DNA of 64,000 bases, taken from Psychrobacter sp. 28M-43. GTDB lineage: Bacteria; Pseudomonadota; Gammaproteobacteria; Pseudomonadales; Moraxellaceae. Made by a program: the position numbers and the translations under genes. This document shows, piece after piece, positions 1-64,000 of the stretch. The stretch's first letter is position 1. Each line of letters starts with the position of its first letter. The notes under the pieces are model-generated. The model was given only the letters and a program-made list of their open reading frames with translations, ran no database searches and was not told the DNA's origin. The stretch is taken from the NCBI RefSeq assembly GCF_014770435.1, contig NZ_CP061739.1, positions 1,798,001 through 1,862,000 on the forward strand. Direction: 5' to 3'.

Positions 1-463
1 TCACACTAGCAATATCGCTAATCTCGTTTTCGAAATGCGCGTTAAAGCTGGTTGGTGAGCTATTAGCAAATACATATTTAATATAATTTGCATGCTGAAT
101 AGCTATATTGTCTAGCTCTGTATCCACGGATAAACCATTTAGACCACAGCTGGTTCTTGCTAGACTAAACTGATTATTTGCACTTAATGCTGCTTGTACA
201 TTATTAACGGCTGACCAATTTTCTTCCTCATCAGGAATACTATCGCTTGGCTCGTCACTCTGACTAGTAGGCGTCGCTATAATCGGAGCAGAAGTAATAG
301 GTTCTGACGTGGTTGGCTCGTCAGTTTCATCACTTTGTGAACTGTCTGGTGTATTAGCAGATGTAGAACTGCTGTCAGAATCACCGCCTCCGCCGCAAGC
401 GCTGAGAAATATCGTTAAAAATAGCACTGCAGCAAGATTTTTCTGAGAAGTATAAGAAGTCAT
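1..463 (-). CDS. CAP/SCP-like lipoprotein, C-terminus outside window
   Basis: I translated this minus-strand gene by hand. It starts at 463 with AGGA six bases upstream and is still open at position 1, so the C-terminal part is missing. It begins with a lipoprotein signal peptide ending in LSAC (Cys about residue 23), then a Gly run and a low-complexity Ser/Thr/Asp/Glu/Pro linker of some 50 residues. After that comes a segment with the spacing of a CAP/SCP (cysteine-rich secretory/PR-1) domain: a Gly-Leu turn (CGLNGL), a helix with QHANYI, and a later histidine near NAHFE. Bacterial CAP lipoproteins are surface or periplasmic proteins of mostly unknown function. The lipobox is clear; the CAP assignment is moderate because the diagnostic second half is cut off. 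Confidence 0.65.
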   Translation of the reverse strand, partial: MTSYTSQKNLAAVLFLTIFLSACGGGGDSDSSSTSANTPDSSQSDETDEPTTSEPITSAPIIATPTSQSDEPSDSIPDEEENWSAVNNVQAALSANNQFSLARTSCGLNGLSVDTELDNIAIQHANYIKYVFANSSPTSFNAHFENEISDIASV

Positions 464-798
464 CGCTCATCCTATAAAATAATAACCTGCTTATGAAAAG
501 CAATGAGAATAAAAATCAATTACAGAGTAGTTAGTGGTTGATTTAACAGTGTTTTATTTCAATATAATATCTATTGTATTACAAATTATGAACTTTTGCC
601 CATTATTTTGTAAAAAAACATGCTACTCGCTGATTGCAAGTAACAGGTTTTTTTTAGGTCTATAAATTAACACTAAGCATAGGCTATTTTTAAGGCAAAA
701 ATATCATCTATAGAGTACGATTCCTTTGTATCCGCTATAGAGTCACTTTTTCATGAACACGTTTCTATAATCACTTTTCTATAACCACTTGTTTATAG
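464..798. other. Intergenic spacer, no gene seen
   Basis: AT-rich spacer between the CAP-like lipoprotein start and the 3' end of rnhB. It should hold the lipoprotein promoter, but I could not pick out a convincing -35/-10 pair. Two CTATAGAGT copies lie near 708 and 737, and a second weak repeat (TTTCTATAA) lies near 765-785. No open frame with a ribosome binding site is visible. Confidence 0.4.
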
Positions 799-1677
799 CT
801 ACTGTATTTCTAAAGCCTTTCTCACTGGTGCAAAACTACGTCTATGCGTTGGCAAGACACCATATTTTTCGATTGCTTCCATGTGCGCGCGTGTCGGATA
901 GCCTTTGTGTTTGGCAATACCGTATTCCGGATATTGAATATCCAGTGCATACATCGATTCATCACGACTTACTTTTGCCAATATACTGGCCGCTGCAATA
1001 CTAGTATGACGCGCATCGCCTTTTACCCACGCTTGGCAATCAATCGCAGATGGCGCCACCTCTAGCTTTTTAAAACTATCATAGTTCAAATCAGGGCAAC
1101 GATTTCCATCAAATAGTACTTCGATTTTGAATTGATCGAGCGACGTACTGTTATCATTTCCAGTAGTCGAAAAGCTTTTAAAAATTACTTCTAGCAATGA
1201 TTCAGTACATAAGCGCATACCAAGCATTGTTGCTTGCAAGATGTTCACTTGATCGATTACTGCTGCCGGTATATCGGCGATGATATAACCGATAGCATGT
1301 TGTTGAACCAATGGATAAAGGATATCGCGCTTTTTTTCACTCAGTTGTTTGGAGTCTGTCAGTATCGACAACGGCGTTTCTTTAAGCGGTTGTTCTTCAA
1401 TTAGACCTGACCAAGTCGCCGGTAATATTGCCGCGGCAACATTGACGCTGCCTAGTAACGGCCCGCGTCCTGCTTCATCGACACCGATTTGTAGTATTGA
1501 TTGCTCCGTCATTTGGTTATCATTAGTCAGATATTGAGTAAGCAGCTCAGCGGTATTCATTTGCCCATATAAACGTATGGGCGCTGCTAACTGAATATAT
1601 TGTCCTTTGACATCAATGTGCTCAATATTGATGTCAATTACTTGAGCTGAGCTTTCTGTACTGTTTTGAATATACAT
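799..1677 (-). CDS. rnhB: Ribonuclease HII
   Basis: Cleaves the RNA strand of RNA-DNA hybrids and removes misincorporated ribonucleotides, in the cytoplasm. The signature [14 protein letters not shown] carries the first two catalytic acidic residues. [12 protein letters not shown], the D of VLFDGN and the [16 protein letters not shown] helix follow as in the family. The core is about 230 residues, but the frame extends well upstream. It can begin at 1746, overlapping the end of lpxB by 47 bp, at ATG 1677 (just after the lpxB stop), or at ATG 1512 right before the core. I chose 1677 as the first start that avoids overlap; none has a strong Shine-Dalgarno. The roughly 55 extra residues are unlike the family. 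Immediately downstream of lpxB, so probably co-transcribed with it, as in many proteobacteria. Confidence 0.9.
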
Positions 1678-1699
1678 AATATTAGAAGGTCTTTCTTGT

Positions 1700-3016
1700 T
1701 TAATTAGGATGGATGGTATCGGTATTTTGGATAAACCACTGTTCAATCACGCTGTTTGCAGGCTCATGGTTACTTTGCTGTTGTAATGACTGCTTTGTCA
1801 CTAGTAAGTCATGTAATTGCTCGACATAAGCGCGTGGTTGCAGCAATCGCATTACGGTGCGGCAAATATTGTCACCGCTCGCCTGCTCTTGAATCAGCTC
1901 AGGTACAATCGGTGCATTAGCCAATATATTGGGCAATGCCACATATGGTACCTTTACCAGACGCTTGGCTATTTGGTAAGTCAGCTGATTTAATTGGTAA
2001 ACCACTACCATCGGCCGTTCAAGCAGCATTGCCTCCAGCGTTGCTGTCCCAGATGCCAGCATCACGATATCTGATGCCGCCATGGCATGTTGGCTAAATT
2101 CCGGCTGGGTATCATCATAGACCACCACAATTGCTTCACGTAGCTGTTCTGAGCGTTGGTCGATCACTTCTTGTACGATATATTGATGGTTTTGATCGAC
2201 CGTTGGAATGATGAAGCACAGCTTAGGATCTAACAGGATTAACTTTTGGATGCCATCAAGCATCAATGGCAGAATAGCTGTAATTTCACCGCGCCTAGAA
2301 CCTGGCATTACACAAATAAGCTGACTTACATCATCGAAGCGTTCAATAAAAAACTGCTGCAACCCATCGTTGTCCCAAACGAGCTCACTGCGACGTTGAT
2401 TGATTGGTGTATCGATTAGGTTCTGATCAATGGTTCGCAGTAATGGATGACCCACACAGATCGCTGGATGGTTATGTCGCTCATAAACTGGCAACTCAAA
2501 CGGGAATAGACATAGCACCAAATTGGTCGCCGCTTTAATATTATGGATACGCGACTCGCGCCATGCCCAGATAGAAGGACTGACGTACTGCACACAGAAT
2601 ACGCCTTGGGGCTTTAGTTTTTTGGATACTCGCAAATTAAAATCAGGCGCATCAATACCGACGAACCAATCAATATTGGCAGCCTTAAATGCGCTCAGTA
2701 GCTCACGGCGCGCTTTAAGCAAATCGGGTAGCTGCGACATGACTTCAACCAGACCCATCACTGCCAAACGCTCTAATGGGAAAATACTCTGTAGCCCTTG
2801 CGTCTGCATTTTCGTACCGCCTACGCCTACCCAGACAATATCATCACGTAGATTATTCATTTGCCGCATAAAATCTGCACCCAAACTGTCACCAGATACC
2901 TCACCTGCGACGATGCCTATCACTAGCGGCGTAGCATTTATATTTGCTACTTGAGAATCCGTCTCGGCTTGATGAATGAGGTCAGTATGGTGATGAGACG
3001 TAGCAGAATCTGTCAT
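1700..3016 (-). CDS. lpxB: Lipid-A-disaccharide synthase
   Basis: Inner-membrane-associated GT19 glycosyltransferase that joins UDP-2,3-diacylglucosamine and lipid X to give the lipid A disaccharide. Visible family features are [13 protein letters not shown] near residue 38, GVGGTKMQ, the hydrophobic [11 protein letters not shown] stretch, IDAPDFNLR, the [13 protein letters not shown] block, [15 protein letters not shown] and the ASGTATLE region near the C-terminus. Length (438) is slightly above the usual 380-400 because of about 30 polar residues before the first beta strand. The start at 3016 has GAGAG upstream. rnhB follows directly. The neighbours usually upstream (lpxD, fabZ, lpxA) are not in this stretch. 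Confidence 0.95.
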
Positions 3017-3380
3017 GACAAGCTCTCGATATTAGAAATACACAAAATAAAATAAACCGTTATTATAAAATATAACGTAATAAATCAGCGATACGACCTC
3101 ACGGATAATGTGCACACTCATCCGTACTGTTTTAATGCCACAGTTTGGGCCACCCATCGCTAATGTTGCTATCATACTTGACGATGATACAAATAGCGAA
3201 ATTCACGCATAAAATCTGAGCGTTATGCATCAAAAGCTCAACCAACTCTTATTAATAGATAGAAAAACCAAATGCTAAACGTGCATTTAGAACGTCAAAT
3301 ATCATGCTAAGTCTCTATAAGTATAACTAAGTTTTAGTTTTCTCATTCCAGTTATCAGTCAATTAACTGCTCGACTACCC

Positions 3381-3409
3381 TTGTCAACCAACACTTTTGT
3401 CCGCATAAT
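3381..3409 (+). promoter_or_regulatory. Sigma-70-type promoter of the DAHP synthase gene
   Basis: TTGTCA at 3381-3386 and CATAAT at 3404-3409 are separated by exactly 17 bp. Each hexamer matches the consensus at five of six positions. It lies about 36 bp before the ATG at 3446. The rest of the 429-bp gap between lpxB and this gene is AT-rich. A small hairpin (ACGGAT 3101-3106 with ATCCGT 3120-3125) is the only other structure I noticed; no leader peptide with Phe, Tyr or Trp runs was found. Confidence 0.6.
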
Positions 3410-3445
3410 GAATGTTCCTATAAATCAGCTAGACGATATATAACC

Positions 3446-4528
3446 ATGACAACATCAGTTACCCATAATGCAGATATTGACGACGTGAATATTGAAAAAT
3501 TTATTCCTTTGATTACCCCCGCCGAGCTAAAAGCCGAGCTGCCTCTGTCAGACGACGCGTATAACACCGTACTAAAAGGTCGTAATACTATTCAAGATAT
3601 CTTGGACGGTAAAGACAAGCGTTTGTTTGTGGTCATTGGCCCTTGCTCTATTCACGATATCAAAGCCGCTCACGAATATGCCGATCGTTTGGCCGTATTG
3701 GCAAAAGAAATCGAAGACAGTGTATTTGTGGTCATGCGTGTTTATTTCGAAAAACCTCGTACGACGGTTGGCTGGAAAGGCATGATCAACGACCCTGACA
3801 TGAATGACAGCTTTGATATAGAAAAAGGTTTGCGCACGGCTCGTAAATTGCTACTTGATCTGAATGAAAAAGGTCTACCTTGCGCGACCGAAGCACTTGA
3901 TCCAAATACACCGCAGTACATTCAGGATCTAATCAGCTGGTCAGCCATTGGTGCACGTACCACTGAGAGCCAAACGCATCGCGAAATGAGCTCTGGCTTA
4001 TCATGTCCAGTTGGCTTTAAGAACGGTACTGATGGTGGTATGACGGTTGCTGTAAATGCCATGCAAGCGGTTAAAGAAGGTCATAGCTTCTTAGGTCTAT
4101 CATCAGATGGTAAAGTCTCTATCATCAAATCTAAAGGTAATCCTTACGCGCACGTGGTACTTCGCGGTGGTAACGGCAAGCCTAACTATGATGAAACTGC
4201 GGTAGCCCAAGTTGAAAATGAGCTAGCAAAAGGCAAGACCAATAGCAAGATTATGATTGACTCAAGTCATGCTAACTCAGGTAAAGACCCTTACTTACAA
4301 CCGATGGTTATCAAAAACGTTGCTGAACAAATCCAAAATGGCAATAAATCAATTATCGGTATGATGATTGAGAGTCACTTAAAAGGCGGCAATCAAAAAC
4401 TGACTGCTGATTTGAGCCAGCTTGAGTATGGTAAATCAATCACCGATGGTTGCCTAGATTGGGATAGTACCGTCACAGCATTACGCGAATTGCGGGATAT
4501 GGTAAAAGATGTACTACCAAATCGCTAA
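3446..4528 (+). CDS. aroG: 3-deoxy-7-phosphoheptulonate (DAHP) synthase, class I
   Basis: First step of the shikimate pathway: condenses phosphoenolpyruvate with erythrose 4-phosphate. The 360-residue length and the blocks GPCSIHD (metal-ligand Cys), RVYFEKPRTTVGWKG (substrate-binding Lys/Arg), GARTTESQTHREM, PVGFKNGTDG and DSSHANSGK are those of the AroF/AroG/AroH-type enzymes. Which aromatic amino acid inhibits it cannot be read reliably from sequence alone, so the symbol marks the family rather than the isozyme. Single-gene unit: promoter at 3381-3409 and a strong terminator at 4565-4603. No clear Shine-Dalgarno precedes the ATG. Confidence 0.93.
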   Translation: MTTSVTHNADIDDVNIEKFIPLITPAELKAELPLSDDAYNTVLKGRNTIQDILDGKDKRLFVVIGPCSIHDIKAAHEYADRLAVLAKEIEDSVFVVMRVYFEKPRTTVGWKGMINDPDMNDSFDIEKGLRTARKLLLDLNEKGLPCATEALDPNTPQYIQDLISWSAIGARTTESQTHREMSSGLSCPVGFKNGTDGGMTVAVNAMQAVKEGHSFLGLSSDGKVSIIKSKGNPYAHVVLRGGNGKPNYDETAVAQVENELAKGKTNSKIMIDSSHANSGKDPYLQPMVIKNVAEQIQNGNKSIIGMMIESHLKGGNQKLTADLSQLEYGKSITDGCLDWDSTVTALRELRDMVKDVLPNR

Positions 4529-4564
4529 TAGCTATTCGCGATAATTTATCGTCGAGCAAGCAAT

Positions 4565-4603
4565 AAAAAGCCCCTTTTGCACTAATGCGAAAGGGGCTTT
4601 TTA
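4565..4603 (+). terminator. Rho-independent terminator after aroG
   Basis: Stem of AAAAGCCCC.. paired with ..GGGGCTTTT, about 15 bp with one G-U pair, around a six-base loop, followed by T residues. The A-rich left flank means it could also stop transcription arriving from pepN on the other strand. Confidence 0.85.
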
Positions 4604-4762
4604 TTTATGAACATCTTATAAGAAACACTCTATTCTAAAACTTGATTAGCAATGACTAGCAACGATACATGTTTCGTTAATTGGTCAGAGCTAACCTTAT
4701 TCTGGAGATGGTATTTTTATAACATTAATATTGCATTTCAATGCATATTGCACTGCTCTCAA

Positions 4763-7405
4763 TTAGCTATTTGCAGCACCTAATACACTCTCCAAGCTTT
4801 CGAGCACATGTTTAGATGAGACATTCTTCTGTAAATCTACCAGCTGCTCATGCGCCATTTGACGGCGAGGCTCAGTCAACGTATTCCAGCGGGCCAGTAC
4901 TTGCAGTAAGCGTGAGGCTAATACAGGATTGGCATCATCTAATTTCTGAATCACGCCTGTATACATCTCTAGACCTTCTGCCGTCCAGAGTACCGTCGGT
5001 TGCGAGCTAAAAGCGCTGACAACTGAACGGACACGGTTAGGCGTATTCCAATCAAAGTCCGTGTGCGTCAGTAGCGACTTGACCATATCAGGCGTTACAT
5101 CGTCAGCGGCAGCTTGTACACTGAACCACAGATCGATAACCAAATCATTTGCTTGGAAACGCTCATAGAAGTCTGCTAAGTACTTATCTGCACCTGTCAA
5201 TTGATGATTGACCATGGCCTTCAATGCACCAAAGCGCTCAGTCATACAGCTCGCATTATCATACTGCTGCTGTGCCCAGTCTGCTGCATCATCCACATTG
5301 GCAGTCAACGCCATATCGAGTACGACATTACGCAGTGCACGAATACCTCGAGCTTCAGCGCTGTCCTCATAAGACTGCATTGGCAGGTTATTGTACAGCT
5401 CAGCCCATTGGCCTTTTAACTTATCAGCCACTTGCTTGTATAGCCCATCGCGCTGCTCTTTAACCAACACTGGATCGTAGTCTTGAGAAATAGCAGAAGC
5501 CAACTCTTGCGCTGATGGAATATCAAGTAACCGTGCCGCTAGCATCGCATCGTCAGCCGCTAAGACAGGCAGCGTCTGCGCCAATGCTTCTAGGTATACA
5601 TCAGGGCTGCTCTTCTTACCTTGGCCTTCCAGCAAAATACGATTTACCAGCATTTGAGTAACCTGCCAGCGGTTAAATCCATTAGTTTCATGCTTAAGCA
5701 AAAACGCTAAGTCTGCATCTTGGTAGTCATAGTTAAGCTGTACTGGCGCACTAAAATCACGTAGTAATGATACGACAGGCTCGCTCGCAACGTTTTCAAA
5801 GACAAAGGTTTGCGTCGCCTCGTCAAGCAATAACATACATTCAGCGACGATAGCGCCTGAGTCTTTATCAAACAATGCCATTGCTACAGGTATCGGCAAT
5901 GGTTTTGGCGCATCAAAGCCTTTGACATGGCGTGTTTGCTGATTCAAAGTGATGGTCAGCGTCTGTGCTGCGCTATCATAGGTTTGAGAACCCGATACCA
6001 CTGGCGTACCAGGTTGACGATACCAATCAATAAAATTCTCGATTTTGTCATCAGTGATACTCAGTGCTGATAAAAAGTCCTCAACCGTTACCGCTTGTCC
6101 ATCATAACGACGGAAATATTCGTCTGTTCCTTTGCGGAAATCATTTGGCCCTAACGTATTGGCAATCATACGCACAATTTCAGCGCCTTTCTCATAGACA
6201 GTCGTCGTATAAAAATTATTAATCTCAACAAAACTCTCTGGACGTACTGGATGCGCTAATGGACCTGCATCTTCGCTGAATTGATGTGCACGCAAGGTCG
6301 CCACATCATCAATACGCTGTACCGCACTTGACTGTTGGTCTGCTGAGAATGACTGATCACGGTAAACGGTAAAGCCTTCTTTCAAGCACAGTTGAAACCA
6401 ATCGCGGCAGGTAATACGGTTACCAGTCCAGTTATGAAAATACTCATGAGCAATAATGGCTTTTACGCTAAAACTGCGTGCATCGGTGGTTGTTTCAGGG
6501 CTAGATAACACACAAGCGGTGTTAAAAATATTCAAACCCTTATTTTCCATTGCACCCATATTGAATTGGCTGACCGCCACAATCATATAGCGATCTAGAT
6601 CGTAGGCTCGCCCGTAATTGACCTCATCCCATTTCATCGCATCTTTTAGGGCTTGCATACCGACATCACATTTATCGATATCAGCAGACTTGGCATACAA
6701 CTCAAGCAAGACTTCTCGACCTTCGCTGGTCGTATAAGAATCTGTCAATACATCTAAATCGGCAACCACACAGGCAAATAGATAGCTTGGCTTATTGGTT
6801 GGATCATGCCAGATTGCGTAATGACGGTCGGGCGCATCGGCTACTTCACCTGCTTCGACTAAGTTACCATTGGCCAATAACGTCGGATAGCGCTTATCTG
6901 CTTCAAGTCGCGTGGTAAATATCGCTAGCACATCAGGGCGATCAGGATAGAAAGTAATCTTACGGAAACCTTCTGGCTCGCACTGCGTCACAAACATCGT
7001 GTCGTCACCACTACCTGCCATATATAAACCTTCAAGCGCGGTGTTGGTCTGTGGGCAGATACGCACTTGAATGTCTAAAGTAGCTCGCTCAGGGGCATTA
7101 TAAATCGTCAGCTTACCCGCTTCCTGCTGATAATCCTCAGTGCTCAGCGTCTTACCATTCATCGTAATCGTTAGCAGCTCTAATGACTCACCAAATAAAA
7201 CAATATCCCCTGCCGTTTGGCGTACCATCTCAAGCTTACTGTCTACCTGCGCGTAGTCTTCAAACAGCTTAATATCTAAATGTACTGTCTCGACATCAAA
7301 ACTTGGTTTGGTATAGTCTTTTAGATTAATCTTACTTGGCGCATGAGGCGGTACATCTGGCATTTCAGGATTGATGATTTGTGCATCAGTTTCAGCAGTA
7401 GACAT
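4763..7405 (-). CDS. pepN: Aminopeptidase N (M1 family)
   Basis: Cytoplasmic zinc aminopeptidase that removes N-terminal residues from peptides during protein turnover. The exopeptidase motif GAMEN is at residues 284-288. The zinc motif HEYFH is at 320-324, with the third ligand Glu343 nineteen residues on. The long helical C-terminal domain is complete, and 880 residues is the normal length for the proteobacterial PepN branch. AGGAC precedes the start at 7405. Transcribed alone, convergent with aroG. Acidic and full length with nothing unusual. Confidence 0.95.
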   Translation of the reverse strand: MSTAETDAQIINPEMPDVPPHAPSKINLKDYTKPSFDVETVHLDIKLFEDYAQVDSKLEMVRQTAGDIVLFGESLELLTITMNGKTLSTEDYQQEAGKLTIYNAPERATLDIQVRICPQTNTALEGLYMAGSGDDTMFVTQCEPEGFRKITFYPDRPDVLAIFTTRLEADKRYPTLLANGNLVEAGEVADAPDRHYAIWHDPTNKPSYLFACVVADLDVLTDSYTTSEGREVLLELYAKSADIDKCDVGMQALKDAMKWDEVNYGRAYDLDRYMIVAVSQFNMGAMENKGLNIFNTACVLSSPETTTDARSFSVKAIIAHEYFHNWTGNRITCRDWFQLCLKEGFTVYRDQSFSADQQSSAVQRIDDVATLRAHQFSEDAGPLAHPVRPESFVEINNFYTTTVYEKGAEIVRMIANTLGPNDFRKGTDEYFRRYDGQAVTVEDFLSALSITDDKIENFIDWYRQPGTPVVSGSQTYDSAAQTLTITLNQQTRHVKGFDAPKPLPIPVAMALFDKDSGAIVAECMLLLDEATQTFVFENVASEPVVSLLRDFSAPVQLNYDYQDADLAFLLKHETNGFNRWQVTQMLVNRILLEGQGKKSSPDVYLEALAQTLPVLAADDAMLAARLLDIPSAQELASAISQDYDPVLVKEQRDGLYKQVADKLKGQWAELYNNLPMQSYEDSAEARGIRALRNVVLDMALTANVDDAADWAQQQYDNASCMTERFGALKAMVNHQLTGADKYLADFYERFQANDLVIDLWFSVQAAADDVTPDMVKSLLTHTDFDWNTPNRVRSVVSAFSSQPTVLWTAEGLEMYTGVIQKLDDANPVLASRLLQVLARWNTLTEPRRQMAHEQLVDLQKNVSSKHVLESLESVLGAANS

Positions 7406-7771
7406 ATGGTGTCCTATTATTATCAGTGATTTGGTTATAAGTTATTTTTACTGGGAATGAGTAATATCATTTCGCTATTTGCAGAAGGCACTACTGTTAA
7501 GAAAGACTTAAGTCTTTAAGCTAACTAATCAGCTAAGCGCTTAATAAGCTAAGCACATACACAAAACTTTGCAATGATTAAGCTAATTTTTATTACTAAT
7601 TTGGTTTTCTCATCAAGCTTATAGCTAGATTGACCTAAATCGCTAAATTTCAAGTATGTAGAATAAGATATCGTCGGTTCAAGATGATTTAAATATGAAA
7701 CATACGTTATCAATTGGATAATGTCGTTGAAAATGATTTAATAGTCATACTGATGACCAATCATTTAACTA
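7406..7771. other. Divergent intergenic region pepN / unknown gene
   Basis: AT-rich spacer that must carry both divergent promoters. It contains a perfect 16-bp palindrome AAAGACTTAAGTCTTT at 7502-7517 and, just after it, a partial repeat of GCTAAGC (about 7533-7555). These may be operator sites, but no regulator can be named. No credible small gene was seen. Confidence 0.4.
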
Positions 7772-8392
7772 ATGGCCTATTATATGACAAAAAATACGGT
7801 GAAACGCGCAGACATTACCCTACCTTTACTTATAGAGTATGTTGACGCGCTACTACCCTCATTGACGACTCAGGCAGAACAGTCACCTGAGCATAACAAA
7901 GATAATAATGAGGCTTTATGGGTAATACATAACCATGCGGATTTATTAGCACTACAAGCACAACTTGACGATACTACATCTACTAATGAGAACACTGAAG
8001 CGAGGCTGAACGCACGACACTTATCAACGTTATCAGATCTTGCTAAACAGCATGTACCTGATCGTTATGAGCTTGCTTGCTTTTGGCTTCCCACCTTGTC
8101 AGAAGAGCTGACTCAACACTATGTGCCTCTACTCATGCGCTACCGTGACCTGTATGCCGCGCATTTGCTTATTGCATTGGACAGCTCGATAGACTTAAAA
8201 CCTTACGGCTTTACGCCATTTGATATATTGAATGAGCTATCTCTAAATATTGATGATATTCAATCTATTACCTCATCAACCGTTACTGCGACGCTTTGGC
8301 AGTTTAATCTATATGACTACAAACAGCTGCCAAATTGGCTCAATGCTGACTACTGGGCCAACCCTGAAAACTGGGGCAAGCACCGCTGGTAA
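7772..8392 (+). CDS. Conserved hypothetical protein
   Basis: Soluble 206-residue acidic protein without signal peptide or membrane segment. After a polar, poorly conserved-looking stretch (residues 45-80), it has DRYELACFWLP, a helix LLMRYRDLYAAHLLIALD, the turn GFTPFDILNEL, and a Trp/Asn-rich end (NWLNADYWANPENWGKHRW). The end pattern and the 'RYRDLYA..' block resemble small gammaproteobacterial DUF proteins (possibly DUF6231, from memory and unverified). It lies 140 bp upstream of pal but has no obvious link to the Tol-Pal system. No Shine-Dalgarno is visible before ATG 7772 or the alternative ATG 7784. Confidence 0.75.
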   Translation: MAYYMTKNTVKRADITLPLLIEYVDALLPSLTTQAEQSPEHNKDNNEALWVIHNHADLLALQAQLDDTTSTNENTEARLNARHLSTLSDLAKQHVPDRYELACFWLPTLSEELTQHYVPLLMRYRDLYAAHLLIALDSSIDLKPYGFTPFDILNELSLNIDDIQSITSSTVTATLWQFNLYDYKQLPNWLNADYWANPENWGKHRW

Positions 8393-8533
8393 TACACTCA
8401 ATTTTATCTATCGTAATTTACAGTAAAAATACTTACATAAATTAACAGTTAGTATATGATAGATAGAGATTGCCTAAGTTTTATCGGAAGCAGTTTAAAA
8501 AAACAAATTTAATTAAAATTTTAGGAGCTCGTC

Positions 8534-9052
8534 ATGTCAATCAGTTTTTCTAAGATCGCTGTTCTTGCTGTGCTATCAAGCGCTGTTGCGATAACCACCG
8601 GTTGTGCTACCAAACGTTCTACCTCAGAAGTTGTCGTTGCCCCACTAGGTATTCCAGGTGGCCAAGTTGGCTACAATGGTGCGGTTATCGTTGATAACTC
8701 AAACGCTGTCATCACTGGCGCTGAGAATATTCAAGCAGTGGTCTACTTTGCCTTTGATAGCAGCGAAATTACTGCTCAATCAGCGAGTGTCCTTAACCAA
8801 CACGTAAGCCTGCTCAATTCAAACCCAGCAGCGACTGTCGTTATCGCAGGTCACACTGATGAGCGCGGTAGCCGTGAATACAACATGGCACTAGGTGAGC
8901 GACGCGCACAAGCTGCACGTAACTACCTTGCTGCTCAAGGTGTCACTGCAAACAACATCCGTGTGATTAGCTATGGCGAAGAGCGCCCTGCAGCGGCTGG
9001 CAACACAGAAGATGCGTATGCACAAAACCGTCGTGCTGAGCTGTCTTACTAA
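8534..9052 (+). CDS. pal: Peptidoglycan-associated lipoprotein Pal (OmpA-like domain)
   Basis: Outer-membrane lipoprotein that anchors the envelope to peptidoglycan and works with TolB and TolA. The signal peptide ends with a TTGC lipobox (Cys about residue 24). The C-terminal OmpA domain shows VYFAFDSSEI, the peptidoglycan-binding AGHTDERGSREYNMALGERRA block and the NRRAEL end. AGGAG sits eight bases before the ATG. The protein is 172 residues, normal for Pal. The rest of the tol genes are not adjacent; pal is followed by its own perfect terminator, so it forms a single-gene unit here. Confidence 0.93.
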   Translation: MSISFSKIAVLAVLSSAVAITTGCATKRSTSEVVVAPLGIPGGQVGYNGAVIVDNSNAVITGAENIQAVVYFAFDSSEITAQSASVLNQHVSLLNSNPAATVVIAGHTDERGSREYNMALGERRAQAARNYLAAQGVTANNIRVISYGEERPAAAGNTEDAYAQNRRAELSY

Positions 9053-9081
9053 GCATTGTTTATAGCGTTCGATAGTTTAAT

Positions 9082-9114
9082 AAAAGCCCAGTAATAATAT
9101 ATTACTGGGCTTTT
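9082..9114 (+). terminator. Terminator after pal
   Basis: Perfect 14-bp stem (AAAAGCCCAGTAAT and its complement) with a five-base loop at 9096-9100 and a T-run at the end. Confidence 0.9.
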
Positions 9115-9260
9115 GATATTTTTGACCCGATAATTAAATATAGATTATTTAGACATAGCTATTGAGATATGACTATCTACGTATCAAATACATAGCGTTC
9201 AGACTTACGCAATTTTATATATTCAATTCTATAATAATCGTTTTTGATAACTAGTAATAT

Positions 9261-10073
9261 ATGCCGACTTCCAACCTTACCCAGATACAGTACACTCAAC
9301 TCGACACCACGACATGGTGTGTGACGGCTCAAGTGAGCGAGTCAATCAGTCATTTAGTCACTGGAAGCTTGTGGAAAAAGTCATTATGGTTGTCATCGTG
9401 TAATACGTCGTATAAAGACATCATCAAGCTCAATAGTCTAAATTGGTACTATCAGGTGGCGACAGCACCTAAACACTCAGTACCTGCTCTAGCGCGTAAA
9501 CAACGTCAGCAGCAGCGACAAGGTGTCAGGCAACTATTGCAAGAGCTGCTCAAAAAATTAGAAATAGATGACACCTTGGATGAGTCAAGCTTTCCCTATC
9601 GGCTCGTCAACAGTCAGCATTACGTATGCTTTAGCCATACAGGAGCTGGTAGTTCAAAGCAAACCACAGAATCGAATCAGACAAATTTTACGTATTTACA
9701 CAGTAAAATAGCGGTTGTTATCAGTCGTCAACGCCCTGCTGGTATCGATATAGAGGCCAATAATATTGCATGGCATGTAGTCAAGCGTTTCTACTCAGAG
9801 AGTGAGTTGACTATTTTACAGGAGCTATCTACAGATCAGCGAGAACGCACTGCCAAACTCTTGTGGCAAATAAAAGAAAGCTTTATCAAAGTCAACCAAT
9901 ATACATTAGCTCAAGGCTTGGGTATGGATTACTCTCACCTTATTCCTGGCTTGATTGAAAATAATAAAGAGATTAACGCTTCTTCCCTACTCAGTAATAT
10001 CGAGGATACGAAGCGCCAATCTGTTTACCGTATTGCCACGTTACAATCGCAGCAAACTGTCATCGTTTTTTGA
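9261..10073 (+). CDS. 4'-phosphopantetheinyl transferase, Sfp/EntD type
   Basis: Transfers the phosphopantetheine arm of CoA to a serine of carrier proteins. The superfamily motifs are present: GIDIE at residues 161-165 (Mg-binding Asp163) and WQIKESFIK at 202-210 (Glu206 and Lys210 of the W-x-x-K-E-x-x-x-K motif). FPY...NSQHYVCFSHT upstream matches the family's N-terminal half. There is a basic Gln/Arg segment at residues 79-99. The target carrier protein is not in this window; no NRPS or PKS gene is near. The start at 9261 has no good Shine-Dalgarno and could be slightly downstream. The stop codon lies inside a short imperfect tandem duplication (10065-10093). Confidence 0.85.
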   Translation: MPTSNLTQIQYTQLDTTTWCVTAQVSESISHLVTGSLWKKSLWLSSCNTSYKDIIKLNSLNWYYQVATAPKHSVPALARKQRQQQRQGVRQLLQELLKKLEIDDTLDESSFPYRLVNSQHYVCFSHTGAGSSKQTTESNQTNFTYLHSKIAVVISRQRPAGIDIEANNIAWHVVKRFYSESELTILQELSTDQRERTAKLLWQIKESFIKVNQYTLAQGLGMDYSHLIPGLIENNKEINASSLLSNIEDTKRQSVYRIATLQSQQTVIVF

Positions 10074-10141
10074 GCAAGGTTTTCTGAGCAAAGTTCAACC
10101 CTGATTTCAGAATATCTTTCAATACTTTATCTTAAGCATAA

Positions 10142-10169
10142 AAAAACGACCCTAAAAAGGATCGTTTTT
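10142..10169 (+). terminator. Terminator after the phosphopantetheinyl transferase
   Basis: AAAAACGACCC / GGATCGTTTTT stem with one mismatch and a TAAAAA loop. The same 28 bases occur again at 13201-13228. Confidence 0.8.
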
Positions 10170-10727
10170 CTGATGAATTATGCTCAACTCTAATTATCTT
10201 AACCTCTTAATAATAAAAAATTTTAAATATATGTCGTTTAAATATATGTCGACTGATTATAAGAATGGAGAAACTATAGTTTTATATGCCACTTCTCCCT
10301 ACTTATCTTTTATTATTAAAGAAGTAAAACTCTATCACTCATATATAATAATTCGTTAGTAGCTTAGAATATATTAAAGATGTAATAATTCAAGAGCAGC
10401 AACAAATACATCATATCTATAGCACTTAGTTAAAAATCCTCATCCCCAAACGTACAATCCTTATTATTAGAAAGTACAACCTTACTACAATACATAAATA
10501 CTCATATCCAACGTCCTAATTCTTATGGTATCCAAAGAATCATTTAGTAGCATTTATCAAAGTAATTTATATATTTTCAATAAAAAAATTTTAGTAACTT
10601 AACTCTACACAAATAATATGCAAGACTATTTAGTAACCTCAATTCTCATTAAAGTCAATTCTGTATACATACACTTACATTATATATATAATTATAGAAT
10701 TTTGTCATGCTTTGTTAGGGAATAAAC
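10170..10727. other. Long AT-rich spacer before the acyltransferase gene
   Basis: About 560 bp, more AT-rich than the surrounding genes. It contains a perfect 15-bp tandem duplication (TTTAAATATATGTCG twice, 10222-10251). I found no open frame with a ribosome binding site, no repeat termini and no clear promoter. It probably came with, or was remodelled around, the acyltransferase gene. Confidence 0.45.
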
Positions 10728-12656
10728 ATGAGGTTTAGAAAGGATATTAATGGCCTTAGAGCACTTGCCGTCATCGCTGTTGTGCTATTCCACTTTAACG
10801 CATCTTGGATGCCTGGTGGCTTTGCTGGGGTTGATGTCTTTTTTGTGATCTCAGGTTTTTTAATGACTGGGATTATATTTAGAGGGATGGAGCAAGATAA
10901 TTTCTCAGTTCTTAATTTTTATGTTGCTCGAGCCAATAGAATCATTCCTGCATTAGCACTACTTTGCTTGGCATTATTGTTCTTTGGCTGGTTTTATCTC
11001 ACGCCACTAGAATATAAGGCACTAGGCAAACATGCTGCGAGTAGTGTGGGCTTCTTATCTAATTTTGTTTATTGGAAAGAAGCTGGTTACTTTGATGCAG
11101 CGTCTCATGAAAAATGGTTATTACATACTTGGTCATTATCGGTAGAATGGCAGTTTTATGTCATCTACCCGTTAGTGCTTCTAGCTTTACGTAGATTTTT
11201 ATCTATAAAGAAGCTGAAATTACTACTCATCGTTGGTACTGTACTTGGCTTTATATTCTCTGCTATTGCAACCTATAAATCACCTAATGCAGCTTATTAT
11301 CTATTCCCTACTAGAGCATGGGAGATGATGATTGGCGGGGTTGCTTATCTCTATCCTTTTGCACTACAAGAAAACAGAAAGAAGCTCGTAGAGTGGACAG
11401 GTCTAATATTGGTTATTGCCTCTTACTTCTTGATATCAGCAGAAAATTTGTGGCCAGGTTATTTAGCCATCTTCCCAGTACTAGGTTCATTCCTTATTAT
11501 TCAAGCGCAACGTAATGATAGCGCAATTACAGGCAATATCATCTTTCAGAAAATAGGAACATGGTCTTACTCTATCTACTTATGGCATTGGCCTTTCGTG
11601 GTAGCTATCTATACCTTTTACCTGTCTAATTATTACATTTATATAGGGATGGTACTGTCAGTATTGCTTGGCTTCTTAAGTTATAAGTATGTTGAGAAAA
11701 TTAATTTCTCAAGGAGCTTTCCAACTCTCTTAAATTACTTGAAATGTAAGCCTATATACATTGCTGGAATTGTAGGGGTGCTAGGAAGTGGCCTCTTCGT
11801 AACAAATGGTTTTGAACAACACTATTCTGATAATGTTCTATTAGCTTCCAACGAAGCAAATAATAAAAACCCTTATAATTGTATGGCCGATAATAAGTTT
11901 CCTTGCTACATAGGAAAAAAAGATAATATCAAAGCTATTGTTGTTGGAGATAGTCATGCAGATGCACTGACTACTTCACTAGCTAGTGTGTATGATTTGA
12001 AAACAGAGGGAATAGTTGCGCTGACTAAAGCCTCTTGCCCGTTCATATTAAATATACAAGTTTTTGAAGAAGAGAAATGTCTAGAAGAAAATATTAAAAG
12101 AATGGAGTTTCTAAAAAATAATTATGCAAGCGTCCCTATTTTTTGGGTAGCAAGAACAGGAGTCTATATATATGGGCAATTAGACCCAAGCAGAATCAAA
12201 AACATTCAAGATACACAACCATTGATATACTTCACTGAAAAATATACTAGCGTCGAACCTGCATTACTTGGAGAGCTAGAAAAGAACCTTAATACTACAA
12301 TTAGAGAGGCTGCTAAAAACAGGCCTATATATCTAGTCTTACCAACACCAGAAATGACATTTAACGTACCTAGAGTAGTTAGTAAAGAGCTACTACTAGG
12401 GAATATAAACAGCGAGCCATTCAGATCAGAAGAACTATACCTTAAAAGAAACGAACCAATAATTGAGATAATCAAGAAAGTTGGAGCTAGCAATAATGTG
12501 AGAGTTTTAGACCCCACCGATTATTTATGTGACAGCGGAAAATGTAACTCTTTATACAAAGGTAGACCGATATATTATGATGGTGACCATATGAGTGAAT
12601 ACGGTAACAAATTATTAACCCCTATGTTCGAAAGTGCGCTTTTAGTAAAAAAATGA
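10728..12656 (+). CDS. O-acyltransferase, AT3 membrane domain plus C-terminal SGNH domain
   Basis: OafA-type integral-membrane enzyme that moves acetyl groups to surface polysaccharide or lipopolysaccharide. The N-terminus is the classic AT3 opening (RKDINGLRALAVIAVVLFHF, His22) followed by FAGVDVFFVISGFLM and about ten membrane spans to residue ~360. The periplasmic C-terminal part is an SGNH hydrolase-like domain with VVGDSHADAL near residue 409 and the DGDHMSEYG block (Asp/His) near 616. AGGGA precedes the ATG. Base composition is AT-rich, especially in the second half, unlike its neighbours. It stands alone with no other polysaccharide genes, which suggests transfer. Substrate unknown. 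Confidence 0.9.
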   Translation: MRFRKDINGLRALAVIAVVLFHFNASWMPGGFAGVDVFFVISGFLMTGIIFRGMEQDNFSVLNFYVARANRIIPALALLCLALLFFGWFYLTPLEYKALGKHAASSVGFLSNFVYWKEAGYFDAASHEKWLLHTWSLSVEWQFYVIYPLVLLALRRFLSIKKLKLLLIVGTVLGFIFSAIATYKSPNAAYYLFPTRAWEMMIGGVAYLYPFALQENRKKLVEWTGLILVIASYFLISAENLWPGYLAIFPVLGSFLIIQAQRNDSAITGNIIFQKIGTWSYSIYLWHWPFVVAIYTFYLSNYYIYIGMVLSVLLGFLSYKYVEKINFSRSFPTLLNYLKCKPIYIAGIVGVLGSGLFVTNGFEQHYSDNVLLASNEANNKNPYNCMADNKFPCYIGKKDNIKAIVVGDSHADALTTSLASVYDLKTEGIVALTKASCPFILNIQVFEEEKCLEENIKRMEFLKNNYASVPIFWVARTGVYIYGQLDPSRIKNIQDTQPLIYFTEKYTSVEPALLGELEKNLNTTIREAAKNRPIYLVLPTPEMTFNVPRVVSKELLLGNINSEPFRSEELYLKRNEPIIEIIKKVGASNNVRVLDPTDYLCDSGKCNSLYKGRPIYYDGDHMSEYGNKLLTPMFESALLVKK

Positions 12657-12663
12657 ACTATTA

Positions 12664-12697
12664 AAAAAGGACGCTATTAAAAAATAGCTTCCTTTTT
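12664..12697 (+). terminator. Terminator after the acyltransferase
   Basis: AAAAAGGA.GCTATT paired with AATAGC.TCCTTTTT (one mismatch), about 14 bp of stem, ending in a T-run. Confidence 0.75.
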
Positions 12698-12713
12698 ATT
12701 GCTCATCATTTAG

Positions 12714-12923
12714 TTATTGACTTTTTAGTAGTAGGAAATTGATATATTTTTTAACCTCCCTACTGACTGCCTCGAACATCGAATTAAGGGCTAGGTTATA
12801 GCAGATAGATTCAGCTGTGGTAGTAACCAGGTGCACGTTTGCACGTAATAAGGCGCCTCTTAGGTAGCATAACGTATTATACAAGTCACCCCCAATAGGT
12901 ATACCTGCGCTACTTATAAATTG
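12714..12923 (-). pseudogene. Gene remnant, possibly the C-terminus of an NADPH-dependent FMN reductase
   Basis: A 69-codon open stretch on the minus strand that begins just after an in-frame TAG, has no usable start, and ends in TAA. Its composition looks protein-coding, with helix-like segments GGDLYNTLCYLRGALLRAN and a C-terminal EVKKYINF. The pattern 'G-G-x..-L-R-x-x-L-x-x-x-N-V-H' followed by a short acidic helix recalls the end of NADPH-dependent FMN/quinone reductases, but this is by eye only. Upstream sequence on the same strand is full of stops. Best read as the decayed 3' end of a gene lost during rearrangement of this segment. Confidence 0.35.
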
Positions 12924-13200
12924 CTATCTAAAGCCGTATATTCAAATGGAAGAAGCCATCTATATAGAATAAAAACTATTGATGACTTAGTGAATAATAT
13001 TATATAGCAGCATAGAAACTTTTAATTACTTAAAAACTTAAAAGTTACTTAGGCAGCTTTCATTGCCGATAAAACTATGAATAATTAGACCTACCTATGG
13101 TTATCAATAGGCATAGGTAGGCTAGTTACTGCTACAATAACAGATATACAAACATCACTTAATAATAAAAATATTATTAATTATGAATTTAATACACAAA

Positions 13201-13228
13201 AAAAACGACCCTAAAAAGGATCGTTTTT
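13201..13228 (-). terminator. Terminator of the outer-membrane protein gene (second copy of the 10142 sequence)
   Basis: Identical in stem and loop to 10142-10169. Read on the minus strand it ends in a run of eight T residues just after the barrel-protein gene. Confidence 0.8.
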
Positions 13229-13267
13229 TTGTTTTCTACTAATAACAGTCTTTAAACTGTAATTAGC

Positions 13268-14110
13268 TTAGAAACGGTAAGTTGCACCAACTTTAACGAT
13301 TGGGAACCATTCAAGATAATCTTTATCTTCTAGCTCTTGCTCAGCAGCTGAAGCAGCAGCTGCTGCTGTAACTGCATTTGTGCCATTACCTGTAGCACGA
13401 ACAGTAGCATCTGTTTTACCCATGTAAGCTGCACCAAGCTCACCAAATAAACCAAAATTATTAGTAATGTTAGGACGGAAACCAACAGTTAGATAAGGAG
13501 CTAATTTGTTACGATGTTCGATAGTACCTTCTAAAGTACCAACTTCATCTGCATCATAATCAACATCGTCAATTCTAAAGTTACCATCTTCAGCGTTTGC
13601 ACGTACATCAATATCGTTGTCAGGAACAATAATACCAGCACCCATTGTAAACCAGTTGCCAGTAGGACGTAACTGTACACCTAAGTACGGGTTGCTGAAG
13701 TCAGCATCTACATCATAGTTTACATCATCTACATCAAAATCACCGCCGAAAAGGTCAGCAGCATCGCCACCTGCCCAACCAGCTTGCAATTCAGTTTTTT
13801 CATTAAGTGACCAACCGATGTTAGCACCATAACCTAAAGTACCAACTTCAGCACTAACAGATGCTGGGTTAATGGCTGTTTGGAACAAAGTTTTAGTGCC
13901 ACCAAGTACCGCACCAGTAGTGTTGCTTACTACACCAGCGTCAGCATTGTATGCATAAGAAGCAGGTTCTGCTTGATAAGCAACTGCAACTGGCTCAGCT
14001 TCATATGCAACTGCAGCATTGTTATCAACAACAATAACTGGATCAGCAGCTAATGCAGCAGTTGATGCTAGAACAGCAGCAGAGATTGCCGTCAATTTAA
14101 TCAATTTCAT
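13268..14110 (-). CDS. Outer-membrane beta-barrel protein
   Basis: Signal peptide MKLIKLTAISAAVLASTAALA, then a mature protein with an imperfect N-terminal repeat (AVAYEAEP / AVAYQAEP / SYAYNAD). This is followed by alternating amphipathic strands and long Asp-rich loops (FDVDDVNYDVDADF, RIDDVDYDADEV). It ends in a terminal aromatic strand ...KVGATYRF, the C-terminal Phe recognised by the BAM complex. Start chosen at 14110 because AGGAG lies eight bases upstream; an in-frame ATG at 14146 has no such signal. No porin or OmpA periplasmic motif is recognisable, so function (channel, adhesin or W/OmpW-like) is unassigned. Monocistronic with its own terminator. Confidence 0.85.
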   Translation of the reverse strand: MKLIKLTAISAAVLASTAALAADPVIVVDNNAAVAYEAEPVAVAYQAEPASYAYNADAGVVSNTTGAVLGGTKTLFQTAINPASVSAEVGTLGYGANIGWSLNEKTELQAGWAGGDAADLFGGDFDVDDVNYDVDADFSNPYLGVQLRPTGNWFTMGAGIIVPDNDIDVRANAEDGNFRIDDVDYDADEVGTLEGTIEHRNKLAPYLTVGFRPNITNNFGLFGELGAAYMGKTDATVRATGNGTNAVTAAAAASAAEQELEDKDYLEWFPIVKVGATYRF

Positions 14111-14703
14111 AATTATTCTCCTAAAGTGTGAAATAAACCCGCCCATAAAAAACGATGATTATGCTTTTTTTAAACCATCATTTTGTTGAGGTGATTAAAA
14201 CAATTCTGACTTGAAAAGTCACCCCTACTGATGCTGTTTTTATTTGCCATTATGTAAAGATTGCATAGGTACTGTAATAATTGCTACACCAATCTGCAAA
14301 AATTCACCTTTATGTTACATAATGTCCTTAAAGTAACCAAACAGCGTAAACATGAGACTTCGCTTGCTTAATGTTTATGTAAGGGTATTGCAAAACATGT
14401 CCACATAATTATCTAGAACGCACTTTGAATCAATGATAGTTATATGGCTCAACCTTACAGAATAGTGTGCCTTGTGAGTTGACGTATCTATTGTTACTTA
14501 TATTAGAAAATCTACACCAGCAAATAAAACGATATAAATGATCTCATATAACGCGACTAACGCTTGCCTCAAGCGAATATTATGCTAAATTAGTTGTTAT
14601 AATAGATTTGTTATAGAACGTCCGTAATGTCACTATTTGTCTTATTTATGAAAATTTTGTGATGCTGTCTGCTCTATTTCTTTACTCCTACTGAGTCATA
14701 TAT
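14111..14703. other. Divergent regulatory region, outer-membrane protein / IclR gene
   Basis: A 590-bp AT-rich spacer carrying both promoters. On the minus strand a weak candidate promoter, TTGCAG with TACAGT 17 bp downstream, lies near 14265-14300. That would give the barrel gene a leader of about 150 nt. Nothing that looks like a gene was found. The length of the leader makes regulation by small RNA possible, as for many porins, but that is inference. Confidence 0.35.
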
Positions 14704-15462
14704 ATGCCTAAAGTATCGTCGATTACCCGTGTCCTAGAAATCATAGAAGCAGTGTCCTATGCTTCAAAACCGCTTTCTCCACTCGAGCTCTCACAAGAGC
14801 TAGATATCCCTAAACCGACCATTCATAGATTGATTCAAAACTTGGTTGATGATGGTTTTTTGACTGTTGATATTGGTGGCGGCATTATCCCTGGTAAGCG
14901 CGTACGCAATTTGAGCGTTGAGTTATGGCAACAACGACTGTTCTTTAACGAGCGACAGATGATTTTGCAAAAACTGGTTGATGAGCTAAAGGAAACGTGC
15001 GGTATTGGCATTCCCTATCATATGGATATGATCTATACCAACCGCGCTCAGACGACCTTGCCACTACAGATTTATCTTCCTGTTGGGGCAAAGTCACCCA
15101 TGTGGTGTACAGCAACTGGTAAGCTCTATCTAAGCCAACTATCTACAACTAGCCGTATGAAAATACTACAAGGGTTGCCACTAGATAAGTTCACTAAGAA
15201 TACGATTACTGATATCAATGAATTGAATGCCGAGCTTGATCGCATTGCTGATACTGGTATCGGCATTGATAACGAGGAGTTTATCTCTGAGATGGTCGCA
15301 GTGGCTGTCCCTATACTGGACAAAAAGTCACGCTATCTGGCTTCTCTCTACTTACATGCGCCCACCATACGGGTATCACTTGACGATCTGCTGACTCATG
15401 TACCACGCCTACAAAAAGCCGCGCAAGACGTTCAGACGCTCGTCTACGATCTACAAAGCTAA
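14704..15462 (+). CDS. IclR-family transcriptional regulator
   Basis: The winged helix-turn-helix spans residues 8-60 (LSPLELSQELDIPKPTIHRLIQNL). The IclR effector domain follows, with the typical WCTATGKLYLSQL block near residue 140 and the GIGIDNEEFISEMVAVAVPI strand region. It converges on the valine-degradation operon starting with mmsB, which makes control of that operon the likeliest job, though IclR proteins often act on divergent genes and the one divergent gene here is the outer-membrane protein. Effector unknown. The ATG at 14704 has no strong Shine-Dalgarno. Confidence 0.88.
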   Translation: MPKVSSITRVLEIIEAVSYASKPLSPLELSQELDIPKPTIHRLIQNLVDDGFLTVDIGGGIIPGKRVRNLSVELWQQRLFFNERQMILQKLVDELKETCGIGIPYHMDMIYTNRAQTTLPLQIYLPVGAKSPMWCTATGKLYLSQLSTTSRMKILQGLPLDKFTKNTITDINELNAELDRIADTGIGIDNEEFISEMVAVAVPILDKKSRYLASLYLHAPTIRVSLDDLLTHVPRLQKAAQDVQTLVYDLQS

Positions 15463-15481
15463 TACTATCTATTAGCCATCA

Positions 15482-15519
15482 AAAAAGGTCTACGCTATGA
15501 TTTTAGCGTAGACCTTTTT
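15482..15519. terminator. Bidirectional terminator between the IclR gene and mmsB
   Basis: Perfect 16-bp stem (AAAAAGGTCTACGCTA and complement) with a six-base loop at 15498-15503. Flanking A and T runs serve both converging genes. Confidence 0.9.
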
Positions 15520-15624
15520 CTTTTTCGCAAATGCATTCTCTTAATTAACGCCACTTACTAGTAATACTAAAAATTCTTAATATTAGTATGTTTAAGAACG
15601 GGTATGTCTAAGAAGGTTACATTT

Positions 15625-15680
15625 AAGAGAGACAGTCAAGAGAGTCACAGTTAAGAGAGTCATGTCTAAGACAATAATGA
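15625..15680. repeat. Short imperfect tandem repeat over the mmsB stop codon
   Basis: Units AAGAGAGACAGTC, AAGAGAGTCACAGTT, AAGAGAGTCATGTCT and a decaying AAGACAATAATGA lie end to end (period about 15). The array runs across the mmsB stop, so slippage here could change the last residues of the protein. Confidence 0.7.
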
Positions 15681-16607
15681 GACATCATGACGTCCAATAA
15701 TACTAGAAAAGTCTTTATCACTATTCTCTACAGTATGTGAGGCGTATAACTCTGTCGCTTTGGCACCCATCGGTGTATCCACCTGCGTGTCTTGAGCTGT
15801 CTGCATCGCAAGGTTTAGATCTTTTTGCATCAACTTGCTCATAAAGCCGCCTTGATAGCCATTGCTAGAGGGCACATTTTCCATGACTTTTGGATAAGGA
15901 TTATAAACTTCTAGTGTCCAGTTACGCCCTGAGCTCTGTAGCATGATGTCTGATAGCACTTTGGGGTCTAAACCATTCTTGACGCCTAGATTAATTGCCT
16001 CTGCCGTACCTGCCATCAGAATACCTAACAGCATATTGTTGCAGATTTTTGCGACTTGTCCTGCGCCGTGCTCGCCAGCATGAAAGATATTTTTCCCCAT
16101 TACAGCAAGTATTGGCTCAGCCTTAGCAAAAGCAGCATCATCGCCACCAACGATAAAGGTCAAACTACCAGCAACTGCCCCGCCTGTACCACCAGAGACT
16201 GGTGCATCTAAGAAGTCTATCCCAAGCTTACTTGCCGCCTCTGCTACTTTCCTTGCATCAGCTGCCGCAATCGTACTACTGTCAATCACAAGCGTGCCTT
16301 CTGGCAACTCTGCTAGCAGACCATCAGAGCCACTATCACCCAAGTACACCGAATGTACATGCTGACCTGCAGGCAACATACTAATCACAACTTGAGCATT
16401 ACTTGCAGCATCTTTAGGACTTTTTGCGACACTAGCCCCTGCTTGTGCTAGGCGCTGGGTTGCAGCCTCAGACAAATCAAAGACAGATAGCTCGTAACCT
16501 GCCTTTAATAAGTTCTCTGCCATTGGCGCACCCATATTACCAAGTCCAATAAAGGCAATATCTGGTTTAGAGTTATTATTCATTGTACTTATATCCTTTG
16601 TACTCAT
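15666..16607 (-). CDS. mmsB: 3-hydroxyisobutyrate dehydrogenase
   Basis: Oxidises 3-hydroxyisobutyrate to methylmalonate semialdehyde with NAD+, a late step in valine breakdown. The N-terminal Rossmann motif FIGLGNMGAPMAENL, the substrate-binding DAPVSGGTGGA block and the catalytic lysine region GAGQVAKICNNML (Lys about residue 180) are all present. It is 313 residues, close to the usual 290-300. AGGAG lies nine bases before ATG 16607; a second ATG eight codons in is possible. Last gene of the valine operon. Its stop codon falls in a short tandem repeat. Confidence 0.93.
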   Translation of the reverse strand: MSTKDISTMNNNSKPDIAFIGLGNMGAPMAENLLKAGYELSVFDLSEAATQRLAQAGASVAKSPKDAASNAQVVISMLPAGQHVHSVYLGDSGSDGLLAELPEGTLVIDSSTIAAADARKVAEAASKLGIDFLDAPVSGGTGGAVAGSLTFIVGGDDAAFAKAEPILAVMGKNIFHAGEHGAGQVAKICNNMLLGILMAGTAEAINLGVKNGLDPKVLSDIMLQSSGRNWTLEVYNPYPKVMENVPSSNGYQGGFMSKLMQKDLNLAMQTAQDTQVDTPMGAKATELYASHTVENSDKDFSSIIGRHDVSLLS

Positions 16608-16664
16608 CTCATCACTCCTTGATGATTTATGATGTAGCCATTGCTACATACTATTTAACAGTAT

Positions 16665-16698
16665 TTATTAGTGAATATTGCTTATTAATGAATGCTGC
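16665..16698. repeat. Two 17-bp tandem units upstream of mmsB
   Basis: TTATTAGTGAATATTGC and TTATTAATGAATGCTGC lie end to end (14 of 17 identical). A small hairpin TGTAGC-CATT-GCTACA (16633-16648) lies between this repeat and the mmsB start; it has no U-tract. Confidence 0.6.
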
Positions 16699-16776
16699 TA
16701 TCTTATGTCTTAGCACCTTTCTTTAGAACTTTATAAAATCGCTGATTGTCTTACGTTATAGATCCCTTTTAGGCAA

Positions 16777-18051
16777 TTAGCCGACATACTGACTACCCAA
16801 GGCATCCTTACCCAGCCAACCGCCCAAAGGATGCTCACCTTTTGGATAAGGATTGACAAAATGCTGATCGATATACGCCTGCCCTTCTACACTTAAACAG
16901 TCTGCTAATGAACGCGACCATTTAGGATTTCTATCTTTATCAATTAACAATGCCCGCACGCCTTCTTTAAAATCAGGATTGGCCGCGCAATGTACTGCGA
17001 CATTGGTCTCTAAATACAGTACTTGTTCGATGGATAGGTCAGCGACTTTGTGATACAGCGCATAGGTTAACACTGCTGTTACTGGGCAGCCATGGCGATA
17101 AGTGGCGACTGCGCGCTGCGTCCAGCTGTCTGCTGCAAAATCTTGGTTTAGCTGTGCGAGCGCAGTATCGCTTTGTAGCAGCGTATCAATATCAGCCAAA
17201 CCGCCACTATTCATCAGTTGCTGAATAGGTTGCCAATATGTTGCAAGCTTACTATCTGGCAGCTCAGCGACTGGCAGCTCAGCAAGCGCACGGCTAACAA
17301 TACTATGTGCACTATTGTTATGGTATTTATCTGAACTACTAACGCTATCTACCGTTTGCCAGTTGCTCTGTTTGAGACATTGGATAACGGCATCATAATC
17401 ATGGCTGGCAATAGCATACTCTGCCAGATTAGCTAATAGCGCATCGTTGCCATTGCACATCGCACCAGTTAGACCTAAAAACAAACCCGTCTTAGCAGGC
17501 ATACGCTGCAAAAACCAACTGCCAGAAGCATCAGGGAACAGTCCAATGGTGACCTCAGGCATGGCAAAACGCGTGCGCTCAGTGACCAGACGATGACTGC
17601 ATCCTGCCATCAGCCCCATCCCGCCGCCCATGATGATGCCATCACCCCAAAGTATCAGTGGTTTCGGATAAAAGTGCATTTGACGATAGAGACGGTACTC
17701 ATGACTGAAAAACTCAGTAGCATACGGGTTTGGCATTGATGCACTGGTAGACATGCTGTCATAGAGCTTACGAATATCGCCGCCCGCACAGAACGCTTTG
17801 TCGCCTGCACCTTTTAATACAAGCGCAACCACTTGGTCATCGGCTTGCCATTGCTCTAACTGTGCTGAGAGCAATTGACACATATCAACGCTGAGTGCAT
17901 TAAGTGATTTTGGGGTATTGAGCGTCATGACCCCAATCAAATGTCCGCAATCCGTCGACTCAGTATTGAATAATACAGACGCTTCTTGTTCTGCATTATT
18001 TACTGATGTTTGCGCGTTAGTGTCGTTCGTCGGTGTCGTAGCTGCTGTCAT
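16777..18051 (-). CDS. 3-hydroxyisobutyryl-CoA hydrolase (crotonase fold)
   Basis: Hydrolyses 3-hydroxyisobutyryl-CoA to free 3-hydroxyisobutyrate and CoA. A crotonase-fold protein of 424 residues, longer than plain enoyl-CoA hydratases and typical of the HIBCH branch. The oxyanion-hole segment GAGDKAFCAGGDIRKLY is near residue 90. WGDGIIMGGGMGLMAGCSHRLVTERTRFAMPEVTIGLFPDASGSWFL carries the catalytic Glu and the family's Asp. EGVRALLIDKDRNPKW is the characteristic C-terminal block. It sits between enoyl-CoA hydratase and mmsB, exactly where the pathway needs it. The first 35 residues are polar and probably variable; the start has only a weak GGTCAC signal. Confidence 0.9.
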   Translation of the reverse strand: MTAATTPTNDTNAQTSVNNAEQEASVLFNTESTDCGHLIGVMTLNTPKSLNALSVDMCQLLSAQLEQWQADDQVVALVLKGAGDKAFCAGGDIRKLYDSMSTSASMPNPYATEFFSHEYRLYRQMHFYPKPLILWGDGIIMGGGMGLMAGCSHRLVTERTRFAMPEVTIGLFPDASGSWFLQRMPAKTGLFLGLTGAMCNGNDALLANLAEYAIASHDYDAVIQCLKQSNWQTVDSVSSSDKYHNNSAHSIVSRALAELPVAELPDSKLATYWQPIQQLMNSGGLADIDTLLQSDTALAQLNQDFAADSWTQRAVATYRHGCPVTAVLTYALYHKVADLSIEQVLYLETNVAVHCAANPDFKEGVRALLIDKDRNPKWSRSLADCLSVEGQAYIDQHFVNPYPKGEHPLGGWLGKDALGSQYVG

Positions 18052-18105
18052 AAAAGTGACCTACAAATTAGATAATAAAAATGGCTCAATTGTTTTGACT
18101 GCTGT

Positions 18106-18888
18106 TTATTTGTTTTGCCAATTGGGTTTACGCTTTTCTAAAAATGCTTGTACCCCTTCGCGCTGATCTTTGGTATCAAACAACTTCACGAAAGCTTCAC
18201 GCTCATGGATGAGGTTCTGCGCAGGCGGGGTGTCTCTAGCCGCTTGAATAAGTTGCTTGGAATAACTGACGGCGACGGGTGATTGCTTAGCGACTTTTTT
18301 TGCCAAGGCCTGAGCGACTTGCAACCCTTCGCCTTTGGCCGCGACCTCTTCAACCAGACCGATACGCAATGCCGTATCTGCATCGACCCGCTCACCGCAC
18401 AGTATCATGCGTTTTGCCCAACCTTCCCCTACTAACATAGGTAGGTTTTGCGTGCCGCCAGCACATGGTAATAATCCTACGCCTGTCTCTGGCAATGCCA
18501 TCTGGGCGTGCGCTTCTGCGATACGGATATCACAGGCCAATGCACACTCAAGTCCGCCGCCCATCGCATAGCCGTTAATGACAGCGATACTGACACCGCG
18601 ATAGGCAGACAATGCTTCAAACGCCTCACCAAATGCAATCGCCATACTTATTGCGCGGCCTTTATCGCCGTCTGAAAAATTATTTAAATCTGCACCAGCT
18701 GAAAAGAACTTTTCGCCATCTCCATGCACGATTAATGCGTAAACATCATCGTTGGTATTGAGGTCGGTAATGAGTTTCTTAAGTGCATGTAGACTGTCCA
18801 TCGTCCACGTATGTGCCGGTGGGTTATTCAGCGTCAATGTTGCGGTATGGCCATCAATTGATAGCTGTAGATTTGTATAGTCTGTCAT
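18106..18888 (-). CDS. Enoyl-CoA hydratase
   Basis: Crotonase-fold enzyme, 260 residues. In this operon it probably hydrates methacrylyl-CoA to 3-hydroxyisobutyryl-CoA. The oxyanion-hole motif GEKFFSAGADLNNF is near residue 60. The second motif, GGGLECALACDIRIAEAHAQMALPETGVGLLPCAGGTQ near 110-150, carries the second catalytic Glu. AAGGATG precedes ATG 18888. It starts 32 bp after the acyl-CoA dehydrogenase and runs 54 bp before the hydrolase, so the three are clearly one transcript. Confidence 0.92.
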   Translation of the reverse strand: MTDYTNLQLSIDGHTATLTLNNPPAHTWTMDSLHALKKLITDLNTNDDVYALIVHGDGEKFFSAGADLNNFSDGDKGRAISMAIAFGEAFEALSAYRGVSIAVINGYAMGGGLECALACDIRIAEAHAQMALPETGVGLLPCAGGTQNLPMLVGEGWAKRMILCGERVDADTALRIGLVEEVAAKGEGLQVAQALAKKVAKQSPVAVSYSKQLIQAARDTPPAQNLIHEREAFVKLFDTKDQREGVQAFLEKRKPNWQNK

Positions 18889-18920
18889 AAAACATCCTTG
18901 TTTTAGTAAAGCGAGATAAA

Positions 18921-20081
18921 TTAGCGGAGCTGACTTAACCCTTCATCTTGCAAAACTTGACGTGAAATAATCACTCGCATGATCTCATTCGTGCCTTCCA
19001 AGATTTGATGCACACGTAAGTCTCGTACATGGCGCTCAAGCGGATACTCATTTAGATAACCATAGCCGCCGTGTAACTGCAGGGCTTCATTGGCAACATC
19101 GAAACAAAGATCCGTAGACAGACGTTTTGCCATTGCGCAGTAGGTAGACGCTTGCCCATCATTGTTGTCGACTTTATCAGCTGCTAGATACAGCATTTGG
19201 CGTGCGGCAATGGTCTGAGTCAACATATCAGCAAGTTTAAACTGTACCGATTGTAATCTAGCAATCGGGCTGCCAAATTGACTGCGCTCTTGCACGTAAC
19301 TGGTTGCGGTCTCTAACGCCGCTTGTGCCGTACCTACCGCACAAATGCCGATATTAATACGACCACCATCTAGTCCTTTCATCGCGATACGAAAGCCTTG
19401 ACCTTCCTCACCTATCAGGTTTTCTACAGGGACTTTAACGTCTTTAAAACTAATCGTGCGTGTCGGCTGTGCTTTCCAGCCCATTTTATGCTCGTTTTTG
19501 CCATATTCGATACCAGCACTATTGGCATCTACGACGAACGCTGACACGCCTTTTGGCCCAGCAGCACCAGTACGCGCCATCACCACCAATACATCGGTTG
19601 AGCCTGCGCCAGAAATAAAGGTTTTCTCACCGTTCAGTACGTAATGCTCGCCTTGCTTCTCCGCTTTGGTACGTAATGAAGCTGCATCAGACCCTGCATT
19701 TGGTTCTGTTAGGCAATAGCTGCCAAGCCACTCACCGCTGACCATGTTAGGTAGATATTTTTTGCATAGCGTATCGCTGCCATATTCACCAATCATCCAT
19801 GCGGCCATGTTATGAATACTCATATACGCTGCTACAGCCGTGTCGCCCCATGCAAGCTCTTCGAATACCATCGCTGAGTCCAGTCTTGGGAGGCCCAAGC
19901 CATCATATTCTGGATTGGTGTACAGTCCCAAAAAGCCAAGCTCACCAGATTTCTTGATTACATCTATTGGGAAATGCGAGTTGCGATCCCATTCGGCAGC
20001 ATTTGGCTTTAGCTCTTTTTGCGCAAACTGACGGGCCGTTTGGCGAAAGGCGACTTGGTCATCGGTCAATGAAAAATCCAT
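18921..20081 (-). CDS. Acyl-CoA dehydrogenase, probably isobutyryl-CoA dehydrogenase
   Basis: FAD enzyme that desaturates isobutyryl-CoA to methacrylyl-CoA. Hallmarks: DDQVAFRQTARQFAQKELKP at the N-terminus, the FAD-binding YCLTEPNAGSDAASLRT and GEKTFISGAG, the QFGSPIARLQSVQFKLADM helix, and QLHGGYGYLNEYPLERHVRDLRVHQILEGTNEIMR at the end. The catalytic base is expected in this last segment (EGTNE). Start set at 20081 (MDFSLTD) because AAGGA sits eight bases upstream; the ATG at 20108 adds nine odd residues. Substrate assigned from the operon, not from the active site. Confidence 0.92.
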   Translation of the reverse strand: MDFSLTDDQVAFRQTARQFAQKELKPNAAEWDRNSHFPIDVIKKSGELGFLGLYTNPEYDGLGLPRLDSAMVFEELAWGDTAVAAYMSIHNMAAWMIGEYGSDTLCKKYLPNMVSGEWLGSYCLTEPNAGSDAASLRTKAEKQGEHYVLNGEKTFISGAGSTDVLVVMARTGAAGPKGVSAFVVDANSAGIEYGKNEHKMGWKAQPTRTISFKDVKVPVENLIGEEGQGFRIAMKGLDGGRINIGICAVGTAQAALETATSYVQERSQFGSPIARLQSVQFKLADMLTQTIAARQMLYLAADKVDNNDGQASTYCAMAKRLSTDLCFDVANEALQLHGGYGYLNEYPLERHVRDLRVHQILEGTNEIMRVIISRQVLQDEGLSQLR

Positions 20082-20134
20082 AGGGTCATCCTTGTTCTTA
20101 TAGATCAAATAGAGGGCTTCAATCTCAGATAAAC

Positions 20135-20158
20135 GTTAGTAAAAATGTTAGTAAAAAT
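20135..20158. repeat. 12-bp perfect tandem duplication
   Basis: GTTAGTAAAAAT occurs twice in a row in the gap between mmsA and the acyl-CoA dehydrogenase gene. Confidence 0.7.
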
Positions 20159-20300
20159 GCTGATCAGAGATTTTATAAGACATTAGCGCGACATGATAGC
20201 GGCATAACGATAATAAAATTGCGTTTAATAGTACCGCAAGTCGTATTATCGTCATACCGAAAACACAAAATGTCATAATGAAACAACAATGAGCGGACGA

Positions 20301-21785
20301 TTAAATTGAAATCGTTGTGTTGACACCGCGGCTCGCTTCATCATCAAACCAACGCGCAGTCACGGTCTTTGTCTGAGTATAGAACTGTACGGCTTGCTTG
20401 CCATAAGGCCCTAGGTCACCAAGCTTGCTGCCACGTGACCCTGAGAATGAGAACATAGGTAGTGGCACAGGGATTGGCAAGTTAATACCGATTTGACCAA
20501 CTTGAATGTCTTGCTGGAATTTATGTGCAGCTGCCCCTGACTGAGTAAATATCGCCGTACCATTGCCATGTGGATTGGCATTCAATAGTGCAATCGCTTC
20601 GTCCAAGCTATTAGCACGCATAATACATAGTACTGGACCAAAGATTTCTTCTTTATAAATTTGCATATCACTTGTGACATTATCAAAGATAGTTGGACCG
20701 ACGAAGTTACCCTTTTCAAACCCTTCAACGGTAATTCCACGACCGTCTAGAATCAAGCTCGCGCCCTCTTCTACCCCAGTCCCAATCAAATTCTCGACAC
20801 GGGCCTTCGCAGCAGGTGAAATCAGTGGGCCCAAGTCCTTGTCATTTTTGCCAGCTGAGACCACTAAGCTTTCTGCTTTTGCTTTAATCTCATCAATCCA
20901 CTCGCCAGCTGCGCCTACTAGTACGACGACCGATAGCGCCATACAGCGTTGACCCGCTGCACCAAATGCTGCGCCTGCTAACTGATTGAGCGTCTGCTCT
21001 TTATTGGCATCTGGCAAGATAACGCCATGATTTTTGGCACCCATCATACACTGTGCACGTTTACCTGACTGGCTTGCACGCTCATAGACGTGTTTGCCTA
21101 CATGAGTAGAGCCTACAAAAGAAACGGCTTTGATATCTGGATGGTCGCAGATAGCATCGACGGTTGCTTTGCCGCCATGTACTACGTTTAGAACACCTTC
21201 TGGTACGCCCGCTTCAATCGCTAGCTCTACCAAACGCATAGTCACCATCGGATCCTGTTCAGACGGTTTTAAGATGAATGTATTACCCGTAGCAATCGCC
21301 ATTGGGAACATCCATAGCGGAATCATCGCTGGGAAGTTAAACGGTGTGATACCGGCGCAAACGCCGAGTGGCTGCCAAATGCTATAAGTATCGACACCTG
21401 ACGCAACGTTTTCTACGAAGTCGCCGATTTGCAGATTGGCGATACCAGCGGCATGCTCTACCACTTCTAGGCCACGGAACACATCACCGCGTGCATCAGC
21501 AATCGTCTTTCCTTGCTCTGCGGTCAAGATTTCTGCCAACTCATCCATATGATCACGAATCAGAGACTGATATTTCAAAAAGATACGCGCACGCGTGGTG
21601 ATTGGCGTTTTGCGCCATGTCTCAAACGCTGTCTGTGCGGATGCGACCGCTTGATTAATCTCATCATTGGTGGTTTGTGGCACTTTGGCGATGACTTCTT
21701 GCGTCGCTGGATCAGTAATATCAATCCATTCGTCGGTGTTTGACTGTACGAACTGACCATTGATGAGCTGTTGAACGTGGTGCAT
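20301..21785 (-). CDS. mmsA: Methylmalonate-semialdehyde dehydrogenase (CoA-acylating)
   Basis: Converts methylmalonate semialdehyde (and malonate semialdehyde) to propionyl-CoA (or acetyl-CoA), using NAD+ and CoA. ALDH superfamily with the MmsA-specific [10 protein letters not shown] block in place of the usual ELGGK, the catalytic Cys in [11 protein letters not shown] near residue 285, and [25 protein letters not shown] near the C-terminus. 494 residues, normal. AAGGATATCTT leads into ATG 21785. First gene of the valine operon; a 219-bp gap containing a 12-bp tandem duplication (20135-20158) separates it from the dehydrogenase. Confidence 0.95.
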
Positions 21786-21914
21786 AAGATATCCTTATCT
21801 TTTTTGCGAGACTACCGTGTGACGGCACCTATTTATTAGAAAAATAAAAGCGATGAGTGTTTGTCTATAAAACATTATTAAAAATCGAATTTTAAAATGA
21901 TTTATTTTGTATCG

Positions 21915-21950
21915 TTATTGACTATAACAATAAACCATTTTTACGGTCAA
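21915..21950 (-). promoter_or_regulatory. Candidate promoter and operator of the mmsA operon
   Basis: On the minus strand TTGACC (21950-21945) is followed after 18 bp by TATAGT (21926-21921). Over the -10 lies an inverted repeat with arms TTATTG (21915-21920) and CAATAA (21928-21933). It lies about 130 bp before the mmsA start. A repressor binding the palindrome would block the promoter; the nearby IclR protein is one candidate. Confidence 0.45.
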
Positions 21951-22025
21951 GCGCTTTATCAAAATTTTATCTAAGTTTATTTTAATGACACGTGTTCCTA
22001 TAAAAATTGTTTAAATAACAAAAAC

Positions 22026-22056
22026 AAAAAAGCCCATGATGACTCATGAGCTTTTT
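22026..22056 (-). terminator. Terminator after prpE
   Basis: AAAAAGC.CATGA paired with TCATG.GCTTTTT (one mismatch) with a short loop. On the minus strand it ends in a T-run, 70 bp past the prpE stop. Confidence 0.7.
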
Positions 22057-22124
22057 AAAGTTAACCTGACTTTGATACGCGATGAACAACATCACTATTT
22101 TTGTATAAGGCTAATTTATACCAA

Positions 22125-24146
22125 TCAATAATCCTTCATCGCTTGCTTGATCGCATCGATAGCGGTTGGGTTATCAAGCGTTGACATATCCCCTGTCGGT
22201 TGGTTTTCCGCCAGAGCACGAATTGAGCGACGTAAGATTTTACCAGAACGAGTTTTTGGCAGTGCCTGCGGGAAGTAGATAGCAGCTGGTCGGGCTATAC
22301 CGCCCAAAGATTTGACGACAGCGCCTATCACTTGTTGCTCGATACGGAAACGGTTTTCGGTGGTTTCAATTTGCGTCTGATCTTTTAGGACGCAGAATGC
22401 AATAGGTAGCTCGCCTTTTAGCTCGTCTTGAATACCCACTACGGCACACTCTGCCATCTCTGGATGCGTACTGATTGCCTCTTCAATCTCTTGCGTGCCT
22501 ATACGATGTCCTGCGACGTTAATCACATCATCGGTACGCCCTAAGATGTAGAAATATCCTTCTTCATCTGTCACTGCATAGTCCGAGGTTGAGTACTGCT
22601 GACCATCAAACAGACCAAAGTAGCTACTGATAAAGCGCTCGTCGTTACGCCATACCGTGGTGAGACAACCAGGTGGTAATGGTGCTTTAATTGCAAGCAA
22701 TCCTTTTTCGCCAGCCTGACAAGGATCGCCAGTCTCCTCATTGATGACATGCGCCTCATAACCATACATTGGGTAACCAGGTGACCCTTGCTTGTGCGGC
22801 TTATGATTGAACTTTGGCGTATGGCTGAGGATTGGCCACCCAGATTCTGTTTGCCAATAGTGATCTAAAATTGGTACGCCTAGATGCTGAGTCAACCAAC
22901 TAGCCGTCGATTCATCAAGCGGCTCGCCTGCCAAAAAGAACGACTTCACACTGGAGACATCGTAACGCGTCATCCAGCTTTCGTCTTGTTTTTTGAGCAT
23001 GCGTACGCCTGTGGGTGCGGTGAATAAAATATTGACTTTGTTAGCTTCGACGATACGCCACCAGATACCAGGGTTTGGCATATGCGGCAATCCCTCATAC
23101 ATAATACTGGTCATACCCGCCAGTAACGGCGCATAGATCGTATAAGAGTGCCCTACAGCCCAACCAATATCAGATATCGCCCAGAACGTCTCGCCAGCCT
23201 TGCCGTCATAGACATAGTCTATCGACGTCGTCAGCGCGACGGCATGACCACCTGTATCGCGTTGCACCCCTTTTGGTGTGCCAGTAGTACCAGAAGTATA
23301 AAGCAAATAGGACGGGGTATTTGACTCGAGCCAAACTGGCTCCACGACTGCATTGGCCTCGCAGCTATGACGACGTTCAGTTGCATAATCAACATCGATC
23401 GCTTTGGTTTCAAATGGCAATATACCACGATTAATCACTAGCACATGCTCTGGTTTGACAGTCGCTTGCTCGACGCCTTGATTGACTAGGTTTTTATAAT
23501 TGACGACCTTACCGCCGCGTAGCCCTGCATCTACTGTAATGACCATTTTGGCCTCGGCATCGTCCATACGGATAGCCAAATTATGGGCGGCAAACCCACC
23601 AAACACGACTGAATGGACGGCACCAATACGCGCACACGCCAGCATGGCATAAGCGGCTTCTAATATCATTGGCATATAGATAATGACACGGTCACCCTTG
23701 CCAATACCGTGACGCTGTAGCACATCAGCGAAATAATTAACTTCTTTATGCAAGTCATTATAAGTCAGGCGGCGCTTGGTATAGTCTGTATAAAACTCGA
23801 CGTTATTGCCCAAATCTTTAAACGAATCAACGACCGCTGGAAAGGTTTCTATCAATTCTTGATTAATTTCTGATGACACCCACACAAAAGCATCTTGCTC
23901 TGCACGGTCTGCCAGATGACGATCGACACAGTTATAACAAAGATTGGTCTCACCGCCGATAAACCATCTGGCAAAAGGCAGATTACTGTCATCTAGAATT
24001 TGCTCAGGCTCTTTATGCCAATAGATACGCTTCGCCTGCTCAGCCCAAAACTGCTCTCGATCCGTAATAGACTCATGATAAATATCAGCGAAGTTTGGCG
24101 TGTCTGTCGTTTGAATAGAAACTGGAGATTGGGAATGATCGCTCAT
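22125..24146 (-). CDS. prpE: Propionyl-CoA synthetase
   Basis: AMP-forming ligase that activates propionate with ATP and CoA. The whole chain follows the E. coli PrpE pattern as I remember it: FADIYHESITDREQFWAEQAKRI at the start, LPFARWF.GGETNLCYNC.DRH, the P-loop-like YTSGTTGTPKGVQRD, AGEPLDE.TASWL, DHYWQTESGWPI, GRTDDVINVAGHRIGTQEIEE, and the acylatable lysine block PKTRSGKILRR. Start at 24146 because AAGGA lies eight bases upstream; ATG 24164 would add six residues. Fits next to the valine operon, whose end product is propionyl-CoA. Confidence 0.92.
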   Translation of the reverse strand: MSDHSQSPVSIQTTDTPNFADIYHESITDREQFWAEQAKRIYWHKEPEQILDDSNLPFARWFIGGETNLCYNCVDRHLADRAEQDAFVWVSSEINQELIETFPAVVDSFKDLGNNVEFYTDYTKRRLTYNDLHKEVNYFADVLQRHGIGKGDRVIIYMPMILEAAYAMLACARIGAVHSVVFGGFAAHNLAIRMDDAEAKMVITVDAGLRGGKVVNYKNLVNQGVEQATVKPEHVLVINRGILPFETKAIDVDYATERRHSCEANAVVEPVWLESNTPSYLLYTSGTTGTPKGVQRDTGGHAVALTTSIDYVYDGKAGETFWAISDIGWAVGHSYTIYAPLLAGMTSIMYEGLPHMPNPGIWWRIVEANKVNILFTAPTGVRMLKKQDESWMTRYDVSSVKSFFLAGEPLDESTASWLTQHLGVPILDHYWQTESGWPILSHTPKFNHKPHKQGSPGYPMYGYEAHVINEETGDPCQAGEKGLLAIKAPLPPGCLTTVWRNDERFISSYFGLFDGQQYSTSDYAVTDEEGYFYILGRTDDVINVAGHRIGTQEIEEAISTHPEMAECAVVGIQDELKGELPIAFCVLKDQTQIETTENRFRIEQQVIGAVVKSLGGIARPAAIYFPQALPKTRSGKILRRSIRALAENQPTGDMSTLDNPTAIDAIKQAMKDY

Positions 24147-24336
24147 AGTAGCTGTCCTTAGCATAAACGAGAAATGAGGCAGTAGTATTTTATAGTTAAG
24201 ACACTCAATAAGTTATAACGGTATTCACCTCGCGCGGCGCACTGTCTGCGTGCAACTGGCTGATACTAACTCTAAAATGCTTCAACTATAAAAAACCATG
24301 TCTTAGTAAATACTGGTCATCCTTGCCAGAATTAAA

Positions 24337-24361
24337 AAACCGATACATATTGTATCGGTTT
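24337..24361 (-). terminator. Terminator after the acyl-CoA ligase
   Basis: Perfect 11-bp stem (AAACCGATACA and complement) with a three-base loop. On the minus strand it is followed by six T residues. It lies about 100 bp past the stop of the ligase gene. Confidence 0.8.
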
Positions 24362-24459
24362 AAAATGTAGCAGAGCCTATCGGAAAGGTCAACTATTAAG
24401 CGTGTAATACGCACTACATTTTGACGAATACAAATATTTGAAAATCTAACTAATACTAA

Positions 24460-26130
24460 TTAAATCTCAGTTTGATTGGCATACATCTCACGCATGACTT
24501 TTTTGTCATGTTTGCCAACAGAAGTTTTTGGTAGCTCATCAACGAACTTAAACTGACTTGGCACGCCATACTTAGGAATGATACCGCGCTCTACCGCTTT
24601 TTCTGCAATCGCTTTGATATCATCAGCACTGGTATCCTTAGCATCAGGCTTTAGCACTACTAAAGCCAACGGACGCTCGCCCCATTGCTTATCACGTACG
24701 CCAATTACTGATACATCAGCCACTGACGGATGTAATGATAAAATAGTCTCAATCTCTAGTGATGAAATCCACTCACCACCTGATTTGATCACATCCTTTA
24801 AACGATCGGTAATTTTGATATAGCCATCAGGACGTATGTAGGCGATATCTTGGGTATGCATATAGCCATTTTCCCACAGCTCTTTGCCAGCGTCGTCATT
24901 TTTAAGATAGCTTTGGGTCAACCAAGGCGCGCGTAGTACCAGCTCGCCTGTATTGTCTGGTCCAGTTCCCACTGATTTGTTGCCTTCACCCCATACCTGA
25001 GCATCAACCATGAGTACGGGTTTACCTGTCATACAACGACGGGCAATATCTTCTTCTTCAGTCATTTCAGGCTCATCGAGACTAAAACCCGTTAAGCTAA
25101 TAAGCGGCGCGGTCTCTGACATACCATAGCCTGTATAGACCTCAATGCCTTGTGCCATGGCCGTTTTGGCCAAACCTTCTGTCAGTCTTGAACCACCAAT
25201 AATCATTTTTAGACCATTAAAGCTGGCGTCACGATCTTGTGCTTCTTTAAGCACCATTTGCAAAATCGTTGGTACACAATGGGTGATACTGACCTTTTCA
25301 TTGACAATCAAATCCATCAACGTATCAGGTGCATAGCGACCTGGATAGACTTGCTTTAGACCTACCATCGTTGCTGTAAACGGAAAACCCCATGCATGCA
25401 CATGGAACATTGGCGTCATCGGCATATAGACATCACCATAGCTCACACCTTGCTTATCAGGCAGCATCCCCAAGGTTGCCGCTTCTGCTAGTGTATGTAG
25501 CACTAGCTGACGATGGCTAAAGAAAACCCCTTTTGGATCACCTGTCGTGCCTGACGTATAAAAAGTCGTTGCGATGGTGTTTTCATCAAAATTCGGGAAA
25601 TCAAATTCGCTATTGGCAGCTTCTAATAGCGCTTCATATTCGCCTGTGACACGGCTTTGATTACTACCAAAGATACCTTCAACAGTGACACCGTTGTCAT
25701 CAAGCCAGATAATATGCTCAATACTTGAGTTCTCGAACTGATAGTCTTTCACCAATGGCGCAAACTCAGAGTTGAGCATGAGCACTTTGGGTTTGGCATG
25801 GTTGATGGTGTAGAGGATTTTTTCAGGTGATAAACGGATATTGACGGTCTGTAAAACGTACTCTGACATTGGCACGGCAAAATAAGACTCAAGATAGCGA
25901 TGACTATCCCAATCCATCACGGCAATCACATCACCTGCATCAAGCTTTAGGTCTGCCAATACATTGGCAAGGCGATTGATCCGCTCAAACAACTCTTTAT
26001 ACGTCAGGCGCTTTTTGTCCGCATACACAATCTCTTGATCTTGGGATACCGTTTTTGCACGGCTTAATAATTGCTTGACCAGTAATGGATAATCGTAGGC
26101 AGATGGTGCACTGTGGTAAATGTTTGACAT
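24460..26130 (-). CDS. Medium-chain fatty-acid-CoA ligase (AlkK-like)
   Basis: AMP-forming acyl-CoA synthetase, 556 residues. The ATP-binding motif YTSGTTGDPKGVFFSHRQ is near residue 200. MTPMFHVHAWGFPFTAT, GYGMSETAPL (motif A5), DVIKSGGEWISSLEIE and the C-terminal PKTSVGKHDKK lysine follow. The arrangement and length match AlkK-type ligases for medium-chain acids better than FadD; substrate range cannot be read further. AAGGA is ten bases before ATG 26130. Transcribed separately from prpE, with a terminator between them. Confidence 0.9.
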   Translation of the reverse strand: MSNIYHSAPSAYDYPLLVKQLLSRAKTVSQDQEIVYADKKRLTYKELFERINRLANVLADLKLDAGDVIAVMDWDSHRYLESYFAVPMSEYVLQTVNIRLSPEKILYTINHAKPKVLMLNSEFAPLVKDYQFENSSIEHIIWLDDNGVTVEGIFGSNQSRVTGEYEALLEAANSEFDFPNFDENTIATTFYTSGTTGDPKGVFFSHRQLVLHTLAEAATLGMLPDKQGVSYGDVYMPMTPMFHVHAWGFPFTATMVGLKQVYPGRYAPDTLMDLIVNEKVSITHCVPTILQMVLKEAQDRDASFNGLKMIIGGSRLTEGLAKTAMAQGIEVYTGYGMSETAPLISLTGFSLDEPEMTEEEDIARRCMTGKPVLMVDAQVWGEGNKSVGTGPDNTGELVLRAPWLTQSYLKNDDAGKELWENGYMHTQDIAYIRPDGYIKITDRLKDVIKSGGEWISSLEIETILSLHPSVADVSVIGVRDKQWGERPLALVVLKPDAKDTSADDIKAIAEKAVERGIIPKYGVPSQFKFVDELPKTSVGKHDKKVMREMYANQTEI

Positions 26131-26342
26131 AGATCTGACTTCCTTGTTTGTCGTACTTATAAGGGGTAAATAACAATAATAACAATCAAGTTAATAGCAG
26201 CATAAAATCTACTGCGCTAACCATTTTAATTTTTATAATAACATCGTTATTGATAGTAAGAAAAAAGCAGCGCTGTGTAAAGCGGTCTTACATTAAGTAT
26301 CATAAGATGGCTAACTAAACATATGCTACATTAGACAGCCAA

Positions 26343-27623
26343 TCACTTCGTACATACTGTGGTTTTAATCATTCCAAAACTGGCTATTAATAACGCCAGT
26401 ACCTGCACAAACAATAACAACCATACGGTAAGAGACCACTGCCCTCGCGCATAAGCTATGCCACCCAGCCATGCCCCTAGCGTACCGCCTGTATAGTAGC
26501 CCATATAATATAGACCCGAAGCCAATGAGCGACCCTTTTTCACATTGACCGCGATATAGCTGATGGTCGCCGACTGCGTGATAAATACACCAGACGACAT
26601 AATGGCTAGTCCTATAATCACCCCCCATAATGGCGTGACCAGAGTCAATAACACCCCAACCATAGACACGACGATAGCCACCCGTACTGTACGCGCCGAT
26701 CCAAATCGGCGTAGCAATGTCGTCGATAATGGCGTGATAATAACACCAAGCAAATATACTGCAAAAATATTGGCGAGCGCACCAGTACCAAGCTCATAAG
26801 GCTTATCCGCCAAATGTAAATTGATAAAAGTGAAGCAGCCTACAAGGGAGAACAGCACGCAAGCGCCAAGCAGACATGCTGTTACCACATAGCGATTGGT
26901 GACATGCTCACCCAGCGTCTGTATCGCTGAGCGAAAATTGGGGTTTGCCACAAAGTGACGAGACGATGGTAGCATCTTGCCGACCCATATTGCCCCCAGT
27001 AGCGTCATCGCCGTCATCACATAGTAACCATGACGCCAGCCTATCAGCTCATGCAAATGCCCTAACAAGAACCGACCCATAAAGCCGCCAAGCACGCATC
27101 CTGACACATAAAAGGACATCAGCTCAGTCATTGCCCGGCCCTCAAACTCCTCACCAATATAGGCAATCGTCACCACCGTAATACCCGGTACAGAAAGTCC
27201 CTGCATAAAACGCCAAATGCCGACCCATTCAATGCTCGAGCTCTGGGCAATAAGCGCTGTCGGTATCGCTAAAAACAATAAAGCACCAACGATAAACGAC
27301 TTGCGCCCGACTGCATCTGAGAGCATGCCTAGAAATGGTGACATAATCGCAATGGCTAACACAGTGGCACCAACGATCATGCCAGCCTGCACTTCGGTCG
27401 CAGCAAAGTCCACCATCATGACCGGTAGCACCGCTTGGATAGAGTACACTTGCAAAAAAGCAAACATACCTATCAGGCCAATTGTAAGCTTCAATATCCA
27501 CGACGTTGAATGATTGGAGGGAGCTGGTGGCACAGCTGTTATATCTTGGATCTGATCTTTAGAATTATTCACAGAGGATCTGACTATATTGGTTATACCA
27601 TGACTGTAAATAATAACCGTCAC
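26343..27623 (-). CDS. MFS transporter (YnfM-like, 12 membrane spans)
   Basis: Major facilitator with about 45 polar N-terminal residues and then twelve predicted membrane helices. The loop 2-3 motif GMLSDAVGRKSFIVG is present, and the second half begins near residue 240. The pattern of short loops and 'GG.xGR' (VLGGFMGR) resembles the YnfM/arabinose-efflux-like group. Substrate unknown. The frame opens with a GTG at 27623 and there is no ATG before the first helix, so the true start may be another GTG some 17 codons in. Divergent from the PETase-like gene. Confidence 0.82.
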   Translation of the reverse strand: MTVIIYSHGITNIVRSSVNNSKDQIQDITAVPPAPSNHSTSWILKLTIGLIGMFAFLQVYSIQAVLPVMMVDFAATEVQAGMIVGATVLAIAIMSPFLGMLSDAVGRKSFIVGALLFLAIPTALIAQSSSIEWVGIWRFMQGLSVPGITVVTIAYIGEEFEGRAMTELMSFYVSGCVLGGFMGRFLLGHLHELIGWRHGYYVMTAMTLLGAIWVGKMLPSSRHFVANPNFRSAIQTLGEHVTNRYVVTACLLGACVLFSLVGCFTFINLHLADKPYELGTGALANIFAVYLLGVIITPLSTTLLRRFGSARTVRVAIVVSMVGVLLTLVTPLWGVIIGLAIMSSGVFITQSATISYIAVNVKKGRSLASGLYYMGYYTGGTLGAWLGGIAYARGQWSLTVWLLLFVQVLALLIASFGMIKTTVCTK

Positions 27624-28057
27624 TGGCGTGGATGATAGAGAGGAACAACGGTGATTTATGCTAAATGTATAAGCAAAAGCATCGTTATTAAACGATAAAT
27701 GTTCATCATAATGACAAGCCGATTATGGTAGCACACTCACCAATATACTCAGGTTTAAAAGTGTTATTAACGCTTGATAGATTCTTTATTTGGATTCGAG
27801 ATTATCGTAGAAAAACTTGACTAGGAATCACATTTCGACTTGAGACGGTGAAGACAGTTTTCGACTCACGAGGTCAAGATCAAAGTTACGTTTATTGCAC
27901 ATACAGGATAGTATGGTTAGATGCTATTTGCGCACTTGTTAAGTACTTAACTGCTTTAACGATTGATGACGTTGACAGTTAACAATCACTACCTACGTTT
28001 ATCTTTTCTAACCCATAGACATGCACGACCACACAACCTTTTAAAATACAATTTACT
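27624..28057. other. Divergent regulatory region, MFS transporter / PETase-like hydrolase
   Basis: Contains two inverted repeats: ATCGTT-ATTA-AACGAT (27681-27696) and a perfect 14-bp palindrome GTTAAGTACTTAAC (27938-27951). A perfect -35 hexamer TTGACA at 27972-27977 is followed 16 bp on only by the weak TACGTT. The palindrome just upstream of this -35 is a plausible operator for the hydrolase gene. No gene seen. Confidence 0.4.
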
Positions 28058-29002
28058 ATGACGAAAAATATATTGCTTTCACAACTTATTATCGCGATGA
28101 GTATATTGGTTTTCTCTACAATGGCTGTAGCAGAAATAACTGTCTCCGAGACTAGCGTTAAAAGCCTCAACCCAGTTGGATCATCACTCGACGCTACAAA
28201 CTCACTAGCGGCAGTAGACTGTATAAAGGATGACGCTATTACTGCTACTGAGCTCACTAAAACACGTGATAATGGTCCGTTTTCTGTAAAGTCCAAGCAC
28301 GTAAGTCGCCAATCAGCCAATGGCTTTGGTGGCGGTACCATACACTATCCAACAGATGCTGCTAGCTGTGGTCTGCTAGGTGGTATCGCGGTAGTGCCAG
28401 GTTACGTGTCTTATGAGTCTTCTATCAAATGGTGGGGGCCGCGTTTGGCCTCTTGGGGATTTGTCGTTATTACTATTAATACTAGCTCTATTTACGACAA
28501 TCCAGATAGCCGTGCTGAGCAATTGAGCGCGGCTCTCGATCATCTCCTCGCTGATGAAACAGTAGGTCATATGATCGACTCAAACCGTTTGGGCGCGATT
28601 GGCTGGTCAATGGGCGGCGGCGGTGCGCTACGATTGGCAACTGAGCGCAGTACGGTGCAAGCCATCATTGCACAAACGCCCTATCACGATACGAGCTATG
28701 GTGCGATGGATACGCCTGCTCTATTCATCGCTTGTGAAAATGACCGTATCGCCCCGAATAAAAAATACACCAATACTTTTTATCAAAAAGCTGACGGTCC
28801 AAAAATGAAGGTCGAGATTAACAACGGCAGTCATTTTTGCGCCAGCCATCGTTTTAACGAAAAGCTATTAAGTAAACCTGCTATTGCATGGATGCAGCGT
28901 TATATTAACGGTGACACACGTTTCGATAAATTCTTATGTGGCAATGAAAGCTACAAAGATGATCCTCGTATATCTGCCTACGATTACGAAGACTGTTCAT
29001 AA
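28058..29002 (+). CDS. Secreted PETase/cutinase-like polyester hydrolase
   Basis: Alpha/beta hydrolase with a Sec signal peptide (MTKNILLSQLIIAMSILVFSTMAVA) and no lipobox. From FSVKSKHVSRQSANGFGGGTIHYPT on it aligns by eye, almost without gaps, with the Ideonella PETase and Thermobifida cutinases. Features: oxyanion Tyr116 (VPGY), WWGPRLAS.GFVVITI, nucleophile Ser184 in GWSMGGGG, Asp229 in CENDRIAP, His259 in NGSHFC. Cys226/Cys261 and Cys294/Cys313 match both disulfides of the Ideonella enzyme, the first of which is absent in actinomycete cutinases. Differences: Tyr209 replaces the mobile active-site Trp; Tyr237 and Phe241 replace the small Ser/Ile pair; about 40 extra residues precede the domain, adding Cys55, and Cys104 is also extra. 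Natural substrate probably a polyester or lipid ester. Confidence 0.88.
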   Translation: MTKNILLSQLIIAMSILVFSTMAVAEITVSETSVKSLNPVGSSLDATNSLAAVDCIKDDAITATELTKTRDNGPFSVKSKHVSRQSANGFGGGTIHYPTDAASCGLLGGIAVVPGYVSYESSIKWWGPRLASWGFVVITINTSSIYDNPDSRAEQLSAALDHLLADETVGHMIDSNRLGAIGWSMGGGGALRLATERSTVQAIIAQTPYHDTSYGAMDTPALFIACENDRIAPNKKYTNTFYQKADGPKMKVEINNGSHFCASHRFNEKLLSKPAIAWMQRYINGDTRFDKFLCGNESYKDDPRISAYDYEDCS

Positions 29003-29147
29003 GTTATTTTTAACCTACTTACGAAAGGAAAGACAGCTTTCACTGCTGATGATGACATTTGAATAACGACACTTTTTTATTTTTACACATTTACATTGCT
29101 TCTATCTTTTTTCTTACAGACATTACTACCATAAAAATCAATAATCA

Positions 29148-29255
29148 TATAGTCAATCCTCTATAAATTGGATACGGTGTCAGGCTCGCTTAGTCTACAA
29201 CTTGTAGTACTTTCACTCGCCTTCCTTGTATCCAAATTATATTGAACCGACTATA
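29148..29255. mobile_element. MITE-like repeat A, copy 1 (108 bp)
   Basis: Ends in imperfect inverted repeats of about 28 bp. The left end starts TATAGTC..TATAAATTGGATAC and the right end is the complement of TATAGTCGG..ATAATTTGGATAC. The interior matches the complement of 61886-61992 along its full length with scattered differences. It carries no gene. It lies between the PETase-like gene and the MBL-like pair. Confidence 0.75.
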
Positions 29256-29311
29256 GGGTGCTACAAACAAGTAAAACGATTGAATAAATGAACGATTAAG
29301 GAGCAATGTTG

Positions 29312-30058
29312 ATGACTGATGAAATGTATGATTTGGGTGCAGGGTTTTGGAGTATTCGAGGCTCATTTATCAAAAACGGTATCCTTGATATTGGGGTTCA
29401 ATGTGCGCTCATAAGACTATCATCAGAGCGATTTATCTTTATAGATAGTTATACATTAACTGGCGATGTGCGTCAGCAAGTCATGGCATTGACTAATAAC
29501 GGTCAAAATGTCGAAGCTGTCCTCAATGTTCACCCGTTTCATACAGTACACTGTGCTCAAATGGCAAAAGATTTTCCGCAAGCGACGTTTTATGGCAGTA
29601 GCCGACATCCAAAGCAAGTACCTGAAGTCAATTGGGCAAATGATTTGGTCGAAAGCGATGCCGTTGCTGCGCGCTACCCTGAACTCCAATTCTCTATACC
29701 TCAAGGCATCCATTACATCTCACCTGACGAGACGGTTCATGCCAGCTCATTATTGGTCTATCATCCTGCTAGCCAAAGCATCTATATCGATGATACCTTT
29801 GAGATACCCCCTTCTAAGTTAATAAATGCCGTGCAGCCTAACCTAGGCTTACACCCTACTACCAAAAAGGCACTCAAAGATGAGCCAAACGCAGCGAAAC
29901 ACTATTGTAGTTGGGCTATAAATCTGGCACACGAATGGCGTGATGTTCGTCATTTTTGCGGCGCACATTCAGGCTTAGTGGTATTTGAAGAGAGTCAGTT
30001 TGAGACAGCACTTATATCAGCGATTGATTTGGCTTGCCCTGAGCTTGAGAAAGTATAA
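29312..30058 (+). CDS. MBL-fold-like protein, paralog 1
   Basis: 248-residue soluble protein, strongly similar to the next gene. It has the layout of a metallo-beta-lactamase fold: an opening strand pair (FWSIRGSF), a GV.CALIRLSS..FIFIDSYTLTG segment, then NVHPFHTVHCAQM where the metal-binding motif should be. The canonical HxHxDH is not there; only H-P-F-H...H remains, and the last His is not kept in the paralog. This resembles DUF4336-like, metal-poor members. Start at 29312, with AAGGAG eight bases before it, gives the same length as the paralog; the ATG at 29306 would be only two bases from the Shine-Dalgarno. Function unknown. Confidence 0.8.
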   Translation: MTDEMYDLGAGFWSIRGSFIKNGILDIGVQCALIRLSSERFIFIDSYTLTGDVRQQVMALTNNGQNVEAVLNVHPFHTVHCAQMAKDFPQATFYGSSRHPKQVPEVNWANDLVESDAVAARYPELQFSIPQGIHYISPDETVHASSLLVYHPASQSIYIDDTFEIPPSKLINAVQPNLGLHPTTKKALKDEPNAAKHYCSWAINLAHEWRDVRHFCGAHSGLVVFEESQFETALISAIDLACPELEKV

Positions 30059-30190
30059 AAACAAATATAAAAGCGTAAAGAGTTAGAACACATACCATTA
30101 AAACAACTCGAAAGATGAAGCTTACAGTGAAAAATTAGCTTTGTTTTATTTACATATTCTATTTCATTTACTAGACGAGGAAAATTATAA

Positions 30191-30937
30191 ATGACTGATC
30201 ACATTCATGATTTAGGCGCAGGATTTTGGAACATACGCGGAACATTCCGTCTCGGTGGCGTACTAAATATCGGCACTCAATGCTCGCTAGTCAAGCTATC
30301 ATCAGGAAAATTTATCTTTTTGGACAGTTACGCCCTAACGGGTGATGTTCGAGATGAGATTATGGCATTGACCAATAATGGTCAAGATGTCGAAGCTGTC
30401 CTCAACGTACATCCGTTTCATACAGTCAGCTGTGCTCAAATGGCCAAAGACTTCCCGCAAGCGACGTTTTATGGCAGTAGCCGTCACCATAAAAAAGTAC
30501 CAGAAATCAATTGGGCAGATGATTTGGTAGAAAGTGACGCAGTCGCTGCACGCTATCCTGAGCTTAAGTTTTCAATGTCAGAGGGCATTTACTATATATC
30601 GCCCAATGAGATGATTCATGCAGGTTCTTTATTGGCTTATCATCCTGCCAGTCAAAGCTTGCACGTAGATGATACTTTTATGAGTCCACCATCGAAGTTA
30701 TTAGAAACTGTATTACCTGAGCTAATACTGCACCCTACGACCAAAAAAGCACTGAAAAACGAGCCAAACGCTGGTGCGCAATACTGCGACTGGGCGACCA
30801 ATTTGGCTCATGAATGGCGTGACGTACGCAATTTCTGCGCTGCGCATTCTTATCTTGTTCAGTTCAAAGAAGGTGGGTTTGAGAAAGCACTGGTGAAAGC
30901 CGTTAAGAAAGCACGTCCAAAACTAGAAAACGCCTAA
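30191..30937 (+). CDS. MBL-fold-like protein, paralog 2
   Basis: Tandem duplicate of the gene before it, 132 bp downstream, the same 248-residue length and mostly identical (for example ALTNNGQ.VEAVLNVHPFHT and AQMAKDFPQATFYGSSRH). In this copy the third His of the putative metal site is Ser (HPFHTVSC). The C-terminal LAHEWRDVRNFCAAHS block with Trp, His and Cys is shared by both and may be the functional centre. GAGGAAAATTATAA precedes the ATG. A strong hairpin follows. No known partner genes; the neighbours are a secreted hydrolase and an NsrR-like regulator. Confidence 0.8.
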   Translation: MTDHIHDLGAGFWNIRGTFRLGGVLNIGTQCSLVKLSSGKFIFLDSYALTGDVRDEIMALTNNGQDVEAVLNVHPFHTVSCAQMAKDFPQATFYGSSRHHKKVPEINWADDLVESDAVAARYPELKFSMSEGIYYISPNEMIHAGSLLAYHPASQSLHVDDTFMSPPSKLLETVLPELILHPTTKKALKNEPNAGAQYCDWATNLAHEWRDVRNFCAAHSYLVQFKEGGFEKALVKAVKKARPKLENA

Positions 30938-30973
30938 TTTCTCACACTTTAAACATATATTCTTAATAAGCAT

Positions 30974-31022
30974 AAAAATGGGTCGCTATTACTGTATTTA
31001 CTAGTGTAGTGACCCATTTTTT
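30974..31022. terminator. Terminator between the MBL-like gene and the NsrR-like gene
   Basis: AAAAATGGGTC.CTA paired with TAG.GACCCATTTTT around a longer loop. Both flanks are A/T runs, so it can serve both converging genes. Confidence 0.8.
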
Positions 31023-31061
31023 GAGCCAATGACTTTATGAAATATGCGATTATCGAAGCTG

Positions 31062-31577
31062 TTACCGAAATAGTAATGTCGCAAGCTCATCCTCATTGCT
31101 GAGGATGTCTGCCAATGTATAACGCTCTAGCACATTAATAAATGCGGTGAGCGCTTCAAAGAACACGCTTTTAAGCTGACAGGCTGGACTGATTACACAG
31201 CCTAGTGATTTATTCTTTTTTTCTTCAATAAAAGTCACCGGCAAATCCGCCTGATGAGCATCCTGCTCACTATCATTGCGGGTCACTGGTACTGCAAAGC
31301 ATTCAACCAAATTGAAATCAGGCTCTATCTGTTTGATCAATACGCCCAAGTTGATATCCTTAGGCGCACGTGCCAATCGTATGCCGCCATTTTTGCCACG
31401 CACACTCTCTATATAACCGAGCTGGCCCAGCTGATGAATAATCTTGGTCAAATGACTTTTGGAAATACCATAGCTGTCAGCAATATCGCTAATATTAGCC
31501 AATAGTGATGGATCTGGTCTCACGGCTAAATAAATCAATGAGCGTAGCGCGTAGTCACTATAATTGGTCAGTCGCAT
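31062..31577 (-). CDS. nsrR: Rrf2-family regulator, NsrR-like, with an insertion in the cluster loop
   Basis: Opens MRLTNYSDYALRSLIYLAV with the winged HTH ISDIADSYGISKSHLTKIIHQL and VRGKNGGIRLAR, the NsrR signature region. NsrR is a nitric-oxide-sensing Fe-S repressor in other bacteria. Three cysteines are present: Cys93, Cys127, Cys133. In E. coli NsrR the spacing is C-x4-C-x5-C. Here the second spacing (x5) is kept but the first is expanded to 33 residues by a polar insert rich in Asp, Glu and Lys. AGGAG lies before ATG 31577. A MITE-like element sits 40 bp upstream. The adjacent NnrS-like remnant supports a past or present link with NO response. Confidence 0.82.
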   Translation of the reverse strand: MRLTNYSDYALRSLIYLAVRPDPSLLANISDIADSYGISKSHLTKIIHQLGQLGYIESVRGKNGGIRLARAPKDINLGVLIKQIEPDFNLVECFAVPVTRNDSEQDAHQADLPVTFIEEKKNKSLGCVISPACQLKSVFFEALTAFINVLERYTLADILSNEDELATLLFR

Positions 31578-31618
31578 GTACTTGCGCTCCTATTTTTTAT
31601 AAACTTTATATATTAAGC

Positions 31619-31792
31619 TAGGGCGTGTCCTCATTTTAAAAATGGTGATAAAAATGAGATAAATTGCCGTCAAACGAGGAAAATAGTGCAGATAATATCG
31701 AGATATTAACCAACTATTTGACGATTTTTGGCAAAATTTAGCTGTTTTTAGCCCATTTAAAGGACACTCGTTTGAATTGATGACACGCCCTA
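31619..31792. mobile_element. MITE-like element B (174 bp)
   Basis: Begins TAGGGCGTGTC and ends in the exact complement GACACGCCCTA; the similarity extends a few bases inward. The TA at each edge could be a duplicated target. It contains no real gene: the one open frame across it has no ribosome binding site and no family resemblance. It lies directly upstream of the NsrR-like gene and after the NnrS-like remnant. Confidence 0.7.
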
Positions 31793-31862
31793 AACAAAGT
31801 AAGTCGCATTTTTGGTAATAACATTTAGACATAGCATTTGTAAACAGTATCGTTAGCACGCT

Positions 31863-32081
31863 TTAACCAAATAAACCATCAGGTCTAGGACCTGCCAGCA
31901 TCGGTAAATAACTGATGCAAAATAGCACAAAACACGCAATCCAAACACTTTGCGCCATCATAATCCATATTAGGTAATGACTCATATCTACTAATGGTAG
32001 TAACACACGGCTGATAAATACCAATACCATCAAACCGTACAAATAGAGAAAGCAATCTAGCTGTTCTTTAGCTATTATCAC
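31863..32081 (-). pseudogene. C-terminal remnant of an NnrS-like membrane protein
   Basis: 72 codons in the same frame as the DUF3429 gene, beginning with GTG immediately after its TAA stop. There are two membrane segments, then LCISYLPMLAGPRPDGLFG. The 'Y-x-P-M-L-x-x-P-R-P-D-G' ending is how NnrS proteins (heme- and copper-containing membrane proteins of NO-exposed bacteria) end, as I recall them. The rest of NnrS, about 300 residues, is missing. No Shine-Dalgarno precedes the GTG. It could be a truncated gene brought next to DUF3429 by a deletion, or a small membrane protein translated by coupling. Confidence 0.5.
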
Positions 32082-32519
32082 TTATAACTGTAATGCCGCA
32101 ACAACTAACGATACGACGACTATAGCTGTGACATACTTTCTCACTTTAAAATATACCTCACTAATAATCTGCGCTCGATGAAGATTGTAATCGATAACTA
32201 GCAGGCTTATAAAACCAATCACTAATAGCCAAATAAAACTACTGGCGGATAAGATTAAAAAACCAAGCCAGAGGCCAAGTGCAATGACATTGCTATACAG
32301 TGGAAGTCTAATAGCCCACTTATTGTCGTCAGCTAAATCTAAATGATTACCCCAATGCGCGCCTGCCATAAATGATGCAATCACTAGCCCATAAGCACTT
32401 AATACATCGCCTACTGAACCAAGCATAGGCACGGTAACAACGTCTACCATCAATAAAAATGCACAGGCTATAAATGGAATCGTACCTGCAAAAGTGAGAT
32501 AAGGACTGGGCTTTTTCAT
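32082..32519 (-). CDS. DUF3429 membrane protein
   Basis: 145 residues with about five predicted membrane helices, typical of DUF3429: PYLTFAGTIPFIACAFLLM at the start, YGLVIASFMAGAHWGNHL in the middle, then paired hydrophobic segments. Inner membrane; no function known for the family. AGGTT lies before ATG 32519. It lies 69 bp downstream of the DASH cryptochrome gene on the same strand, an arrangement that suggests one transcript. The next 72 codons continue in frame after the stop (see the NnrS-like remnant). Confidence 0.8.
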   Translation of the reverse strand: MKKPSPYLTFAGTIPFIACAFLLMVDVVTVPMLGSVGDVLSAYGLVIASFMAGAHWGNHLDLADDNKWAIRLPLYSNVIALGLWLGFLILSASSFIWLLVIGFISLLVIDYNLHRAQIISEVYFKVRKYVTAIVVVSLVVAALQL

Positions 32520-32588
32520 TGTTTAAACCTATCTTATGGTTAATCTAATAATAGCTATCACCTGTCGAGTGGGAGTTTTTAACATACA

Positions 32589-33983
32589 TTAATCGCTCTT
32601 TTGAGTGTTGCCTTGCCACTGACGAATAAAATTACCGTTTGGATCGTATTGCTGGGTTTGCTTGTCGAGATTAAACTGTCTGCATCCTCTTGGATCAGCG
32701 CCGACGCCTGCCAGATATTGCCAATTGCCCCAATTACTGCCGACATCATAATCAACAAGATATTGCTCAAAGTAAGCTGCCCCGTAACGCCAATCGAGCC
32801 TTAGCTCATGGATAAAGCAGCTAGCAACCAGTTGTCGTCCGCGATTCGACATGTAACCTGTCATGCGCAATTGGTTCATACAAGCATTGACGATAGGATA
32901 TGGTGTTGTACCATTTTTCCATTGCGCTAACAGATTTTCGTCCAATTGAGTTGAAGGAGCGTGCTGAGCGACGCCTTTAAACCAAAATAACTTTTGCCGA
33001 TGGGTGACAGCATACCAATAGAAATACTCACGCCACAGCAGCTCGAACCATATCCAGTAGGTAGAGTCATTTGCGATAATATCGCGCTCATAGCGACGTA
33101 GACGATTTAATATCGTGTTTACAGACAGTGAGCCGTTTGCCAGCCAAGCGGAGAACTTTGTGGAATGCGCCCACTCATCTAGCGCGTTTCGGGTAGTTTT
33201 ATAAGTGCTGGGCGCATCGGAATCGAAATAGGCATCTAAGTGCTTGAGGCCATTTAACTCACCACCTGCAAAGTTAGATGCTTGCTTTAATGTCTTATTG
33301 ACCTCTGTCTCACTAGACAACTGCGATTCAAAAAAGCACTCGTTCCTACTCTGCATATTGTCAGGTAATGGAGCAAGTGTTTCTGGCGTTGGAAAAATGG
33401 CTATATCTTTTTCTGCATGCAGCAAATCATAATCGGTTTCGATTTGTTTACGAAATTGCGTAAAGCTTTTGGGTAAGCTCTCTAGCGGTAACTCGTCAAA
33501 CAAAGTCGCCGTTGTTTGAATGTGCCACTGTATCTCTGGATATTTTGCCTGTAGAAGGTCATATACTTTGTTTTGATTATAATCTGCCGTTTGACTGATG
33601 CAGATATCTGTCACTCGTTGCTGCGCTATTAGATCACTCAACTGAGTAAAGACGTCCAATGCTTCATCGCCTTTCTGTAAATACAGCAACCTATTATCCC
33701 GCTGCATCAATGACGCATTCAAATCAGCCAAGCTCTCATGTAAAAACTGCTGGCGGGCTCGACCCATAGCCTCATAACGATAGGCGTCGTAATGGTCTTT
33801 ATCATCTAATATATCTGTCAACGATGAGGCATAAACCAATAGCAGCTTTCCATTAATGGATATCTTAGATGCCTTTGATAGAGTGGCATTGTCCGCTACC
33901 CGCAAGTCATTGTGAAATAGCACCATTGTGACATTTCTGTTCGCTGAGTTACTCTCTGAGTTGTTCGCTACTTGATTTGACAT
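32589..33983 (-). CDS. Cryptochrome DASH / single-strand photolyase
   Basis: Blue-light flavoprotein of the photolyase family. The N-terminal antenna domain starts VLFHNDLRVADNATL. The FAD-binding helical domain includes FAGGELNGLKHLDAYF, WIWFELLWREYF and RMTGYMSNRGRQLVASCF. The block DYDVGSNWGNWQYLAGVGADPRG is characteristic of the DASH group, which repairs cyclobutane dimers mainly in single-stranded DNA. Length 464 is typical. AAGGATAGGGT precedes ATG 33983. Upstream gene of a likely transcript with DUF3429. Confidence 0.92.
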   Translation of the reverse strand: MSNQVANNSESNSANRNVTMVLFHNDLRVADNATLSKASKISINGKLLLVYASSLTDILDDKDHYDAYRYEAMGRARQQFLHESLADLNASLMQRDNRLLYLQKGDEALDVFTQLSDLIAQQRVTDICISQTADYNQNKVYDLLQAKYPEIQWHIQTTATLFDELPLESLPKSFTQFRKQIETDYDLLHAEKDIAIFPTPETLAPLPDNMQSRNECFFESQLSSETEVNKTLKQASNFAGGELNGLKHLDAYFDSDAPSTYKTTRNALDEWAHSTKFSAWLANGSLSVNTILNRLRRYERDIIANDSTYWIWFELLWREYFYWYAVTHRQKLFWFKGVAQHAPSTQLDENLLAQWKNGTTPYPIVNACMNQLRMTGYMSNRGRQLVASCFIHELRLDWRYGAAYFEQYLVDYDVGSNWGNWQYLAGVGADPRGCRQFNLDKQTQQYDPNGNFIRQWQGNTQKSD

Positions 33984-34196
33984 ACCCTATCCTTCTGGCT
34001 GTTTAGCGCTTATCTATTATTTTTAATATTTAGTCTTTAGTCTTGAAATATCATATACGATGTAAAACATACTTAGCATTCAACTATGATGCGAGCCTAA
34101 TACTTGTAAGGCAATGCGCTCAGCCCCAGAAACTACTTATAAGCACTGACTCTCATGTGTCTGACTGCTTAAATGGCTTACCTCTAGGAGAACACC

Positions 34197-34445
34197 ATGA
34201 CTCAAAATAATACTACGACTGAAGAAAATAAATCAGATGAAAAGCGTAAACTTATTAATCGATTTTTGATGAGATTGACAAAGGAACAGCCTCAAATGTA
34301 TTACGCGACCACCTCTGAGATATCGCGAAGTATTCATACAATGATAAAAGAGCACACCAACCGCCTGTCGGTAGAAGAACAAGCACTGGTAAGACGAATG
34401 ACGATGGAAGAAATTGAAGGGTTACTTGGTTTTCATGCCAGATAA
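34197..34445 (+). CDS. Small unknown protein
   Basis: 82 residues, hydrophilic and helical, without signal peptide. The N-terminus is Asn/Thr/Glu-rich, followed by LINRFLMRLTKEQPQMYYATTSEISRSIHTMIKEHTNRLSVEEQALVRRMTMEEIEGLLGF. AGGAG stands eight bases before the ATG and a strong terminator follows, so the gene is likely real. I recognise no family. It has its own promoter region divergent from the cryptochrome gene. Confidence 0.75.
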   Translation: MTQNNTTTEENKSDEKRKLINRFLMRLTKEQPQMYYATTSEISRSIHTMIKEHTNRLSVEEQALVRRMTMEEIEGLLGFHAR

Positions 34446-34499
34446 GAGATTGACCAACTTCAAATACGTCATTATCAGTAAGTTGCCAAATGACACACA

Positions 34500-34530
34500 A
34501 AAAAAGACCGCTATCAAAGCGGTCTTTTTT
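34500..34530 (+). terminator. Terminator after the small unknown gene
   Basis: AAAAAAGACCGCT and complement, 13-bp perfect stem, five-base loop, T-run. It may also serve the converging aldehyde dehydrogenase gene. Confidence 0.9.
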
Positions 34531-34560
34531 ATTAGCTATTAGCATTCTATTTTAGGACAA

Positions 34561-36039
34561 TTAGAATGGATATTCACGTGGCTCATTTTGCATTGAGATC
34601 CAATGTGTTCTAGTGAACTCTTCTAGTACCCACTCACCGTTGAAGCGGCCGATGCCTGAGTTTTTCTCACCACCGAATGGCGTATTGCTTTCATCATTGA
34701 CCGAGATGTCATTGATATGGGTCATGCCAGCTCTGATACCGCGAGCGAAACGTAGACCTTTTTGCATATCAGCAGTGAACACGGCGCTAGACAGACCATA
34801 CATAGAATCATTGGCAATCGATAGCGCATCGTCTTCGTCTTTAGCACGAATGATACCAACCAATGGTCCAAACACTTCATTACGTGATAGATCCATTTCG
34901 CGAGTCACTTCGGTAAAGATGTGCGGCGGTACGACTTGGCCGTCGATCTCGCCACTGAGTATCATTTTTGCACCTTCTTCCTGCGCTTTAGCGATTTTTT
35001 CTTTAAGCGATTTAACTTGTTTTTCGTTGATGATTGGGCCAACAGCGGTATCTTGCTTATTAGGATCACCGACGTTCAATGTTTTGACGTGTGCTAAGAA
35101 ACGCTCTACGAAATCATCATATATTTCATCTTCTACAATGACTCTGTTAATCGCGATACAAATTTGACCTTGATGCAAGAACTTACCAAAGGCGGCCGCT
35201 CTTACCGCTTGCTCAATATCAGCATCTTTTAGTACCACAAATGGGCTGTTACCACCTAGCTCAAGCGCCACTTGTTTGATGTATTCGCCGCCATTTGCCA
35301 ACTCACCGATATGCTTGCCCACTGAGGTCGAACCTGTGAATGACACTAAACTTGGCGCTTTGTGTTCAACGATTGCATCACCTATCTCACTGCCTGATCC
35401 GACCACGACGTTTAATAAACCTTTTGGTAGACCCGCTTCTTCGAACACTTTGGCCAATAGCAAACCACCTGTCACTGGTGTATCGCTAGCAGGCTTGAGT
35501 ACCACGGCATTACCAAGCGCTAAGGCTGGCGCGATAGAGCGCTGGGTCAAATGCAGCGGAAAGTTCCATGGGCTAATGACAGCGACAACGCCGATTGGCT
35601 CACGATAAATGAAGTTTTCTTTACCAGGGGTGTTCGATGGACGAATCTCACCATGGACACGGTTAGGGAACGTTGCTGCTTCAAGGGTAATCGCGCGCGT
35701 CGCACCGAACTCGACCATGGCTTTGATACGAGTACTGCCCGACTCTTTGATTAGCCAATCAACGATTTCTTCTTGGCGCTGATCGAGTATATTTACGACT
35801 TTATACAACACTGCGGCACGTGCTGCTGGTGTCTGCTTGGCCCACGCTTCTTGAGCTTGGGTCGCCGCATCATAGGCTTCGTTCAACTGATCTTTGGTCG
35901 CTTGTTGGATCTCTACAAGCGTATCGCCGTTATATGGGTTGGTATTGGTGTTGGTGCTATCGTCTTTACCGGTTTGCCATTCACCAGCGATGAACTGTAA
36001 ATGAAAGTCACTATATGCACTCGTAGTATTGGTTGACAT
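34561..36039 (-). CDS. NAD(P)-dependent aldehyde dehydrogenase
   Basis: ALDH superfamily, about 492 residues: [40 protein letters not shown], the active-site [12 protein letters not shown] (Glu near residue 260), and catalytic Cys in [12 protein letters not shown] near residue 295. The sequence style resembles aromatic/vanillin-type aldehyde dehydrogenases, but the substrate is not determined. Start at 36039: AAGGA with five-base spacing; the ATG two codons upstream overlaps the Shine-Dalgarno. Divergent from nemR with a NemR-type palindrome between them, so probably part of the electrophile-response regulon. Confidence 0.9.
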
Positions 36040-36262
36040 AATCATCCTTATTTTTGATTTATTGTGTTAAGTATTGGTTTTCGATTATTAAAATAAAATT
36101 GTTAAGTCGGCGATATCTTAATGAGAAAATATCTGGCAGGTAGTAAGTCTGAAATCGTTACCAAGCTATCAATCAATAGTCATCAATTAAAAAAAGCTCT
36201 AATGAAAAATGATCTTTAGCAATAAATACTAACGGTAACGGATAACAACAAAACCTACCTTG

Positions 36263-36280
36263 CTAGACGACTGGTCTAAT
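36263..36280. promoter_or_regulatory. NemR-type operator, site 1
   Basis: CTAGACGACTGGTCTAAT, with TAGAC and GTCTA arms around five bases. The same 18 bases occur at 37273-37290. A candidate nemR promoter, TTGCTA (36260-36265) and TACCAT (36283-36288) with a 17-bp spacer, has the palindrome overlapping its spacer, so a bound repressor would block it. The E. coli NemR box is also a TAGAC..GTCTA palindrome, from memory. It may control nemR and the divergent aldehyde dehydrogenase. Confidence 0.75.
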
Positions 36281-36467
36281 GCTACCATAGCTACTAATAA
36301 AACAAGACTATTTTGTCAGTGAATATTGTTGATAAAACGTAACACATATAAATATATCCTATTACAATACGCCATCAACGTGACGTTCAAATGAACGTTA
36401 ACTGTTTTAACTGACTGTTTAATACATATGCTAATACAAACGACTACTAAGGGAGACAATCCTGTTT

Positions 36468-37067
36468 ATGTCTAATACAGACGCAACTACCCCAGATACC
36501 AAAGCTCATTTACTTGCTACTGGCTACCAACTAATCGCCAAAAAAGGTTTTACCGCTGTTGGTTTAAAGCAGATTTTAGATACAGCAGGTGTACCAAAGG
36601 GTTCTTTTTACCATTACTTTGCTTCTAAAGAGGCCTTTGGTGAAGCCATTATTAATCATTACTTTAGTTTATATAAGACTCGGTTGGATGTCATCGATGC
36701 ACAAGATGTCAGTGCACAGCAAAAGCTATATGATTATTTTCAAAACTGGTATGACACCCAGCAGAACGGCTGTGACCATGAAAAATGCTTGGTAGTGAAG
36801 CTCAGCGCAGAGGTAGCTGATATGTCAGAAACCATGCGTAAGGCACTCGATACTGGCTATCAGCAGACGACCATGTGGCTCGCTAAGCAGATCAAAGCTG
36901 GCTGGCTCGATGAGTCCGTACCTCGTCACGATAACATCTCGGCTGAGAGTATGGCCAAGCGTTGGTATTTTGCATGGCTTGGTGCAAGCTTGATTGCAAA
37001 GATTAGCCAAACCAATACGCCTTTAGCAGAAATTTGGCAGATGACCACGACCCAAATGGGACGCTAA
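36468..37067 (+). CDS. nemR: TetR-family electrophile sensor NemR
   Basis: 199-residue TetR repressor that follows E. coli NemR almost throughout: HTH GLKQILDTAGVPKGSFYHYFASKEAFGEAI, the sensor segment CLVVKLSAEVADMSE with Cys107 at the place of NemR Cys106, and WLGASLIAKISQ with Lys178 at the place of NemR Lys175 (both important for sensing bleach and aldehydes). An extra Cys102 lies five residues before the sensor Cys. E. coli NemR represses nemA and gloA. Here no nemA lies beside it; the neighbours are aldehyde dehydrogenase, yqhD and others with matching operators. GGGAG precedes the ATG. Confidence 0.88.
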   Translation: MSNTDATTPDTKAHLLATGYQLIAKKGFTAVGLKQILDTAGVPKGSFYHYFASKEAFGEAIINHYFSLYKTRLDVIDAQDVSAQQKLYDYFQNWYDTQQNGCDHEKCLVVKLSAEVADMSETMRKALDTGYQQTTMWLAKQIKAGWLDESVPRHDNISAESMAKRWYFAWLGASLIAKISQTNTPLAEIWQMTTTQMGR

Positions 37068-37115
37068 TCGTTAACTGTTCGAGTTTCTAGCAACTGCACT
37101 TCTAACGTAACCATT

Positions 37116-37190
37116 AAAGCACATTGAATATTTACAACTCTCTCATAGATAGCAGCTGTCAGTACTATGCTTGAGTGTTCAGTGTGCTTT
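37116..37190 (+). other. Long imperfect hairpin downstream of nemR
   Basis: Outer arms AAAGCACATTGAA (37116-37128) and TTCAGTGTGCTTT (37178-37190) pair over 13 bp with one G-U; inner arms CATAG/CTATG add a second stem. No U-tract follows directly, although a T-rich stretch begins about 8 bp later (37199-37207). It may be an atypical terminator or a structured 3' end. Confidence 0.4.
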
Positions 37191-37272
37191 ATGACCTTCT
37201 CTTTTTTAAACAAATCTCTGAAAAACATCTGCATACGGCTTAGACAGTTATACGAGAGTTTTGTAAATATTA

Positions 37273-37290
37273 CTAGACGACTGGTCTAAT
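37273..37290 (+). promoter_or_regulatory. NemR-type operator, site 2, before yqhD
   Basis: Second exact copy of CTAGACGACTGGTCTAAT, 148 bp before the yqhD start. It overlaps candidate promoter elements: TTGTAA (37261-37266) with TCTAAT at 37285-37290, and TACAAT at 37296-37301. Two unrelated upstream regions sharing 18 identical bases in a 1-kb span argue for one regulator. Confidence 0.75.
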
Positions 37291-37438
37291 TGGTGTACAA
37301 TGCGCACAAATATTAAGAATGAATGTCTATACGAGCATTGCTTATCATTCATTGATTGATATTAGACAATATCTCATGTCAAAAAAATTTAATTGAACCG
37401 TTTTTATTAAAAACTTTTTATTACTAATTAGGAATCTT

Positions 37439-38650
37439 ATGAATAACTTTCAATACTACAATCCAGTCCGTATCGTTTTCGGTGAAGGTCAAATCGAGCA
37501 ACTATCAGATCTAGTCCCTACTGATGCGCGTGTACTCATTACTTATGGTGGTGGTTCAGCACAGCGTACTGGTACTTTAGACGAAGTAAAAACTGCCTTG
37601 TCAGCAAGCGGTAACCGTACTGTATTTGAATTTGGTGGCATCGAAGCCAACCCAGAATTCACTACGTTACTTAAAGCCGCTGATATGGTTAATGAGCACA
37701 ACATTGACTTCTTATTAGCAGTTGGCGGTGGTTCTGTGATTGACGGCAGCAAATTTGTCGCACTCGTATCTTCATTGACTGAAGAAGACGGCACTGTCTC
37801 ACGTGATCAAGCTTGGGATGCCCTAACTGGTTATTGCAAAAACATCGATTCTGCTGTCGACTTGGGTGCTGTATTGACCATCCCAGCAACAGGTTCTGAG
37901 ATGAACTCAGGCGGCGTGATCAACTATAGTGAACGTCAAGCAAAACTACCGTTTGGTAACCCACTTGCCTTCCCTAAATTCTCAATTTTAGATCCAATCA
38001 AAACACTTACCTTGCCTGAGCGTCAGGTTATGAATGGTGTGGCTGATGCATTTGTTCATGTAATGGAACAGTATCTGACTTATCCAGTAAACGCTAAAGT
38101 ACAAGATGCCTTTGCTGAAAGCTTGCTTAAAATTCTTATCGATGAAGGTCTAGTTGTTAAGCAAGATCCAGAAAACCTAGAAACACGTAAGAACATTATG
38201 TGGACAGCGACCATGGCATTGAATGGTCTGATCGGTACTGGTGTACCACAAGATTGGACAACTCATATGGTTGGTCATGAGCTGACGTCACTACACGCTA
38301 TCGATCATGCACGTACGCTAACCATCGTATTGCCATCAGTTATGCGTGAGCTAAAAGAAAGCAAAAAAGAAAAACTGCTTCAATATGCGCGTAACGTATG
38401 GAACATTACCGATACTGACCTAGACGACGATGCTATCATCGAAACTGCTATTGTTTACACTGAAAACTTCTTCCGCGAGCTTGGCTTGCCAGTTAGCCTA
38501 GAAGACGTTGACTTGACGGAATCAGCGATTGATCCAATTATCAAGCAACTTGAAGTGCATAACATGGTTAAGCTTGGTGAACATGGTACCAACGACTTAG
38601 AAGTATCACGTCGTATCTTGCAGCGCGCTGTAACTAGCAAAGCGTCTTAA
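37439..38650 (+). CDS. yqhD: NADPH-dependent aldehyde reductase (iron-type alcohol dehydrogenase)
   Basis: Reduces short-chain and reactive aldehydes to alcohols in the cytoplasm. It aligns with E. coli YqhD end to end: MNNF..NPVRIVFGEGQI, LITYGGGSAQRTGTLDEV, LLAVGGGSVIDGSKF, ATGSEMNSGGVI, and the metal site Asp203, His207, His276, His290 (VADAFVHVMEQ and HMVGH...AIDH). Length 403 against about 387. AGGA precedes the ATG. The NemR-type operator 148 bp upstream ties its expression to electrophile stress; in E. coli a different regulator (YqhC) does this, so the wiring differs here. Confidence 0.94.
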   Translation: MNNFQYYNPVRIVFGEGQIEQLSDLVPTDARVLITYGGGSAQRTGTLDEVKTALSASGNRTVFEFGGIEANPEFTTLLKAADMVNEHNIDFLLAVGGGSVIDGSKFVALVSSLTEEDGTVSRDQAWDALTGYCKNIDSAVDLGAVLTIPATGSEMNSGGVINYSERQAKLPFGNPLAFPKFSILDPIKTLTLPERQVMNGVADAFVHVMEQYLTYPVNAKVQDAFAESLLKILIDEGLVVKQDPENLETRKNIMWTATMALNGLIGTGVPQDWTTHMVGHELTSLHAIDHARTLTIVLPSVMRELKESKKEKLLQYARNVWNITDTDLDDDAIIETAIVYTENFFRELGLPVSLEDVDLTESAIDPIIKQLEVHNMVKLGEHGTNDLEVSRRILQRAVTSKAS

Positions 38651-38816
38651 TAAGCGCTATAGCAAGAACTGTCAAAAGAATTATAAGAAAAATCGCGACA
38701 GTAACAATAAGTACATATCGTTATGCTATTTATAGAGTAGCTATTCCATGCTGAGTAGCTACTACATTTACCACCACTATAATAATGACAATTAATAAAT
38801 ATAAAGGAGTCCTACA

Positions 38817-39866
38817 ATGAGCTTCGACAAACAACAGAATCAACAAACAAACCGTCAAATCAAATTGGCTAGCCGTCCTAATGGCATACCTACTGCTGAC
38901 AACTTTGACATGGCGACTAGCGACATTCCTACGCCAAAAGATAACGAGATGCTACTACGCACTGTATATCTGTCCTTAGATCCATATATGCGTGGACGTA
39001 TGAGTGATGCAAAAAGCTATGCAGACCCATTAGAAGTCGGTGACGTCATCATGGGTGGTACCGTAGCGCAAGTGGTCGAGTCAAATATCGATAGCTTCGC
39101 GGTAGGCGACCTAGTCGTATCAAACTCAGGCTGGCAGGACTACAGTGTCAGTGATGGCGAAGGCGTCCTCAAACTGGACAAAAACATGTCAAACCCTTCT
39201 TATGGTTTAGGCGTGTTAGGTATGCCAGGGTTTACCGGTTACATGGGGCTGACTGATATCGGTAAACCACAAAAAGGCGAAACCTTAGTTGTGGCAGCAG
39301 CAACTGGACCGGTCGGTGCCACTGTCGGTCAAGTGGGTAATCAATATGGTCTGCGCACTGTCGGTGTGGCAGGCGGCAAAGAGAAATGCGACTTTGCGGT
39401 CAATGAGCTTGGCTTCGATATCTGTATCGATCACAAAGCTGACGACTTCGCTGAGCAATTAAAAGCAGCGTGTCCAGATGGTATCGACATCTACTATGAA
39501 AACGTTGGCGGTAAAGTATTTGATGCGGTAATGCCATTACTTAACGACCACGCACGTATTCCAGTATGTGGTCTGGTATCGCAGTACAATGCAACTGATT
39601 TACCGGATGGCAAAGATCGCCTAGGTATGTTGATGGGTCTTATTTTAAGCCAACGCCTAACTGTCAGAGGTTTTATTATCTTTGAAGAGTACGGCGACCA
39701 CTTCCCAGAGTTCTTAGAAACCATGAGCAAATGGGTGGAGTCAGGCGAAGTAAAAACCAAAGAGCACATTACTGACGGTTTAGATAATGCCCCAGATGCA
39801 TTTGTCAGTATGTTGAACGGTGATAACTTTGGTAAGACTGTAATCAAAGTATCTGACGTTAAATAG
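38817..39866 (+). CDS. NADP-dependent MDR oxidoreductase (CurA-like)
   Basis: Zinc-free medium-chain reductase of the leukotriene B4 dehydrogenase/curcumin reductase group, which saturates enone double bonds using NADPH. Visible: RPNGIPTADNFDM, LSLDPYMRGRMSD, the GVLGMPGFTGYMGLTDIG segment, the nucleotide fold AAATGPVGATVGQVGNQYGLRTVGVAGG, and YYENVGGKVFDAV. AAAGGAGTCCTACA leads into the ATG. It lies 166 bp after yqhD without a strong terminator between, so it is probably part of the same stress-response transcript. Substrate likely an alpha,beta-unsaturated carbonyl. Confidence 0.9.
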   Translation: MSFDKQQNQQTNRQIKLASRPNGIPTADNFDMATSDIPTPKDNEMLLRTVYLSLDPYMRGRMSDAKSYADPLEVGDVIMGGTVAQVVESNIDSFAVGDLVVSNSGWQDYSVSDGEGVLKLDKNMSNPSYGLGVLGMPGFTGYMGLTDIGKPQKGETLVVAAATGPVGATVGQVGNQYGLRTVGVAGGKEKCDFAVNELGFDICIDHKADDFAEQLKAACPDGIDIYYENVGGKVFDAVMPLLNDHARIPVCGLVSQYNATDLPDGKDRLGMLMGLILSQRLTVRGFIIFEEYGDHFPEFLETMSKWVESGEVKTKEHITDGLDNAPDAFVSMLNGDNFGKTVIKVSDVK

Positions 39867-40070
39867 TTATTGGTTAAACATTCACTAGTTAAGTAGCTAC
39901 TGACAGTTAGCAATCGTTGTGAATAACTACTTAACAACATAAATTGCTAATATCACTACTGAAAGTTGCTCACAAAGCAGGAATAATGCTAACAGTCATT
40001 ATTTGCATTTAGGCTAATTAAGTAAAAACGGCTAATGATGTAACGGAAAACTTATGACTGTTGGCTATAT

Positions 40071-40100
40071 AGTTACTAACACAACAGTTACTAACACATA
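40071..40100. repeat. 15-bp tandem duplication
   Basis: AGTTACTAACACAAC followed by AGTTACTAACACATA, directly upstream of the DJ-1/PfpI gene. Confidence 0.65.
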
Positions 40101-40120
40101 AATAATAAACAAGGATAATT

Positions 40121-40798
40121 ATGAACATTTTAATGGTACTAACTTCTCATGACCGTTTAGGCGATACTGGTAAGAAAACTGGCTTTTGGCTAGAAGAATT
40201 TGCTGCTCCTTACTACGCATTTCTTGACGCTGGCGTAAATGTAACTCTAGCTTCTCCAGCAGGTGGTCAGCCACCACTAGATCCTAGTAGTGACACAGAA
40301 GACACGCAAACCAAAGATACCACTCGTTTTAAAGACGATAAAGACGCTCAAGAGCATCTGGCTAATACCAAAAAACTTGCTGACATGAACGCTGAAGACT
40401 TTGATTCAGTATTCTATCCTGGTGGTCATGGCCCGTTGTGGGATTTGGCAGTAGATAAAAACTCTATCAATCTGATCGAGACTTTTGTTAAGCAAGACAA
40501 GCCTGTTGCTTTTGTTTGTCATTCTCCTGCAGCACTTAAAAACGTTAAAGTCGATGGCGAGTATTTGGTGAAAGGCAAAACAGTGACTGGTTTTACTAAC
40601 TCTGAAGAAGACGCAGTTGGCCTAACAGACGTAGTACCGTTCCTAGTAGAAGACGCATTGAAAGCCAATGGCGGTAACTACGAAAAAGCGGCTGATTGGG
40701 AATCATTTGTCGTTGAAGATGGTCTACTAATCACAGGTCAAAACCCTGCATCATCGGAAGAAGCTGCTAATCGTCTAATGGCGAAGCTGAAAGGTTAG
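40121..40798 (+). CDS. DJ-1/PfpI-family protein (Hsp31-like)
   Basis: 225 residues of the class I glutamine-amidotransferase-like fold. It opens MNILMVLTSHDRLGDTGKKTGFWLEEFAAPYYAF with the family Glu, then FDSVFYPGGHGPLWDL and the nucleophile elbow PVAFVCHSPAALKN (Cys near residue 129, followed by His). Members act as glyoxalase III or deglycase/chaperones against methylglyoxal. AAGGA precedes the ATG. Its place between CurA-like and glutathione-transferase genes fits dicarbonyl defence. Which of these activities it has is not decidable from sequence. Confidence 0.9.
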   Translation: MNILMVLTSHDRLGDTGKKTGFWLEEFAAPYYAFLDAGVNVTLASPAGGQPPLDPSSDTEDTQTKDTTRFKDDKDAQEHLANTKKLADMNAEDFDSVFYPGGHGPLWDLAVDKNSINLIETFVKQDKPVAFVCHSPAALKNVKVDGEYLVKGKTVTGFTNSEEDAVGLTDVVPFLVEDALKANGGNYEKAADWESFVVEDGLLITGQNPASSEEAANRLMAKLKG

Positions 40799-40828
40799 TC
40801 AAATTCACTACGCAATAAGGTCGATACC

Positions 40829-41458
40829 ATGATTCGCTTACATCATCTCAATCAATCACGTTCATTACGTACGCTATGGCTCTTAGAAGAGCTAGGCGTT
40901 CCTTATGAAGTAGTCAGTCATCAGCGCGATGCCAAAACTCATTTAGCACCAGATTCTCTAAAGGCTGTACATCCACTCGGTAAGTCTCCGGTTATCGAAA
41001 TGGATGGACAAATTTATGCTGAGTCAGGTGCTATCACTGAGTTATTGATTGAGCGGTTTGCGCCAGAGCGTCTGCGCCCTGCTACAGGAAGCTCAGACTA
41101 TGGCTACTATCTACAGTGGATTGATTTTGCAGAAAGCTCGCTCATGTTGCCATTAATGCTTGAATTATTTACTAACAAAGCAGGCATCAATGACAATGAG
41201 TTTTTAAACGGCTACATCGAGACAGAAAAAACCAGACTGTTTAAGTATCTGGATGCCTCAGTTGAAGGTAAGTCGTTTATTGTAGGTGATAAACTAAGCG
41301 GTGCCGACTTTATGCTGTCATTCGATTTGATCATTCTTGCTAAGCGTCAGAAACTTGATGCCTATCCGCATATCAAACAGTATGCTGAAAAGCTGGCCAG
41401 TCTTGATAGTTATCAGCGTGCGATGCAGCTAGAAGCAAAATATGATGAATCGATTTAG
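40829..41458 (+). CDS. Glutathione S-transferase
   Basis: Cytosolic dimeric enzyme that conjugates glutathione to electrophiles. The thioredoxin-like N-terminal domain has LHHLNQSRSLRTLWLLEELGVPYEV, HPLGKSPVIEMDG and ESGAITELLIERF (the gamma-glutamyl contact Glu-Ser). The helical C-terminal domain includes SFIVGDKLSGADFMLSFDL, the folding motif Asp. 209 residues. It lies 30 bp after the DJ-1 gene, so translation is probably from one mRNA. A terminator follows at 41534. Confidence 0.92.
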   Translation: MIRLHHLNQSRSLRTLWLLEELGVPYEVVSHQRDAKTHLAPDSLKAVHPLGKSPVIEMDGQIYAESGAITELLIERFAPERLRPATGSSDYGYYLQWIDFAESSLMLPLMLELFTNKAGINDNEFLNGYIETEKTRLFKYLDASVEGKSFIVGDKLSGADFMLSFDLIILAKRQKLDAYPHIKQYAEKLASLDSYQRAMQLEAKYDESI

Positions 41459-41533
41459 TGTTTGGTATTAATTGATACCTTGGTATTAGCCACAATATTA
41501 TGTATTAACTGACCAATTTTTCGATACACAAAG

Positions 41534-41558
41534 ACAGCTCTGTATAGAGCTGTTTTTT
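41534..41558 (+). terminator. Terminator after the glutathione-transferase gene
   Basis: ACAGCTCT and AGAGCTGT, 8-bp stem, four-base loop, six T residues. It closes the yqhD-to-GST group. Confidence 0.8.
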
Positions 41559-41856
41559 ATGCGTATAGTATTTTTTGCTTGTTGCATCGTTTGTTTTAAT
41601 GTTCGTCGCATTGCATGAAACACTGCTATATCTTTATTCAGCAGCGCCAATGAGTTACGCGCTAATGACAAAAGCGCTTTAGAAGTTATGGTAAAATATG
41701 TCATGCATTTCTTAGGTTATCTTTCCAGTTTGACCAGCATTTATATCAGTAACTCCACTGCGTTTTAAGCTATGAACATTCATCGTACTGACCTGATTTT
41801 GCGTCTGGAATCTGTTCTATGCCATTCTATTTCCTTATACAGATTATGGTACGTCC
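41559..41856. other. Spacer before the efflux genes
   Basis: About 300 bp containing the promoter of the MFS/HlyD pair. I could not single out hexamers or an operator with confidence, and see no gene or regulator that belongs to the pump. Confidence 0.35.
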
Positions 41857-43545
41857 ATGAGTAACGAATATCAGTTTAAGCCCCACGAACAACCGATAAT
41901 GGTAGGCTCTCCTGCCAATCCTGATCATCCTGCACGCCGTAAATTATTTTACTTACTGATTGGAATTTTCGTTGGTCTTACTGCTAGCTTCCAAAATGGT
42001 CTGCTCGTCGCAAATCTTACTCAAATTCAAGGTCAACTGGGCTTAACGCCAGCCGAAGGTGGTTGGATATCTGTTAGCTATAATATGACCAACGCCTGTA
42101 TCACCGTTCTGCTGTACAAGATCCGCCAGCAGTTTGGTATGTCATTGTTTAGTAAAATCACTCTGTTCTTTTTGTTAGCTGCCACGAGTTTACAGTGGCT
42201 AATCAGTAGCCATTTGTTAGATACACCTAATATAGGAATTGAGCCTTATTACCTAGAGATTGTCGCCAGAGGACTTAGCGGTATGGTGGCAAGTGGCATG
42301 ACCATCCTAGGGTTATTCTATTGCTTGCAAGGTATGCCGACCGTCAAGCGTACTAGTGGCTTAATATTGGGTTTTGGCTTGGTACAGTTTGGTATTCCAT
42401 TATCACGAATCATCTCGCCCTATCTCGCTATCGACGGTCAGCTTGAGAATTTATTTTTATTTCAATTTGGTTTGGCACTGATTTGTTTTGGACTGATTAA
42501 TATATTGGAGCTACCACCAGGCAATACAGAAAAAGTATTTGAGAAACTCGATTTTTTAAGCTTTGCTTTTTTTGCGAGCGGTTTGGCGGCACTGGCTGTT
42601 ATTTTAGTGCAAGGTAGGATTTTATGGTGGACGACGCCTTGGCTTGTCTATCCACTGATGATTGCTATCGTTGGAATTGGCGTCGCTCTATGGATTGAAA
42701 CGCATCGCAAAAACCCGATGCTACAAGTCCGTTGGATGCGTAGCCGCAATATTATTGCCTTTATGGTTACCGGCGCGGTCATGCGAATTTTGCTATCTGA
42801 GCAAAATGTCGGTGCTGCAGGACTGCTCGCTAATTTGGGCTATGGCAACGATCAGCTGGTTACTTTTTATGCTGTCATAATGGCTGCCAGTGTGTTGGCT
42901 TTGGTGATTAGTATTTTTAGTACCAATCCGATGGACTTGCGCCGTCCCGTTATTTTTGCAGTGGCATTGATTGCCTTAGGTTCTTGGATGGACGTTGGGG
43001 TCTCTATCAACTCCGCACCTTATATGTTTTATATTAGCCAGTTTTTGATTGCATTTGCCGCGGTATATTTTATGGGACCTTTGGTTTTCGAAGGATTTCT
43101 GCGAGCTATTGCCAGTGGCCCTGCTTATATCATTAGTTTTTCGGTTATCTTTGGTATTTCCCAAACGGTTGGCGGATTGGCAGGTGCAGCGGCTATTCAG
43201 GCATTTACGACCATTCGTACGCAAGTGCATTATACAGATATGGTCAGCTCACTGAATTTGGGTGATCCTACGTTCAGCGCTCAAATTGCTGGTACTCGTA
43301 GTGTATTGTCAAACCAAACCACGGACGCAGCGCAAGCGAATGTGGCTGCAATGAGCCAAGTGTTGCAAGGGATTCAACGCCAAGCAACTGTCTCTGCTTA
43401 CAGCGATCTGTTCTTTTTGATGGCCAGTTTTGCTACTTTCGTTACAGCCATTTTATTGATTAACTATTTTTATAACCGTTACCACAAGCGTAATCCACTT
43501 GCTAAAGAACTTGCCGTTATTGCAAAAATGCGTGAGTCAAAATAA
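41857..43545 (+). CDS. DHA2-family MFS efflux transporter (EmrB-like)
   Basis: 562 residues with a short polar N-terminus and about fourteen membrane spans, the DHA2 layout. Recognisable: FQNGLLVANLTQIQGQLGLTPAEGGWISVSYNMTNAC (helix 1 and the DHA2 start), RGLSGMVASGMTILGLFYC, and a long periplasmic loop near the end before the last helix. It forms a pair with the following HlyD-type gene, so it should export a compound across both membranes through a TolC-like channel encoded elsewhere. Substrate unknown. Only a weak GGTACG precedes the ATG. Confidence 0.88.
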   Translation: MSNEYQFKPHEQPIMVGSPANPDHPARRKLFYLLIGIFVGLTASFQNGLLVANLTQIQGQLGLTPAEGGWISVSYNMTNACITVLLYKIRQQFGMSLFSKITLFFLLAATSLQWLISSHLLDTPNIGIEPYYLEIVARGLSGMVASGMTILGLFYCLQGMPTVKRTSGLILGFGLVQFGIPLSRIISPYLAIDGQLENLFLFQFGLALICFGLINILELPPGNTEKVFEKLDFLSFAFFASGLAALAVILVQGRILWWTTPWLVYPLMIAIVGIGVALWIETHRKNPMLQVRWMRSRNIIAFMVTGAVMRILLSEQNVGAAGLLANLGYGNDQLVTFYAVIMAASVLALVISIFSTNPMDLRRPVIFAVALIALGSWMDVGVSINSAPYMFYISQFLIAFAAVYFMGPLVFEGFLRAIASGPAYIISFSVIFGISQTVGGLAGAAAIQAFTTIRTQVHYTDMVSSLNLGDPTFSAQIAGTRSVLSNQTTDAAQANVAAMSQVLQGIQRQATVSAYSDLFFLMASFATFVTAILLINYFYNRYHKRNPLAKELAVIAKMRESK

Positions 43546-43630
43546 CTCAGCTTATTATATTAATCATGTTTCACCCTATTCATTTATAGCCAGTCTATTT
43601 TAATATTTATTGAAAATTTAGGAGCACGTC

Positions 43631-44893
43631 ATGAGCCAAGAAAAACCAAATGAGCTTAATCAAACACCTCAGACGGCCACTGGCGCTCCAGCAACAGACA
43701 CACCTCTAGCGTCCGATATAAGCAAAGAAGAGTCTGCTGCAACTTCTTCGTCATCAGTAACTAAGACAGCAGAAGGTGATGTAGAAAACAGTTCAGACAA
43801 CAATGAAACACCAATGCCGCCAAAAGAGCCAATACCCGATACTACTGGTTGGTCGCCCAAGAAAAAATCCTATCTAAACTTAGGTTTATTAATTTTATTG
43901 ATTGTCATTGGCGTGGCATTGATTTTGTATGCATGGAAGCTCCCACCGTTCACCCCAACGGTACAGCAAACCAATAATGCTTTTGTCAAAGGTCAGACGA
44001 CTATTATTAGTCCGCAAGTTTCTGGCTATGTAACTAAGGTAGCAGTGCAAGACTTCGCCAACGTAAAAGCGGGCGACTTACTCATAAAGATTGACGATCG
44101 AACCTTTCAGCAGCAGCTCGAACAAGCACAAGCAAATACAGAGGTGGCAGTCACTAACCGCTCTACTAATGAACAAGATACGCAAACCAGCCAAGCACAA
44201 ATCGAAGCACGTAGAGCTGATTTGTATAGTGCCAAAATCAATGTAGAAAGTGCGCGTGAAGATGTCAACCGTTATCAAGGTTTAGATGCTATTGGTGCGG
44301 TATCAAAAGCAGAAGTTGCTCACATCAAGGCGCAATTGGCTCAAGCACAAGCAGGCGTACAGCAAGCAGAAGCCAATTTACAAGCCGCTCAAGAAAACCG
44401 TGAAAAGACTAGCGGCAGTCGCTCATCGCTGGACGCAAATATCAAAAATGCTGAAGCAGGCGTCAAGCAAGCGCAAATCAATCTAGATAATACTATCATC
44501 ACTGCGCCTGAATCTGGCCAGCTAAGCCAAGTCAGTGTCAAAGAAGGTCAATACGTCAGCGCTGGTACGCAGCTTATGTATATCGTGCCAAAAGGCATTT
44601 GGATCATTGCAAACTTTAAGGAAACTCAAATAGCCAATATGGCAATCGGCGAGCCTGCGACCATTCACGTCGATGCGCTTGGCGGTGCCAAATTTACGGG
44701 GCACGTGAGTAATATCTCGCCAGCGACTGGTAGCGAGTTTAGTGCTGCTGCTGCCAACCCTGCGACGGGCAACTACATAAAAATTGCTCAGCGTATTCCT
44801 GTACGCATCGACCTAGACCAAAACCAGCCTGAACTGGCACGCTTACGTCCTGGCATGTCAGTCTCAGTAGATGTCGATACCAATATTAAATGA
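43631..44893 (+). CDS. HlyD/EmrA-type membrane-fusion protein
   Basis: Periplasmic adaptor for the MFS pump before it. About 78 cytoplasmic residues, unusually long and rich in Thr, Ser, Glu and Pro, are followed by one membrane span (LGLLILLIVIGVALILYAW). Then come the barrel/lipoyl half VKGQTTIISPQVSGYVTKVAVQDFANVKAGDLLIKID, a coiled-coil hairpin (about residues 155-275, heptads of Ala and Gln), the second lipoyl half APESGQLSQVSVKEGQYVSAG, and a beta-barrel ending RLRPGMSVSVDVDT. AGGAG precedes the ATG, 85 bp after the transporter. Confidence 0.92.
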   Translation: MSQEKPNELNQTPQTATGAPATDTPLASDISKEESAATSSSSVTKTAEGDVENSSDNNETPMPPKEPIPDTTGWSPKKKSYLNLGLLILLIVIGVALILYAWKLPPFTPTVQQTNNAFVKGQTTIISPQVSGYVTKVAVQDFANVKAGDLLIKIDDRTFQQQLEQAQANTEVAVTNRSTNEQDTQTSQAQIEARRADLYSAKINVESAREDVNRYQGLDAIGAVSKAEVAHIKAQLAQAQAGVQQAEANLQAAQENREKTSGSRSSLDANIKNAEAGVKQAQINLDNTIITAPESGQLSQVSVKEGQYVSAGTQLMYIVPKGIWIIANFKETQIANMAIGEPATIHVDALGGAKFTGHVSNISPATGSEFSAAAANPATGNYIKIAQRIPVRIDLDQNQPELARLRPGMSVSVDVDTNIK

Positions 44894-44950
44894 GAGGTTG
44901 AATAAAAAGTTAAATAAAAAATAATGCCAACTAAGGTCAATAGCTAACGT

Positions 44951-45000
44951 AAAAACGCCACTCTAGAAACCAGAAAAACTGGATTTAGAGTGGCGTTTTT
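44951..45000. terminator. Bidirectional terminator between the HlyD gene and pdxH
   Basis: AAAAACGCCACTCTA and its full complement form a 15-bp stem. A CCAG/CTGG mini-stem sits inside the loop. A and T runs flank it. Confidence 0.9.
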
Positions 45001-45035
45001 AGTTTTCTATAATCTATAGCTTGAGGCTATAACAA

Positions 45036-45713
45036 CTATGGTAATAAACGCTTGGTTATCCAGCCTGTCTTGCCTTCAATGACTTCACTGTTGTCGCCAC
45101 TACTCTGCGTATACACAATTCGGTCATGCATTCGATTGGCGCGACCTTGCCAAAATTCAATACTTTCAACCGTAATTTCATACCCACCCCAAAACTCTGG
45201 CGTTGGTACAGTAGTATTGTCAGGGTGTGCTGCTTGAAGCTGTTCAAACGTTTGCTCCATGATTTCACGATTGGCCACTTCACCACTTTGCGGTTGACTG
45301 ACCCAAGCGCCTACTTGACTATCATGGGGACGCTTTTGGAAGTAAGCAGCCGATTTATCAGCAGCAATTTTAGCGATACTACCGCTGATACGGACTTGAC
45401 GCTCTAGCTCATGCCAGAAGAATAATGCTTCAGCGTTAGGGTTCTCTGCAATATCCTGCCCTTTTGCGCTTTCATAATTGGTATAAAAAACGATACCTGT
45501 CTCAGTAATCTCGCGTAATAACACAATACGGACACTAGGTTTATTGTCTGCGCCACATGTCGCCAAACTCATTGCATAAGGCTCTTGCACCTTTTGCGCT
45601 AGCGCTTCATTCATCCAAGCTTTAAAAAGCTCGAATGGTGACGTTGGTACTGACTGTTGGTCAAGCTCACCTTTCTCGTATGAGAGGCGTTGGTCGGTAA
45701 AGTCCATGCTCAT
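45036..45713 (-). CDS. pdxH: Pyridoxamine 5'-phosphate oxidase
   Basis: FMN enzyme making pyridoxal 5'-phosphate. Motifs: MSLATCGADNKPSVRIVLLREI, FYTNYESAKGQDIAENPNAEALFFWHELERQVRISG, RPHDSQVGAWVSQPQSG, EFWGGYEITVESIEFWQGRANRMHDRI and the end WITKRLLP. 225 residues, usual. AAGGAACTGCC precedes ATG 45713. Convergent with the efflux pair. A four-unit 19-bp repeat lies just upstream. Confidence 0.95.
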   Translation of the reverse strand: MSMDFTDQRLSYEKGELDQQSVPTSPFELFKAWMNEALAQKVQEPYAMSLATCGADNKPSVRIVLLREITETGIVFYTNYESAKGQDIAENPNAEALFFWHELERQVRISGSIAKIAADKSAAYFQKRPHDSQVGAWVSQPQSGEVANREIMEQTFEQLQAAHPDNTTVPTPEFWGGYEITVESIEFWQGRANRMHDRIVYTQSSGDNSEVIEGKTGWITKRLLP

Positions 45714-45748
45714 GGCAGTTCCTTATTTGAAAACTATAATATTGTTGT

Positions 45749-45823
45749 CTTAAATACCAGTTATTATCTTGAATACCAGTTGCTATTTTGAATACCACTT
45801 ATTGCCTCAAATACTATTAGCCT
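45749..45823. repeat. Four degenerate 19-bp tandem units between pdxH and glmM
   Basis: CTTAAATACCAGTTATTAT, CTTGAATACCAGTTGCTAT, TTTGAATACCACTTATTGC and a decayed fourth unit CTCAAATACTATTAGCCT lie end to end. The last unit reaches the glmM stop codon. Confidence 0.75.
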
Positions 45824-47184
45824 AGTACCGATTTTATAAGATCAGCTAAGTCATTAGCCATTACATCGCATTCTATCTCATCATCTGACTCAACCATCAC
45901 ACGAATCATAGGCTCTGTGCCTGACTGACGTATCAACAGACGACCACGACCCTCTAGCGTTGCCTGTGCTTTGTCGAAAGCAGCAACCAACTCCTCATGT
46001 TTGAATGGGTCTTGCATTTGAGACAAACGTACATTGACTAGCTTTTGCGGTAACACTTCAAAACCTTCAACAAGCTCACTTAACGCACGCTCTCTGGCTT
46101 GCATCACTGCCAGTACTTGCAAGCCAGCAATGATAGCGTCCCCTGTGCGACTTTTATCTAAGCAGAGAATATGACCAGATGGCTCACCGCCCAATATCCA
46201 GCCATTGGCTTCTAAATCCTGCATCACATAGCGATCACCCACTTTTGCACGGGTAAAGTGGATGTCTGCATCTTTTAGTGCCAACTCTAACCCCATATTG
46301 CTCATGAGCGTGCCAACAACACCTTCAGCTTTAGTTTTACCTTGGGTAGCAAGTACATATAAGATACCATCGCCGTCGACTAGCTTACCCGTCTCATCAA
46401 CCATTACGATACGATCGCCATCACCATCTAGTGCAATACCGACATCTGCGTCATGCTCAAGCACAGCCTTTTGTAAGCTCTCAGGATGGGTAGAACCACA
46501 TTCAGCATTGATATTGATACCGTCTGGCGTATTATTGATGGCAATCACGTTGGCCCCCAACTCGCGCATTACTCTAGGTGCTACGCTATAGCCTGCACCA
46601 TTGGCACAATCAACTACTACCGTCAGATGACTAAGGTCGTATTGATAAGGGAAGCTGCCTTTGCAAAATTCAATATAGCGACCTTTAGCATCATCAATAC
46701 GATTGTTCTTACCTAAATTTGCAGGATCAAGAATAGGCATCATAGCAACGTCACTACTAACGTCGTTCATAATTGCCGTCAATTTATCATTGATTGCAGT
46801 TTGCATCTCATCAGTAAGTTTTTTGCCGTCACCTGAGAAAAACTTGATGCCATTATCGTAGTAAGGGTTGTGCGAGGCTGAAATAACCACACCAGCATCT
46901 GCATTAAAACTACGGGTTAAATGCGCAATCGCTGGAGTCGGCAATGGACCAAGCATATAAACATCAACACCAGCCGCATTAAAACCTGCTTGTAATGCTC
47001 CCTCTATCACATAGCCTGACAGACGCGTATCTTTACCAATCACCACACTTGGCTTACGCGTAGGATTTTCATTTTTTTCTATGAGTACAAGCCCAGTGAC
47101 ATAGCCTAATTTTAAGATAAAGTCCGGTGTAATTGGTAATTCACCAAATTTTCCGCGAATTCCATCAGTGCCAAAATAGCTCAT
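45817..47184 (-). CDS. glmM: Phosphoglucosamine mutase
   Basis: Converts glucosamine 6-phosphate to the 1-phosphate for peptidoglycan and LPS precursors. [14 protein letters not shown] start, phosphorylated Ser104 in [19 protein letters not shown], Mg-binding [14 protein letters not shown], and [14 protein letters not shown] at the C-terminus are all diagnostic. 455 residues. GAGGAACACATA precedes the ATG. Same strand as guaB but separated from it by a terminator. Confidence 0.96.
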
Positions 47185-47276
47185 TATGTGTTCCTCAAGT
47201 CAAAAAAATAAAAGGCCAAACGTATACGCAGGCAATACTATTGTTGTAATAATCTGTTTCTGTATTTTACAAAAAA

Positions 47277-47310
47277 AACAGCCAACAATAACAGAGCATT
47301 GTTGGCTGTT
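47277..47310 (-). terminator. Terminator after guaB
   Basis: AACAGCCAACAAT with its complement, 13-bp perfect stem and eight-base loop. On the minus strand the stem runs into eight or more T residues. Confidence 0.9.
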
Positions 47311-47396
47311 TGTATCTTAAGCTCGCTGCAGCCTTACGTCTCAGCTAACATTAATACGATTTAAAACTATAAAAGAGAAGCATTTTACGGAACGAT

Positions 47397-48887
<1,491 letters not shown>

Positions 48888-49146
48888 TTATTTTGATGGG
48901 TAGGAGCTCAGGGTTAAGCGTATCAATCATTGCAGCTGCAAGCACAGTGCCGACTCATCGCCAACCACTCAGTTATCCTATAAAAATAACGCCACATTAT
49001 AACAAATAAGCGCCTCGCTGACACACTATATTTGTCAGATTATTTTACACAAGTGCATCTTTATCGATGACAATCATGCTTCAAACCATTAATAACTTGC
49101 TTTTAAAGCTAATTGAACTCACAAAGCCCATTATTACTCCTGAATC

Positions 49147-51132
49147 CTATTCGCCTTTTGTTAACGTAAAACGCTCTGTAGGTAGATATTTGTTTTGCTG
49201 CGCATGCAAATAACCAAGCATTTGCTCCCGTATTTCACAGGCCAGCGTCCATGCTTCTATAGGCCCTACCGATGAAACAGCGCCGCGCAGCTGAATGGTA
49301 TTTTCGGTCACATCAACCACATACATTTCGGGTTCCGTTTTATTATCCCAAAGCTTATTGTCCTTGACCATCGATATAAACGCCTCTCGGATAGCGTCGA
49401 TATCTGCGCCATAATCGATATATAAAAACACAGGACAGGTCTGATGAACCTCTGTATGTGACCAGTTTTCTACCCGTTCAGTGATTAGCTCACGCATCGG
49501 CACGATCAAGCGACGCTCATCCCATGTTTTTAACACGGCATACGTGTAACGCAGGTCTTCGACTGTACTAAAATTGCCATCCATGATCACACTATCGCCA
49601 ATCCGTACTGGCTGCGTCACTGCTACCTGTACACCAGCGATGATATTTCCCAATATTGGCTGGGCCGCAATACCGATAACCACACCTGCAATACCCGCTG
49701 AGGTCAATAAAGTCTTACCAAGGCCTTCCATATTGGCAAATTCACTAAGACCTATCCAGAAACTTCCCAAAATCATCGCGAAAATAAACACACGGCGAAA
49801 TATCGATACATAAGTACGGCGGCGACGTTCTTTATCAAAATGCTCTGCAGCCAAATTTTCAATCTGCATGTCTTGATAGCGATTGGCAAAAAAGTTAATG
49901 ATACGAATACCCAACCACATGGTACTAAATACCAGACCAATCCAAATGAGTGGACGAGTAGATGAAGCGACTGCATCTAAATAAGGAAAACCACCTGAAA
50001 CCAAGGTAAAAACCAGTGAAAAACTGATGGTAAAGGTTAATGGTACTGTCAGCTTGCTAACCAAATCTGCGACGCCGTTGGTACTGCCAACATACATGCT
50101 GTATTTTTCTTCATCGATATAATGATTGATGATTTTTGCAGTACCTTTACTCAGTAGCCAACCCATACCCATGGTTAATAAAAAGAATAATATCAGCGCT
50201 GAGAATTCCCATAGCGCAATTCCAAAAAACTTTAACTTTAACCAAGTGGGCAAATAACGCTCGAACTCAGCTGGGTGATACTGCTCATAGAGATTATCAA
50301 TATTGCCTACTGTCTGCGCCGAAAATACCCAAACAGGGGCTTCATCCCCTACTCGAACTCGCTGCAAATAGATAGGAACACGGCGCTCGCGATAATCAAC
50401 ATAGCCAAGCTGAATAGAACGTCTGGCAATACCCATGACACTGCTATTATTACCAAGTGGTGGTTCAATTAAGCCATCGGGGCGATCCGGCATATCGTCA
50501 AATACATAGAGCTCTTTTTCAGATAATAAGAAATCCAGTCGCTTTGTGAGATCAAGCGCACGGCTACGTTGACTTTTCTCATCAATCAAATTCATGTTTA
50601 GCGCGTAAGCGGCCAAATCATACTGCTGCTTCATTAATGCTGATTGAAAAAACTCTAAGGCTGCAAGCGGTGTTTCTAAATTAGGTGGCTCAGATAACGG
50701 CGGCAACCCAGCATTTAGTTTATCGAGTATATAGTAGCTCTCACTGTATTCTCCGGTCAGTGCCGTATCCCCTTGTAACCTGCCTGCCTGCTCCACTGCG
50801 TTACGCTCAGTAGGATCGAAGATCTCTTCAGTGATACCAGAAATACTGACACTCTCATCTTTAAGCGCATTGACTTGCTGAGCCGCATATTCAGAAAAAC
50901 TATCAGGTTTACTAGGCGTTTGTTTTTCCGGCTCGCTCGCACTCTGTGCATTTTCACTATTTGCTGCGTAAACAGGTGTATAGATGACACTTATAGCAAT
51001 GATAAAAAAGCCCAACAATACTTGCAGCACATGGCTTTTAAAACGATGTTTCTCTACATCTGCTTGATGATTATCATCTGAGCGCAAAACGGCACAATGA
51101 TGGTCCATAGGATTGTCTTTAAGAGTATTCAT
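49147..51132 (-). CDS. MscS-family mechanosensitive channel with large periplasmic N-terminal domain
   Basis: 661 residues. A signal peptide/TM (residues 33-54, ending VYAANS) is followed by a mostly helical Glu/Gln-rich periplasmic part to about residue 285. Four or five membrane spans come next, and the MscS core follows: LLTSAGIAGVVIGIAAQPILGNIIAGVQVAVTQPVRIGDSVIMDGNFSTVEDLRYTYAVLKTWDERRLIVPMRELI and the cytoplasmic beta/vestibule end. This layout resembles the YnaI/YbdG-like larger channels. Role: release of solutes on hypo-osmotic shock. An in-frame ATG eight codons downstream (51108) is an alternative start; no strong Shine-Dalgarno decides it. Confidence 0.88.
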   Translation of the reverse strand: MNTLKDNPMDHHCAVLRSDDNHQADVEKHRFKSHVLQVLLGFFIIAISVIYTPVYAANSENAQSASEPEKQTPSKPDSFSEYAAQQVNALKDESVSISGITEEIFDPTERNAVEQAGRLQGDTALTGEYSESYYILDKLNAGLPPLSEPPNLETPLAALEFFQSALMKQQYDLAAYALNMNLIDEKSQRSRALDLTKRLDFLLSEKELYVFDDMPDRPDGLIEPPLGNNSSVMGIARRSIQLGYVDYRERRVPIYLQRVRVGDEAPVWVFSAQTVGNIDNLYEQYHPAEFERYLPTWLKLKFFGIALWEFSALILFFLLTMGMGWLLSKGTAKIINHYIDEEKYSMYVGSTNGVADLVSKLTVPLTFTISFSLVFTLVSGGFPYLDAVASSTRPLIWIGLVFSTMWLGIRIINFFANRYQDMQIENLAAEHFDKERRRRTYVSIFRRVFIFAMILGSFWIGLSEFANMEGLGKTLLTSAGIAGVVIGIAAQPILGNIIAGVQVAVTQPVRIGDSVIMDGNFSTVEDLRYTYAVLKTWDERRLIVPMRELITERVENWSHTEVHQTCPVFLYIDYGADIDAIREAFISMVKDNKLWDNKTEPEMYVVDVTENTIQLRGAVSSVGPIEAWTLACEIREQMLGYLHAQQNKYLPTERFTLTKGE

Positions 51133-51213
51133 GTTTTCAAAGCCATCAGTCTACAAAAGGAAAGTATAAAAAATATATCGCTGCTGCTTTAACCTAATTC
51201 AGTAAGCAAAAAA

Positions 51214-51234
51214 AAGCCAGCCTAAAGCTGACTT
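51214..51234 (-). terminator. Terminator after cysS
   Basis: On the minus strand AAGTCAGC pairs with GCTGGCTT (one G-U) around a five-base loop, followed by a long T-run (51215 back to 51208). Confidence 0.65.
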
Positions 51235-51285
51235 AATTTATTACGAGATTTGTAGCTATTTACCCTATAAACGGCAAGAGTTGTT

Positions 51286-52746
51286 TTAAGCGCGGCGCCA
51301 TGTCGTGCCAGCACGGCTATCTTCGAGCTCAATACCAGCCTCTTTTAGTTGCTCACGTATCTCGTCAGCACGAGCAAAGTTTTTGTTGGCTTTAGACTCT
51401 GCACGTTCGATAATTAAACCATCAATAACCGCATCCGTTAGACTATCTTCTGCCTGATCACCGACCACTGCTTGCAAAAACTGCTGCACTGGCTGCTGTA
51501 AAATATTTAATACCTGAGCCAATGCTTTTAGTTGCTGGGCTAATTGCCATGCGGTATCGACGTCTTCCGCTTTAATGGCTTTATTGATATCGCGAGCCAA
51601 TCCAAATAAGACGCTAATGGCCGTCGAGCTATTGAAGTCGTCATTCATCGCCTTTATGAAGTCTTGTCCAACCGCGCTATTGTAAGCTTCGGCCACTAAG
51701 TCTTCATTGATTACGATTGACTGTCCTTTTTGTTGCTCAGCCAATTTTAGTGCATTGTATAGTCTGCTTAGGCTATTATGCGCTTCATCTAAGGCACTAT
51801 CAGAGAAGTTAACTTGGCTACGATAATGGCTCGATAATAAGAAAAAACGCACCGTTTCGGGCAAGTACTTTGCCATGACATCGCGAATGGTAAAAAAGTT
51901 GCCCAATGATTTAGACATTTTTTCGCCATCGACATTGATAAAACCAACATGCATCCAGTTACGTGCATACTCACAACCAGTCGCTGCCTCAGACTGCGCG
52001 ATTTCGTTTTCATGATGCGGGAACTGTAAGTCATGACCACCGCCGTGAATATCAAAGGTGCTACCTAAGCACTTAGTCGACATCGCTGAGCATTCAATAT
52101 GCCAACCTGGACGCCCTTGACCCCATGGCGATGCCCACTGCGGCTCTTCAGGCTTTGCAGATTTCCATAGTACAAAGTCAAATGGATTGCGTTTATCATT
52201 CTCAACTTCGACTCGCGAACCTGCCTGCATATCGTCCAGATTGCGCTTAGATAATTTGCCATAACCGTCAAAGCTATCAACAGCATAGTAGACATCACCG
52301 TTGTCGCCTGCATACGCGTAGTTACCAGTGACTAACGTCTCAATCATATTCTGCATATCATCGATATGATCGGTCGCACGTGGCTCAGCATTTGGCATCT
52401 CACAACCAAGGGCTGTCGCGTCTTCATGCATCGCTTCAATGAAATGCTGCGTCAATGTACCAATCTCTTCACCGTTTTCAGCAGCACGAGCAATGATTTT
52501 ATCATCGATATCAGTGATATTGCGTACATAATTCACGTCGTAACCCAAATGTGCCAACCAACGAATGGCCATATCAAAACCGACCATCACTCGCGCATGA
52601 CCAATATGACAATAGTCATAAACAGTCATGCCGCACACATACATACCAACCTGCCCTGCTTTGAGTGGTACAAACTGACGTTTGCTGCCAGTCAATGAAT
52701 CGTAAATGGCAAGTTGGGACATCGCATCTGCAAGTGGTGTGGTCAT
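51286..52746 (-). CDS. cysS: Cysteinyl-tRNA synthetase
   Basis: Class I synthetase charging tRNA-Cys. [19 protein letters not shown] contains the zinc-ligand Cys and the HIGH motif; [10 protein letters not shown] is the KMSKS loop; [13 protein letters not shown] carries zinc ligands; the C-terminal anticodon domain ends [11 protein letters not shown]. The frame could be read from 52893, but the first 49 residues there are hydrophobic and unlike the family, so the start is set at ATG 52746 ([17 protein letters not shown]). About 486 residues, slightly above the usual 461. Divergent from the cobalamin adenosyltransferase gene. Confidence 0.95.
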
Positions 52747-52977
52747 AGTAAAAAAGCCTTGTAACGTAAATAAAATAGAGAAATGGGAAATCTCAGCCGC
52801 CGTGTATGAATAAGCCATACCAACGACTGTAACTATAAATCCAGAAAATAAAAAATTCAGACCAAAAACGTCGTGATATAAAACGTAACCCATTATCTTA
52901 GCGAAAACAGGCGTAAAATACTACAATGAGCGTGCAACTAACGCTATTCAATCATAAAAACCGTTAAGGATGTAAAG

Positions 52978-53574
52978 ATGGGCAATCGCTTAAGCAAAAT
53001 ATACACACGTACTGGAGATGACGGCAGCACTGGTATGGCTGATGGCAGCCGCCTTAGTAAAGCGGACGATCTATTTAGCGTCATGGGTGACATCGACGAG
53101 CTCAACTCGCATATTGGCTTGGTACGTGCGCAACTAAAGCACAATAAAGGGCAATCTATAGAGAAAGAGTTCTCTGAAGCCTTGGTCATCATTCAGCACT
53201 TGTTATTCAATATAGGCGGCGAGCTTGCCATGCCAGAATATAAAGGGGTTAATGCCACTCATATTGAATGGTTAGAGCAACAAATAGATATGATGAATGC
53301 AACATTGCCGCCGCTGAAAGATTTTATTTTGCCGACGGGTTCTATATTGGTGAGTCAATTACACGTGGCGCGTAGTGTATGTCGCCGTGCTGAACGTCAA
53401 GCTGTAATATTGCAGCAGCAGCGTCCACAAGCGATTCGTCGTACTGCCGTCAGCTTTATCAATCGCTTATCTGATTGGTTATTTGTCGCTGCACGCTTTT
53501 GTACAGACCCAGAAAAAGTCTCTGAGGTGTTGTGGGACAGTCAAGCATTGAAGACGTTCACTGACAGTCAATAA
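52978..53574 (+). CDS. Cob(I)alamin adenosyltransferase, PduO type
   Basis: Forms adenosylcobalamin from ATP and corrinoid. KIYTRTGDDGSTGMADGSRLSKADDLFSVMGDIDELNSHIGL is the ATP-binding N-terminus. The later helix HVARSVCRRAERQAVIL, the FINRLSDWLFVAARF block and the family's five-helix layout follow. 198 residues. AAGGATGTAAAG precedes the ATG. Adenosylcobalamin enzymes such as methylmalonyl-CoA mutase would use propionyl-CoA made by mmsA/prpE, but none is in the window. No cobalamin riboswitch was recognised upstream. Confidence 0.92.
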   Translation: MGNRLSKIYTRTGDDGSTGMADGSRLSKADDLFSVMGDIDELNSHIGLVRAQLKHNKGQSIEKEFSEALVIIQHLLFNIGGELAMPEYKGVNATHIEWLEQQIDMMNATLPPLKDFILPTGSILVSQLHVARSVCRRAERQAVILQQQRPQAIRRTAVSFINRLSDWLFVAARFCTDPEKVSEVLWDSQALKTFTDSQ

Positions 53575-53611
53575 TACAAACTAAGTATTTGATAATAAAT
53601 ACTTAAACGCA

Positions 53612-53645
53612 AAAAACCCCGCCACATGATTGTTACGGGGTTTTT
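53612..53645 (+). terminator. Terminator after the adenosyltransferase gene
   Basis: AAAAACCCCG with CGGGGTTTTT, 10-bp stem, 14-base loop, T-run. Confidence 0.85.
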
Positions 53646-53705
53646 ATTATTCAGCGATAACAATTCGCTCTACTGGAAATCACTATCTCTTATTACAATG
53701 ACCAA

Positions 53706-54644
53706 TTAATAAGTCGCGCTGTTATCTTCAATGATGATCATATCGATGGTTTCATCTTTAGGTACGGCTTTTGGCGTGGCGGGCTTGCTAGGCTCGGCAG
53801 CTGCTGCTTGAGTGTTTGCAGTCGAACTGCTCTGACTTTCAGCAGGCTTATTGATGGTTGGCGGCGGCGTAGGTTCAGTTGGACGAATTGGCTCAACTGG
53901 CGTTACGGTTCTTGGCTGACGGATTGGCGCTGTTTGAGTCGTATCGTTGTTCTGCGTTGCGCGGCGCTCAGCAGCACGTTGGGCGCGTTGCTCATCCATT
54001 GCAGTTTTAAATACAGAACCTGCCATTACATCTGCAACAACAGTAATCAAAGCAGGCTGACCTGCAATACGCGTACGCACTTGACCGCCTTGAGTACCGA
54101 CGATGTAAGTGAAAGCGTCATCAACGAGCATATTGTTATTGATACGGATATTGTCTTGCGCTAAACGCGATTGTAGACTTGGCTGATTATTGGCCGCTTG
54201 TACCTGACTGGCTTGATACAAGTCTTCACTTGGTAGCGTCATGCTGACACTTGCTTGGCAGGTGGTCATGCCGTTCTCATTGGCTTGTTGCAAGATCGCA
54301 GCGTTTTGGACGTCAATGACAACACCATTGGTTTTTTCGCTAACCACACCATTTGCTAAACTGATTTCAGCATCATTTGCATAATTGGCAGCCAATGACT
54401 GTGCTTGTTGATTGAGCGTATTCTTTAGAGCTGACTTAAGGCGATCTTGCACCATAGGATCATCACAACTGATCGCAGGCGCAACACTATTTTCAACATC
54501 GACCGTCTCTTGTTCTGTTAGCTCTGCCTGCTCAGTAGTGTCTTCTTTATCTGAGCGATCACAGCCTGCAAGCGCCAAACCACATACCAATCCAATCCCA
54601 GCAACTTTATGCCACTTGCTCAAACTTATATTTGCTACGCTCAT
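53706..54644 (-). CDS. Unknown lipoprotein with Pro/Gln/Ala-rich C-terminus
   Basis: 312 residues. The signal peptide ends LALAGC (lipobox, Cys28), followed by an acidic Glu/Thr linker. A compact domain of about residues 55-215 (SCDDPMVQDRLKSALKNTLNQQAQSL, MTTCQASVSMTLP, AGQPALITVVADVMAGSVFKTAM) with a likely Cys pair comes next. A tail of repeated Pro, Thr, Gln and Ala (TPVEPIRPTEPTPPPTINKP) ends IDMIIIEDNSATY. The core resembles no domain I can name. Outer-membrane lipoprotein is likely. GGGAG precedes ATG 54644. Monocistronic, convergent with the adenosyltransferase gene. Confidence 0.75.
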   Translation of the reverse strand: MSVANISLSKWHKVAGIGLVCGLALAGCDRSDKEDTTEQAELTEQETVDVENSVAPAISCDDPMVQDRLKSALKNTLNQQAQSLAANYANDAEISLANGVVSEKTNGVVIDVQNAAILQQANENGMTTCQASVSMTLPSEDLYQASQVQAANNQPSLQSRLAQDNIRINNNMLVDDAFTYIVGTQGGQVRTRIAGQPALITVVADVMAGSVFKTAMDEQRAQRAAERRATQNNDTTQTAPIRQPRTVTPVEPIRPTEPTPPPTINKPAESQSSSTANTQAAAAEPSKPATPKAVPKDETIDMIIIEDNSATY

Positions 54645-54975
54645 ACTAACTCTACTCCCAATTTACAGGTTCGTACCGCCACTGACTGACAGTGTTCAAC
54701 ATTCAAATCGCAACGCTAGCTGCTACAGATATGAAAACCACATCATTATACGGTGTTTAAATCAAATGGTCATTAGTGTAGCCCATGGATATACAAATAG
54801 TGCCCCTCATTGTGGAAAAAACCTGCGTTTGGTTGCAAAAACATAACAAACATTCGCAGATTTGGACTTTAAAAAGTCATATTTAAAAAAGTACGGATTG
54901 CATCGCAGTTTTTGTTAGACGTCATTGATATGACGCTATATGATTGGGCATAAAAATCATCGATAATTGGTGCAT
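54645..54975. other. Divergent spacer, lipoprotein / phosphodiesterase
   Basis: 330 bp. Nothing recognisable beyond AT-rich promoter-like sequence. It includes the region with no Shine-Dalgarno before the phosphodiesterase start. Confidence 0.35.
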
Positions 54976-55704
54976 ATGATAAATTTTAGAGATACGTTAT
55001 TATTAGGTCATCGAGGCGCACGCGGTGAAGCGTTAGAAAATACCTTTTCAGGCTTTCAATACTCTCAAAACCTCAAGTCAAGAGGCTTAGCAGGCGTAGA
55101 GTTTGATATACAACTAAACGCTGACGGTCACTTAATCGTATTCCATGATGACGATCTAGAGCGTATGTGCGGGCGACAATCACGCATTGATCAGTTAAAG
55201 CTCACAGAGATTCAATGCCAGTTGCAGTTTGGCCAACCTATTATGACATTGGCAAGCATAGCGCCTGCGCTCAGTGGGTTTAACGTTGTTGAACTTGAGA
55301 TTAAGACGCATAGCCGTACCAACTATACAGTATTGATTGCAGCGCTTCGGCAGGCATTTATTAATACATCCCTTGCCAACTTACCAGTTGTATTGACGAG
55401 CTTCGATGTCGAGTTACACAACCGTTTGCAACGTCACAGACTATTATCTCATATGCCTCGCGGCTTGCTTATTCGTACGCCAGAAGCGTTGGCAAGCGCG
55501 ACCAATACCGCATTGCAACTCGGCTGTATTCAACTGGGCATTCATTATCCGCTTTTGACCCAAGCTGTCATCAAGCATAGCCACCGTTATGGATTACCAG
55601 TAAGTGCTTGGACGGTTAATGATATTCCCACCATTGAGCAGCTCATCAAATGGCAGACCGATGTCATCATTACGGATTTTCCAAGTCATTTGCTGTTACC
55701 TTAA
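54976..55704 (+). CDS. Glycerophosphodiester phosphodiesterase
   Basis: Hydrolyses glycerophosphodiesters from phospholipid turnover to glycerol 3-phosphate. LLGHRGARGEALENTFSGF carries the HR(G) and E-N-T motifs, VEFDIQLNADGHLIVFHDDDL the metal-binding E..D and HD, and VVELEIKTHS the Glu/Lys site; the end SAWTVNDIPTIEQLIKWQTDVIITDFPS is typical. No signal peptide, so the cytoplasmic type (UgpQ-like). Start at ATG 54976; upstream TTG and GTG codons are unlikely starts. No clear ribosome site. Confidence 0.9.
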   Translation: MINFRDTLLLGHRGARGEALENTFSGFQYSQNLKSRGLAGVEFDIQLNADGHLIVFHDDDLERMCGRQSRIDQLKLTEIQCQLQFGQPIMTLASIAPALSGFNVVELEIKTHSRTNYTVLIAALRQAFINTSLANLPVVLTSFDVELHNRLQRHRLLSHMPRGLLIRTPEALASATNTALQLGCIQLGIHYPLLTQAVIKHSHRYGLPVSAWTVNDIPTIEQLIKWQTDVIITDFPSHLLLP

Positions 55705-55877
55705 CCAAGTTATCCGTACTTTTTTGATATTTAATCATTTTTTCAATAAACGTATTCTTTCCTACATATCTACCCTCCTTGTTACACTTCTCCTTCATGT
55801 CTGATAAGTCATTCGTATTTTTGACCAATACATTCTATAATCCATACAAGTTATTGTTATTTAGCAATATTTTTATA

Positions 55878-55900
55878 GTGTATAAGTGTTCACTTTACAC
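55878..55900. promoter_or_regulatory. Inverted repeat upstream of the desaturase gene
   Basis: GTGTATAAGTG-TT-CACTTTACAC: arms of 10 bases with one extra base. TTTACA inside its right arm could serve as a -35. It sits 51 bp before the ATG. TetR-type fatty-acid regulators (DesT-like) bind palindromes of AGTG..CACT type in relatives, from memory, so this is a candidate operator. Confidence 0.4.
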
Positions 55901-55950
55901 GCTTTTTAAGGTACTATGGTGGCTTAAATTAATACCGTTAGGGATATTAT

Positions 55951-57354
55951 ATGATTGCAAAAAAAGCACTTGGCTTACCGCTTAAAGGCTTACGTTTCGC
56001 TATCAAATCTGGTGACACGCTTGTAAAGACCGCCAGCACTCAAGTAACGCGTTTTAAAACTCGTTTTGATGAGAAAAAAGCGCAAATGGCGCTTGATGAG
56101 CAGCCTGTTGCAAAACGCAATTATGCTAAAGCTTCTGAGCAAGCGGATCTTTCTGCGCAAGAGCAAAGCATTGATATGCGCGAGTTTGAATTTACCAAAG
56201 CACCGATCAACTGGATTCCGGCGACTATTTTGGTGGCGACGCCGATTGCTGCTGCTATCATTACGCCATGGTACTTGTTCACTCATCAAGTGAGCGCACC
56301 TGTTTGGGGTGTATTTGGTGCCTTTATGGTATGGACTGGTATCAGTATTACGGCAGGTTACCATCGTCTAATGGCGCATCGTGCTTATAAAGCGCATCCA
56401 ATTGTCAGAAACTTTTTATTGCTTGGTTCTACCCTAGCGGTACAGGGTTCTGCGTTTGATTGGGTTTCTGGTCACCGTACTCACCATCGTCATGTAGATG
56501 ATCGCTTGGATGATCCGTATTCAGCACAGCGTGGATTTTGGTTCAGTCATATTGGCTGGATGCTACGTAACTACCCTAGCGGCAAGTTCGACTACAAAAA
56601 CATTCCTGATTTGACTAAAGATAGAGTCTTACAGATTCAGCATAAATATTACGGTCTATGGGTGGTTGCCATGAACGTCGGTATGGTTGCCGCTATCGGT
56701 TGGTTGCTTGGTGATGTTTGGGGTACGTTGGTTATCGCAGGCCTATTACGTTTGGTATTGACGCATCACTTTACGTTCTTTATCAACTCGTTCTGCCATA
56801 TGTTTGGTACACGTCCTTATACAGATACCAACAGTGCTCGTGATAACTTCTTCTTGGCTATCTTTACGTGGGGTGAGGGTTATCATAACTACCATCACTT
56901 CTTCCAATACGACTATCGTAATGGCGTGAAATGGTGGCAATATGATCCAACCAAATGGTTAATTGCTGGTTTATCAAAACTTGGTTTAACCTCTGAGCTG
57001 CGTACTGTTGATGATACGACTATCAAACATGCAGAAGTACAAATGCAGTTTAAGAAAGCTCAGCAGCAAATCGATACAGCAGCAGTGAGCGGCATTGATC
57101 TTCCTCATGCGATGAAGAGTTTCCAAGACCGTATTAAGTTTGAATATGATGCCTTTACGCAGACTGTTGAAGAATGGCAAGCGCTAAAAGCAAAAACTAT
57201 CGAGCTTAAGAAAACAGAGTTTGCTGATCGTTTGCATGAAGTTGATGATAAGTTAAAGCACGATTATGCCAAAATTGAACAAAAAATCCTTGAGCATAAT
57301 AGCAATCTAAAAACCGCTTTCCGCTCTATTGGCGCGAACGAAAAAGCTGCTTAA
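55951..57354 (+). CDS. Membrane acyl-CoA/lipid fatty-acid desaturase (delta-9 type)
   Basis: Integral-membrane di-iron desaturase. Three histidine boxes stand in order: HRLMAHRAYKAH near residue 140, HRTHHRH near 175, and HNYHHFF near 312. Four membrane spans lie around them. 467 residues, longer than the usual 320-390 because of about 85 N-terminal residues (charged, partly helical) and a C-terminal Lys/Glu-rich coiled-coil-like tail of some 110 residues. AGGGA precedes the ATG. Introduces double bonds into membrane fatty acids, important at low temperature. An inverted repeat 51 bp upstream may bind a regulator. Confidence 0.92.
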   Translation: MIAKKALGLPLKGLRFAIKSGDTLVKTASTQVTRFKTRFDEKKAQMALDEQPVAKRNYAKASEQADLSAQEQSIDMREFEFTKAPINWIPATILVATPIAAAIITPWYLFTHQVSAPVWGVFGAFMVWTGISITAGYHRLMAHRAYKAHPIVRNFLLLGSTLAVQGSAFDWVSGHRTHHRHVDDRLDDPYSAQRGFWFSHIGWMLRNYPSGKFDYKNIPDLTKDRVLQIQHKYYGLWVVAMNVGMVAAIGWLLGDVWGTLVIAGLLRLVLTHHFTFFINSFCHMFGTRPYTDTNSARDNFFLAIFTWGEGYHNYHHFFQYDYRNGVKWWQYDPTKWLIAGLSKLGLTSELRTVDDTTIKHAEVQMQFKKAQQQIDTAAVSGIDLPHAMKSFQDRIKFEYDAFTQTVEEWQALKAKTIELKKTEFADRLHEVDDKLKHDYAKIEQKILEHNSNLKTAFRSIGANEKAA

Positions 57355-57392
57355 TTAATCTCTGATTAGTTTTATAATTTTGAAGCTTCTCC

Positions 57393-57427
57393 ATCCCCCT
57401 ATCCGTCCTAGATAGGGGGATTTTTTT
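57393..57427 (+). terminator. Terminator after the desaturase gene
   Basis: ATCCCCCTATC with GATAGGGGGAT, 11-bp GC-rich stem, seven-base loop, T-run of seven. Confidence 0.9.
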
Positions 57428-57689
57428 GCTTATAATTTATCGCTTATGTCATTTTAGCTACTTCTAATGACCTTATTATCATAATAGATGGTCAAATACA
57501 TCGGCTAAACCGTTGCGACCTCTAATCTAAAAACAATAACAATCACATTCATCACATTCAGTTAATTAAAGACCGAGGAATTTATTTTTTGGTCAGATAT
57601 TACAAGAGACGGACAGAGTGCAACGATGCCATATGAGAGCTATGCTATAGTGACATTCTCACTTTTATATTTTAATGGAAACGGCCTGT
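57428..57689. other. Spacer before selO
   Basis: AT-rich, no gene, no clear promoter hexamers that I would defend. Confidence 0.35.
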
Positions 57690-59156
57690 ATGCGTTATCA
57701 AAACACTTACGTCAACCTAGACACGCGCCTTTATCATGAGCAGCCACCGACGCCACTAGACAATCCTCGTGTCGGTCACTTCAACACTCAAGTTGCTCAG
57801 CAGTTAGGCTGGGCAAACGATGAGGAATTGATAACTAATTGGGTTGAGATATTGGGCGGTCAATACGTGCCAGCTGATTTCAAACCACTATCGATGGCAT
57901 ATGCTGGTCACCAGTTTGGACAATGGGCTGGGCAATTGGGCGACGGACGCGGTTTGCTCATGGCGCAGGTACTCGATAATGATGGACAGCCACAAGACTT
58001 GCATCTTAAAGGTGCTGGCTTGACGCCCTACTCACGCATGGGTGATGGACGAGCAGTCTTACGTAGTACTATTCGCGAATACCTGTGCGGTCATGCATTG
58101 ACCCAGCTTGGCATCCCCTCATCTAACGCATTGGGGTTTGTAGTATCTGATACGAGAGTGCGCCGTGAGCGTATCGAAGCTGGGGCGGCGTTGATGCGTG
58201 TGGCGGACAGTCATATTCGTTTAGGTCATGTCGAATGGATTGCTAGCTTCGCCCCTGATGTACTGGGTGAGTTCACCGACTATATGATTGACACTTATTA
58301 TCCAGAATGCCGCGATAGCGAAACGCCTGTCTTGGCTTTCTTGACCGCAGTGGTCGAGCGTACGGCGCGTATGATTGCTGATTGGCAATTGATTGGCTTT
58401 GCTCACGGTGTCATGAATACAGATAACTTATCTATAACAGGCAGTACTTTGGACTTCGGGCCGTTTGGCTTTATGGAGCGCTTCAATCCTGCATGGATTA
58501 ATAATCACTCTGATCACACGGGTCGCTATGCTTATCAGAATCAGCCTGCTATCGGGCATTGGAACCTAAACGTTTGGCTGCCACACTTTATGCGCCTAGA
58601 AGGCGTCACTCGTGAGACCCTCTCTGAGTGTTTAACGCCTTACGAAGCAACCTTTATGCAGCACTATCAGCAAGGTCTGTGCCGTAAGCTTGGCCTACCG
58701 CATCAAAGAGAAAGCCTCAGCTTGGCCTTTGAATGGTTGACGCTATTAGAAGACAACTTGCTCGACTATACCAATAGCTTCCGCGCCCTACTCGGTTTGG
58801 TCGCACCAAAAGATCATCCTTATGAGCAAAAGCTACTGGCTACCATGACCACCGAATTAAGCAGTGATGCGCAGCAAGTATGGCAAGACTGGTCAGCACG
58901 TTATCTGGCACAGATCGAGCAGCTGCCACTTGAGCAGGTAGTTGATGACATGACAACCAACAATCCTGTCTATGTCCTTCGTAATAGCATGGCGCAGCGT
59001 GCGATTACTGCCGCAGAGCAAGGCCAGTTTGAAGAAGTTGATCGAGTGTTTCGCTTATTAGCCAATCCTTATAGCGTGCAAGATATAGCTAATGATCTAG
59101 ATAGCAGTGCGCCTGCGCCGGATACACCGCAGATGCCTATTAGCTGCTCTTCTTAG
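57690..59156 (+). CDS. selO: Protein adenylyltransferase SelO
   Basis: Pseudokinase-fold enzyme that AMPylates proteins and is tied to redox stress. RYQNTYVNLDTRLY..PTPLDNPRVGHFN at the start, AYAGHQFGQWAGQLGDGRGLLMAQ (nucleotide-binding loop), DLHLKGAGLTPYSRMGDGRAVLRSTIREYL (catalytic Lys), GVMNTDN and LDFGPFGFMERF (metal site), and the terminal ISCSS, the conserved Cys near the C-terminus. 488-493 residues, usual. Start chosen at ATG 57690 (MRYQNTY) over 57675 because GGAAACGG lies upstream. The stop codon lies in a 16-bp tandem duplication. Confidence 0.93.
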   Translation: MRYQNTYVNLDTRLYHEQPPTPLDNPRVGHFNTQVAQQLGWANDEELITNWVEILGGQYVPADFKPLSMAYAGHQFGQWAGQLGDGRGLLMAQVLDNDGQPQDLHLKGAGLTPYSRMGDGRAVLRSTIREYLCGHALTQLGIPSSNALGFVVSDTRVRRERIEAGAALMRVADSHIRLGHVEWIASFAPDVLGEFTDYMIDTYYPECRDSETPVLAFLTAVVERTARMIADWQLIGFAHGVMNTDNLSITGSTLDFGPFGFMERFNPAWINNHSDHTGRYAYQNQPAIGHWNLNVWLPHFMRLEGVTRETLSECLTPYEATFMQHYQQGLCRKLGLPHQRESLSLAFEWLTLLEDNLLDYTNSFRALLGLVAPKDHPYEQKLLATMTTELSSDAQQVWQDWSARYLAQIEQLPLEQVVDDMTTNNPVYVLRNSMAQRAITAAEQGQFEEVDRVFRLLANPYSVQDIANDLDSSAPAPDTPQMPISCSS

Positions 59157-59185
59157 TAGTTGCTTGTCCTAGTAGTTGCTTGTCT
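59154..59185. repeat. 16-bp tandem duplication beginning at the selO stop codon
   Basis: TAGTAGTTGCTTGTCC followed by TAGTAGTTGCTTGTCT; the first TAG is the stop codon. Confidence 0.75.
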
Positions 59186-59538
59186 TAGCACCTTTTAATT
59201 CTGTAATATTTTGAAACATTATGAAATTAAGGTTGATATCTAGACGCATTTTTTGGCATTATCAATGAGATAAATAACGAATATCATTTTATTATATTAT
59301 TCGCATAATTCATTGTTGTTGACTAGGCAGTGAATTGGCAATAATGCTAGAATGAATATTTCAGCTAGTTTGCTTTTTTGACCTGATCTTTGATCGTCGA
59401 CCATGATTCTGATGGTCGTGAGTCGTTTAACGTTTTTATACCTTTCAATGATTATCATTCAATGATCTTTGGAGGGTTAGACGTTGTTTTTTATCACCAT
59501 TTAATTTATTCCAATTTATTCCAACCATGGCAATTATT
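59157..59538. other. Intergenic region before maeB
   Basis: 380 bp, AT-rich. A short imperfect repeat (GATCTTTGATCG..GACCATGATTCTGATGGTCG) around 59385-59420 could fold weakly. A TTCAATGATTATCA / TTCAATGATCTTTG repeat follows near 59445-59470. Promoter not resolved; no gene seen. Confidence 0.35.
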
Positions 59539-61857
59539 ATGAATGACGATACCACTTCGAATACGGATAACCTCAGTACAGAAAAAGAGCAGTTTGAACA
59601 AGCTGCCTTACATTACCATGAGTTTCCACGCCCAGGTAAAATTTCGGTAACCCCTACTAAGCAGCTAGCCAACCAACGTGATTTAGCACTCGCCTACTCT
59701 CCAGGTGTTGCTGTACCTTGTCTTGAGATCCAAAGAGATCCAAAACTTGCGTCTAAATACACGGCACGTAATAACCTAGTTGGTGTTATCACTAACGGTA
59801 CTGCTGTATTGGGTCTGGGTAATATTGGTCCATTGGCATCGAAGCCAGTTATGGAAGGTAAAGGCGTTCTATTTAAGAAGTTCGCAGGTATCGACGTTTT
59901 TGATATTGAAATTGCTCAAAATGATCCAGATAAGTTCATCGAAGCGGTTGCCTCACTTGAGCCTACCTTTGGTGGTATCAACTTAGAAGACATCAAAGCA
60001 CCAGAATGTTTCAAAATTGAGCGCGTACTACGTGAGCGCATGAACATTCCTGTGTTCCATGATGACCAACATGGTACGTCAATCATCGTTGCCGCAGCCA
60101 TGCTAAATGCTTTGTTGATTACTGGCAAAAAAATCGAAGAGATTAAAATTGTTTGTTCAGGTGCAGGCGCAGCAGCCATTTCTTGCCTAGATATCATTTG
60201 CGCACTTGGCGTTAATAAGAATAACATCATTGTTTCAGACTCACGCGGTATCATCAGTACTAGCCGTGAAAACCTTGATGAAACCAAACAGCGTTATGCT
60301 CGTGATATCACGGCTACTTCTATCGAAGAAGTCATGGACGATGTCGATATGTTCCTAGGCTTATCAATGCCAGGCACACTATCAGAAGATATGGTTCGCC
60401 GTATGGCAAAAGACCCTATCGTCTTTGCACTTGCCAACCCAACACCTGAAATCATGCCAGAATTGGCACATGCGGTACGTCCAGACGTCATCATGGCAAC
60501 TGGTCGTTCAGACTATCCAAACCAAGTAAACAACGCGCTATGCTTCCCATATATCTTCCGCGGTGCATTAGATGTTGGTGCGACCACTGTTAACGAAGAG
60601 ATGAAAGTTGCTTGCGTAAAAGCAATCGCTGCGATGGCACACGTTGAAGCCACTCCAACTACCAGCGCTAGAAACATTGAAAAGATGCAAAGTTTTGGCC
60701 GTGATTACTTAATCCCAGGCCCTCTAGAGCCAAATCTAATCATTGAGATCGCATCTGCTGTTGCTAAAGCAGCGATGGATTCAGGCGTTGCCACGCTACC
60801 GATCGATGACATGCAAGCCTATCGTCAGCGTCTGTCTGAGTTTGTTTATAACTCAGCGTTTGTCATGAAGCCAATCTTTGCTCGTGCTAAAGCCGATCCA
60901 AAACGTATCGTGTACTGTGAAGGTGAAGACAACAACATCTTGCTTGCTGTACAAGTGGTCGTTGATGAGAAATTAGCGCAACCTATCTTGGTTGGTCGTC
61001 CTTCAGTTATCGAAGCCAACATCAAAAAACTGGGCCTACGTCTAAAAGCTGGTGAGAATATTACCATCGTTAACGTTGATGACGATCCTCGCTACAAAGA
61101 CTACTGGCAGGGCTACTATGAGAAGAACAAACGCCGCGGTGTAAGCATTGAGCTTGCTCGTCGTGATGTTCGCCGTAAGACGACTTTGATTGGTTCTTTG
61201 CTGGTCGAAAATGGTGCAGCAGATGGCATGGTATGTGGCACATTTGGCCATTACCAATTGCATCTAAAGTACGTTGAAAGCGTCATTGGCAAAAAACAAG
61301 GTATGAACGACTTCTATGCGATGAATGCAGTACTCATGCAAGATCGTAATATCTTTATCGCCGATACCTATGTTCATGAAGATCCAACAGCTGAGCAATT
61401 GGCTGAAATGACTGTCTTGGCAACGGATCAGCTACGTCGCTTTGGTATTACGCCACGCGTCGCGCTAGTGTCTCATTCTAACTTTGGTGCTTCAGATCGT
61501 GCCAGCGCTGTCAAAATGCGTAAGGTTCATGAGCTATTGACCAATATGAATGTCGACTTTGAGTTTGAAGGCGAAATGCAAGGTGATGCCGCGCTTAACG
61601 AAAATATTCGTCTAAACGATATGCCATCAAGCCCGTTAAAAGGTGCAGCGAACCTGCTTATCTTGCCAACCCTTGATGCCTCAAACATCGCTTTCAACTT
61701 GCTTAAAACAGCGACTGGCAGTGCTTCTATTGGCCCTATCCTATTAGGCACCAATAAGCCAGTCCACATATTGACGCCATCAGCGACAGCACGTGGTATC
61801 GTCAATATGACTGCATTGACCGTCACTGAAGCGCAAGACCTAGAAAACGAAAAATAG
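59539..61857 (+). CDS. maeB: NADP-dependent malic enzyme fused to a phosphotransacetylase-like domain
   Basis: Oxidatively decarboxylates malate to pyruvate with NADPH. The malic-enzyme half (about residues 20-430) has [81 protein letters not shown] and [12 protein letters not shown]. The C-terminal 330 residues form a phosphotransacetylase-like domain ([63 protein letters not shown]), usually a regulatory, acetyl-CoA-binding module. Total about 772, as in E. coli MaeB. Start at ATG 59539; ATG 59527 is an alternative, neither with a Shine-Dalgarno. Confidence 0.95.
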
Positions 61858-61885
61858 TCATATATCATACCCAGTATGAATGCAC

Positions 61886-61992
61886 TATATCGGTTTAATA
61901 TAATTTGGATATGAGGAAGCCGAGTGAAAGTACTACAAATAGTAGACTGATCGAGGCTGACACCGGACCCAATTTATAGAGGATTGACTATA
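61886..61992. mobile_element. MITE-like repeat A, copy 2 (107 bp, inverted relative to copy 1)
   Basis: Reverse complement of the 29148-29255 element across its length, with the same ends (TATATCGG..AATTTGGAT and ..AGAGGATTGACTATA). Lies between maeB and cca. Confidence 0.75.
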
Positions 61993-61995
61993 TTA

Positions 61996-62030
61996 AGAAG
62001 GGCTCTGTCATCCATTGACAGGGCCCTTCT
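61996..62030 (+). terminator. Hairpin after maeB, probable terminator
   Basis: AGAAGGGCTCTGTCA with TGACAGGGCCCTTCT, 15-bp stem with one G-U and a five-base loop. There is no U-tract, so it may be a processing or stabilising hairpin. It abuts the repeat element. Confidence 0.5.
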
Positions 62031-62134
62031 GCTATACTAAAACCAGTCAATGCAACTTATAGAGCATTGGCTGTTTTTTTGATTTATAAAAATTGGGCTA
62101 GCAATATAAAGCTCGATAATAACAAGAGGCTTCT

Positions 62135-63316
62135 ATGCAAATTTACCTCGTAGGCGGTGCTGTACGCGATCGACTGCTCGAGCGCCCTATCAAGGATAAG
62201 GACTTTGTCGTCGTTGGCGCTACTGTGGCAGAGATGATTGATGCAGGGTTTCAACAAGTGGGCGCTGACTTTCCTGTGTTTTTGCATCCGACCAGTCATG
62301 AAGAGTATGCGTTGGCACGTACAGAGCGCAAGCAAGGCTCAGGCTACAAAGGTTTTAGCGTACATGCCAGTCCTGATGTTAGTCTAGAGGATGATTTGCG
62401 CCGTCGTGATTTAACCATCAACGCGATGGCAATCGAAGTTACCAGCTTAACTGACGACACCCCTATTGACGGACAGGTCATCGACTACTATGGCGGACTA
62501 CAAGACTTAAAAAACAAAACATTACGCCATGTGTCTAATGCTTTTAGTGAAGACCCATTACGTGTACTTCGAACAGTGCGCTTCTATAGCCGTTACTACG
62601 ATTTGGGGTTCACCATCGCGGATGACACTTTAACGCTAATGCGTCAATTGGTTGATACAGGAGAGCTGGCTCACTTGAGCGCCGAGCGTGTCTGGCAAGA
62701 ATCAAGCCGTGCGACTATGCAACTATCACCGCAAGTCTATTGGCAAAAACTGTTTGAAATTGGTGCACTCACAGAGTATTTCACGCCTTTGCATCACGCT
62801 TGGGACAAAGTCCAAATAAGAGAAACAGTGCAGACAGCGTTATACTTTGCAGGACAGATGCATTTAAATTTATCACAGCGTTGGGCGCTACTAATGACTA
62901 GCCTGTCTTCATCATTATTTAATAGCGAAAACTCTGAGTCTCCGTCTAACGTATCAACCGCTATAAAAAATATTAACGCTATCGGTAATAAAGCCAAAGT
63001 CCCAAAAGCACATACTCAGTTCGCGACTTTATTCGCTCAGCAAGCTGACAAACTAAGCACAATAAACAGCCTAAATGCGGCTGAAAAAATTGATCTAATC
63101 CAAGCCTGCGGTGCGCATAAGGAGCCTGATAAGCTCTCTCAACTGCTAGTGTGCAGTCATGTGTTACAGCTAGCAACACAGCACCGTCAGATGATGCTGG
63201 CATTGAATAGCTTTCATGTAATCGGTATGACAGATATTGCATCAGATCTTAAAGGCCCCGCTATTGGTACAGCCTTACGCCAAAGTAGGATTGAACACTT
63301 GCAAGCGCAACAATGA
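62135..63316 (+). CDS. cca: tRNA nucleotidyltransferase (CCA-adding enzyme)
   Basis: Adds or repairs the CCA end of tRNA using CTP and ATP. MQIYLVGGAVRDRLL (nucleotidyltransferase helix), KDKDFVVVG (catalytic Asp pair), EEYALARTERKQGSGYKGF, EDDLRRRDLTINAMA and DPLRVLRTVRFYSRY are diagnostic of the gammaproteobacterial class II enzyme. The C-terminal region, which in E. coli Cca contains an HD phosphohydrolase domain, has no HD motif here and is Ser/Asn-rich, so only the CCA activity is likely. 393 residues. AGAGG precedes the ATG. Confidence 0.94.
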   Translation: MQIYLVGGAVRDRLLERPIKDKDFVVVGATVAEMIDAGFQQVGADFPVFLHPTSHEEYALARTERKQGSGYKGFSVHASPDVSLEDDLRRRDLTINAMAIEVTSLTDDTPIDGQVIDYYGGLQDLKNKTLRHVSNAFSEDPLRVLRTVRFYSRYYDLGFTIADDTLTLMRQLVDTGELAHLSAERVWQESSRATMQLSPQVYWQKLFEIGALTEYFTPLHHAWDKVQIRETVQTALYFAGQMHLNLSQRWALLMTSLSSSLFNSENSESPSNVSTAIKNINAIGNKAKVPKAHTQFATLFAQQADKLSTINSLNAAEKIDLIQACGAHKEPDKLSQLLVCSHVLQLATQHRQMMLALNSFHVIGMTDIASDLKGPAIGTALRQSRIEHLQAQQ

Positions 63317-63353
63317 TATAGACACGCGCACTAGAGAAAAAAGTAATATTGCT

Positions 63354-64000
63354 ATGGACCAAGAACTTAATGCCTACCAAGCAGAAAATATAAATAACCA
63401 AGCGCCAGTGATGCTTGTCACAGGTAGTGCTAGGCGCATTGGGGCGGCTATTGTTAAAGCGGCTCATAGGCAAGGTTACCGCGTCATTATTCATTGTCAC
63501 CGTAGTGAACGAGACGCTAATGATTTAGCTGACCATCTGAACGACATCCGTGCTAATAGTGCAAAAGTTATCGTTGCTGACTTGACAATAGTTAATGATA
63601 AAACAGCTTTAGACAGCTTTGTTGGAAGTATTATAGAGGCGTTTGGACAGCTTGATGTACTGGTGCATAATGCCTCACGGTTTTATCCTAGCCCACTCGG
63701 TAGTATCAATCATGCACAGTGGGATGAGTTGCTTTTGACCAATGCCAAGGCCCCTTTATTACTAAGCCAAGCCCTATTACCTTATCTAAAGCAACAACAA
63801 GGCTGTATTGTCAGTTTATTGGACATACACGCGCATGATAGACCGTTTAACAACTATACTGTCTATAACATGGCAAAGGCTGCGCATCGAATGATGGTAC
63901 AGTCGCTAGCGTTAGAGATGGCGCCAGAAGTACGGGTCAACGGGGTGGCACCTGGGGTCAACATTTTACCTGACCCTACTAGCGACCAAGCTATTGATAA
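63354..64000 (+). CDS. Pteridine-reductase-like SDR (FolM/PTR1-like), 3' end outside window
   Basis: Short-chain dehydrogenase, translated by hand from the ATG at 63354 and still open at the window end (about 215 residues). The N-terminal motif TGSARRIGAAIVKAA has the TGxxxRxG form of pteridine reductases, not the usual TGxxxGxG. NAS follows (VLVHNASRF). The catalytic Tyr and Lys are in YTVYNMAKAAHR, and VNGVAPGVNILPD follows. Such enzymes reduce dihydromonapterin/dihydrofolate. It starts 37 bp after cca, so possibly co-transcribed. Confidence 0.82.
   Translation, partial: MDQELNAYQAENINNQAPVMLVTGSARRIGAAIVKAAHRQGYRVIIHCHRSERDANDLADHLNDIRANSAKVIVADLTIVNDKTALDSFVGSIIEAFGQLDVLVHNASRFYPSPLGSINHAQWDELLLTNAKAPLLLSQALLPYLKQQQGCIVSLLDIHAHDRPFNNYTVYNMAKAAHRMMVQSLALEMAPEVRVNGVAPGVNILPDPTSDQAID

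Follow-up and report, generated by a model that had tools for sequence, protein, structure and literature searches.

The question raised by this locus is whether a gene for a secreted hydrolase of the PETase family, carried by Psychrobacter sp. 28M-43, encodes an enzyme of a hybrid type, possibly with a third disulfide, as a first-pass annotation made from the letters alone had proposed, or a member of a lineage that is already characterised. The gene lies in a stretch of 64,000 nucleotides, hereafter the window, and its features are listed in Table 1 with those of its neighbours. We consider it highly probable that the product is the Psychrobacter ortholog of Mors1 (Lip1), an Antarctic enzyme that degrades PET, and that it is a Sec-exported serine hydrolase predicted to cleave polyesters or acyl esters and to hold three disulfides.

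Table 1. Coordinates in the window of the PETase-family gene, of selected codons, and of conserved neighbouring genes.
Feature	Coordinates	Strand	Basis
MFS transporter, conserved divergent upstream neighbour	26343..27623	-	ORF list, flanks
PETase-family (PF12740) secreted alpha/beta hydrolase, highly probable Mors1/Lip1 ortholog, 314 aa	28058..29002	+	Residues, Pfam, 8spk alignment
Sec signal peptide, residues 1-25, likely cleavage between AVA and E (25/26)	28058..28132	+	By eye, inference
N-terminal arm, residues 26-54, length and sequence variable across the genus	28133..28219	+	51-protein alignment
Cys55 codon, first half of putative third disulfide, aligns with Mors1 Cys60	28220..28222	+	Alignment
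Cys104 codon, second half of putative third disulfide, aligns with Mors1 Cys109	28367..28369	+	Alignment
Ser184 codon, catalytic, in GWSMGGGG; triad partners Asp229 and His259	28607..28609	+	Alignment
Tyr209 codon, replaces the wobbling Trp, aligns with Mors1 Tyr214	28682..28684	+	Alignment
Tandem paralogous ORF 1, 250 aa, conserved downstream neighbour	29306-30058	+	ORF list, flanks
Tandem paralogous ORF 2, 248 aa, conserved downstream neighbour	30191-30937	+	ORF list, flanks

The gene, its family and its closest relatives

In the ORF list of the window, the reading frame is intact from ATG to TAA, and the same register on the opposite strand is full of stops. A 120-residue ORF on the other strand (27979-28341) overlaps the start of the gene, with nothing gene-like about it. 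The genome of origin (3.1 Mb, one contig) contained this single PETase match at E ≤ 1e-3. The gene is under purifying selection, with dN/dS values of 0.08-0.17 against seven hand-picked relatives. Promoter-like and terminator-like sites did not exceed the frequency seen in shuffled sequences, and tRNA and Rfam scans over the window returned no matches. A script found all 13 residues named in the first-pass annotation at their positions (Cys55, 104, 226, 261, 294 and 313, Tyr116, Ser184, Asp229, His259, Tyr209, Tyr237, and Phe241), and the signal peptide that it had called is supported, by eye, by a hydrophobic run ahead of the cleavage site.

Membership in the PETase family was borne out far beyond chance. 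In a Pfam scan, the protein matched the PETase model PF12740 with 283.6 bits (E 1.8e-84, cut-off 28), and its best solved structure was PDB 8spk, 'Lipase 1' (E 1.4e-140), with 199 of 261 residues identical (76%) in a gap-free alignment. The match to 8spk begins at residue 53, and the comparison with Mors1 covers residue 53 onward; we take 8spk to be Mors1, and its sequence agrees with the residue numbers that a review gives for Mors1. The NCBIfam BHET-hydrolase model gave 232.5 bits, far under its own cut-off of 520. Side matches to Peptidase_S9 (24.4 bits) and DLH (23.4 bits), barely above their cut-offs in the same Pfam scan, are what could be quoted for an unrelated alpha/beta hydrolase, a dienelactone hydrolase or a peptidase S9, that resembles PETases by chance. 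The PETase score in that scan, the identity to Mors1, and the tree placement described below refute this explanation, to which we give practically no weight.

Ser184, Asp229, and His259 align with the triads of IsPETase, TfCut2, and Mors1, and the fold and triad geometry predicted for the protein rest on this homology. The backbone of Tyr116 and Met185 presumably provides the oxyanion hole, as in IsPETase. Both cysteine pairs of the type II PETases, a classification that is reportedly that of Joo et al. 2018, are present, namely Cys226/261 at the active site and Cys294/313 at the C-terminus. Type II enzymes are further expected to have three loop residues more than type I; the loop from His259 to Trp278 counts 20 residues here and in Mors1, 21 in IsPETase, and 18 in TfCut2. 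Because this loop is only two residues longer than in type I, we filed the protein with Mors1 and not with the canonical type II enzymes.

A 74-row tree united Mors1 with all 19 Psychrobacter rows used in one clade (100/100, stem length 1.0), and the window protein thus grouped with Mors1 apart from other PETases, a placement that the first-pass annotation had proposed as a check. Mors1 itself was nested within this clade as the sister of locus L043 (100/93), in keeping with a cited title that names the strain Psychrobacter sp. TA144 (reference list in PMC11547725). The nearest row outside the clade was PET6 (98/76), on a long branch and with an unsure position. The tree tool warned of several long branches, IsPETase, TfCut2, and PET6 among them, and the deep joins are therefore unsure; the Mors1 clade is well supported.

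Mors1, whose source is given as Moraxella sp. TA144, is 45% identical to IsPETase, cleared a PCL suspension best at 25 °C, removed 1.98% of the weight of an amorphous PET film within 6 days at that temperature, and melted at 52 °C, as summarised in a review (PMC11509169). The same review describes a 1.6 Å crystal with Tyr214 and Asp153 in subsite I, a subsite II likened to type IIa, an active-site disulfide (Cys231-Cys266), and Cys60-Cys109 as a third disulfide that is reported as confirmed (PMC11509169). In the window protein, Tyr209, Asn148, Cys226-Cys261, and Cys55-Cys104 correspond to these positions at a constant offset of 5. The hydrolysis by Mors1 of PET, the activity of EC 3.1.1.101, and of PCL, with its optimum near 25 °C (PMC11509169), supports by analogy the earlier suggestion of a cold-adapted polyesterase, and we infer that the window protein would have the same activity and the same bonds. 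After Sec export, the Ser184-His259-Asp229 triad would cleave ester bonds in an open cleft that would take polyesters and acyl chains. Cys226-Cys261 would stabilise the protein beside the active site and Cys294-Cys313 at the C-terminus, and Cys55-Cys104 would tie the N-terminal arm to the core.

Cleft residues and the probable third disulfide

The residues of the cleft were compared in two sets, an alignment of 51 distinct Psychrobacter proteins from 70 loci, the window protein included, and 51 outside rows drawn from 56 loci (L095-L150) after exclusion of three Psychrobacter loci and of the short rows L096 and L138. One of the genus proteins, L020, is truncated by a stop codon, and position 259 and those after it are missing. 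Tyr209 was found in 51/51 Psychrobacter proteins, Tyr237 in 46/51, and Phe241 in 50/51; position 148 was variable (D in 24, N in 21, R in 3, and H, K, and Q in one each of the 51). Among the 51 outside rows, all had His237 and Phe241, 46 had Trp209 and five Tyr209, and Gln148 was present in 47. Tyr209 is thus uncommon outside the genus, not unique to it, and Tyr237 was seen only inside the clade. The replacement of the flexible Trp by Tyr209 was correctly called, and it aligns with Mors1 Tyr214. Of the neighbouring residues that had been likened to those of cutinases, Phe241 is indeed shared with them, whereas Tyr237 is not, with His in every outside row.

These counts bear on the proposal of a hybrid enzyme, part IsPETase-type (type II) and part cutinase-type (type I). 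A loop of 20 residues, intermediate between the 18 of TfCut2 and the 21 of IsPETase, and a Phe241 common to the window protein and TfCut2 could be read in this way. However, since all outside rows have Phe241, including rows with the active-site disulfide, this residue is no sign of a hybrid, and Tyr237 is not cutinase-like. In the tree, the protein stands with Mors1, with PET6 nearest outside, and away from the actinobacterial rows and TfCut2. We regard a hybrid as very unlikely; by tree and residues, the protein is an ordinary Mors1-clade member. Nor are its extra cysteines unusual, as had been thought; they and Tyr209 occur in every Psychrobacter protein of the alignment and are normal for this clade.

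The proposed disulfide between Cys55 and Cys104 is very probably correct, because the residue numbers match those of Mors1 at the constant offset, and in the ortholog the bond is already known: the pair aligns with Cys60-Cys109, which the review gives as crystal-confirmed (PMC11509169). Both cysteines were present in 51/51 distinct Psychrobacter proteins. In all 51 outside rows, the segment that separates the N-terminal arm from the position of Cys226 was free of cysteines. Two close-spaced cysteines in the arm were found in 17/51 outside rows. In PET6, the third disulfide is a local one in this arm, Cys27-Cys30 (PMC9679969), and its cysteines lie three apart in the aligned chain. According to the review, Mors1 too has the third bond seen in PET6 (PMC11509169), but the positions differ, and the PET6 bond and the Mors1-type staple are hence two different bonds.

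The third disulfide appears to have originated on the Psychrobacter branch. All 19 Psychrobacter rows in the tree lack the RGPxP[ST]-like stretch of the arm and have in its place a stretch led by Cys55 (consensus CIADSxITAxxL). Compared with most gammaproteobacterial rows of the 74-row alignment, they also carry an insertion of two residues, which contains Cys104. L070 branches off first in the clade; it combines the staple with Tyr209, yet it keeps His237, Gln148, and an HSCANSGY loop, and this one sequence, on which the order rests, suggests that the staple preceded the later changes of the cleft. Taken together, we think it probable that the Psychrobacter/Mors1 branch invented its own long-range third disulfide once, along with the loss of the arm motif and the insertion, separately from the bond of PET6 and before the later cleft changes. 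Among the titles listed in a literature search, none was on a clade-specific third bond; PMC11219463 uses the words 'third disulfide', and we do not claim the distinction between the PET6 and Mors1 bonds as unpublished.

Distribution, chromosomal slot and natural role

The enzyme had been attributed to cold-adapted Moraxellaceae. This attribution is too broad: at E ≤ 1e-20, 50/299 Moraxellaceae genomes matched, all of them from Psychrobacter, one genus of 16. At E ≤ 1e-3, 51/105 Psychrobacter genomes gave a match, one of which (G078, E 8.3e-4, 32%) was too weak to be counted, leaving 50/105 with the genome of origin included. A class-wide draw gave matches in 3/369 genomes at E ≤ 1e-20, again including the genome of origin. 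Among the matches listed in the scan of named genomes (80 of 536 confirmed loci), the 27 with at least 59% identity were all from Psychrobacter, and the remaining 53 loci had at most 53%. One genome (G019) holds two PETase genes, L070 (C11) and L043 (C12), the former with the more canonical cleft residues. In another of the 50 (G049), the copy (L020/L064) is interrupted by stop codons, with 84% and 94% identity over its two matched stretches; at 84% completeness, this genome may contain an assembly error here.

The surroundings of the gene were surveyed in 40 flanks from 39 genomes. In 37/40 flanks, the gene was preceded by a divergently oriented MFS gene and followed by one or more copies of the tandem ORF; the exceptions were L043, L062, and L070. 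Tandem ORFs lay near the slot in 38/40. At L062 (G016), the PETase gene is off its usual slot, with 0/9 of the searched neighbour genes within 12 kb. In 20 of the 54 PETase-less genomes, about 1.5 kb beside the MFS gene was read. The MFS gene was present in 20/20; a tandem ORF followed it at 286-1166 bases in nine, and the other 11 had none within about 1.5 kb. A tblastn search beside the MFS gene of these genomes gave no PETase remnant (best E 0.20). The tree built from 57 MFS proteins, of which 37 neighbour a PETase and 20 do not, implied seven changes between presence and absence, at least three of them forced by well-supported branches. The simplest reading is repeated loss of the PETase from one ancestral place, with transfer into the same slot as the alternative.

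At E ≤ 1e-3, neither tandem ORF matched any family in Pfam or NCBIfam. The first gave only Sulfotransfer_3 (E 0.15); the second matched no PDB entry at E ≤ 1 and gave only DUF4336, below threshold (E 0.039). By eye, one might guess at a degenerate metallo-beta-lactamase-like fold. A pathway shared by the PETase and its neighbours was also considered and rejected, support for it being weak, as the tandem ORF follows the MFS gene in 9/20 PETase-less genomes. Elsewhere in the window, positions 10001-14000 had a GC content of 0.34-0.36 against 0.39-0.48 in the rest, and this segment holds a long ORF (10728-12656, + strand) that is acyltransferase-like by eye.

As to the natural substrate, known terephthalate dioxygenase belongs to family PF00848 (ring-hydroxylating dioxygenase alpha subunit), for which the genome of origin had no match, with matches in 4/14 control genomes; growth on PET by the terephthalate dioxygenase route is therefore unlikely. 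The tannase/MHETase family PF07519 matched neither in this genome nor in any control genome, and this negative carries no weight. On the PF00848 result, PET is an unlikely natural substrate, and a lipid or a natural polyester is a likely one. Somewhat in favour with us is the reading that the protein acts mainly as a lipase or esterase outside the cell, supplying it with fatty acids, perhaps via an adjoining acyl-CoA ligase, with polyester hydrolysis as a side activity. This reading concerns only the natural substrate and is compatible with orthology to Mors1. Besides the missing PF00848 match, it is favoured by the acyl-CoA and propionate-CoA ligase genes that adjoin the slot and by the UniProt annotation of P19833 (Moraxella sp. 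TA144) as a triacylglycerol lipase, as cited in PMC12224614. However, since all 20 of the PETase-less genomes examined have the MFS gene and 13 of them have the ligase beside it, the linkage of PETase and ligase is weak evidence for a pathway.

Significance and comparison with known systems

The gene points to about 50 natural relatives of Mors1 within one genus, which vary in the residue at subsite position 148 and in their N-terminal arms. Because of the divergence of the sequences and the shared slot, our results suggest that Mors1 belongs to an old enzyme of the Psychrobacter lineage, which most carriers keep at the same chromosomal location and which has been lost many times, and that the Mors1-type enzyme is not a recent answer to plastic. 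Two third disulfides that had been described as one are now separated, which matters when such a bond is moved between PETases.

Within the family, TfCut2 (4cg1) shares the triad and the C-terminal cysteine pair with the window protein but lacks the active-site and third pairs, and it has His/Phe at 237/241. IsPETase (6qgc) shares the triad and both the C-terminal and the active-site pairs; it lacks the third pair and has Ser/Ile at 237/241. PET6 from Vibrio gazogenes (PDB 7z6b), 52% identical over the compared part, has Trp and His where the window protein has Tyr209 and Tyr237.

Closer relatives are already in print. The protein of Psychrobacter nivimaris LAMA 639 (L075) is 94% identical to that of the window and likewise 314 residues long, and the genome paper of this strain lists a 314-aa poly(ethylene terephthalate) hydrolase with 69.5% to P19833 (PMC8857425). 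Nothing on the window protein came from passages of PMC12886402 and PMC12442448 or from terms searched in PMC12976661. The gene is a sound but ordinary find, since the suspected third disulfide had already been seen in Mors1. Mors1/Lip1 (P19833, 8spk) agrees with the window protein in the triad, the six cysteines, the Tyr in place of the wobbling Trp, and the Tyr/Phe pair (237/241 here). The two differ in subsite I, where Asp153 of Mors1 is replaced by Asn148, and for this reason the rates of hydrolysis may differ from those of Mors1.
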